Assembly (NCBI GenBank): GCA_905235485.1
Contig: CAJOLY010000003.1
Span: 1-38,850, forward strand
Source: an uncultured Clostridia bacterium
Lineage (GTDB): Bacteria; Bacillota; Clostridia; Christensenellales; UBA1242
DNA length: 38,850 nt
Direction of reading: 5' to 3'
Made by a program: the position numbers and the translations under genes. Below are positions 1-38,850 of the stretch, in pieces (within the stretch, counting starts at the first letter, position 1; each line of letters starts with the position of its first letter). The notes under the pieces are model-generated. The model made no database searches. It was not told the origin of the DNA and worked only from the letters and a program-made list of their open reading frames with translations.

Positions 1-1
1 G

Positions 2-112
2 AAATTATCTAAAAATGTAAGAAAGAATCTTAAAAACATAACTTGTCCGGTTTTGTGTATTCATTCTAAATATGATAATTTATCGAGTCCAAAGAGTGCA
101 AAAATTGTTTGG
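2..112 (+). pseudogene. Possible C-terminal fragment of an alpha/beta hydrolase (carboxylesterase-like), 5' cut by window edge
   Basis: Frame 2 reads KLSKNVRKNLKNITCPVLCIHSKYDNLSSPKSAKIVWN, resembling the 'CPVLxIHSxxDxxxxxxSAxxI' acid-loop region of alpha/beta hydrolases; similarity stops where the PAPS-reductase reading frame becomes recognisable. Confidence 0.35.
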
Positions 113-762
113 AACACTCAAGCAAAGAGGTGTGCCCTGACAAGTCAATGTTTAATCTTGAAAAATGGAAGCCGCTTTTAGATTTGCCCTTTAAAATAAG
201 TAACAAATGTTGCAATATCATGAAGAAAGGTCCTGCACACAAATTCAATAAAGAAAGTGGGTTAAAACCAATAACTGGACAAATGGCATGCGAAAGCAAG
301 TTAAGAACTCAGCAATGGCTTAACAATGGCTGTAATGGTTTTGATATGAAGGAGCCTGTAAGCAACCCTATTGCTTTTTGGACAGAACAAGATGTTTTAA
401 GATACATTAGAGAAAACGATGTTCAAATTCCAAGTGTATATGGAAACATAATAAACGATGATGACCTAGAAGATGGTTTTGAACAACTTTGCTTAGATGG
501 CATACCTGCACCAAGATTAAAAACAACTGGATGCTTTAGGACTGGATGTGTATATTGCGGATTTGGTTGTCATTTAGAAAAAGAAAAAACTAGATTTCAA
601 AGGCTTAAAGAAACTCATCCACAATTATATAATTATTGCATGAATGGTGGAGAATATGATTCAGATGGTATGTGGATACCAAACAAGAATGGTTTAGGGC
701 TTAAATTTGTTTTCGATAAACTAAATGAAATCTTTGGTAAAGATTTTATCAAATATGAATAG
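109..762 (+). CDS. PAPS-reductase/PP-loop sulfotransferase-like protein, apparently missing its N-terminal PP-loop half
   Basis: ORF track; CCNIMKKGPAHKFNKESG, PITGQMACESKLRTQQWLNNGCN, FWTEQDVLRYI, TTGCFRTGCVYCGFGCHLEKEKTRFQRLKETHP are typical of phage PAPS-reductase-like proteins; no SGGKDS motif; frame closed upstream by stops. Confidence 0.7.
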   Translation: MEHSSKEVCPDKSMFNLEKWKPLLDLPFKISNKCCNIMKKGPAHKFNKESGLKPITGQMACESKLRTQQWLNNGCNGFDMKEPVSNPIAFWTEQDVLRYIRENDVQIPSVYGNIINDDDLEDGFEQLCLDGIPAPRLKTTGCFRTGCVYCGFGCHLEKEKTRFQRLKETHPQLYNYCMNGGEYDSDGMWIPNKNGLGLKFVFDKLNEIFGKDFIKYE

Positions 763-773
763 GAGGAAGAATA

Positions 774-1001
774 ATGAAAAAAAGAAGTTTAACAATTTTA
801 ATTCTAACATTGACAGCTTGTTTATTTACATTCTTGTCAGTTTTGCTTATAGGTATTGGAATAGACAAAGTTGAGCTTGGCTCATTTGAGAAAGGTTGGT
901 TTGTTAGTGGAATGGTTTTCATTCTTTTACAATTTTTATGTTGCATAATCATATTTTATATGCTTTGTTTTCGACATGAATCAAGAAAAAATAGGGGTTA
1001 G
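774..1001 (+). CDS. Small two-TM membrane protein
   Basis: 75 aa, two hydrophobic segments, RBS aggaggaagaata before ATG. Confidence 0.55.
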   Translation: MKKRSLTILILTLTACLFTFLSVLLIGIGIDKVELGSFEKGWFVSGMVFILLQFLCCIIIFYMLCFRHESRKNRG

Positions 1002-1026
1002 TGGAAACGCTAATCTTTATTTTTGT
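995..1026 (+). terminator. Putative Rho-independent terminator after the plus-strand genes
   Basis: TTAGTG-GAAA-CGCTAA hairpin followed by TCTTTATTTTTG. Confidence 0.5.
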
Positions 1027-1140
1027 TTACATATGGCAAAAATACGGTGCTGAATATGCCTAGATTGCCCGAAAGCCTCTTTCTTGAGTTTATAATCGAT
1101 TTTAAAATTTTCGTGCCTAGAAAAGGCAATAAAAGGGCAA

Positions 1141-1169
1141 GAAAAAAGAGTAGCACATTTTTGCTACTC
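1141..1169 (-). terminator. Strong Rho-independent terminator for leftward transcription
   Basis: Perfect 8-bp stem GAGTAGCA/TGCTACTC (1148-1155, 1162-1169), U-tract TTTTTT on minus strand. Confidence 0.8.
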
Positions 1170-1218
1170 CCAAAACTGGGTTCTGTGCCACTCTTTTGCA
1201 TTTATATAAACTCTCAGT

Positions 1219-1269
1219 TTAACGAGCCACAGACACACCGATTTTTGATTGTAAAAAGTTTGACGTCAT
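1219..1269 (-). CDS. Candidate 16-aa sORF MTSNFLQSKIGVSVAR
   Basis: Minus strand AAAGGAG-N7-ATG, closed by TAA; lies between its own promoter (1294-1322) and terminator (1141-1169). Confidence 0.4.
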   Translation of the reverse strand: MTSNFLQSKIGVSVAR

Positions 1270-1293
1270 AATTTTGCTCCTTTTACAGAGAAA

Positions 1294-1322
1294 ATAGTAA
1301 CATAAATTTAGCAAATTGTCAA
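1294..1322 (-). promoter_or_regulatory. Sigma-A-like promoter, leftward
   Basis: TTGACA (1317-1322) - 17 nt - TACTAT (1294-1299) on minus strand. Confidence 0.6.
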
Positions 1323-1355
1323 CACTTTTGTAAAATTTTGTAAAATATTGTAAAT

Positions 1356-1721
1356 TTATTCAACTTGCCAAACATGAGTTAGTTCAAGGTCCTCGCAATT
1401 CCAAATGTCATGAAGCACACCATTTACAAGGCATGAGGCATGCCCATTCATTCTTAGAATGTATACTCCTATAGGATTTTCTTCCGCAAATTCTTCTACA
1501 GTCATCCCATAGCAATAAACTTGTGGATATTGAAAGACATCGTTGAGAAGATGTTGGTAGCAACAAACATCCAGTTCGCTGCAGTCATAAAGTTTACTAA
1601 TATAATATAATTTATCTTGGATGGCTGCATAAGAGTAACCACTAGCAAGCGAGATTGCCCTTGTGACACAGTCGCTCTCTTCAATGCCTAGCATATTATT
1701 ATTATAATATATATAATCCAT
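1356..1721 (-). CDS. Phage protein with Cys/His/(D,N)W pattern suggestive of a papain-like/NlpC-type fold
   Basis: DCVTRAISLASG ... GHASCLVNGVLHDIWN motif order; 121 aa. Confidence 0.4.
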   Translation of the reverse strand: MDYIYYNNNMLGIEESDCVTRAISLASGYSYAAIQDKLYYISKLYDCSELDVCCYQHLLNDVFQYPQVYCYGMTVEEFAEENPIGVYILRMNGHASCLVNGVLHDIWNCEDLELTHVWQVE

Positions 1722-1740
1722 AGGGTCTCCCTCCTTAAAA

Positions 1741-2520
1741 CTACATACCTTCTACAACAGATTCATAGTATGCGGCAAGTTTTTCGCCATATTGCATTTC
1801 GACATCTTCATCGCAAAGCCAATCTTTAGCAAGTTTAATATAAATGTCAGCATTTACACTTCCCAAAGATTTTTTATAATCTGAATAAAGCATTAAAACA
1901 GTTGTATAAAATTCTTCTTCACTAAATTTGTCAAATTTTATGCCCATTTCTTGTGCTTTTTTCATAATCATATCTTTTTTCAAGAGTTGCTTGTCCTTCT
2001 CATCAAGTTCTTCCATGAGTTCGTCTTGCCAGTCCATGAGTTCATCGTCTTCTAGGTAGTCGCCAGAAGCATAGTCAAATCTTCCATCACGTCTGCCATA
2101 AGAACCACCTCTACGATAGTCTCTTCTCATGTCACCATATCCATAGTCACCCATTCCTCCACGAGTGTCATATCTACTATAACTTCCACTCACCTCGAAA
2201 GGATAGTATGAGCCACCATCATATCTTGAATATTGTTCGCCATCAGGATTAGAGTTCTCATATTTTCGTTCCTCACGTTCGACACCACGATATAAAGTAG
2301 GGCGTTCTCTATAGCCATATACATCGTCACCCATTGCATAGTCGTTGTCATAGGCATAGTCTCCTCTACGATAATCCATATTCATGTCAGACAATCTTCT
2401 TGCCCTATCTCTTCTAGAGTTTACAACATAGCCTCCTCGAGAACCATAGGGGTTTCTTCCGTCTCGCCTCATCATTCTTCTACGAGCCATATCTCTTCTT
2501 AATCTACTATTTCTTGGCAT
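1741..2520 (-). CDS. Arg/Gly/Tyr/Asp-rich disordered protein with folded acidic C-terminal domain
   Basis: 259 aa, RRD/RGG/YGDYG low complexity over about 150 aa then helical C-terminus; ATG at 2520. Confidence 0.7.
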   Translation of the reverse strand: MPRNSRLRRDMARRRMMRRDGRNPYGSRGGYVVNSRRDRARRLSDMNMDYRRGDYAYDNDYAMGDDVYGYRERPTLYRGVEREERKYENSNPDGEQYSRYDGGSYYPFEVSGSYSRYDTRGGMGDYGYGDMRRDYRRGGSYGRRDGRFDYASGDYLEDDELMDWQDELMEELDEKDKQLLKKDMIMKKAQEMGIKFDKFSEEEFYTTVLMLYSDYKKSLGSVNADIYIKLAKDWLCDEDVEMQYGEKLAAYYESVVEGM

Positions 2521-2521
2521 A

Positions 2522-2986
2522 CTACGCCTCCTTTTCGATGTTAAGGACTACACTTGTAAATGTAGCACCTACACCTGTATTTTCAAGGGTAATAGTTCTG
2601 GCAACAGTAGAGTTTACTCCAAGAACACAAGAGTTATCTGCAAGAACAAAATAATCAATAACAAATGTTCTAAACTCAGTGTCTGGAGTGGTTATAGTTT
2701 GAGTTGAAACAGCGCCAGTTATAGGAACACCATTGTCAAAAAGTTGAACAGTAACATCGCCAGCTTCAGTTCCAGTGCCAACAAGTGTGGCAGTTATGTG
2801 ATATATTCCATCCCAGTTAAGCGTTACACCAGTGTTCGTGTTATCAAACACTCTTGTCCCACAACTGTTCTTTCTACAATATCTACGATAAACATCACCA
2901 AGTTGGATAAGTCCGCCAGTGAGAACTGTTTGTGTTGCAAAATCTTTCAACCCAATTAAATATAATGAATTTGTGTTGTTTGCCAT
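2522..2986 (-). CDS. Small beta-rich virion-associated protein (TNF/BclA-C-like jelly-roll candidate)
   Basis: MANNTNSLYL... with GGLIQLGDVYRRY and alternating beta pattern; RBS aaaaggagaaaagat precedes internal ATG at 2986, preferred over ORF-track start. Confidence 0.6.
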   Translation of the reverse strand: MANNTNSLYLIGLKDFATQTVLTGGLIQLGDVYRRYCRKNSCGTRVFDNTNTGVTLNWDGIYHITATLVGTGTEAGDVTVQLFDNGVPITGAVSTQTITTPDTEFRTFVIDYFVLADNSCVLGVNSTVARTITLENTGVGATFTSVVLNIEKEA

Positions 2987-3119
2987 ATCTTTTCTCCTTT
3001 TAATATTTTTTAAAATTAAAAATAAGGTGCAGAGATTAGTCCACACCCTATTTCCTAGCATTTGAGTTAGTTATTCAGGATATTTTAATCTCCTATGTTT
3101 GTGCGATAATTAGTCGCTA

Positions 3120-3854
3120 TTATTGAACTGATTGACAGCCACATCCACCGTTGCAGGTAAAGATTGGAACTCTACCATAAACAGGTGTTGATGGAACTGG
3201 ACAGTTAGAGAGTCTGTTGTAAAGTGCATCAATCTCTGCTATTTGTCCTTCTCTTATCTGTGCTGTTTGTGCAACTTGGCTAGCCTTCAAATCTGCCATG
3301 CTTAATTGACTTCTCAATGTTGAAATCAAATCGTTCTTTGCATCAATTTCTTGTTGACAGAGTTTGTCAAGAATTGCTTGAGTGTTTGCTGTGTTGCTTG
3401 CAATAACATCTCTTATGCCATCGCTAATTGCTTGTCTGTCTGCACAATTCTCTGTTGCGATTGTGTATTTCAGGTCAGCTGTAGCTAAGCGGTTCTCGCA
3501 GCAGCAGTTCTGGAAGTTGCTATTTACTCCATTGATTGCTTGAAGCAATTCGGTTGTTGTGTTACATCTACCAACTTCAGCGTTTGCGAATCCTGCGGTT
3601 ACTGCGGTTTGCAAGTTGTCAATACCATTGTTCAATGCAAGGTTGTCAAAGCCACGATTTGTGTTCGCATTGATGTCATAGATTCCAGAGTTGTATCCTC
3701 CAAAACCTCCGCCAAAGCCACCGTTTCCGTTTCCGCCCCAGCCAAAAATCATTGCGAACAAAAGTATTGCCCAAATTCCGTCACCATTACCAAAGAAGCC
3801 TCCGTTGTTGCCATTACTACCCAAATTGATTGGGCTATCTGTTTCAAGATACAT
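3120..3854 (-). CDS. Gly-rich, Cys-rich phage protein with NCCCENR motif
   Basis: 244 aa: Gly/Asn-rich N-terminus with a hydrophobic segment, FQNCCCENRLATADLKYTIATENCADRQ, Cys-rich tail CNGGCGCQ; RBS aaaaggagaaaa. Confidence 0.65.
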   Translation of the reverse strand: MYLETDSPINLGSNGNNGGFFGNGDGIWAILLFAMIFGWGGNGNGGFGGGFGGYNSGIYDINANTNRGFDNLALNNGIDNLQTAVTAGFANAEVGRCNTTTELLQAINGVNSNFQNCCCENRLATADLKYTIATENCADRQAISDGIRDVIASNTANTQAILDKLCQQEIDAKNDLISTLRSQLSMADLKASQVAQTAQIREGQIAEIDALYNRLSNCPVPSTPVYGRVPIFTCNGGCGCQSVQ

Positions 3855-3935
3855 AGTTTTTCTCCTTTTAATAAAAATTTATATCTAATCCGCTTTAGTC
3901 GACATCCACGAATGAGATACCTAAGTTGCGTGGTC

Positions 3936-4163
3936 CTAGAATTTCATACCACTCCTTTTCATTTGCTCTAGCATTGGGTTTAAATCAATGCCATGCTGCT
4001 TTGCGTATTGCATCGTGAATTGTTGCGGACTCATTCCGCTTTGTCTCATTTGGTTAAGCATTGCTCGTGCTTGTGGGTTTTGACTTGCTATTTGCTCTAC
4101 AATTTGTTGTGGGTTCCCTTGTCCACTCATTGCTTGCATAAGCATTTGTTGCATTGGGTTCAT
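3936..4163 (-). CDS. Gln/Met-rich small protein
   Basis: 75 aa MNPMQQMLMQAMSGQGNPQQIVEQ...; RBS aggaggt. Confidence 0.6.
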   Translation of the reverse strand: MNPMQQMLMQAMSGQGNPQQIVEQIASQNPQARAMLNQMRQSGMSPQQFTMQYAKQHGIDLNPMLEQMKRSGMKF

Positions 4164-4172
4164 ATAAACCTC

Positions 4173-4319
4173 CTATTTTTTAATAACTCTTTTAAGAATT
4201 TCAATGTCTCTTTTGATAGCCTCAATTTCAGCAGAAAAGTTCTTGCAATTTTCCTTCATTTGCTTTTCGAGAGATTTCAGTGTAAGAGTTTTTTCTTGTT
4301 CAATTACTTCTTCTTCCAT
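4173..4319 (-). CDS. 48-aa coiled-coil protein (MEEEVIEQEKTLTLKSLEKQMKENCKNFSAEIEAIKRDIEILKRVIKK)
   Basis: Read directly from minus strand; fills the gap between flanking genes; below ORF-track length cutoff. Confidence 0.55.
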   Translation of the reverse strand: MEEEVIEQEKTLTLKSLEKQMKENCKNFSAEIEAIKRDIEILKRVIKK

Positions 4320-4320
4320 G

Positions 4321-4800
4321 CTATTGGTCTCCCTTTAATTCTTTGGCACTTAGTTTGCTTTCAATTTGCCCCAATTTCTCCGAAAGTTTTGCTGTGAACT
4401 TGTCGAACGATTCTTTTTTCACATAATCTTCCATATTTGGCTCTTTATTGCCCCGTGAAAGCCCGTTTTGCTCGTCCTCGGTTAATTCTTCCAACCTATA
4501 TGCTTTCGTGCTAGAAAAGCCCATTTGGTCGGCTGATTTCACATAGGCAATTTTTTCGTCTCTATCAATAAAAAGTTCTGTGGTGTTTGGGTCAACAATT
4601 CTCCCCGCTACCTCTTTAGAATTTAAGAATAAAACATTCTTAAAAGGCGACATTGGTTGAGTTGATTCCTGTGAAACCACTGGCTGAGGCTGTGGCATTG
4701 TTGGTCTCTGTTGAAATTGTTGATAGTTGCCCATATATGGAGCTTGGTATCCATATCCGCTGTATTGTGGAAAATTTCCATAGTTGTTGTATGCTGACAT
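4321..4800 (-). CDS. Phage protein with Tyr/Gln/Pro-rich N-terminus and coiled-coil C-terminus
   Basis: MSAYNNYGNFPQYSGYGYQAPYMGNYQQFQQRPTMPQPQ...; ATG at 4800. Confidence 0.55.
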   Translation of the reverse strand: MSAYNNYGNFPQYSGYGYQAPYMGNYQQFQQRPTMPQPQPVVSQESTQPMSPFKNVLFLNSKEVAGRIVDPNTTELFIDRDEKIAYVKSADQMGFSSTKAYRLEELTEDEQNGLSRGNKEPNMEDYVKKESFDKFTAKLSEKLGQIESKLSAKELKGDQ

Positions 4801-4802
4801 AA

Positions 4803-4928
4803 TCACTTACCCTCCCTTGCTGATTTGTTAGCCTTTTTAATTTTTTCGGCTTTTAGCATTGCAACTAAGACGTCTAATTTGTTGCGAATGCCTTTTAGTT
4901 CTTCTAAAATTTCTTTGTCTTTAAACAT
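4803..4928 (-). CDS. 41-aa helical protein (MFKDKEILEELKGIRNKLDVLVAMLKAEKIKKANKSAREGK)
   Basis: Internal ATG preceded by ggaggtgctt RBS; better start than ORF-track 5027. Confidence 0.5.
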   Translation of the reverse strand: MFKDKEILEELKGIRNKLDVLVAMLKAEKIKKANKSAREGK

Positions 4929-4964
4929 AAGCACCTCCGTTGGCTTGATACCTAAAACATAAAT

Positions 4965-4989
4965 AAAAAAGCCCATATTTAATATGGAC
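4965..4989 (-). terminator. Rho-independent terminator (leftward)
   Basis: CCATAT/ATATGG stem followed on minus strand by GCTTTTTTATTT. Confidence 0.55.
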
Positions 4990-5001
4990 AAATCTTGGAC
5001 A

Positions 5002-5033
5002 ATAAAAAAAAGAGCAGTGAAATTCACTACTCT
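5002..5033 (-). terminator. Rho-independent terminator (leftward), tandem with previous
   Basis: AGAGTAGTGAATTTCACTGCTCT hairpin then TTTTTTTT, directly after the stop codon of 5027-5635. Confidence 0.65.
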
Positions 5034-5635
5034 TCTTCATTTTTAATATACTTTTTAAAATCTTTTGTTATTCTATACTTGTATTTATATACTGTATCCC
5101 ATTCAACATTTCGCTGTGTTTCGCACAATCGCTTCCAAACTTGTTTTGCAGTAAGTTTTTCAACAAAGAACATGATTGCTATATCTTGCTTATCTTTGGT
5201 GTAATTTAGTTCGCTACAAATATGAATAACATTATCTCTTGTAAGATGTCTTATGTCAAAATGTTTCACGTGAAACATTCTTTCCTTTCTATCTTGAATC
5301 AGCCACAAAATTAAACAATCTAAATAGGCAAATATAATTGAAGCAAAGATATACATATAAATTGGCGGACACAGAATAATAGATAACGCAAAAATCAAAT
5401 TCGTGAACACCATGCACCAAACAATGCTGTCACAATGATATGTGGTCTCAAACTTGTATCTCAAGCTAAAAAATGCAGTAAGAAAACAAACAGCCTCAAA
5501 CCACTTGCCAAATATAAACGATACAATAAAAACACTGCCCATCACTAAGAAATGATAAGGCAGTGTGTTGATAAAATATCTTAAATTATATATAAACTCT
5601 GCTTTACGTCTTATGCTATTTGTCTTGTTTGGCAT
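5027..5635 (-). CDS. Polytopic membrane protein with AgrB-like His/Cys spacing fused to C-terminal sigma-region-4/HTH-like domain
   Basis: Several TMs; RYKFETTYHCDSIVWC (H-x6-C) in AgrB-like context; C-terminal DKQDIAIMFFVEKLTAKQVWKRLCETQRNVEWDTVYKYKYRITKDFKKYI. Alternative start at 5677. Confidence 0.55.
   Translation of the reverse strand: MPNKTNSIRRKAEFIYNLRYFINTLPYHFLVMGSVFIVSFIFGKWFEAVCFLTAFFSLRYKFETTYHCDSIVWCMVFTNLIFALSIILCPPIYMYIFASIIFAYLDCLILWLIQDRKERMFHVKHFDIRHLTRDNVIHICSELNYTKDKQDIAIMFFVEKLTAKQVWKRLCETQRNVEWDTVYKYKYRITKDFKKYIKNEEE
5260..5279. promoter_or_regulatory. parS: Exact parS site (ParB/Spo0J binding palindrome)
   Basis: Core TGTTTCACGTGAAACA at 5262-5277; full 20-bp palindrome AATGTTTCACGTGAAACATT. 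Confidence 0.85.
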
Positions 5636-5795
5636 CTTTTTTTGCGTTTTCAAGTTTCTCTTTGCACAATGCCTCATATTCTACAGCAAACTCATATGTT
5701 TTCTTTGCTCGAATAGCATTTTGTTGTGCTTTAAGATATTCTTTTTCATATTTCTCAACCATTTTGTTGAGGTATGGTGGTAACCATTCTGCCAT
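5616..5795 (-). CDS. 59-aa charged coiled-coil protein (MAEWLPPYLNKMVEKYEKEYLKAQQ...)
   Basis: Read from minus strand between the two membrane protein genes; RBS aaaggagaaga. Confidence 0.5.
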   Translation of the reverse strand: MAEWLPPYLNKMVEKYEKEYLKAQQNAIRAKKTYEFAVEYEALCKEKLENAKKDAKQDK

Positions 5796-6345
5796 TTTTC
5801 TTCTCCTTTAAATAAAATACAAGACCTAACAATGTCAACCATACCCATCCCTCTATAGCGAGGACAAGTGCACTTGCATAGTTAATTTGAGATATCACAG
5901 TCTCAAAGCCTCTAATTGTAAACAATAATTGAGACAAGAATCCATGTATAGTAAAGGAAACAATAACATATAAAAGTTTACCCTTACATAAATATCCAAG
6001 AAGCAACATGCAACAAGTTGATGTATGAACATAAAATTCTGGCAAATATGAGTTTACAAGTTTACAAATTACTGTCGCTGCCAAGATGTAGAGAAATTCA
6101 AACCATTTTAATTTGAAAGAACCTCTGCAGGCACATATAAACAAATAATATGTTAATATGGAACTCAAAACTTGAGCGATGTGTAAGTAACCTGTCCAAC
6201 TTTGTAAAAATTCACCAAATTTCAATATTGTTGGGTCTGTTATCGTTAGTAGTAAATGTTCTGGAAATGCAAACTTTAAAATATAGAATCCTACAATGTA
6301 AACTATACAAAGTATCAGCATTGTCCTTGCGACCTTTAAATTCAT
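5755..6345 (-). CDS. Polytopic membrane protein, paired with the AgrB-like protein
   Basis: 196 aa with about 5-6 hydrophobic segments; RBS aaagggaaaa. Confidence 0.6.
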   Translation of the reverse strand: MNLKVARTMLILCIVYIVGFYILKFAFPEHLLLTITDPTILKFGEFLQSWTGYLHIAQVLSSILTYYLFICACRGSFKLKWFEFLYILAATVICKLVNSYLPEFYVHTSTCCMLLLGYLCKGKLLYVIVSFTIHGFLSQLLFTIRGFETVISQINYASALVLAIEGWVWLTLLGLVFYLKEKKNGRMVTTIPQQNG

Positions 6346-6366
6346 AGGTTTTCCCTTTTAACATTT

Positions 6367-6413
6367 AAAATAAAAAAACCACTAGAAATCGCAAATGTTC
6401 ATCCTAAGTGGCA
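6367..6413 (-). terminator. Rho-independent terminator (leftward)
   Basis: CCACT...AGTGG stem followed on minus strand by TTTTTTTATTTT, downstream of holin-like gene. Confidence 0.45.
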
Positions 6414-6427
6414 AAAACGCTATTGTT

Positions 6428-6928
6428 TTATTGTATTGGTGCTGTAGGTTGTTGTTGAGCCTCTGCAGCCTTCTTTGCTTCCTCAGCAGCCTTAGTATCT
6501 CTTTCAGCGATTTGTGCTTGGATGTCCTCAAGTGCTTTATCAAGTCCAATCTTTTTCACAGATTTTGCAAACTGTGATTCTGGGTTTTTCTTAATATGCT
6601 CAATAATAAGTCCACCAACAAAGTGAAAGAGTTTCCTAATTCCAAAGTGTTCATAAATAGAATACAATGTAGTTGTAACACCAAGTTGTGCGAAAGCATA
6701 TCCTACAAACTCGGCAAAGTCAATGTGGAATGTTGCAAAATAAATTGCAGCCCCACCAAATGCCAATATGACATCAAGTGCATAGTAAATACACTTCTTT
6801 ACATCTTTTGACTCTATTTTATTGAAAACTTTAAAGAATTTTAACAATCCTATAAATGCAATCACGCAAACTGCTATTACAAGAATCGGCAAACCATAAG
6901 TTTGCATATAAGCAAATATCTTGTCCAT
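6428..6928 (-). CDS. Holin-like membrane protein
   Basis: N-terminal TM, then two further hydrophobic segments, charged Ala/Lys/Glu C-terminus; position within late block. Confidence 0.55.
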   Translation of the reverse strand: MDKIFAYMQTYGLPILVIAVCVIAFIGLLKFFKVFNKIESKDVKKCIYYALDVILAFGGAAIYFATFHIDFAEFVGYAFAQLGVTTTLYSIYEHFGIRKLFHFVGGLIIEHIKKNPESQFAKSVKKIGLDKALEDIQAQIAERDTKAAEEAKKAAEAQQQPTAPIQ

Positions 6929-6949
6929 AATTCACTCCTATCTAAAATC

Positions 6950-7234
6950 CTAGAACATTGGTTCAACTTGAACTTCTGGTTGTTCAACCACAGGTTCCTC
7001 TGAAACAACTTCTTCTGCTACATCTTCATCAGGAACTTCTACTTCCTCAGTAACAGTAACAAGTTCGAGAACTTTATCTATTCTTGTAGCCCTATCAGCA
7101 AAGCGTGCTTCAACTTCTTTGATTGCTTCCTCTTTTGCCAATTCAATCTCAGCATCAAGATTAGCCTTCATTTCGTTGAGTTCTGCCACATATTTTTCAA
7201 AGCCCTCGAGTGCTTTTACAACTTTTGTAAGCAT
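6950..7234 (-). CDS. Coiled-coil acidic phage protein
   Basis: Start MLTKVVKALEGFEKYV preceded by ggaggtaaaacggct; preferred over ORF-track start 7390. Confidence 0.5.
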   Translation of the reverse strand: MLTKVVKALEGFEKYVAELNEMKANLDAEIELAKEEAIKEVEARFADRATRIDKVLELVTVTEEVEVPDEDVAEEVVSEEPVVEQPEVQVEPMF

Positions 7235-7391
7235 AGCCGTTTTACCTCCTTTCTTTAAATTTATTATACTCGCTTGTCTTTGGTCGACATTGACTTGCAA
7301 GGTATAACCGTTCCAATTTGGCTGCTCAATTAAACTTGCAGCCATTGTGTATGCGGGTCTTTCAGTAGCCAACTGAACTTTTCGTATCATT

Positions 7392-8018
7392 CTAAATTAT
7401 ATGACAACAAGCCAAAACTGTTAAACATATGCCAGTAAGGATAGCAAGAACCAACAGTATTATAAAAATAGTTTTTATTTTTGGCTTAACTTCATCACCC
7501 GTTTTAGAGTATCGACACAAAATGCCATCAAGGTTGTCTATCAAAATCTTACAAAACCCACATGGGATGCCTATCAATAAAGATAAAATGGTATAAAGAG
7601 GTGAGAATATCCAAACCAAAACTTTCATCAAGCCTCTTGGCAAGTGCTTGTATATGCCGAAAGTGTTGAGGACGGCTTCATACAAATCTCGCTCGGCTTT
7701 TTGAAGTTCAGTCTCTGCATTTACAGCATCTTTTTGGGCTTTCTTGGCTTTCTCGCTTGCCTTGTTTACGAGTTCCTCTGCCTTTCGGTCTGTCAATGTA
7801 GACTTAATGGTCTCATCACTAATTGCTGCAGCGGTTACCATAGCACCCACTACATCTTCTGCTTGCGACTCAACTGGTTTCTCATCATCAAGTTTTATTT
7901 TGATGTCGCTTACAGAAATTGTGTCAATCGACCTTTTTTTCTCTTCCTCTTTCAATGCTAGCTCGAGTTTTCTTGCCTCGATTTCGCCTTGAATTTTTTG
8001 AAGTTCATTATCTTCCAT
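7392..8018 (-). CDS. Coiled-coil protein with two C-terminal hydrophobic regions
   Basis: 208 aa; RBS aaaggaggggcatt. Confidence 0.55.
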   Translation of the reverse strand: MEDNELQKIQGEIEARKLELALKEEEKKRSIDTISVSDIKIKLDDEKPVESQAEDVVGAMVTAAAISDETIKSTLTDRKAEELVNKASEKAKKAQKDAVNAETELQKAERDLYEAVLNTFGIYKHLPRGLMKVLVWIFSPLYTILSLLIGIPCGFCKILIDNLDGILCRYSKTGDEVKPKIKTIFIILLVLAILTGICLTVLACCHII

Positions 8019-8032
8019 AATGCCCCTCCTTT

Positions 8033-8063
8033 TTATAATAAAATATTATTTTTAAGTTTGTCA
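8033..8063 (-). promoter_or_regulatory. Sigma-A-like promoter (leftward)
   Basis: Minus strand TTGACA-N18-TATTAT directly upstream of the 8018 gene. Confidence 0.5.
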
Positions 8064-8079
8064 ACTAAATATGCCAAAT

Positions 8080-8220
8080 TTATTTCTTTTTCTTTCGTTT
8101 GTTCTTTCTTTGCACTGAATAAGCTATTGCCAGTGCTTGCTTTTGCGATTTGCCAGCGTGCATCTCTTTTCGCACATTAGACTTAAATGCTTTTTTAGAA
8201 CTACTTTGTTTTAGTGGCAT
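8080..8220 (-). CDS. 46-aa DUF6496-like basic phage protein
   Basis: MPLKQSSSKKAFKSNVRKEMHAGKSQKQALAIAYSVQRKNKRKKKK; matches the recurrent 'MPLKxGSSxKxxxxNIxxxxxxGKPQKQAxAIAxxxA' pattern; RBS ggaggtgtaat. Confidence 0.6.
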   Translation of the reverse strand: MPLKQSSSKKAFKSNVRKEMHAGKSQKQALAIAYSVQRKNKRKKKK

Positions 8221-8233
8221 ATTACACCTCCTT

Positions 8234-8584
8234 TCATTTCAACCAACTTGGTTTTTCAGGCACAATTTTAGTCTCAGTCACATCAAGCCAAGCCTGATAC
8301 CAGTCGTTTAGTTCTTCGATTTGCTCTGTTGTAAGTGTGTTATACCAAAGTTGCCCACGATTGATTATTGGGAAACATTCGAATTCTCGCCTATCTCGCA
8401 ATTCTTCTAAAACTTCTTCATCTGAAATTCCAAGAATGACCTGCCCATTTTCTATATGATAGACAGAACCTGCATTTTCATACTCTTCTTCCATGCATTC
8501 ATAAACAGGTTGCAAAGAATACATTTGTATAGTGTTTTCATCACAGGCAACGATTTCGCCTTTAAATTCGCAAAATTTTATCAT
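8234..8584 (-). CDS. Tail-fibre-associated small protein
   Basis: 116 aa; LWYNTLTTEQIEELNDWYQAWLDVTETKIVPEKPSWLK resembles C-terminal segment of many phage fibre-adjacent proteins. Confidence 0.5.
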   Translation of the reverse strand: MIKFCEFKGEIVACDENTIQMYSLQPVYECMEEEYENAGSVYHIENGQVILGISDEEVLEELRDRREFECFPIINRGQLWYNTLTTEQIEELNDWYQAWLDVTETKIVPEKPSWLK

Positions 8585-8597
8585 ACTAACCTCCTAA

Positions 8598-10157
8598 TTA
8601 AGTCAATGCTGACAAGAAATAAAATTCGTAATAACTTGTGCTACACTGCAAGTAGTATGTCAATCCCTTTGAAACAGGTATCATCATAGTAGGCATTGTG
8701 TTGTAGCCAAGAGATGTTCCAGTTGCACCATGGTTTCCAGCAAGCAGATTTCCACTTGAATTAACTTCTTTTATTTTAAAATATGCACCGTTTTTATCAT
8801 TTGATGTTGGTCTAGCCACAATAAAACCGTTGGATGTTGGTGTGTATGTCGAATTTTTTGTTAGTTCTGTTTCGTTAAATGATGGCAAACAACCAACCTC
8901 ATGTCCATCTACGATTACAGTGCCTGAGAACGTTTTATTTCCACCAATAGATTGGTTTGAACTTGTGTCCACATAATCTGTCGGAATGTCATTAACAGTT
9001 GCAACATTGACACCATTCTTTTGAAGAGCTCCTGTAAAGTTGTTTGTGCCTGAAAAAGTGTTATTGTCTGCTAGAGCCGCTCTTCTCGAAATAGCATAAC
9101 TTAAACCTAAAAAATTATTTGGGTTTGTTTTTGCGCTAGTTGAAATAGAGACCCTTATATTTCTAGGAGAAGATAATTCATATTGATTATTACCAAAAGA
9201 ATAATAAATATTTTCTCCATCTGTCCATATATTATTACCACCGAATCTTGATAAACCCTCCCAAACTTTAGAAACCCAATTTGACGTTTCTTTATCTAAA
9301 ACAATACTATAAGTACTTGAAGTAGAATAAATGTTTTCACCATCACTCCAAATATTATCTCCTTGTAAATTTATATATTGTAAACCACCCCAAGATTTAG
9401 AAACCCAAGTGGAGGTTGACACATTTAAAACGTATTGATTAGTATTGTAAGAATAATATATATTTTTTCCGTCTGTCCAAACATAATTGCCATTGGGTGT
9501 AGAATAACCGTTCCAAGTTTTTGCAGACCAAGTGGAAGTAGATTTGTTAAGAACATATTGAGTAGAAGCACTAGAATAGTAAATATTTTCTCCGTCTGTC
9601 CAAATACCATTTGCACTAAATGATGTAAGCCCAGTCCAAGCCTTTTGAGACCAAGTAGAGGTTGATTTATTCAAAACATATTGAGTAGAAGCACTAGAAT
9701 AGTAAATATTTTCACCATCAGTCCAAATATCGGACCCAAAAAAAGACCCAAGACCTTCCCAATTTTTGGGATACCATGTATAAGTTGATTTGTCCAAAAC
9801 ATATTGACTTACACCGACTGAGCCATTTGAACAATAAATGTTTTCTCCATCTGTCCAAATACTAGATTTGTTAAAAGAATTTAAACCACCCCATGTTTTA
9901 GTTTTCCATAAATGTTTACCATTTATAGATTTAATTGTTGTAAGAGTTGTAAAAGGAGGCAAATCATTTTTTGTTGCAATCGGATTGTTCGTTTCATCAT
10001 AATTTCCACTTATTGTCTTTAAATTTGCAACTCCATTATTGGTTATTGAATTATTATCTACTTGAACATCTGTCGCAGTTCCACCGCCCCCGCCCTGCTC
10101 AAGGTCTTTAACTGCTTTGACAAGTTCGGCAGGAGTTGGATTATTTGGTAAAGCCAT
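8598..10157 (-). CDS. Tail fibre/receptor-binding candidate with Kelch-like (beta-propeller) repeats
   Basis: About 6 repeats of 'xxIWTDGENIYYSxxxxQYVLNKSTSTWxxKxWxGL'; N-terminus MALPNNPTPAELVKAVKDLEQGGGGG. Confidence 0.7.
   Translation of the reverse strand: MALPNNPTPAELVKAVKDLEQGGGGGTATDVQVDNNSITNNGVANLKTISGNYDETNNPIATKNDLPPFTTLTTIKSINGKHLWKTKTWGGLNSFNKSSIWTDGENIYCSNGSVGVSQYVLDKSTYTWYPKNWEGLGSFFGSDIWTDGENIYYSSASTQYVLNKSTSTWSQKAWTGLTSFSANGIWTDGENIYYSSASTQYVLNKSTSTWSAKTWNGYSTPNGNYVWTDGKNIYYSYNTNQYVLNVSTSTWVSKSWGGLQYINLQGDNIWSDGENIYSTSSTYSIVLDKETSNWVSKVWEGLSRFGGNNIWTDGENIYYSFGNNQYELSSPRNIRVSISTSAKTNPNNFLGLSYAISRRAALADNNTFSGTNNFTGALQKNGVNVATVNDIPTDYVDTSSNQSIGGNKTFSGTVIVDGHEVGCLPSFNETELTKNSTYTPTSNGFIVARPTSNDKNGAYFKIKEVNSSGNLLAGNHGATGTSLGYNTMPTMMIPVSKGLTYYLQCSTSYYEFYFLSALT
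9552..9713. repeat. Direct DNA repeat inside Kelch-like fibre gene
   Basis: aacatattgagtagaagcactagaatagtaaatattttc at 9552-9590 and 9675-9713 (39 bp identical). Confidence 0.8.
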
Positions 10158-10167
10158 TTAACACCTC

Positions 10168-11166
10168 CTATCTCACAGAAACTGTTCCTGAAAACTTTGT
10201 ATCTGTTATTATATATACATTTGTTCCATCGTATTTAAGCCCAGCAAGCACTTGTTCGCCACTTGTATTATATACTATAAAAGGTTTCTTTGTAGACACT
10301 ATTGTAAGTGTATAGAAACCATCTGAGTCTATAGCACTCCAACCAGCATCGCTTGATGTAAATGATATGTCAGCAATAGCATCTTGCTTTCCATTCCATG
10401 TTAATTTTTCTGTATCAGTCACAAATCTATGTGTAGAATCAGAAAGTGCATTTTGCATCTCTGCAACGGTTATGTTGTCTTGAAGGTCAACCCCAGCAAT
10501 AGTTGTTGTCTTTTCAACATAGTTGGTAAGGTCAACCTTTTGTGTTTCGAGTTGAGCAAGTTTATAGTATCCTACTTGTTGTCCGCCGCTTTGAGCAGTC
10601 GCGGTTACAAATGCACTATCGGTCGTGTAAGTATATGTCGAACTCGAACTCTCGATACTCATAACCCACAAGTCTGGGACATTTTGAGTTTGAACATAGA
10701 AAGATTGCCCAACTTTGTAGGCTGTAGCACTAGCACTATTTAATTCAGTAATAAGTGCGGAATAACTAGCGAAACTCTTAGCGATGTTTGCTTGCTTTGC
10801 AACCGCATTTACTTCATTGATGCCACCAACAATGGTTTTTGAGTTAGTATCAAGATTGTTGTCCGATGCTGGTTGAAATGTTTCGCCTTTTGTTGCAGTA
10901 ATTTCTTTTGTGTCGGTGTCATATTCAACATTAGTAACGGCATTTCCATTACCAACAACGTTAACGTCTGTAAGCCCACCATGAGAATCAACATAATCTT
11001 CTGTGGCAAATGGGCTTGTGCCATCGCCATCATTTGTGAGGTCGCTTGTGTTTTCAGGAATGTCAAGTTCATCCAACCTTGTTTCCAAGTCTGAGAAGTT
11101 GTCATTGAGGTCTTTCTGAGTTTCCCAAGCAGTTTGGCTTGTTAGTTTAATTTTCTTCGTTGCCAT
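10168..11166 (-). CDS. Tail fibre/baseplate protein
   Basis: MATKKIKLTSQTAWETQKDLNDNFSDLETRLDEL; fibre-type low-complexity Thr/Asn/Asp-rich sequence. Confidence 0.55.
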   Translation of the reverse strand: MATKKIKLTSQTAWETQKDLNDNFSDLETRLDELDIPENTSDLTNDGDGTSPFATEDYVDSHGGLTDVNVVGNGNAVTNVEYDTDTKEITATKGETFQPASDNNLDTNSKTIVGGINEVNAVAKQANIAKSFASYSALITELNSASATAYKVGQSFYVQTQNVPDLWVMSIESSSSTYTYTTDSAFVTATAQSGGQQVGYYKLAQLETQKVDLTNYVEKTTTIAGVDLQDNITVAEMQNALSDSTHRFVTDTEKLTWNGKQDAIADISFTSSDAGWSAIDSDGFYTLTIVSTKKPFIVYNTSGEQVLAGLKYDGTNVYIITDTKFSGTVSVR

Positions 11167-11582
11167 TATCTTTCTCCTTTAATTAAAATTTTACAATCAA
11201 CTGGGTCATCCGACTTTATAATTATGCTGTCGTTTGGCAATAGTTTCCATGTCGCAATGTTATTCTCAAATCCTAACAAGTCATCCTCATCTCCACTATC
11301 TGCCTCTGAACCAACTAGCATTGTGGACATATAAGCATTTTTACACTTGTGAACCGAAAAAGGTATAGCAAGTTTATAATATGAAGAAGTTTGTTCCCAA
11401 TCGGCAATGACATATTCAAGCCAAGTAAATGCTGTTCTGTTAATTACTAGAACATTGCCAGCATCTACGGTATCAGAAGAAGTGCTATCCTCTACTATGA
11501 CATCTTGAGCAATGCCATCATCGACAATAACACTTTCATTATCAGAATCTATAACAATTTCGTTGTCAAGGTTTTCGTTCAT
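11166..11582 (-). CDS. Acidic baseplate/tail-associated protein
   Basis: 138 aa within tail module; no recognised domain. Confidence 0.4.
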   Translation of the reverse strand: MNENLDNEIVIDSDNESVIVDDGIAQDVIVEDSTSSDTVDAGNVLVINRTAFTWLEYVIADWEQTSSYYKLAIPFSVHKCKNAYMSTMLVGSEADSGDEDDLLGFENNIATWKLLPNDSIIIKSDDPVDCKILIKGER

Positions 11583-11585
11583 AGG

Positions 11586-11951
11586 CTACTCTCCTTGAAT
11601 TTGGTCTGAAACCGTAAAATATGCTTGGACTGGGGTGTTTACAATGCCACTTGTATAAGTAATTTCAAATTCATAAATGTGCTTTGTAATTTCCCATGCA
11701 TGTGTATCATTTGACGAAATAGTAAGTGTCCATTGGTTCAAATCTTCGTCAAAAGTGTAGCTTTGCTTATATTCTAACTGGTAGTTCAAGTCAGACAACT
11801 TAAACAAAACTTGTGAAATAAGTTCTGGGTCGATTACATTGCCACCTTTGTCTTTAATTGTAAGTTGGCTTTGAAATGTGTCGCCCTGTGTTAAGAAATA
11901 ATTTTTTACCATTTTGCCACTTTTGTCGGTGACTTCCTTGTAATAAACCAT
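11586..11951 (-). CDS. BppU N-terminal-like baseplate protein
   Basis: YFLTQGDTFQSQLTIKDKGGNVIDPELISQVLFKLSD pattern typical of upper-baseplate N-terminal domains. Confidence 0.5.
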   Translation of the reverse strand: MVYYKEVTDKSGKMVKNYFLTQGDTFQSQLTIKDKGGNVIDPELISQVLFKLSDLNYQLEYKQSYTFDEDLNQWTLTISSNDTHAWEITKHIYEFEITYTSGIVNTPVQAYFTVSDQIQGE

Positions 11952-11961
11952 ATCAACACTT

Positions 11962-11999
11962 CCTTTTAATTATTGTAAAATATAAATTTTAAAAATGTC
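11962..11999 (-). promoter_or_regulatory. Sigma-A-like promoter (leftward)
   Basis: Minus strand TTGACA-N18-TACAAT upstream of the 11951 gene. Confidence 0.55.
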
Positions 12000-12007
12000 A
12001 AGCAAAA

Positions 12008-13873
12008 TTAACTATATTCATACTGAGAAACCCAGTAGTCAACTTGCTTGATGTAGTTTGCATATCCCCCTACATTGTATCCAGTGTTTTGGAATGACAA
12101 ACTATCATTGCCAGTAACATTTATGGCAATACCATTTTTACCAGTAGGTTCTCCTAAATAAATTTCTGGGTATTCTTGCCATCCTATTCCAAATGCCACA
12201 CCTTTACCACTTGTATAATCATAGTTAAAATCTTCATCCCAACTCATTGTATACCATTGGCTCGTTGCCTCATCTCCCATTGCCTTTCTTGCATAAGTTA
12301 TTCTAAAATGCCAAATCTTGTTGTCGGAAGGTATTAAACCAATATAAATCCCTGCGGTTGAATAATTCCAACTTGAAGCTGATTGCTCTGTAAATGTTTT
12401 AGATTGATATGAGTTTTCAGAGCCATAATCAACCCAATGCCACTCTTTTAAAGTTATTGAAACTTGAATATCTCCATTTACGATTAGAGACTCAGAGATT
12501 AAGGAAACATCGCTTCCAGAGACAACTATATCTCCACCCATCGAAATGCTCCAATACCTAATGTCACCAGTATATGCAATGCTTAAAGAATCACCTTCAT
12601 ACAAAACATCACTCGTGGTTATAATCCCAATAGAGCCACCTGCAGGGCTATTTGTTCTAGTTATTGTCGCTCCACTTGCGGCAAGGACTCTAAATACATC
12701 TATCCCTTGAGACAGTTTTAGCCTTTGGGTTACCGAGCCATCATTTACAATATCAATGCCAACAACCTTAAATCTCTTTCCAAGCCCATTTGGCAACACA
12801 GATATTGGTTTATCTTCAAATTCCCAAGTTGATTCTCCACCAGAAGTGTGCTCAACTGGAGTTGTTATATAAGGCACAACAATATCGTTTATGTTAAATG
12901 TCATAGGGAAATTGTTATCTTCTGTCGAAATTGCAAGGTCGCCATTTTCATCATAGTATTCGCCAACCATAACTTCGAGATTTAAACTTTCTTTGCCATT
13001 TTTCCAGTCAGAAATGATTGTTTGCCCATCAATTTCAGCAATAGTATCGCTTCCAATCTTTGTATCTTTTTGGAATAGACTATTTGTGTCAAGTGAAATT
13101 GTTGCACCACTTGTCAAGTCTCCAACAGCGTATGCAGACTGCTCATCTGAAATTTTAGCACTATTAACAGGCAGATTAAATGTAATTGTTGACCCTACAA
13201 ATATTTGTCCTTTTGCACTTGGTGGAAGTTGTTCCTCTCTAAAAACCACCGTATAGGTAGCAGCCACAAGAGATAACTTTGTCAACAATTTATAACTTAT
13301 AACATAATAATCTTCATTTGCAGGTTCAGTTATTGTAAAACTGCTTTTATCTTCATAAAATATTTTAAAAGAGGATGCATATGCCCCAGTCTTAACTTGT
13401 AAGATTATTTTGCCATTGTCACCCCATAGCCCAGTCTGGATAGACTCATAAGCAGTCCCATCAAACTTTGATATGTCACCAACAATCTCATTTTGGCTAG
13501 TTGCAAAGATGCTAGAGTAAACATTGATATCATGAACAGTTGCCATGTTGTCTGAACTTCCTTTTGCAGAGCATGATATTGAATAACTAACTTTTGTTTT
13601 ATCAAATGCTATAGATTTAGGAACATTTATAGTTCCAGTGGAATAAGATGCCTCTATTCTACCAGCATAACTATATGTTCTTCCACCTGCACCAAGACAA
13701 TTTCCCGTAGCATCTTCAAACAGAGAACTGGCAGAAACAGATTCTGTTGTAAGGTTTGTGCCTTCAAGCTCAATAATCTTCTCTTGAACTGTAACACCTT
13801 CAACATTGTTGTTTACTAGGATTTTGTGCTCAGAAATATCATATATATCTTCTGGTTTAATAATTATTGCCAT
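12008..13873 (-). CDS. Baseplate/tail protein
   Basis: 621 aa beta-rich protein between distal tail genes and fibre genes. Confidence 0.45.
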   Translation of the reverse strand: MAIIIKPEDIYDISEHKILVNNNVEGVTVQEKIIELEGTNLTTESVSASSLFEDATGNCLGAGGRTYSYAGRIEASYSTGTINVPKSIAFDKTKVSYSISCSAKGSSDNMATVHDINVYSSIFATSQNEIVGDISKFDGTAYESIQTGLWGDNGKIILQVKTGAYASSFKIFYEDKSSFTITEPANEDYYVISYKLLTKLSLVAATYTVVFREEQLPPSAKGQIFVGSTITFNLPVNSAKISDEQSAYAVGDLTSGATISLDTNSLFQKDTKIGSDTIAEIDGQTIISDWKNGKESLNLEVMVGEYYDENGDLAISTEDNNFPMTFNINDIVVPYITTPVEHTSGGESTWEFEDKPISVLPNGLGKRFKVVGIDIVNDGSVTQRLKLSQGIDVFRVLAASGATITRTNSPAGGSIGIITTSDVLYEGDSLSIAYTGDIRYWSISMGGDIVVSGSDVSLISESLIVNGDIQVSITLKEWHWVDYGSENSYQSKTFTEQSASSWNYSTAGIYIGLIPSDNKIWHFRITYARKAMGDEATSQWYTMSWDEDFNYDYTSGKGVAFGIGWQEYPEIYLGEPTGKNGIAINVTGNDSLSFQNTGYNVGGYANYIKQVDYWVSQYEYS

Positions 13874-13880
13874 AGAAACC

Positions 13881-14516
13881 CTACCTTATAATTTCGACTT
13901 TTATTTTTCCATCAAAATCTTTGTGCATATATAGCAATGCCAATTCGCACAAATCGTTAAAATGTTGCCACAATTTGCCAGACTGTAAATACGCATACTT
14001 TATTTTTATGCTTTCAAGCAGAGTTGAAACATTTGAGTCAAGTTCATCAAATTCAAAGTTCGATGGTGCTTCATCTTTTATAAAATTATACAAAACTAAA
14101 CCATCAACATCATTTCGTGTAACCAAGCCAACATATTGTGCTGTATCATTTACATCAATATTTTGCATATCTTCAAGGTTGTCACGCAAACTTACACTAA
14201 CATTAAAGTTATCCTCGTCATAGTTCCAGTCTTTGCTTAGCCACGAACCACAAAGTTGCTCTTTCCCACTTACAGTGTCTTTTAAATATATTTTAATTTC
14301 ATTGCTTGAGTTGAGAAGTTTGTCCTGTGAGTAAGTAACAAATTTTTTGTCCTCATCCTTAAACACAACACTTCCGCTTCCAGCCGTAAGACCAAAAGAC
14401 GGAGTATTAACATTGTAAGCCGTAGCAAGTTTGCTTGATAGAGTGTCGAGCCTAGAATTGTCTATTGTTTCGGTTATGCTATCAGATATTTTTACTGTTA
14501 CATAGGTGACTATCAT
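13881..14516 (-). CDS. Tail protein (tail-hub/baseplate N-terminal-like)
   Basis: MIVTYVTVKISDSITETIDNSRLDTLSSKLATAYNVNTPSFGLTAGSG; position after distal tail protein. Confidence 0.4.
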   Translation of the reverse strand: MIVTYVTVKISDSITETIDNSRLDTLSSKLATAYNVNTPSFGLTAGSGSVVFKDEDKKFVTYSQDKLLNSSNEIKIYLKDTVSGKEQLCGSWLSKDWNYDEDNFNVSVSLRDNLEDMQNIDVNDTAQYVGLVTRNDVDGLVLYNFIKDEAPSNFEFDELDSNVSTLLESIKIKYAYLQSGKLWQHFNDLCELALLYMHKDFDGKIKVEIIR

Positions 14517-14518
14517 AA

Positions 14519-15259
14519 TCAACCTCCAGCTTGCCATTGAGCATAAAGTTCAATTACATTGTTGGTTGTATCATCTTGTGTAATTGCATATTCTTGTCCA
14601 TCAATATAGTTAAACCCAGAGCCATCATCCACAGTAGACCACTTTACAAATTTGTATGTTCCGCCAAATGTATAATCTTGGAACTTAACATTGCTAAGGT
14701 CTTTTGCACCATCACCAATTTTCATTGGAGTTCCAGATGTAAAGTTAGTGCTATAAGCAAACACATTGTCATATCCACTTACAGGAGCATTAAGATTGTA
14801 TTTTATTTGCAAGTTGCCCAAACTCGTGTTAGTGCCTTGAAGTTCTATTGTGTAGCCCTTTATACCTCTCAACTTGCCATACCCAAATATAAGTTCTGGA
14901 TAGTCCTCTGTTGAGAAATACATATTGTGTGTAACGGTTTTACCTTTCTCAATGTCAAAGAAAGTAACTCTAAATTCGTTCTTGGATTGAATGAGCCTCA
15001 TGATTGTTTGATAGGCATCCAAAGATAAATAATTAAAGAATATTTTGAGTCTCGGAGTCAAAAACCAAGCATAACTGTTCAAGTTCTTGATTTGACCGTT
15101 TTGGCTTCGCTTTGGTTGCTTCTTAAGAGTTTTCGCATTCACAAAAGTATAAGTAAAATAGCCACTTATTTCGTTGCCATCTATATCAATGGAACTCAAC
15201 TCTGTGACATTATAGCATTCACTTAGAACTTGTATTCTTTCGCTTAATGTTAAAGCCAT
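14519..15259 (-). CDS. Distal tail-like protein with C-terminal InlB/Listeria-Bacteroides-repeat-like domain
   Basis: Position after tape measure; C-terminus YKFVKWSTVDDGSGFNYIDGQEYAITQDDTTNNVIELYAQW. Confidence 0.55.
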   Translation of the reverse strand: MALTLSERIQVLSECYNVTELSSIDIDGNEISGYFTYTFVNAKTLKKQPKRSQNGQIKNLNSYAWFLTPRLKIFFNYLSLDAYQTIMRLIQSKNEFRVTFFDIEKGKTVTHNMYFSTEDYPELIFGYGKLRGIKGYTIELQGTNTSLGNLQIKYNLNAPVSGYDNVFAYSTNFTSGTPMKIGDGAKDLSNVKFQDYTFGGTYKFVKWSTVDDGSGFNYIDGQEYAITQDDTTNNVIELYAQWQAGG

Positions 15260-15271
15260 AATTTATCCTCC

Positions 15272-16924
15272 CTATACTTTTGCAAATTGCAAACCTTGAC
15301 GTCTTGCGACATCTTTAACAATAGTAAATAATGTTTCACCTTGAACCTCAACTCGTGCACTTGTAGAACTCGTGCCTTCTGCCATGTTAGCATCACTAAG
15401 AGCAGAGACAACTCCTTCATAACAACCATCTCGAACTGCAGCATACATTAAGTCTGTCATTTCGGTGTCATTGACAACTGCCGTAGTGCCAGCCTGTCTA
15501 CCAATCCATTCACGCCTACCATTTTCATTTGTGGCAATGAAGTTTGCTGTAGTAAAGCCACCATCTGCAAGAGCAGCAAAACCTGAGCCGCTTGTAATAT
15601 TGCTTCCTGCAGATGTCATTGACAAATATTTTCCTAAAATACCTGCCAAAGCAATAAATGCACTGCCGATAGTTATAGTTCCAATTATTGGGTGTGCAGC
15701 GACAAAAGCAAAAGCACTAGCTGCAGCTGCAAGTAATGCAGCGGCTTTAATAGCAATAAATGCAATCGCAACAGCATGCAAAAGTGGAATCAAGGCACCA
15801 GTCTTTGCCAAAATGCCAATAAAACTTGCAACGCCTTTAACTATTCCCCCAACGACTATTGCAATGTTTAAGAATATATCTAAAAGAGCGTCCAGAGCCC
15901 CACTTTCAACAATTTCTCGAACAACATCTCTTAAAACTGCCCAAACTTTTTGCATAACCTCAAAGAATCGTTCAAAGAATTTAGACAATTTAGTTTCTGC
16001 TTGGTCCGCAACCTTGACTTCTTCAAATAGGTCATCTTGGCTAGATTTGTCAAGAACTCTAAACTTATCAAAGTCTGCAAGAGACTTACCAGCATCATTT
16101 AAACTATCTGCATAATCATCTGTTTGCTTCTTCGCTTTGATAAATGTAGTCTTGCCATTCATTTTTGCCATAGCCAAATTGAAATTATCTAACAATGTTA
16201 CTATGGAATCTCCTAAAGATGTAAGAACAGGCTCAAGTGCTTGCAACACGGACATGAGCGTTACGCCCATTGTGTTGTTGATTTGCCCAAGAGTGTTTTT
16301 AAGGTTGCTCATTGTCTCATCTGCTTCAGAACTAAACTGAACCAAATTGTTGAGACCTGTTGTTGCTCCGCTTGTTAAGGCTTTTAAAAATCCACGAATA
16401 GCACGATAGATTGCAATACGCTTAAATGCAGCAAATAGTCTTCCCCATGCAGATGTTCCCTTGTTTGCTGCCTTTCGATTCTCTGCAAGCGCTTTCGTTC
16501 CATTTTTAATGTTTTGCCAAAGCCCAGATTTTTGCGGTAACTTTGCATTCATTCCACGGTTTAATGTTCGCTGAACTTCTTTATAACTTTCTTGCAGTTT
16601 GTTGAGGGCATTTACCGTGCTAATTATGCCTTTTTGGTCTCCAAGAACAACAGATTTTTGTAACTTCGATTGCAATGAAGTGTATTCTCTATTAAAACCT
16701 TCAAGGATTGCCTGTTTCCCATCAAAAGTCTTGCCAAATATTTTTGTAAAATCCTTGATTCCAAAACCCAAATCACTTGGGTCTGTTGCAGACTTCATGA
16801 TTTTAGTTATGCTTGACATCTGTTTTTTAACAGAAATCTGTAGGTCTTGAAATTGTTTTCGAGCATCGGAGGTATCGGCTGTAACTCTTAAATTTAATGT
16901 ATTTGGGTCGTTATTTTTTGCCAT
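15272..16924 (-). CDS. Tape measure protein
   Basis: 550 aa, coiled N-terminus, hydrophobic central segments (IALAALLAAAASAFAF...), Gly/Ala-rich C-terminus, located directly after tail chaperone pair. Confidence 0.7.
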   Translation of the reverse strand: MAKNNDPNTLNLRVTADTSDARKQFQDLQISVKKQMSSITKIMKSATDPSDLGFGIKDFTKIFGKTFDGKQAILEGFNREYTSLQSKLQKSVVLGDQKGIISTVNALNKLQESYKEVQRTLNRGMNAKLPQKSGLWQNIKNGTKALAENRKAANKGTSAWGRLFAAFKRIAIYRAIRGFLKALTSGATTGLNNLVQFSSEADETMSNLKNTLGQINNTMGVTLMSVLQALEPVLTSLGDSIVTLLDNFNLAMAKMNGKTTFIKAKKQTDDYADSLNDAGKSLADFDKFRVLDKSSQDDLFEEVKVADQAETKLSKFFERFFEVMQKVWAVLRDVVREIVESGALDALLDIFLNIAIVVGGIVKGVASFIGILAKTGALIPLLHAVAIAFIAIKAAALLAAAASAFAFVAAHPIIGTITIGSAFIALAGILGKYLSMTSAGSNITSGSGFAALADGGFTTANFIATNENGRREWIGRQAGTTAVVNDTEMTDLMYAAVRDGCYEGVVSALSDANMAEGTSSTSARVEVQGETLFTIVKDVARRQGLQFAKV

Positions 16925-17668
16925 TTAAGCCTCCTTTCTTTTTCTTAATAGTAACGTATGAGCCTAGATTATTGAAAAATTCTTGGAATTTTAGCGTTTC
17001 TAGGTCTTGTTGGGCTTTGGTTAAAGATTTGCTCGATTCCGAACTTTCCGCCTGTTTAAAGGCGAATATCGGCTTCTGAGGATATGTGTTACCAGTCTTG
17101 CTAAATGCGTTTACAATGGCGGAACCTATATATTGCCCAAGTTGCCAGTTCTCCAAGTCTCTTATTGCAGCCAAATCCTTCTCACGTTCACTATTAGAAT
17201 ATAATATATCGGCTAGGGATGCGGGAGTCAAATTCCAAAACTCCTCGTATCTTACACCGTTTTTCAATGCAGGTCGCAAAAACTCGTATCTAATAAAATC
17301 GCCCCAGTTCCCATTGTAATCTTCAATACTTTTAGGCGGGGCAATATCACTCGAACTCGAGTTGGAATTATATTTTAGTCCGCCTGCATTTTCTTGAAAA
17401 AATCACTATCAGCGAACCATTTACCAAGTTTCTCAACCAAATCATTAAACTCTTTTGCATTGCTAAATGACTCATCAATAATTTCATCCGCTTCATCAAT
17501 GGTCGAATCTGTAATAAATGCGACCATGACCGAAATGAAGTCAAATGGTTTTTCTTGAATTTCATCTATTTTGTCGAACTTAAATCCAAGTCCTCCAAGT
17601 TTTCTCATCGCTCCGAAATTGATTTTTGGCAACTCGTATTCTTTGCCTGCCAATGTGATTTTATTCAT
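16911..17668 (-). CDS. Tail assembly chaperone, -1 frameshift product (G-T type)
   Basis: Frame 0 ORF 17375-17668 slips at T_TTT_TTC (minus strand 17402-17396); the -1 frame is open from there to 16911. Confidence 0.7.
17375..17668 (-). CDS. Tail assembly chaperone, short (G-type) product
   Basis: 97 aa MNKITLAGKEYELPKINFGAMRKLGGLGFKF...; between tail tube and tape measure. Confidence 0.7.
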   Translation of the reverse strand: MNKITLAGKEYELPKINFGAMRKLGGLGFKFDKIDEIQEKPFDFISVMVAFITDSTIDEADEIIDESFSNAKEFNDLVEKLGKWFADSDFFKKMQAD

Positions 17669-17695
17669 GTTTGTCTCCTAAGATATAATAATTTA

Positions 17696-18319
17696 TTAGC
17701 CAATTACTGGTTTTGCATCCCATGTAACTTCACCAACAGGTGTAATTGACAATGTTCCTTCAAGAACTGCGTTTACAGTAATTTCTGGCAAGCCAAGTTT
17801 TGCTGGCTCAAATGGGAAGTAAACTGCATTTGAAAGTTGTGGGTGAACAATGCAAAGCCACATAGCATTTCCGCTTGTAAGATGAGCAAATTTATACATA
17901 ACAGAGTCTGCATCAGTTGAAGCATCTTGATATTCATAGTAAGTTGAAAGACCTGCATCTTCTGGGCTTGTAACCACAGTATAGTTCACGCCATCTCTTG
18001 TGTAGTATGTTTTGCTAGCGTCTACAGTTGAATCGCTTGTTAAAACATAGCTTCTACCATTCCACAAATCAATAAGGTCTTGTGTGAGGTTTACTGTAAA
18101 TTCAAGAGCACCGCCCAAGTCCTTAAGACCATTGATGTATGTTTTATACTCAGTGTTTGCCAATGGTGTCGTTTCAAGAGTATCTGGTGCTGGTGACAAA
18201 CTTGGTATGCTCTTTACTTCTGGGACCTCAGTAAATGTAGTAGCAGAAACTGGAGCAGATGTGTCAGCGGCAACGGTGTAATAAACTCTTACGCCAAGAC
18301 TTGAAATTGCAATAGACAT
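17696..18319 (-). CDS. Major tail (tube) protein
   Basis: MSIAISSLGVRVYYTVAAD...; TEVPEVKSIPSLSPAPDTLETTPL...YINGLKDLGGALEFTVN typical of siphovirus tube proteins. Confidence 0.7.
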   Translation of the reverse strand: MSIAISSLGVRVYYTVAADTSAPVSATTFTEVPEVKSIPSLSPAPDTLETTPLANTEYKTYINGLKDLGGALEFTVNLTQDLIDLWNGRSYVLTSDSTVDASKTYYTRDGVNYTVVTSPEDAGLSTYYEYQDASTDADSVMYKFAHLTSGNAMWLCIVHPQLSNAVYFPFEPAKLGLPEITVNAVLEGTLSITPVGEVTWDAKPVIG

Positions 18320-18333
18320 ATTTTTATCTCCTT

Positions 18334-18789
18334 TTAGTCTGAATAAATAAAATTGTTTCCATTGTCAAACGTTCCTCTAAATCTCACTTGCCACCTAGAA
18401 ACCGTTTGGTCCATGTTTGGCAATGGTTGGTTTAAAGTCACCGTAAGACTATGATATTTCTTTTGTAAATTTTGCACCAAGATTTCCGAGAGTCTTACGA
18501 CCGCATCGTCTTGGTTGTATGCCTCTAAATCTTTTGAATATATATCAAAAGTAAGAGTGAAATCGGTGAATCGTTGAATTTCGGTGTTTGATGAATGTTC
18601 GCTTGCTGTAGGGGCATTCGTTATTTCAGTATAAATACATGGAAAAGAGGTTGACTTTTTGTTTGAGCCCGCAAGGACATAAACCTCACAACCTAATTCT
18701 TCATATATTTGTTCGTTTGAGAATATTTCTTCGGCATCTGCTCTGAAAGCCTCACGAACATCTAGTGTATGAAAATAGTATTCGTTCAT
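18334..18789 (-). CDS. Tail terminator/head-tail joining protein
   Basis: 151 aa, syntenic position. Confidence 0.5.
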   Translation of the reverse strand: MNEYYFHTLDVREAFRADAEEIFSNEQIYEELGCEVYVLAGSNKKSTSFPCIYTEITNAPTASEHSSNTEIQRFTDFTLTFDIYSKDLEAYNQDDAVVRLSEILVQNLQKKYHSLTVTLNQPLPNMDQTVSRWQVRFRGTFDNGNNFIYSD

Positions 18790-18801
18790 ATACTTATCCT
18801 T

Positions 18802-19341
18802 TTATAACAATATTTTGCCAAATTCTTCTTGAGCAATTTTCTTCCATTGGTCTCTGTATTTATCAATAACAGCATAAAAGAAGTCAATTCCAATGCGACC
18901 CACAGACCACTCAACATCCCCATTCTCATCTGCATACCACCATGCTTTCACATGGTCATTTATGTTGTATTCCCAACGTCTTTGATTTGCATATCGAACA
19001 GGGTTTGCTTCGCCTTCAATTCCAAAACCAAATTGTATAAACAAATAAGGGTTGACCGTCCTGCCATCTGCCATTTGCAACTCAGGGGTATTGCGACCAA
19101 CATAAATTGTTCCATAATTGCCTGAAACTTCATATTCAATGTCATTTCCAAGCCCAAACAGTTTTGTTGTGTCATGCCCAAGCCAAGTGGCAGTATTTTC
19201 AGCAATCTCTCGCTTCATGTCTTCACACATTTGATATAGAATTTTGTTGACAGTGTTGTATGTTGCCTCATCTATAAGGTCTGGCAACTTATTCCATCTT
19301 TTTGAGAAATCGTTGTAATTGCTTTTTAATTCAAACTTCAT
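18802..19341 (-). CDS. HK97 gp10-like head-tail protein
   Basis: 179 aa, syntenic position and basic helical N-terminus. Confidence 0.5.
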   Translation of the reverse strand: MKFELKSNYNDFSKRWNKLPDLIDEATYNTVNKILYQMCEDMKREIAENTATWLGHDTTKLFGLGNDIEYEVSGNYGTIYVGRNTPELQMADGRTVNPYLFIQFGFGIEGEANPVRYANQRRWEYNINDHVKAWWYADENGDVEWSVGRIGIDFFYAVIDKYRDQWKKIAQEEFGKILL

Positions 19342-19907
19342 TCTACATCCTCAAAAACATAAGAATAAGTCTTTTCGTTCTCTATTTTGCTTACTAATCT
19401 TAACAGAGCCCTTGTCGAACTTGCGTTTGATGGCTTCATATACCATACAAGAGTGTCGGCATTTATAGGAAAATACATGTTCTTAGGGATAATCGCAACA
19501 TGGTCTTTGTAAAACACCTTGGTTTGATAAATGGTTTCACTATCATTACTATGATATAAAAATTGAGTATTTGGAGCGATAGCATTGCAGTAGAGTTTAA
19601 CTTTGCCATTTATAACATCTCCAACCCTTGCTATTGTATAGTCAAAGTTTGATGCAATATCATTTGGTATAGTGTCAACCCAAAGCAAACTATCTTCTCT
19701 AAGAAATTCAGATTTGCTACCACTTCCGATAATGATTGTTCTATCATATTCAGGTATTCGCCCAATATCTTCTATTGTTTCATAAGATACGGGTTCGCTT
19801 ACATTTGCATAGATTATATGTGGGTCAGTATATTTTGCCTTTTTCGACTCTATATCTTCACCAATATAATATGCTGCGAAAATCTTTCTGTTGTCTGTTT
19901 CTGCCAT
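19338..19907 (-). CDS. Head closure/head-tail connector protein
   Basis: 189 aa, syntenic position, overlapping start/stop with neighbour. Confidence 0.45.
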   Translation of the reverse strand: MAETDNRKIFAAYYIGEDIESKKAKYTDPHIIYANVSEPVSYETIEDIGRIPEYDRTIIIGSGSKSEFLREDSLLWVDTIPNDIASNFDYTIARVGDVINGKVKLYCNAIAPNTQFLYHSNDSETIYQTKVFYKDHVAIIPKNMYFPINADTLVWYMKPSNASSTRALLRLVSKIENEKTYSYVFEDVE

Positions 19908-19914
19908 GATTCAC

Positions 19915-20262
19915 CTATATAACTTGAGGTATTCGACTTTTAAGCCTTGCCTCTGGCGACAATTTGTATGTTCTGCTAATCCCATTCATTGAAGATGCAG
20001 CAAGAGTTTCCTCTCCCAGCATTCTATGAGAATCAACTATGAAGTCAACAATTTCTGTATCCCATTTTTGAGCAAGAAATTCATCATCCGTTTTCAACTT
20101 TCGCCATTTCTTAATAATATTATAAGCATCTGTAAAGAAATCAAAGAGGATAGCAGACACATCACTATCAGTCATATTTGACCTATAAAGCAACTTTGTC
20201 TTGGCTTTGCCTACAATGTAATCTCTATATTCTTCTATGTCTAGATACTCATAACGTGCCAT
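19915..20262 (-). CDS. Head-tail adaptor (gp6-like)
   Basis: MARYEYLDIEEYRDYIVGKAKTK... acidic helical protein; ATG preceded by cgggaggatagt. Confidence 0.5.
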   Translation of the reverse strand: MARYEYLDIEEYRDYIVGKAKTKLLYRSNMTDSDVSAILFDFFTDAYNIIKKWRKLKTDDEFLAQKWDTEIVDFIVDSHRMLGEETLAASSMNGISRTYKLSPEARLKSRIPQVI

Positions 20263-20275
20263 ACTATCCTCCCGA

Positions 20276-20587
20276 TTAAACTTCACTGTTTATTTCTTCA
20301 CTCTCTTCAGATTTCTCTGGAGCAAGTGGCTTGATTGGTTTTAAAGGCTTTGCCTCAGCCTGTTTTCTCATTTGTGGTTTAGATTCAACAGGCTTTGGTC
20401 TCTCCACCTTTGGTTCTTGTTTTGTTTTTGTTTCTTGGGAGTCTTCAATGTTTACATAACCTAATTGTATCATCTCTTTCCCAATTTTATCATCTGTTAT
20501 GGCAATTCCATCTTTAAAAGATACCATACACCCTAACTTCTCGATAAATACCATTGTTTCAATGCTTTTACGTTTGAATTTCATCAA
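20276..20587 (-). CDS. Small head-region protein with Pro/Lys/Glu-rich tail
   Basis: 103 aa; repeated EPKVERPKPVESKP/KPLKPIKPLAPEK. Confidence 0.45.
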   Translation of the reverse strand: MMKFKRKSIETMVFIEKLGCMVSFKDGIAITDDKIGKEMIQLGYVNIEDSQETKTKQEPKVERPKPVESKPQMRKQAEAKPLKPIKPLAPEKSEESEEINSEV

Positions 20588-20611
20588 AAACTCCTTTAAA
20601 ACTTAAATTTA

Positions 20612-21835
20612 TTAGACAGAAGTAACAGCAATGTTAAGTGTTGTGTCTTCGCCAGCAACTACAATTGTTGTTCCATCATATGTGTATCCGTCTTTAGCAA
20701 CAGTTACATCATAAACACCAGCGGCTACAGAAGAGATTGAGTAAGCACCAGTTGATTCAGCACTTGTTCCAGTCTTTGTCGTTCCGCTAAATTTCTCTTT
20801 CAATGTTACTGTAGCACCTTCGATAGCTGTTGAACCAGCCTTAACAGTTCCGCTTACAGTAGCAGTTGAAGATGTGATAACAAATTGAATGTGTTTCCAT
20901 TCAGCACCATAATCGATACCAGCTTGTCCATAGATTTGACCTTTTTCAGCAGCACCGGTTTTTGAGAGAGCTTCATAGAAGAAGTTTCCTTTGCCCGGAA
21001 CATCAAGTTCTGCGATAGCAAGTTCACTCATGTTCAAGAGCAAATATGTTCCGGCAACGATGTTTGCATCATAGTTTACAACAACTTCACCGAAGTTTGT
21101 CATAATTTTTGTGATGGCAAGACCACCTTCAGTTCTGCTTGCTGGAAGTCCAAATCCTGTAGCCGAGCTAAATGCAGAGTTGATTGTGTTAAGGTCTGCT
21201 GGATTGCACCAGAGTTCCATTCTTCCACCATCGAAAACAAATCCGTTTGCAATAGCAGCTGTAATTCCATTGTTAAGCAATGCTCCTGACATTGAAGCAC
21301 CAGCAATTACGTTTGTTGTAATACCAGCAACAAGTCCTCTTGATTTCCAAGCGGTAGCATTGTTAGAACCTGCTTGATATTGTCCATTGATAAGAGTGTA
21401 GTTAAGGTCTTTCTTTTGTTTGAGCATTTTTCCAGAAATTTGGAAGTCAAGTTCATTTGGAACATTATTTGCTTGTCCAGCAATATTAAGACCTGCCATT
21501 GTGCCATTAGCACTTTGTTTCAAATAAGAAACATCAACAGAATCTTGGAAAATCTGGATGCAGTTGTCTTGTTGATTTCTTGTGATTGGTGATGCGTTTG
21601 GAGCAACAGTTGAACTTTGTTCAGAAATTTCTGGTTGAGAACCATCTCCTACATCAAACCCACTTGACAATGCAAATTGAATTGAATTTACTCTTCTTTT
21701 ACCAATTCCAAAAATGCCATCGCCAAATGCCTTTCCTCTTGTATAGACTGCATCGAGCAATCTTGTGTTGTTGTCTGTTGTTGAATAAAGCAATCCACTA
21801 TAATTCAACACGGTATCTGTATAAGCAGTAGCCAT
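20612..21835 (-). CDS. Major capsid protein with C-terminal CarboxypepD_reg/Ig-like beta-sandwich
   Basis: 407 aa after scaffold; C-terminal SGTVKAGSTAIEGATVTLKEKFSGTTKTGTSAESTGAYSISSVAAGVYDVTVAKDGY. Confidence 0.7.
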   Translation of the reverse strand: MATAYTDTVLNYSGLLYSTTDNNTRLLDAVYTRGKAFGDGIFGIGKRRVNSIQFALSSGFDVGDGSQPEISEQSSTVAPNASPITRNQQDNCIQIFQDSVDVSYLKQSANGTMAGLNIAGQANNVPNELDFQISGKMLKQKKDLNYTLINGQYQAGSNNATAWKSRGLVAGITTNVIAGASMSGALLNNGITAAIANGFVFDGGRMELWCNPADLNTINSAFSSATGFGLPASRTEGGLAITKIMTNFGEVVVNYDANIVAGTYLLLNMSELAIAELDVPGKGNFFYEALSKTGAAEKGQIYGQAGIDYGAEWKHIQFVITSSTATVSGTVKAGSTAIEGATVTLKEKFSGTTKTGTSAESTGAYSISSVAAGVYDVTVAKDGYTYDGTTIVVAGEDTTLNIAVTSV

Positions 21836-21869
21836 TTTTATTTTCTCCCTTAAAATAATATTTATGCTT

Positions 21870-22544
21870 TTACTTTAACTGGATTCCTTGTGCTTGAGCC
21901 TCACGAATGAGAGAACTCATTTTTGCAAGGTTGCCAACTTTTTTTGCTTCATCATATTGACTCTGTAAAGCATTAACACTTGAGCCATCTGCGAAGTTCA
22001 TATTTGGCGAATTTTTCTGCAACTCATCAATGATAGACTTCTTTTGTTTTTCAAGTCTAGCCTTTTGAGTGTCACATACTCTTTGGATTCTTCCAAGACT
22101 TATTTCAGTATCTTCATTTACAAAATCAAGATAAACGTCCATATCATCTTCATCGAATCCAGCCTTTGTAAGCATTGTTCTCGCTTTCTCACGGTTGAGT
22201 TCAACTCTTTCCTCTCTGAACTCTTGCATCATTCTTTCTCTTTCTTCTGCAAGTTTTTCAGCTTCAGTCATTTTTGCTTGACGTTCAATGTCGGCTCTGA
22301 TTTGTGCTTCAAGGTCTTTTTTAATAGACTTCTTGTAATCCTCAGCATTGAAGGTGTTTTCGCCATCAGTTACTTTGGCATTTTTAAGTGCAGACTCTTC
22401 GCCTTTCTTTCTCATAAACGCAGCAAAGTTATCAAACTCTTCTTGTGTTTTGAAAGTTCTAAATGCTTTCTCGACTTTTGCAGCCTCGTCATTGTTGTCT
22501 GTAACATCATTTGTTACTTGTGAATTGTTCTCTAATTCAGCCAT
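21870..22544 (-). CDS. Capsid scaffolding protein
   Basis: MAELENNSQVTND... Glu/Lys-rich coiled coil between portal and capsid; ATG with cgggaggatatt RBS. Confidence 0.65.
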   Translation of the reverse strand: MAELENNSQVTNDVTDNNDEAAKVEKAFRTFKTQEEFDNFAAFMRKKGEESALKNAKVTDGENTFNAEDYKKSIKKDLEAQIRADIERQAKMTEAEKLAEERERMMQEFREERVELNREKARTMLTKAGFDEDDMDVYLDFVNEDTEISLGRIQRVCDTQKARLEKQKKSIIDELQKNSPNMNFADGSSVNALQSQYDEAKKVGNLAKMSSLIREAQAQGIQLK

Positions 22545-22643
22545 AATATCCTCCCGTTTTAGGTTCGTCAACCATAAATTCCGTTTAATGCCCGTCGGCA
22601 AGTTTCCAGTTTATAGTCCTGTAGACTTTATTAAAAACTGCAA

Positions 22644-24221
22644 TTAAGCAGTCTCAATAACATTTTTGTCCTCTGTCACATTCACAACTTCTTTTTTGTC
22701 AGCCTCTTTCTTTGCTTGAGCAATAGCATAAGCCTCGTCAAGTTTTGTTGTGTCAATAGCATCCGCAACAAGTTTTGTAATCTCATATGCCGTTTGCCTA
22801 TTAACCCCTGCACCAATAAGTGTGGCAAACGCTTGAGTTTGCTCTTGCATATCTTCAATGTTATTTCTAACATCCTTGATAATGACATCTTTTGCTTTCA
22901 AGTCTTTAAATGGACAGTCTGGAATTTCTTTCGCAATTTGCAAAACTAGCCTTAGAAAATCTCTCTCTGTTGCTTTAACGCAATTCACTGTTATGCCTGC
23001 AAAGTCTTCAAGTTCAGTAAACCCATTTCTTCTTTCAACCGCCTTGCCAGTGTCTTGCCCAACACCTTGCCCTCTTGTAGGGATAAACAATGCTTCGTAA
23101 ATTTCTTGCTTTATAAATCCAAGAAGGTCTTTGACCTGTGTTATGTCAAGTGGAACATCCATGATTGTTGCATCTGGCTGTGTTGTTGCTCCTTCATTTG
23201 ATTCGATTGGAAGCAAGTTTGCTTGCAAGTATTTTAGAATAGTATCATAAACTGGGTTTTTACCCTCATCATCCCACTCGCCAACATAAATATCTCTAAG
23301 TTTAAGAACATAGTCAACATTTTGTTGAATTTTGTCAATAGCACAAGAGATTATCATGTTTGAGGCATTGATAAGGTCGATTGCGAGTTCAAAGTCGTTG
23401 ATTCTTTGTGGGTTTCTTTGATACTCAAGTAATGGAATGTTTCTCTCTGCAACAACCAATCTGTCTGAAGTTGATAGGTCAACATCATATGGAAATCCTA
23501 AAAGTTGAGTAGGCATACCAGCAATTATAATATTGAATGGCTGTGGAACATAGAGTTGTCCATCATACTTGAATACCCACTTATGCCACTTTGTAAACAC
23601 ATTAAAAATTGTGTAAGTTTTGTAAATTGCGTTTTGTCCTTCACCCTCAAGCTCCTCTGTATCATAGAATATTACACCAAGAACTTTTTCTTTGTCTATT
23701 GTGTTAGAATAAACACAAAATGCTTGTCGAGGGTCAATGTCAGTAACTGTTTTAAAAAACATACCTTCTTCAATTTCTTCATTTGTTGGTCTTTCGATAT
23801 ATTTATATCCAAGTGCAGACCAAGATGAATTGAGCGTGCACTCTGTTAAGTGTCCAGCATAGTTGTCTGCGGCAAGAGCATCATTAAGTTGTTTTACTTG
23901 CTCTTGTTTTGATTGCTCTGCTTGAGCACTTATAAACTGAAATGGCTTGCCAAAACAATAAGTATTTTTTCGGACACAAGCAATGTAGCAAATTGGCTTT
24001 GAAATTTTGTTGTTTATTTCTGGTCTTGATGTCTTATCTTTGCTCAAAATGTCCGTTTGGTTAAAAAAGTAGTCATAGAGTCTATTCATTTCCGCAATGT
24101 TTTGTTTGTGAATAGGCATAGCCTTTTCAATTATTTCTGGAATAATTGCAGCATCGTGAGCTAGGTCGCCATTTGGGATTAAACTCGTGAGAATTTTATA
24201 TCTACCATAATGTTTTGCCAT
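22644..24221 (-). CDS. Portal protein (SPP1 gp6-like)
   Basis: 525 aa; RPEINNKISKPICYIACVRKNTYCFGKPFQF, LLEYQRNPQRINDFELAIDLINA, LLGFIKQEIYEALFIPTRG; next to large terminase. Confidence 0.75.
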   Translation of the reverse strand: MAKHYGRYKILTSLIPNGDLAHDAAIIPEIIEKAMPIHKQNIAEMNRLYDYFFNQTDILSKDKTSRPEINNKISKPICYIACVRKNTYCFGKPFQFISAQAEQSKQEQVKQLNDALAADNYAGHLTECTLNSSWSALGYKYIERPTNEEIEEGMFFKTVTDIDPRQAFCVYSNTIDKEKVLGVIFYDTEELEGEGQNAIYKTYTIFNVFTKWHKWVFKYDGQLYVPQPFNIIIAGMPTQLLGFPYDVDLSTSDRLVVAERNIPLLEYQRNPQRINDFELAIDLINASNMIISCAIDKIQQNVDYVLKLRDIYVGEWDDEGKNPVYDTILKYLQANLLPIESNEGATTQPDATIMDVPLDITQVKDLLGFIKQEIYEALFIPTRGQGVGQDTGKAVERRNGFTELEDFAGITVNCVKATERDFLRLVLQIAKEIPDCPFKDLKAKDVIIKDVRNNIEDMQEQTQAFATLIGAGVNRQTAYEITKLVADAIDTTKLDEAYAIAQAKKEADKKEVVNVTEDKNVIETA

Positions 24222-24245
24222 TACTTAGCCTCCTACATTGATATT

Positions 24246-24275
24246 TTATTATCATGATTTTAAAAATGTCAAACG
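24246..24275 (-). promoter_or_regulatory. Sigma-A-like promoter (leftward) before portal gene
   Basis: Minus strand TTGACA-N18-TAAAAT. Confidence 0.45.
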
Positions 24276-24311
24276 TTTTTGCCATATTTTTGTAAAATTT
24301 TGAAAATTTTT

Positions 24312-26315
24312 TCAAAAAAATCTACATATAGTGGCTTTTTCAACATCTACTCCCGCTATTTTGCCTAGTGCTTCTCTCTTAAATATAAATTCTTCAGAGA
24401 ACATTGACAAGCAATCAGGAAAGTCATCGTGGTTCTTTCTTGAATTGTCTTTGCTATTCCAGTTGTTAAGTTGTTCCATAGCTTGAAAAAGTGGATGTCC
24501 AACAGGAATTGTGTCCTTTTGAGGGAAAACAATATAATTTTTTATTGTTTCTTCGTTGTTTAAGATTCTTTGTGCCTTTGAACCAAGATTTACCTTTCTT
24601 GCTGTAAATCTTTCTCTAAATTTACATGACTTATAGCCAAGTTCTACACATCTATCTCTCAAAAATGCGGAACTCGTGTTGCTAGTGTTGTTTTCTACAC
24701 AACATTCAATGGTGGAGTTGTGAATAACCTTGTAGCAAACTTTATCTCTAAACTCATTTTTTGGGTCATTTAATATGCCAAGAGATTTTTGTTCAAACAC
24801 AATGTCAGTCAAATAATAAAGTCCATCGGATTCACAATGCCTTAAAAATATACTAACAAAGAAGTCATTTCCATTTGTTCGAGTCAGGTCCATCATACAA
24901 AGAGAATAATGAGACAAATCTTCTGGCAGTTCACCCCAAACATAGTGTTGCAAGGTTTCATCTGCAAAAGTCTTAGGTTCTCTGCTATCTCTATGTTGCC
25001 TATAAATCAAGTTATAAACATAAGGCTTGCCTCTTGAAATAAAGTATTCCTTCTTTTCTTGTAACTTTTCATTCGAATATAGGTCTGGAGCAACAGAATT
25101 GCCTTCGACATCTTCAATGTCTACCAAACAAACAGCACATTTCCCATCTGGTGTATATCTAACATTCTTAAGTGTTGGGTGTTGAACAAGCCCTTTTTTA
25201 TCCCACATGTTTATAAAAGCGTTTTGAACATCATTTTCGTTATACATTGTTCCCATGATAACGATAGGACAGTCATCATCATCACTTCTGTCAAGAACAT
25301 CAGACATAACTTTGTCTGTAATTTTCTTGTGAAGCTCATCATTATCCATAGTTTCTTGTCCATCTGACAAGTCATCTATAATTGCCCCTAATAATGCTCT
25401 CTTACCATTGATACCTGCACCCTCACCAAACAAAAACATTGAGTCTGAGCACTCTGCATTGCAATCTTTAAGTAGATATTTTTCTCTGCTCTCATAAACA
25501 AATGGTTTATTTTTTCCAGCACCAGTTTGATATTTTCTAAATTCTGGAAAAATATTAACAAATTTGTCATCTGTCATCATTTTGTAAACTTGAGAGCCAT
25601 AGTTATAAGCATTTTCGGCATTGTTTGTCATTCTAATTATGCCAGTTTCTTTAAAGCGAATTTGATGGTGTGCTAGCATAAGGTTGGTGTAGACATTTGC
25701 TTCATAGGTTTTGCCACTACTTGGTGGCACGCAAACAACAAGTCTCTTTGGGTTGAATCCATCATCAAACTCCATGCCCATTTTTACCGCAAGAAGCCTA
25801 TCAAAACAAGGCATTACATCGTGCAAAAGTGGTCGTCTTGGTGGTAATTTTCGCTTCTTGAAAGGCTTATCATAATCCCAAACATCCATTTGTCTTTCGC
25901 TAAACCACCTTGCTGCAATGAACATCATCTTGTTAGATAAATTTGAGATGTCAAGTATTTTTTGCGTTTGAATTGTATCAAGCCCCACTTCCCTATGTTT
26001 TTTAAAATAATAAGTGAGCATATTTTGAGTGGCAAGATAAAGTCTGTTTGCATAAGAACTAATTTGGTAATCAAACAGGATTACGGGTGCTGGCTCATAA
26101 TGCAAGTTTGAAATACAATAGTCAAGGTATAATTTTTGTCCTTCTTCAACTTTGTTGCACGCAGCAATCAAAAGATTTAAGCGGTCATTGAAAAAACGAA
26201 TCGGCTCATTTTTTTTAACCAATTCGTTGATAGAAGCAATACAGTTATCAATGTATCTCTCCACTTTTCCAGTTGCTAACATAAAATCTTTTTCTTCCAT
26301 ACTACTCCACTGCAC
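24312..26315 (-). CDS. terL: Terminase large subunit
   Basis: VCVPPSSGKTYEANVYTNLML (Walker-A-like), GAIIDDLSDG, MMDLTRTNGNDFF and NHDDFPDCLSMF nuclease-region motifs. Confidence 0.85.
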   Translation of the reverse strand: MQWSSMEEKDFMLATGKVERYIDNCIASINELVKKNEPIRFFNDRLNLLIAACNKVEEGQKLYLDYCISNLHYEPAPVILFDYQISSYANRLYLATQNMLTYYFKKHREVGLDTIQTQKILDISNLSNKMMFIAARWFSERQMDVWDYDKPFKKRKLPPRRPLLHDVMPCFDRLLAVKMGMEFDDGFNPKRLVVCVPPSSGKTYEANVYTNLMLAHHQIRFKETGIIRMTNNAENAYNYGSQVYKMMTDDKFVNIFPEFRKYQTGAGKNKPFVYESREKYLLKDCNAECSDSMFLFGEGAGINGKRALLGAIIDDLSDGQETMDNDELHKKITDKVMSDVLDRSDDDDCPIVIMGTMYNENDVQNAFINMWDKKGLVQHPTLKNVRYTPDGKCAVCLVDIEDVEGNSVAPDLYSNEKLQEKKEYFISRGKPYVYNLIYRQHRDSREPKTFADETLQHYVWGELPEDLSHYSLCMMDLTRTNGNDFFVSIFLRHCESDGLYYLTDIVFEQKSLGILNDPKNEFRDKVCYKVIHNSTIECCVENNTSNTSSAFLRDRCVELGYKSCKFRERFTARKVNLGSKAQRILNNEETIKNYIVFPQKDTIPVGHPLFQAMEQLNNWNSKDNSRKNHDDFPDCLSMFSEEFIFKREALGKIAGVDVEKATICRFF

Positions 26316-26514
26316 TTACTGTTGTTAAGGTAGTCAAGTCAACCTTCAAAATTGCTCCAATTTTTTTTAGAGTCTCTACAGACCAAGCATTGTTCTTCAT
26401 TGCTACATGAATGTCTGACTTTCTCAAGCCATTTACTCTGCAAAACTCTCCCATTGTTTTGTAACCAGAAGATAGAACAATATCTTTTATTATGTCACTT
26501 AAGCAAATCATGTT
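26302..26514 (-). CDS. HTH (XRE-like) DNA-binding protein
   Basis: MICLSDIIKDIVLSSGYKTMGEFCRVNGLRKSDIHVAMKNNAWSVETLKKIGAILKVDL; start among alternatives up to 26574. Confidence 0.5.
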   Translation of the reverse strand, partial: NMICLSDIIKDIVLSSGYKTMGEFCRVNGLRKSDIHVAMKNNAWSVETLKKIGAILKVDLTTLTTVSAVE

Positions 26515-26905
26515 CCCTCGCATATTCAAGAATTTTGTCATATTTTTCTTTGTCGCAATATCTACCAACAACAAAATTTCCTTTGAAACTTACTTTTATT
26601 TCAACTCTAACATTTTTATATCCAAACCAAAAACTATACGGAATAATTATAAAAGGCAGAATTAAAACCGTTTTTAACTTGTAGGCAAAATTTGGTTTTC
26701 TATTTACGGTAAACATTGAGTGTTCCAAGTCCAAATAAATTGAGTAGGTTATCCAATGCTTTGCTGGTTGAAACTCTGGAAACAACTCTTTGATTAAACT
26801 TTCGGCATGTTTTATCTCGATTGGCTTTTTAGACTCTTCTATAGGCTGAGTCCCTGTGCCTTCTTTTACATCATCAAAAGTATACAAATCTTTCTCTTCT
26901 TCCAT
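26495..26905 (-). CDS. Hypothetical phage protein
   Basis: 136 aa; RBS ggaggtttaaa. Confidence 0.45.
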   Translation of the reverse strand: MEEEKDLYTFDDVKEGTGTQPIEESKKPIEIKHAESLIKELFPEFQPAKHWITYSIYLDLEHSMFTVNRKPNFAYKLKTVLILPFIIIPYSFWFGYKNVRVEIKVSFKGNFVVGRYCDKEKYDKILEYAREHDLLK

Positions 26906-26906
26906 T

Positions 26907-27710
26907 TTAAACCTCCAAATCTATAACATCTTGTGGGTCTTCGTTTAAATTATATTTTTTCTCTATTTCATCTATAGTTGTGCTTGGCACTGTCATGTTA
27001 AAGTTGTTTACAATCGCTGGTGCCGTATCATTATCTCTAAGCCCATACACAGATTTGAGTGAGAATATGCTCATAATTGCATTCATTTCGTTCTGCAACC
27101 CTTTTGTTGTATAAAAATCAATAAATCGGTCATACACCATTGCTACAGCATTTCTAATTGCAGGGTCTTGATGGTTCTTGTAATCGATGAACATTCCAGT
27201 AGATATTCCTAAAAGCCTGCAAAATTGCTGAAGAGTTGGAATGCACAAAAATGTGTCATTTGCCTCATCTATACATCTCCAGTAGCACTCACTACAAGTT
27301 ATTATATCATAAGCAGTGTATTTTGGTGGATTGATTCCTCCAAAAAATAGTGGCTTAGAGAGTAATGATGTGAGTTGAAAGTGCTTAACCTTGCCTGCTT
27401 GTGTTTTTATTATAACATCATTTTCGACCTTGAATCTCTCAAGCAGTGTCTTGAACTGCTGCTCTCGCTCTTCTAGGTAAGTTGGCAACAGTTTTTGATA
27501 GTTTTCAACAATATATTCCTCTCTCCGATGCCTTTCATCTCCAACTGCAGCCTGTAATTTCTGCTCTTGCACATAATCGGCTCTTTTCTCGCCAACAGTT
27601 TTTTCAACAGCAAATGATGCCTCAAAAGTTTTTCTAGGTCGACCCCTTTTGCGTGGCTCATTTTCATACTTGATTTGCTCTACAGTTTTTAATTTATCAC
27701 TCCTCGCCAT
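26907..27710 (-). CDS. Putative terminase small subunit/packaging DNA-binding protein with AT-hook-like motif
   Basis: PRKRGRPRK near N-terminus; DNA-packaging-like helical domain; gene position upstream of terL. Confidence 0.45.
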   Translation of the reverse strand: MARSDKLKTVEQIKYENEPRKRGRPRKTFEASFAVEKTVGEKRADYVQEQKLQAAVGDERHRREEYIVENYQKLLPTYLEEREQQFKTLLERFKVENDVIIKTQAGKVKHFQLTSLLSKPLFFGGINPPKYTAYDIITCSECYWRCIDEANDTFLCIPTLQQFCRLLGISTGMFIDYKNHQDPAIRNAVAMVYDRFIDFYTTKGLQNEMNAIMSIFSLKSVYGLRDNDTAPAIVNNFNMTVPSTTIDEIEKKYNLNEDPQDVIDLEV

Positions 27711-27960
27711 CTAACACAAACTCCCTATCAAGAATATCTAGGGCAGATTGTCTATCAACAACCTCTATTGCATGGCTATCAAGCAACAAAAACAACTTCT
27801 TGAGGCTTGCTAGATGCTCATCATTAGGTCGTCTCACCCTGCTCTCCCAAGTCCTATATGCAACATCACTGACTTTTATGTATCGGCAAATGTCGTATTG
27901 CTTTAAGTAGAACTGCTTCCTTAAGTCTCGTATCATTGGCAAACTAAATGTAATTTTCAT
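27697..27960 (-). CDS. HTH (XRE-like) protein
   Basis: MKITFSLPMIRDLRKQFYLKQYDICRYIKVSDVAYRTWESRVRRPNDEHL. Confidence 0.55.
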   Translation of the reverse strand: MKITFSLPMIRDLRKQFYLKQYDICRYIKVSDVAYRTWESRVRRPNDEHLASLKKLFLLLDSHAIEVVDRQSALDILDREFVLDGEE

Positions 27961-27974
27961 ATTTATAAATCCTT

Positions 27975-28965
27975 TTAGTGAGACTTGGTGGGCTCGAACC
28001 ACTTTCTGCTATCCCATATAGAGCCTCATAAACCAAAAATGTGGGTCATCGCATGCTGAAGCCAACCACGCTCTCCACATATTCAGTTTTTAACAAGTGA
28101 CTTGCCTCAGGTATAAAGAATTTAATATGTAAGAAAAATGCAATAAAACTCGAAATAGCATTTTGACAATATCTCTTTGAGGTAATGGTAATTCAAACGC
28201 ATAAATTTTTTGCTTGGATGAAATCATCGCCACTTGCTTAGGAATGCGTGAGAGTTGCACTCACTAAAACTGCTCATTCCATAAAAGTGCGACATCATCA
28301 CCTAGGACCGACCCCTGCGAACACAAGGGCTGACTTGTCGCACCGCAACATGCCCTATGGCTTCAACGAGTCGCGTGAACACGTAACCCTCCACTTTCGA
28401 GCATATTTGCATCACTTGGCAAAACTTTTCTAAAAAATCCAAGCACATTGAATTCAACCTCGCCCTTTCGTGGCGAATCACGGTTGCAACATTCTAACCT
28501 ATTGCAGCAACGACAGTTTCTCCTCAGTGAAGAGGGGCGTAGAGCTCTAGATACTCTACTGGCAGGTGGGGAAGGACTCGAACCTCCGCATACCAGTTTT
28601 GGAGACTGGCGCCTTTACCAACTTGGCTACTCACCTATACGGGCTGTCTAGGGAAATAGAAATGAAAAAACTAAACAGCCCAAACATTTAGGATGCGGAC
28701 CTCGGGAATTGCACCCAAGAAACCTATGTCCGCAAGGAGGAGGCTGTCACAGGGAAAATACAAGAAACCTGTTGAGCCTCAATGGATAAAGTGGCTGCAG
28801 CTCGCCACACGATGTCTGATTTTGCGAAAAAATAAGGAGATTCTTTGCAAATTTAAAAATACTTAGAACAAAAATGAAGATAGACACACATTACTCACAA
28901 CATAAGGCTGTTGCCACCGCTGCTAGAAATAAAGGGGTGTAAGGCAATCTCGCATCCTTACATAC
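27975..28965 (-). ncRNA. Candidate large structured non-coding RNA region (transcript ends not mapped)
   Basis: About 1 kb without credible CDS, locally GC-rich, promoter at 28968-28997, many perfect helices (28241-28280, 28287-28343, 28641-28681, 28694-28734, 28740-28780, 28791-28808), embedded tRNA-Trp. Confidence 0.5.
28560..28636 (-). tRNA. trnW: tRNA-Trp (anticodon CCA), encoded 3' CCA
   Basis: Cloverleaf AGGTGAG TA GCCA AGTTGGTAAA GGC G CCAGT CTCCAAA ACTGG TATGC GGAGG TTCGAGT CCTTC CCCACCT G CCA; one A/C acceptor mismatch; G73 discriminator. Confidence 0.9.
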
Positions 28966-28967
28966 AC

Positions 28968-28997
28968 ATTGTAAAACATAATAACAATATTTGTCAA
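28968..28997 (-). promoter_or_regulatory. Strong sigma-A-like promoter firing into the non-coding region
   Basis: TTGACA (28992-28997) - 18 nt - TACAAT (28968-28973) on minus strand. Confidence 0.65.
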
Positions 28998-29235
28998 GTA
29001 AATTGAACACAAAAATAAAAAATTCATAATAACAACTTGCCGAAAGAGCCTTTTTTGCTATTTTCGGCGATTTTTTGAGGTTGGATGGTTTTTACCACAA
29101 AACCGTAAAAACTTTGCTATTTCGCTATGTATTTCTTCTTGTCCTTCCATTCCCACTTGCTAAATTACGAATGCTCCAACTTTTCTCGCCCATACCACCC
29201 GCCCTTTGTGCACGGATACCTCTTTACACTTCGGC

Positions 29236-29415
29236 TCATCTTTTGCATACCTCCAAAACTCTCATGTCGAACCCACACTTGTCGCAGATTCCACTCTCTG
29301 GGTCTATCACTCCGTCATCATCCCCATTGCCCCCGCATTTCGGACACTGCCGCTTCACCACTATAAACTTGCCATACAAGTAAAAACTATCATCGCTTGC
29401 ATATGGATATTTCAT
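29236..29415 (-). CDS. 59-aa zinc-ribbon protein
   Basis: MKYPYASDDSFYLYGKFIVVKRQCPKCGGNGDDDGVIDPESGICDKCGFDMRVLEVCKR; ATG with ggaggaggtgcatc RBS. Confidence 0.65.
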   Translation of the reverse strand: MKYPYASDDSFYLYGKFIVVKRQCPKCGGNGDDDGVIDPESGICDKCGFDMRVLEVCKR

Positions 29416-29433
29416 GATGCACCTCCTCCATCT

Positions 29434-29463
29434 AGCATATATCCTCGCCATGCCGCATGTCAA
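29434..29463 (-). promoter_or_regulatory. Promoter of zinc-ribbon gene
   Basis: TTGACA-N18-TATGCT on minus strand. Confidence 0.55.
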
Positions 29464-29789
29464 ATGATTTAGCCTAAAAACATAATAACAACTACTATTG
29501 GGCAACCGTGCTCGGCTTCCATCCTTTACTTCAACAAAATCACAAAAAAATTAACCTTTGCCTTAGCCCCATCTTGACTACACACTTCCGTTCGACCCTT
29601 TTTTGCCTACGTCGCGGGGAGAGAGGACTAACTCGCCTTTTGTCCTGTGTGTTCTATATATGGGGAGGGGGTGGTTACAAAATTTTACAATATTTTACAA
29701 AATGGTTTGGTGTTGTTGGTGTTGGTTTTGATTGATAAAAAATAAATAAAAAAATTATTAAAAAAAAGTAAAATATTTTTGTTATTTTA

Positions 29790-29818
29790 TTGACTTTATC
29801 CAAAAAATTTGCTATAAT
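29790..29818 (+). promoter_or_regulatory. Main rightward early promoter
   Basis: TTGACT (29790-29795) - 17 nt - TATAAT (29813-29818). Confidence 0.7.
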
Positions 29819-29879
29819 ATTTTTGACAAGATGAGAAAGACAAACAAAGAACATAAAAAATAAAGGAGGTGATGAAAGC

Positions 29880-30050
29880 ATGACAGAACAGGAAAAGCTA
29901 AAAGCGTTTGATGAAGCTGTTGATGATGTTGTTTTTTTAACAACAGAACAACAAAAGCAAGCCACGACAGAAGAGCGCGCAAAAGCAATAAAGCACGCTT
30001 TGACAAAGTCGGTAGAATGGCTGGAACGCTTAAAGCGTGAAATTTTCTAA
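29880..30050 (+). CDS. 56-aa small early protein
   Basis: MTEQEKLKAFDEAVDDVVFLTTEQQKQATTEERAKAIKHALTKSVEWLERLKREIF; RBS aaaggaggtgatgaaagc. Confidence 0.6.
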   Translation: MTEQEKLKAFDEAVDDVVFLTTEQQKQATTEERAKAIKHALTKSVEWLERLKREIF

Positions 30051-30114
30051 AAGCATCTACTTAAACAAACACGCACAACATTATATTTACAAATAATTTA
30101 AAAGGAGAAAAAAA

Positions 30115-30396
30115 ATGAAACTAAACAAAAACACAAAAAAAGCGAAAGAATATATTAACAATTTTGAAAAATCAAATGTTTATTCTATTTGGCAAGCATA
30201 CGACAAGCCAAGCCGAAACAAAGCAAGAATCTTTGACGAATGGCAAGAGATAGCAAGACAACACAACGCAACAAACTTTAAAATAACAACATTTTCAAAA
30301 TTTGTCTTTACGCTCGGATTTGTAACAACAAACGAAAACGGTGAGACGGTCTTAAACTATATCACACCATCGCAAAATTATCAAATTGTTTTATAA
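30115..30396 (+). CDS. Hypothetical early protein
   Basis: 93 aa; RBS aaaaggagaaaaaaa. Confidence 0.6.
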   Translation: MKLNKNTKKAKEYINNFEKSNVYSIWQAYDKPSRNKARIFDEWQEIARQHNATNFKITTFSKFVFTLGFVTTNENGETVLNYITPSQNYQIVL

Positions 30397-30540
30397 TTAT
30401 ATTATTTTAAAAGATAAGCAAGAAAAAAATCTTGTTTGTCTTTTTGCATTTTGTAACATTTTGTAAAAAATAACTTTCACACACTAAAAACCAAATAAAA
30501 CAACAAACAAATAAATAAAAAAGAATAAAGAGGTAAAAAA

Positions 30541-30846
30541 ATGAAAATCGCGACAACAAAAGCATTAACAAATATATTAAATAAAAATAGCAAATACCAA
30601 ATCACGCTTGAAAAATTGACAATAGAGCAATTTAAAATTTTAGTTGATTTTGATGTTTGGGAGCATGAAACAGATTTTGATTTTGCTATAAATAAATTTA
30701 AAGTTATAAAAATAAAATATAACAACTTAGACCATGCTTGCGACAACTATATCACGACAAAAGACTTAACAAAAATTTTACACGACTTGAAAGAAAAAAC
30801 CCTTGACGCTTTTATAAACGCGTTTAATGAGTTTGTCGAAATTTAA
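30541..30846 (+). CDS. Hypothetical early protein
   Basis: 101 aa; RBS agaggtaaaaaa. Confidence 0.55.
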   Translation: MKIATTKALTNILNKNSKYQITLEKLTIEQFKILVDFDVWEHETDFDFAINKFKVIKIKYNNLDHACDNYITTKDLTKILHDLKEKTLDAFINAFNEFVEI

Positions 30847-30868
30847 TAAAATAAATATATAAAAGAGG

Positions 30869-30896
30869 CTTGACGGCGGTCAAGTGTGTTTTATCT
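30869..30896 (+). terminator. Hairpin/possible weak terminator
   Basis: CTTGAC-GGCG-GTCAAG followed by TGTGTTTTATC. Confidence 0.4.
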
Positions 30897-31138
30897 ATAC
30901 CAAGAACGCCGGCATGAGCTTTATCTTTGCAAATATGGCATATTCTGCGATGTTTTATCCGTGGGCTGATATTCTGCACCAAAAAAGACATTATTATTTA
31001 TTATAAAAATATAAAAAGTGGCTATTCTGCGACTTTTAAGAGCTGGAGGCGGTCATATTCTGCGACAAATTTATATAACAATAGTTATATTAAAATAATA
31101 AACAAAACAAAAATAAACAAAAATGGAGATAAAAAGAC

Positions 31139-31372
31139 ATGGAAAAACTAGAAAATTTAAAAGAATTGTATAAACAAGCAAAAGAAAATATCATGAAATA
31201 TAGTGAAGATTTTTTAAATGAACACAAAAAAAACTTTGACGAATATACAAGCGAGCAAAAAGAGTTTGTTATGCGACAATACCAAGAATTTAGACAAGCC
31301 GAAACAAAACAGTTGAAAAAACTCAAACAAGCATATGAAACTTTTGAAACAGCTTTATTCTGCAATTATTAA
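31139..31372 (+). CDS. Charged helical early protein
   Basis: 77 aa; RBS tggagataaaaagac. Confidence 0.5.
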   Translation: MEKLENLKELYKQAKENIMKYSEDFLNEHKKNFDEYTSEQKEFVMRQYQEFRQAETKQLKKLKQAYETFETALFCNY

Positions 31373-31408
31373 AATAATAAAAAACAAAATTATTTTGCAA
31401 AAATGCTT

Positions 31409-31438
31409 GACTTTGACAAAAATTGGCTTTATACTTGT
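31409..31438 (+). promoter_or_regulatory. Sigma-A-like promoter (rightward)
   Basis: TTGACT-N17-TATACT. Confidence 0.5.
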
Positions 31439-31491
31439 CTTATAACTTGTCCATTTACTGCATTCTGCAAGTTATTTAAAGGGGGGAAAAC

Positions 31492-31554
31492 ATGGAAAAC
31501 AACATCACTATTCTGCAAGACAGCGACTTTGTTTGGCAACTTTGGGAAGATTAA
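31492..31554 (+). CDS. Candidate 20-aa microprotein MENNITILQDSDFVWQLWED
   Basis: AAAGGGGGGAAAAC RBS-like tract before ATG, shortly downstream of promoter. Confidence 0.35.
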   Translation: MENNITILQDSDFVWQLWED

Positions 31555-31611
31555 AAAATACATTCTACTTATGCACATTAAACAATATAAATAAAGGGAG
31601 AAAAAAAGAAA

Positions 31612-31896
31612 ATGAAAAAAGGAATTTTTAAAACGGAATTATTTAACAAAGGAAAAATCTTGGAGGCTTTTGTCAATCTTGAAAACCGAGCTGAAGATTT
31701 TAAAGACGAAAATGAAATAAACGAACATGACACGCTTGTTGAGGCTATGTGCAACAGCACAGGCTTTGACGAAAAACAAGGCGAGGGCAGCTATGTTGAG
31801 AGGCTTTACGACTGCAAAGAATTTAAAGTGTTCTATGCCTGCGACACTGACGGCGATGATGAGTGGGGCATAGCACTTGCTAAATGGGAAGAATAA
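31612..31896 (+). CDS. Hypothetical early protein
   Basis: 94 aa; RBS aaagggagaaaaaaag. Confidence 0.55.
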   Translation: MKKGIFKTELFNKGKILEAFVNLENRAEDFKDENEINEHDTLVEAMCNSTGFDEKQGEGSYVERLYDCKEFKVFYACDTDGDDEWGIALAKWEE

Positions 31897-31909
31897 GGAG
31901 AATTTGGAA

Positions 31910-32197
31910 ATGACTAAACAACAAGCAATTAAAAAATATAATTTAATAAAACTAGAACAAAAAGAAGATTTTGACAAGCAACACAACATTGAAACTTGGC
32001 GGGGAGAAATTGAAGATGGCGAAACAAAAAAAATCTATACCATGACTGACGAATTTTCAAAAGTCATGGGCGACACGACGCCAACATTCTTTTTAATTCA
32101 ACAAATAATATACAAAAACAAGTTTGTTCGCTGGGGCAAAACTGATAGTTATAGACACAAAACTATAACTAGGACTTATGAAATTAAACGAGCATAG
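31910..32197 (+). CDS. Hypothetical early protein
   Basis: MTKQQAIKKYNLIKLEQKED...; RBS aaggagaatttggaa. Confidence 0.55.
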   Translation: MTKQQAIKKYNLIKLEQKEDFDKQHNIETWRGEIEDGETKKIYTMTDEFSKVMGDTTPTFFLIQQIIYKNKFVRWGKTDSYRHKTITRTYEIKRA

Positions 32198-32311
32198 GCA
32201 AAATATGGCTTTTAAGGGCTATTCTGGGCTTGTTTGGGCTTTGGTTGATAAAATATTCGACCTACACTCAAAATGGGCTTAAAAACGAAAATATCAAAGG
32301 GAGAAAATTTT

Positions 32312-32539
32312 ATGAATAAATTTGAAAGAGAAAACATAAGGCACAATTTTATATTATCATTAAAAAATGCTTGGACTTGGAAGCGGTTGACACAAGCTGA
32401 GCAAAAGCGAATAACAGACACACTCAATTTTGCAATGCTATTTGCTAACACATCAAAAAACGCATATATAGAACTTAACACAATCTATTCGGCATTCTTG
32501 CTTGGGCTTGACTATAAGCCGATTGGTTGGAGAGAATAG
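32312..32539 (+). CDS. Hypothetical early protein
   Basis: MNKFERENIRHNFILSLKNAWTWKRLTQAEQ...; RBS aagggagaaaattt. Confidence 0.55.
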   Translation: MNKFERENIRHNFILSLKNAWTWKRLTQAEQKRITDTLNFAMLFANTSKNAYIELNTIYSAFLLGLDYKPIGWRE

Positions 32540-32552
32540 GGGGTAAACTATA

Positions 32553-32885
32553 ATGAAACAAAAAGAATTTTATTCGTGCTTACACAAAGACGGACTATTT
32601 TATAAAATAAAAAGACAAGGTTATTCAAAGACTTATATTGACTACACAGGCACCGAAATCACACTCAACTGCTACAAGTATGGTGTACTTTGGGTTGTAG
32701 TCGAAGAAAAAACAGGCTATTCTGCGGTTGCACCACAAAAGAAAAGAGATGACGCATTCTCTCTTACTTTTTCTGCACTAAATGAATATGCAAAACACCA
32801 CAACAAGAGCATATCATATATGCTTAAAGACATGAAAAATGTAAATGAATATAAAGAATATAAAGGGGAAAACGAAAATGAATAA
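32553..32885 (+). CDS. Hypothetical early protein
   Basis: 110 aa ORF in tight operon. Confidence 0.55.
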   Translation: MKQKEFYSCLHKDGLFYKIKRQGYSKTYIDYTGTEITLNCYKYGVLWVVVEEKTGYSAVAPQKKRDDAFSLTFSALNEYAKHHNKSISYMLKDMKNVNEYKEYKGENENE

Positions 32886-33105
32886 AATCACACTCAAAGA
32901 CAGAGTTTTAATGCACTTGTATGCGAAAGGCAACATAACAAGTTTGCAAGCATTTAGAGATTATGGAGCAACTAGACTTTCTGCAATCATTTATGACTTG
33001 CGGGCTGAGGGAAACAATATCGAAACAACTTATATTACAAGAAAAAATAGATATGGCGACAGGGTTACTTTTGCAAAATACATTCTGCACCAAAAGGGAG
33101 AATAG
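32878..33105 (+). CDS. Winged-helix/HTH-like protein
   Basis: VLMHLYAKGNITSLQAFRDYGATRLSAIIYDLRAEGNNIETTYITRKNRYGDRVTFAKYIL matches the common phage HTH pattern. Confidence 0.65.
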   Translation: MNKITLKDRVLMHLYAKGNITSLQAFRDYGATRLSAIIYDLRAEGNNIETTYITRKNRYGDRVTFAKYILHQKGE

Positions 33106-33109
33106 GCTT

Positions 33110-33346
33110 ATGACACCAAAAGTCCGCTTTATGACCTACAATCGCACTCTTGAAATTGACTTTGCAACTTTTACTTATACTCTTGGAAAGACACACAATA
33201 GAGATAGAAATAAAAATTATATAATTACTAGCGACATATCATTTGAAACAATGGAAAAGGACTTAAAAAAGTCAAAATTTAAAAGAATAAAGGGAGAAAA
33301 TGAAAATGGAAGAAGAAATCAAAACAGCGAGTTATTATATAAATAA
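33110..33346 (+). CDS. Hypothetical early protein
   Basis: MTPKVRFMTYNRTLEIDFATFTYTLG...; RBS aaaagggagaataggctt. Confidence 0.5.
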   Translation: MTPKVRFMTYNRTLEIDFATFTYTLGKTHNRDRNKNYIITSDISFETMEKDLKKSKFKRIKGENENGRRNQNSELLYK

Positions 33347-33617
33347 ATATAACTTGAAAAAGACAAAAGACGAGTTTACCGGCGACTTTAACTATCAAAG
33401 AGAATTTGACAACGAAAGTAAGAACACAATTATAACTCTTATTGTTGACGAGTTAGACGAAACGACTTGCCGACTTATGAAAGCAACATTTTTTAAAAAG
33501 AGATATGACAGCAAATATCACTGCATGGGGACTTTTGGAGAGCCAAAATATATTGAAAATATAAAAAATGACATAAAGGAATACGAGGAGAATTTAACAC
33601 ATGAAAAAACAATTTAG
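33306..33617 (+). CDS. Hypothetical early protein
   Basis: MEEEIKTASYYINKYNLKKTK...; RBS aaagggagaaaatgaaa. Confidence 0.5.
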   Translation: MEEEIKTASYYINKYNLKKTKDEFTGDFNYQREFDNESKNTIITLIVDELDETTCRLMKATFFKKRYDSKYHCMGTFGEPKYIENIKNDIKEYEENLTHEKTI

Positions 33618-33942
33618 ACGAGGCGAGATATATTGGGCGAACAACACTTATTCAAACGGGCATATTCAATCATCACTCCGCCCATATTTGATTGTGTCAA
33701 ATAATTATAACAATGAATATTCTGGCACTCTTACAGCAATTCCGCTTACGACAGCTGACAAAAAATTCTTGCCAACACATTTTAATATATTTGTAAACAA
33801 CAAGTGGAACACAGTTTTGTGCGAGCATATAACAAGTATTGACAAAACCGAAACACAGGGCTTTGTCGCACAACTTGACGACCAACAAATGAAACAGGTC
33901 GAAGAAAAAATAAAAATTCAATTAGATTTAAAGGGAGAATAA
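33601..33942 (+). CDS. MazF/PemK-like endoribonuclease (type II toxin family)
   Basis: FRRGEIYWANNTYSNGHIQSSLRPYLIVSNNYNNEYSGTLTAIPLTT...LPTHF. Confidence 0.75.
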   Translation: MKKQFRRGEIYWANNTYSNGHIQSSLRPYLIVSNNYNNEYSGTLTAIPLTTADKKFLPTHFNIFVNNKWNTVLCEHITSIDKTETQGFVAQLDDQQMKQVEEKIKIQLDLKGE

Positions 33943-33943
33943 A

Positions 33944-34477
33944 ATGGAACAAAACAGCATTTATATGGTTATAACCAAATATAGAAAAGACAGAGAGTGC
34001 GAGCAGATAGACCTTGTCTGCTCCACCTATTCTGAATCTTTGAAAGTTTTAGACGAACAAATTGAAAAGAATTGCAAAGCAATCTTTGGCGACAAAAAGC
34101 CACAGGAATTTTCAAAATTTGTTAGAACTGACAACTATTTTTATGCAAAGGCAGGAAACACAATTTTATCAATAATTATTGAAAGAAGAGAGTATTATAA
34201 AATGGAAGAAGAAGAAATTATCTATTTGATTGTCAACGAATTTGAAGATGTCGCTGACTTACAAAACGAGATGAGTATATTCCCGTGCAAAACACTTGAA
34301 AGAGCAAAGATTATTTTTAATCAACAGGTTGAGATTGAAGAAAGAGAAAAATGGGTTGCTAACTTTATTGATGAAAAACAAAACTTTGACTTTTATGAAT
34401 ATACTGAAACAGAATATACTGCGGAACTCAACAATTATAGAACACACATCTATATTCTTGCAAAGGAGATTTTGTAA
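33944..34477 (+). CDS. Hypothetical early protein, possibly two tandem related domains
   Basis: 177 aa; both halves begin IYMVITKY/IYLIVNEF and end in YFYAKAG/IYILAKE. Confidence 0.5.
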   Translation: MEQNSIYMVITKYRKDRECEQIDLVCSTYSESLKVLDEQIEKNCKAIFGDKKPQEFSKFVRTDNYFYAKAGNTILSIIIERREYYKMEEEEIIYLIVNEFEDVADLQNEMSIFPCKTLERAKIIFNQQVEIEEREKWVANFIDEKQNFDFYEYTETEYTAELNNYRTHIYILAKEIL

Positions 34478-34478
34478 A

Positions 34479-34727
34479 ATGGAAAAACTTAGAAAAATGA
34501 TTGAAGACTTAAAAATCACGGCAGATGATGAAAAGATTTTTAGAAAAGTCAAAAGGGCTTATGCTCTTGAAGACATTCTAACCTACCTAGAAGACAATGG
34601 GGCGACTGAGCAAGCAATGAAAGATATCGTGGAACGAATTGACAGAGTGCTTGATAAGTATGAAGAGTACTCTTGTGATGAGTGGTATAATGCAGTAGCA
34701 AATGCAATAGATTATGTTTTAAGTTAA
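34479..34727 (+). CDS. Hypothetical early protein
   Basis: MEKLRKMIEDLKITADDEKIFRKVKRAYALEDILTYLED...; RBS aaggagattttgtaaa. Confidence 0.5.
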   Translation: MEKLRKMIEDLKITADDEKIFRKVKRAYALEDILTYLEDNGATEQAMKDIVERIDRVLDKYEEYSCDEWYNAVANAIDYVLS

Positions 34728-34737
34728 GGAGAAGAAA

Positions 34738-35784
34738 ATGGAAGAAACAAAGTCCATACAAACATTTGGAAATGAACTACAAGCCGTTCTAGGGAAAATG
34801 GACATACCTTGTTTTTTGAGAAATGTTGAAGAAAGCATTGTTGCCAACATTTATGAGTTTAGCATAAACAAACTAGACAAGTTTAAAAAATTAAATAATG
34901 CTCTTGATGTTATAAACCTACTCAAAAAAACACAACTGCGACTTGGACAAAGCAAAAATTATGACTTTGCCATATATGAAGATAAACAAACTCAAAGCAT
35001 TGGCTTGGCTGCAAACTTTGAGAGTTATTCATTTGCGAACCCTTATTCTGCATTGTTGGGAATTGACAACTCGGGAGAACTTGTTGGCATTGACTTTACA
35101 AAAGCCACCCACACATTGATTTCTGGGTCAACAGGCATGGGCAAGACTACTCTATTAAATAATATTATATATTCGCTAACCAAAAATAGTGATGATGTTT
35201 CTATTCACTTAATAGATGTCAAAAGAACTCTGACAATATGGAACGACTGCCCACAAGTAAAGAGTGTCGATTGTGGCGAATACCCTGCTTATTGGCGACT
35301 TTATCAAATTGCACAAGAACTTGACGACCGACTTGAAAGTTTATCAAAACAAAAATTGCTAAAAGCCGATGAAAAAACTTGTCCATATATTTTTGTTATC
35401 ATTGATGAACTTTCCGACCTTATGTTTTCATCTATTAAAAAAGATATTGAAGAATTGCTAGTCCATATTGCACAAGTTGGCAGAGCTGTAAATATTTGTC
35501 TTATTCTTGCAACACAAAACCCACTTGTAAGTGTTTGCACAAGTTTAATTAAAGCAAACTGTCCAACAAGAATAGCTTTGAAAGCGATTTCTCAAAGAGA
35601 TAGCATAAACATTCTAGGCAATAAGCACTCATACGAACTCAAAGGTGTTGGCGATTGTATAATTCGCCCTGCATACTACCCACTCGAACACTCTTTCAAG
35701 GCATTTTACATTGATGACAAAGAAATATTAGAATATATACAAGCAAAAAAGGAGAATACTCATGCGACTAAAAAGAGAAAGTGA
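34738..35784 (+). CDS. FtsK/SpoIIIE/HerA-type DNA translocase ATPase
   Basis: THTLISGSTGMGKTTLLNNIIYSL (Walker A), YIFVIIDELSDLM (Walker B), ILATQNP sensor, HIAQVGRAVNI. Confidence 0.8.
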   Translation: MEETKSIQTFGNELQAVLGKMDIPCFLRNVEESIVANIYEFSINKLDKFKKLNNALDVINLLKKTQLRLGQSKNYDFAIYEDKQTQSIGLAANFESYSFANPYSALLGIDNSGELVGIDFTKATHTLISGSTGMGKTTLLNNIIYSLTKNSDDVSIHLIDVKRTLTIWNDCPQVKSVDCGEYPAYWRLYQIAQELDDRLESLSKQKLLKADEKTCPYIFVIIDELSDLMFSSIKKDIEELLVHIAQVGRAVNICLILATQNPLVSVCTSLIKANCPTRIALKAISQRDSINILGNKHSYELKGVGDCIIRPAYYPLEHSFKAFYIDDKEILEYIQAKKENTHATKKRK

Positions 35785-36094
35785 AACAAAACTTTTGTCA
35801 GTTGGCATGACTGACGGCGAACTCGAAAAAATGAACAGGCTCTTAAAACATTTTAACAAAAAATTCATGCACGAATTGGTGGCTGAGCTTATTAAAGTTG
35901 TTCCATATTTAGAGTTGACAAAGACAACATCTTCGGTCAAATCTGCTGGCAATAATTTTAAAGTTAGGCATTTTAGGCTTACACAAGAGCAATATGACTT
36001 CATTGAAGCATACTCGCTAGACCATTTTAGAGAGAAGGGAAACACAATTAGATATTTTATCAATACAAGTTATGAATTATTTATAAAAGAATAG
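35762..36094 (+). CDS. Ribbon-helix-helix-like DNA-binding candidate
   Basis: FKVRHFRLTQEQYDFIEAYSLDHFREKGNTIRYFINTSYELF; RBS aaaaggagaatactc; overlaps translocase stop. Confidence 0.45.
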   Translation: MRLKRESETKLLSVGMTDGELEKMNRLLKHFNKKFMHELVAELIKVVPYLELTKTTSSVKSAGNNFKVRHFRLTQEQYDFIEAYSLDHFREKGNTIRYFINTSYELFIKE

Positions 36095-36127
36095 GCAAGA
36101 CCTGTTCTTTTTTTTGTGTGTAAAAAA

Positions 36128-36151
36128 TAGGAACAATTAGGAACAATTATA
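36128..36151. repeat. Tandem repeat GGAACAATTA x2
   Basis: taGGAACAATTAGGAACAATTAta just upstream of a promoter. Confidence 0.6.
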
Positions 36152-36161
36152 GACAAATTGC

Positions 36162-36191
36162 TTGACTTTTTCATTTTTATCATTTAAAATA
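36162..36191 (+). promoter_or_regulatory. Sigma-A-like promoter (rightward)
   Basis: TTGACT-N17-TAAAAT. Confidence 0.5.
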
Positions 36192-36223
36192 ATAACGAAA
36201 CTTAAAAAAAGGAGGTGTATTCT

Positions 36224-36436
36224 GTGCTTTTCATGAAGGCTGATGATGTGGCAAAAACTTATGGCATAAATCGTTCTGTCGTTTACAAGCGTATAAAAAA
36301 TCACACTTATAGAGTAAACGAATACAATGAAGTTTTGGTTGCAGATGTTGTCAAAGTCATGGAACAAGGGGTTAAAAAGGGCAGACCTGTCGGCTCAGTC
36401 GACAAAGTGCCAAGAAGAAAAAAGGAGATAGAATGA
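36224..36436 (+). CDS. HTH protein with basic GRP-containing tail
   Basis: DDVAKTYGINRSVVYKRIKNHTYRVNEYNEVLVADVVKVMEQGVKKGRPVGSVDKVPRRKK; GTG start spaced from aaaggaggtg. Confidence 0.55.
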   Translation: MLFMKADDVAKTYGINRSVVYKRIKNHTYRVNEYNEVLVADVVKVMEQGVKKGRPVGSVDKVPRRKKEIE

Positions 36437-38094
36437 AAAAAATAATAATAAAAGAACTTAAAATTCACAACTTTAAGTGTTATGCTGAAGTAAATTTTAA
36501 GTTTGATGAGGGCAAAAATGTCCTCATGGGCGAAACGGGTTGTGGCAAAACCACCATTCGAGATGCTTATTTATGGTGCTTTGGTTTTGATTGCGACTTT
36601 GCTCCCAAGATTGATGACACACTTGTAGAAAATATAGACACACTTGTTGAAGTTTTAATGTCTATCGATAGTATTGATTATTCTTTTAAAAGACTAAACA
36701 AACAAAAATGGACAAATTCTGGGCAATTTGCTGGCAATGATAGCAAATTCTACATTGATGACATTTCAAAGACTGCAACCAATTTTAAGGCTGAGCTTGC
36801 AAGCATATTTGAAGTGAACGATTACAACAATGTTAGACTATTGCTTGATTTAAGCGCTTTTAACAATGACAATGGAACAAGGTGGACTTGGAAAGAAAGA
36901 AGAAATTTCTTGTTTGGGTTACTTAATATAGATTTAAAAATAAAAGACATTGAAGCTAGTGAGGACTTTGACCCTATTCGAGAATATCTTTCAAAAGGGT
37001 TAGACGAAACAGAAATTGCCTCATCTCTTAATGCTAAAAAGAAAGACATCGACAATTCCCTCAAGAGAAATAAAGTTTTGCTAGATGACAAAAGAGCCAC
37101 AATAAAAGAATATTCTATAATAAATTATGATGTTCTTGTTAGCGAAAGAGCAAGGCTTGAACAAGACATTGAGGACTTGACACAAGGGCAGTTGCAAAAG
37201 CGAATTGAACTACAGAAACAAATAAAAGATTTGGAATTTTCAATAGCAAATTGCGACCAAAGAAAAGAGGTGCTACTAAATTCTGAACAACAATTAGAGA
37301 CCGCTTCGCAAAATCTATTTTCAACAACTCTTTCTGACAAATGCCCAACTTGTGGAACTAAACTAGATAATAAAAAAATGCTGACTTTGAAAGCCACTTT
37401 TGAATTAGACAAAATGCAAAAACTGTCAGAACTTCATGATGAGGCTGAAAATTGCCGTTTAGAGGCTCAAAAACTTGAGGAACGAATAACAAGTCAAAAA
37501 CTTGAATTAAATCGGCTCACGGGGCAATTAGACCAATATTTTAAGGGGTCTGGGGCAAAAGCGGAGTTTGACAAATCCATGCAAGACTTAAAGCAACAAA
37601 TTTATGACATAAATCAAGAGTTGTATAAAGGCGCCTTGATTGATAAATTAAGTTGTGAAATTGAAAATATAAAAGAAGAAAATAAAAAGTTGCTTAACCA
37701 ACAAAAAGAACTTCTGAAACAAACTGAAGCACTCAAACTTTATGTTGAAAAAAAAATAGAAATTGTTTCACGTGAAACAAAAAACAACTTCGATGGGCTT
37801 GCCTTTAAATTCTTTAAAATGAATACGGCAAATGCGGAGAATGAATACCAACCAACTTGCGAGTGCTTACTAAATGGCGTTGTTTATAAAAATTTAAGTC
37901 AAGGGCAAAAGATAATTGCCGACTTCAAAATGAATTGCGGTTTACAAAAGTTGCTTGATGTAAACGTCCCACAATTTATTGACAACAAACAAGACAACAC
38001 ATTTGACATGATTAGCGACTCGCAACAAATTGACCTTGTCACTTGTAAAGAAAGCAACATAAAAGCGAGTTTTATAAAAGGAGAAGAAAAATGA
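36433..38094 (+). CDS. SbcC/Rad50/gp46-like SMC-type ATPase
   Basis: KELKIHNFKCYAEVNFKFDEGKNVLMGETGCGKTTIRDAYLWCFG Walker A; long coiled coil with CPTCG hook. Confidence 0.75.
   Translation: MKKIIIKELKIHNFKCYAEVNFKFDEGKNVLMGETGCGKTTIRDAYLWCFGFDCDFAPKIDDTLVENIDTLVEVLMSIDSIDYSFKRLNKQKWTNSGQFAGNDSKFYIDDISKTATNFKAELASIFEVNDYNNVRLLLDLSAFNNDNGTRWTWKERRNFLFGLLNIDLKIKDIEASEDFDPIREYLSKGLDETEIASSLNAKKKDIDNSLKRNKVLLDDKRATIKEYSIINYDVLVSERARLEQDIEDLTQGQLQKRIELQKQIKDLEFSIANCDQRKEVLLNSEQQLETASQNLFSTTLSDKCPTCGTKLDNKKMLTLKATFELDKMQKLSELHDEAENCRLEAQKLEERITSQKLELNRLTGQLDQYFKGSGAKAEFDKSMQDLKQQIYDINQELYKGALIDKLSCEIENIKEENKKLLNQQKELLKQTEALKLYVEKKIEIVSRETKNNFDGLAFKFFKMNTANAENEYQPTCECLLNGVVYKNLSQGQKIIADFKMNCGLQKLLDVNVPQFIDNKQDNTFDMISDSQQIDLVTCKESNIKASFIKGEEK
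37763..37780. promoter_or_regulatory. parS: Second exact parS site
   Basis: Core TGTTTCACGTGAAACA at 37764-37779, 18-bp palindrome TTGTTTCACGTGAAACAA. Confidence 0.85.
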
Positions 38095-38327
38095 CTGCAC
38101 TGGCATATATGACACTTATACTTTCTATTATTGCTCTTGCCTTAGATGTTTGGCTTGTGAGTTTTATAATCAAGGGTTTTAAACGAAAAGAGCAAATAGA
38201 TAAAGAGTTGGACAAACTCACAACAGATATTACAAAACAAATTATACACGACAACTTTCTAAGAAATTTAGAAGAAGCAAAATTTAATAAAGAGGAGAAT
38301 AAAAAGAATGACAACACCAACAATTAA
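38091..38327 (+). CDS. Small single-TM protein
   Basis: MTALAYMTLILSIIALALDVWLVSFIIKGFKRKEQIDKELDKL; RBS aaaaggagaagaaaa. Confidence 0.55.
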   Translation: MTALAYMTLILSIIALALDVWLVSFIIKGFKRKEQIDKELDKLTTDITKQIIHDNFLRNLEEAKFNKEENKKNDNTNN

Positions 38328-38448
38328 ACCAGTGGCATCTGCAAATTCGAGTTTGCCACAAATAATTCAACCAAAAGACCAACAAGTTATGGTTAAGGTC
38401 TGGAGCGATGACCTTGATAAACTCACCAAAGCACACACAAAACTTTAA
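38308..38448 (+). CDS. N-terminal frame of RecT-like protein or overlapping small ORF
   Basis: MTTPTIKPVASANSSLPQIIQPKDQQVMVKVWSDDLDKLTKAHTKL* ; RBS aaagaggagaataaaaag. Confidence 0.45.
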   Translation: MTTPTIKPVASANSSLPQIIQPKDQQVMVKVWSDDLDKLTKAHTKL

Positions 38449-38850
38449 ACTTACACCAACAGAAAGAAACTTTGCAACATCTATTATTTATGGGTTGGTT
38501 GACAAATGCACAAAAGATAAGATTGACACTCGACAACTCAATATGACAAATTTCCTCGAACAAGTTAAGCACTTTGGAAAAATGCAACTCTCATTGCAAG
38601 AGAAAGAATTGTATATTGATATTAGAAACAATGGTGCAACAGGCATGAAAGATGTGACTATTTCGAGACAATATCAAGCAATTCAAAAACTCATGACAAG
38701 ATATTGCACCAAAAAGATTGTTCGATATGTTGATGGAATTGTTTGCGAGGGCGACCCCTTTACAACAGCAACGGACTTTGGCACAGGACTTATTAAAATT
38801 ACTAGACATGACAAAAATGAAAGTGTTGACCGTAGTGATTTGAGAAATAT
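38408..38850 (+). CDS. recT: RecT-like single-strand annealing protein, 3' truncated by window
   Basis: Frame +1 relative to 38308 ORF: KLTPTERNFATSIIYGLVDK...GKMQLSLQEKELYIDIRNNGATGMKDVTISRQYQAIQKLMTRYCTKKIVRYVDGIVCEGDPF. Confidence 0.6.
   Translation, partial: MTLINSPKHTQNFKLTPTERNFATSIIYGLVDKCTKDKIDTRQLNMTNFLEQVKHFGKMQLSLQEKELYIDIRNNGATGMKDVTISRQYQAIQKLMTRYCTKKIVRYVDGIVCEGDPFTTATDFGTGLIKITRHDKNESVDRSDLRN

Follow-up and report, generated by a model that had tools for sequence, protein, structure and literature searches.

Host-type parS sites on a tailed-phage contig and orphan parS sites across phages

Results

Two exact parS sites on a tailed-phage contig

The window analysed here is one entire contig (38,850 bp) of a 981-kb genome bin, which comprises 58 contigs and is 96.7% complete. 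Its tailed-phage genes encode an SPP1-type portal, a large terminase, a tape measure protein, and the major head and tail proteins, and the early operon includes an FtsK/SpoIIIE-like translocase (Table 1). The 16-mer TGTTTCACGTGAAACA is present in two exact copies, spaced 32,502 bp apart. The parS site of the chromosomal ParABS system is defined as the 16-bp palindrome TGTTNCACGTGNAACA, of which TGTTTCACGTGAAACA is the canonical form, and both copies in the window agree with this definition throughout. The 38,850 bp contain no other perfect 16-bp palindrome, and the hexamer CACGTG is found twice in the window, each time inside a parS copy. A third site was not found in the window when up to three mismatches to TGTTTCACGTGAAACA were allowed.

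Table 1 Features of the phage contig (positions in the 38,850-bp window)
Feature	Position	Strand	Basis or remark
AgrB-like membrane protein gene, holds parS copy 1	5027..5677	-	Pfam AgrB 4e-11; PHROG 10353 3e-5
parS copy 1, TGTTTCACGTGAAACA exact	5262..5277	.	Just after the AgrB-like domain; the C-terminal part of the gene follows
Head module: major head protein, portal, large terminase	20612..26315	-	Marks the contig as tailed phage
FtsK/SpoIIIE-like translocase, early operon	34738..35784	+	Pfam 2e-19; PHROG 1358 1e-56
SbcC/Rad50-like ATPase gene, holds parS copy 2	36433..38094	+	PHROG 77, E=4e-30; alignment with phage homologues
parS copy 2, TGTTTCACGTGAAACA exact	37764..37779	.	Non-conserved codons of the SbcC-like gene

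The two sites lie in unrelated genes. Copy 2 encodes IVSRETKN within the SbcC-like gene on the plus strand. Alignment with three phage SbcC homologues reveals that these residues are not conserved, which leaves their codons free to hold a signal at the DNA level. Copy 1 encodes RMFHVKHFD within the AgrB-like gene on the minus strand and falls directly after the AgrB domain, as the Pfam match spans residues 29–125. The true start of this gene is probably near 5635. The AgrB-like protein belongs to the lysis/late region and has a C-terminal extension, and there is no recognizable AgrD peptide gene nearby.

The expected number of copies of the motif per window is 5e-6 to 3e-5 (Markov orders 0–3), which places the chance origin of two independent copies at roughly 1e-10. 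Chance, a coding coincidence or the binding site of another regulator is thus an extremely improbable explanation: its one supporting point is that both sites are within coding sequence, and against it stand an expectation of ~1e-5 for a single copy where two are present, the identity of both with the sites at soj-parB of the bin (see below) and the lack of conservation of the encoded residues. Because they are so improbable by chance and identical to the soj-parB 16-mers, the two 16-mers are, judged by their sequence, genuine chromosomal-type parS sites borne by a tailed phage. The low chance expectation, the two unrelated genes and the unconserved codons together indicate that selection acts on the DNA at both sites. 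A preliminary description of this stretch had reported the exact repeat 32.5 kb apart, with different peptides on opposite gene strands, and had argued for DNA-level selection over coding coincidence; the repeat and the peptides are borne out, and the argument for selection gains support from the three points just given.

The contig is a fragment of the phage genome

The contig has no terminal repeat and is neither circular nor terminally redundant. On the left, ~110 bp are foreign to the PAPS reductase gene that follows, whose product, set beside that of a relative, is missing the N-terminal third. By eye, this ~110-bp fragment (1–115) looks alpha/beta-hydrolase-like, and it may represent an assembly chimera or a rearrangement. 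On the right, the early operon continues past the end of the contig. We sought the unrecovered segment in the other contigs of the bin and found no overlap and no common 24-mers; ten of the smallest contigs consist of N. A RecT gene at the right end, guessed from the gene order of Spoks, Diva and Dulem virus 39, was not confirmed by Pfam or PHROGs and was set aside.

Six-frame searches of the window gave no ParB_N match and no ParA-type AAA_31 match. A 73-amino-acid helix-turn-helix protein has a weak match, far below the cut-off, to a model of a plasmid replication DNA-binding protein. As the contig is incomplete and replication genes would sit in the unrecovered part, the absence of par, rep and integrase genes is an absence from a fragment and is weak evidence. 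In Dulem virus 39, a distant relative, an integrase is annotated in the region that corresponds to the unrecovered part. The preliminary observation that no ParA, ParB or integrase gene is visible thus holds for ParA and ParB in the window and carries little weight. The FtsK-type translocase, taken in the same description as one of the hints of extrachromosomal or nucleoid-linked maintenance, is indeed present; translocases of this kind are frequent among phages (PHROGs 1358 and 3551), and it is not a sign of partition.

The missing segment bears on the possibility that the phage has its own ParAB there, with the two sites serving as its own centromeres. Part of the early side is absent from the contig, and on a circular map the sites would flank the missing segment. 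Nevertheless, the sites are identical to the chromosomal consensus, and the Par systems of plasmids and phages usually employ other repeats, such as the 8-bp repeats of mycobacteriophage RedRock (PMC7157519); we regard this explanation as quite unlikely. RedRock and the plasmid prophage P1 resemble the window in a possible centromere on phage DNA; they differ in that they encode both ParA and ParB and have other parS repeats, while the recovered sequence of the window has no parAB.

We also considered that the contig might be a misassembled region of the host chromosome, which would have undone the preliminary description. This was ruled out, as phage structural genes are found throughout the contig and the chromosomal parS sites are clustered at soj-parB.

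Three further features were seen in the window. A MazF/PemK-like toxin gene (33601–33942, Pfam 1e-22) is present in the early operon and has no obvious adjoining antitoxin. The stretch 27950–29000 is richer in G+C and non-coding, with tRNA-like remnants by eye. A tRNA-Trp at 28560–28636 is 76% identical to a stretch of a host contig (C14).

The soj-parB locus and sporulation genes of the presumed host

One contig of the bin has the order gyrB-gyrA-rsmG-soj-parB. The identical 16-mer is present three times at this locus (7377, 7414 and 7494), beside and in soj, although the assignment of these sites to the host of the phage depends on the binning. The ParB of the bin is full-length and canonical (HTH_ParB 2e-38, ParB_N 1e-31), with Soj adjoining. 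Elsewhere in the bin, outside the window, there is no further copy with one mismatch or fewer, and one extra site with two mismatches was found in ~766 kb of host contigs. While the host sites lie within ~130 bp, the phage sites of identical sequence are 32.5 kb apart in unrelated genes. Clustering of the same kind is seen in another 20 family genomes: their listed parS sites fall together in one tight group, no longer than about 1.3 kb, which in one genome is split over the ends of two contigs. Given this tight clustering in the family, two sites 32.5 kb apart in phage genes are not chromosome-like. A lone parS on a contig of another family genome (C29 of G011) was considered as a second case and rejected, as it is the rsmG-soj-parB region of a different, contaminating bacterium.

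The bin encodes Spo0A (two copies), SpoIVA and SpoVA (contigs C2, C14 and C33). By its gene content, the presumed host would be a spore-former, within the uncertainty of the binning. A genome of ~1 Mb with this set of genes is very small for a possible spore-former. The assignment of the phage contig to the bin is uncertain because its GC content is 35.7% versus 30% for the bin and its tetranucleotide correlation is 0.66, a value at or below those of the most aberrant host contigs. Another contig of the bin (C36, 1–12352) is by eye a further mobile element, with two tyrosine recombinases, a relaxase/mobilization-like protein and a ParB-like protein of the nuclease type.

Relatives of the phage

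Searches with the terminase, SbcC and AgrB sequences revealed no close relative among viral and genome contigs, 309 genomes of the family, 396 genomes of the order, and phage records. The nearest relative is MT835537, whose major head protein is 40% identical. parS is absent from MT835537, Eggerthella phage EL753P1, Propionibacterium phage B22 and Dulem virus 39 (50 of its 59.75 kb), and an exact parS is found in none of 80 phage loci with SbcC relatives. The sites appear not to be fixed in the wider phage group, and at such distance they are unconserved. The preliminary description would have fallen had parS been absent from all relatives; it is absent from these four distant relatives and the 80 SbcC loci, none of them close enough to decide the matter.

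Orphan parS sites across phages

A 30-base query centered on parS copy 2 matched 369 of the 50,697 phage records searched, and in 203 the best place had at least 99% identity; these 369 records include related phages that are not independent, so the number of origins is overstated, yet several realms and families are still represented. As a control we used TGTTACACGTGTAACA, in which one base is swapped between the arms and which has the same composition and is likewise a palindrome. The control query matched 12 of the 50,697 records, one exactly. In IMG/VR, the exact 16-mer was found in at least 120 stretches, compared with four for the control (complete scan). In a scan that left both wobble positions free, the combinations that resemble parS (T or C followed by A or G) accounted for 138 of 145 sites and the mirror combinations A...T and G...C for none. 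These comparisons indicate that orphan parS is strongly enriched, and strongly selected, across phages.

Among 120 viral stretches with an exact parS, many of which are partial contigs, none had Soj and one had a weak ParB-like match. Neither a chromosomal-type ParB nor Soj was found in the parS-bearing phage stretches that were read, which were complete for phi29, Athos, Dulem virus 194 and bajarodino virus 72. Exact sites are present in Athos (Salasmaviridae), in the Herelleviridae Bromius (three) and LP-083-2 (one), in vB_BcoS-136 (four), in the actinobacteriophages KaiHaiDragon and Kampe (two), and in the microvirus Dulem virus 194. The inovirus bajarodino virus 72 (PQ006098.1) has five exact sites in 5.8 kb, at 712, 1182, 2767, 4108 and 5764. 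Several of these are between genes and the virus has no ParB; the density is very high for a filamentous single-stranded DNA phage. All eight of these phages share with the window an exact parS and, in the parts read, no Soj or ParB; they differ from it in belonging to other families and hosts, with one to five exact sites that are often intergenic.

Orphan parS also occurs in virulent phages, namely phi29-like phages and the Herelleviridae of Listeria and Lactobacillus, and it is common among phages whose recorded hosts are Listeria, Lactobacillus, Enterococcus, Gordonia and Microbacterium. These five genera do not form endospores. Sporulation therefore cannot be the general reason for orphan parS.

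Discussion

The closest precedent is phi29, in which four sites are present, each with one mismatch. parS sites for Spo0J on phi29 were reportedly described by Meijer et al. in 2005. Phi29 and other Salasmaviridae resemble the window in having parS sites that are scattered over the genome and lie mostly within genes. They have no parAB and rely on the ParB of the host; for the phage of the window, whose incomplete contig gave no ParA or ParB match, ParB would likewise come from the host, and the presumed host has sporulation genes. The differences are that the phi29 sites are TGTTTCACGTGGAACA (one mismatch), four in 19 kb, while the window, from a tailed phage unrelated to phi29, has two that are exact, and that the Spo0A-box arrangement of phi29 was not found in the window. 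Host Spo0J (ParB) reportedly entraps the genome of the virulent phi29 in Bacillus subtilis spores, together with repression of the lytic cycle by Spo0A (PMC9437464, citing Meijer et al. 2005).

We consider it probable, with some reserve, that the phage of the window uses the ParB of the host for co-segregation; the state served may be entrapment in spores or a (pseudo)lysogen that is not integrated. For ParB proteins in general, CTP-dependent loading at parS and subsequent spreading are established. Once the cell is infected, or while the phage is in a carrier, prophage or dormant state, host ParB (Spo0J) would load at the phage parS as a CTP-dependent clamp and would spread along the phage DNA. 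ParA (Soj) and/or SMC could then treat the phage DNA like the origin region and move it, or tether it, with the nucleoid. By this route phage genomes would reach both daughter cells and, by analogy with phi29, possibly the forespore, since the presumed host has sporulation genes.

The likelihood of each of the two states can be weighed separately; both are sub-cases of co-segregation by host ParB and overlap with it, so that the estimates below concern only the specific state served. Spore entrapment of the phi29 type, in which parS would bring the genome into the forespore through host Spo0J, Soj and SMC and the phage would survive in the spore, draws on the Spo0A, SpoIVA and SpoVA genes of the bin and on the phi29 precedent with its four parS-like sites. 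On the other side, the 12 Spo0A boxes (TGTCGAA) in the window compare with 7 expected, which is not significant (top 9% of comparable 7-mers), and most are inside genes with no clear promoter placement. Orphan parS is, moreover, common in phages of non-sporulating genera, and the binning is uncertain. We regard spore entrapment as possible and somewhat doubtful.

An equally doubtful possibility is the one proposed in the preliminary description, a low-copy plasmid-like prophage stabilized by the ParABS system of the host. The exact host parS and the lack of a recognized integrase in the window are in accord with it, as is the MazF/PemK-like gene of the early operon, of a kind also found on plasmids and phage-plasmids. 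However, the early/replication segment is unrecovered and may hide an integrase, as Dulem virus 39 has one there; no replication initiator was seen in the window; and virulent phages often carry orphan parS, so that parS by itself is no sign of a plasmid prophage. Thus, from the preliminary proposal of extrachromosomal or nucleoid-linked maintenance through host ParB, the reliance on a host-type ParB is likely, given the identical 16-mer at soj-parB and no ParB in the window, and the extrachromosomal prophage state is one option among several. As the gene content of the presumed host points to a spore-former, the plasmid prophage is no better a reading than spore entrapment.

The small and virulent phages bring in another mechanism, in which there is no partition at all: phage parS would draw ParB off the host origin by titration, or would recruit ParB and SMC to compact or position replicating phage DNA in the lytic cycle. 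The presence of parS in virulent phages and in small single-stranded DNA phages (the inovirus with five sites in 5.8 kb, and the microvirus), which have less need of single-copy partition, speaks for such a decoy or takeover. The window has two sites only, however, and a decoy should profit from many, although a high copy number could compensate. We judge this mechanism unlikely for the phage of the window.

A wider proposal goes beyond the single contig. Tentatively, and with a confidence slightly short of even, we suggest that parS identical to that of the host, with no par genes alongside, is a widespread trait that phages acquired convergently, extending from inoviruses and microviruses to the large Herelleviridae and across sporulating and non-sporulating hosts. 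With it, phages in general would draw on ParB-CTP clamps and SMC when positioning, segregating or protecting their DNA. Spore entrapment of phi29 would then be one special case. The phage of the window joins the known phi29-type cases of phage-borne host parS, and the wider cross-family pattern is the more interesting result. We found no report of this broad pattern in the literature searched, many subscription papers being beyond reach.

If phages commonly carry the centromere of the host, then host ParB is a resource that they exploit without partition proteins of their own making. This would explain the persistence of non-integrated phage DNA in dividing or sporulating cells, and it predicts that ParB ChIP-seq of infected cells would give peaks on the phage DNA. 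The 2005 observation on phi29 would also extend to many phage families, including phages of non-sporulating hosts.

A separate observation concerns the control palindrome, which is otherwise nearly missing. Eight copies of TGTTACACGTGTAACA are present on a single 23-kb viral contig (IMGVR_UViG_3300037423_000235), where they possibly form a variant centromere or an operator array.
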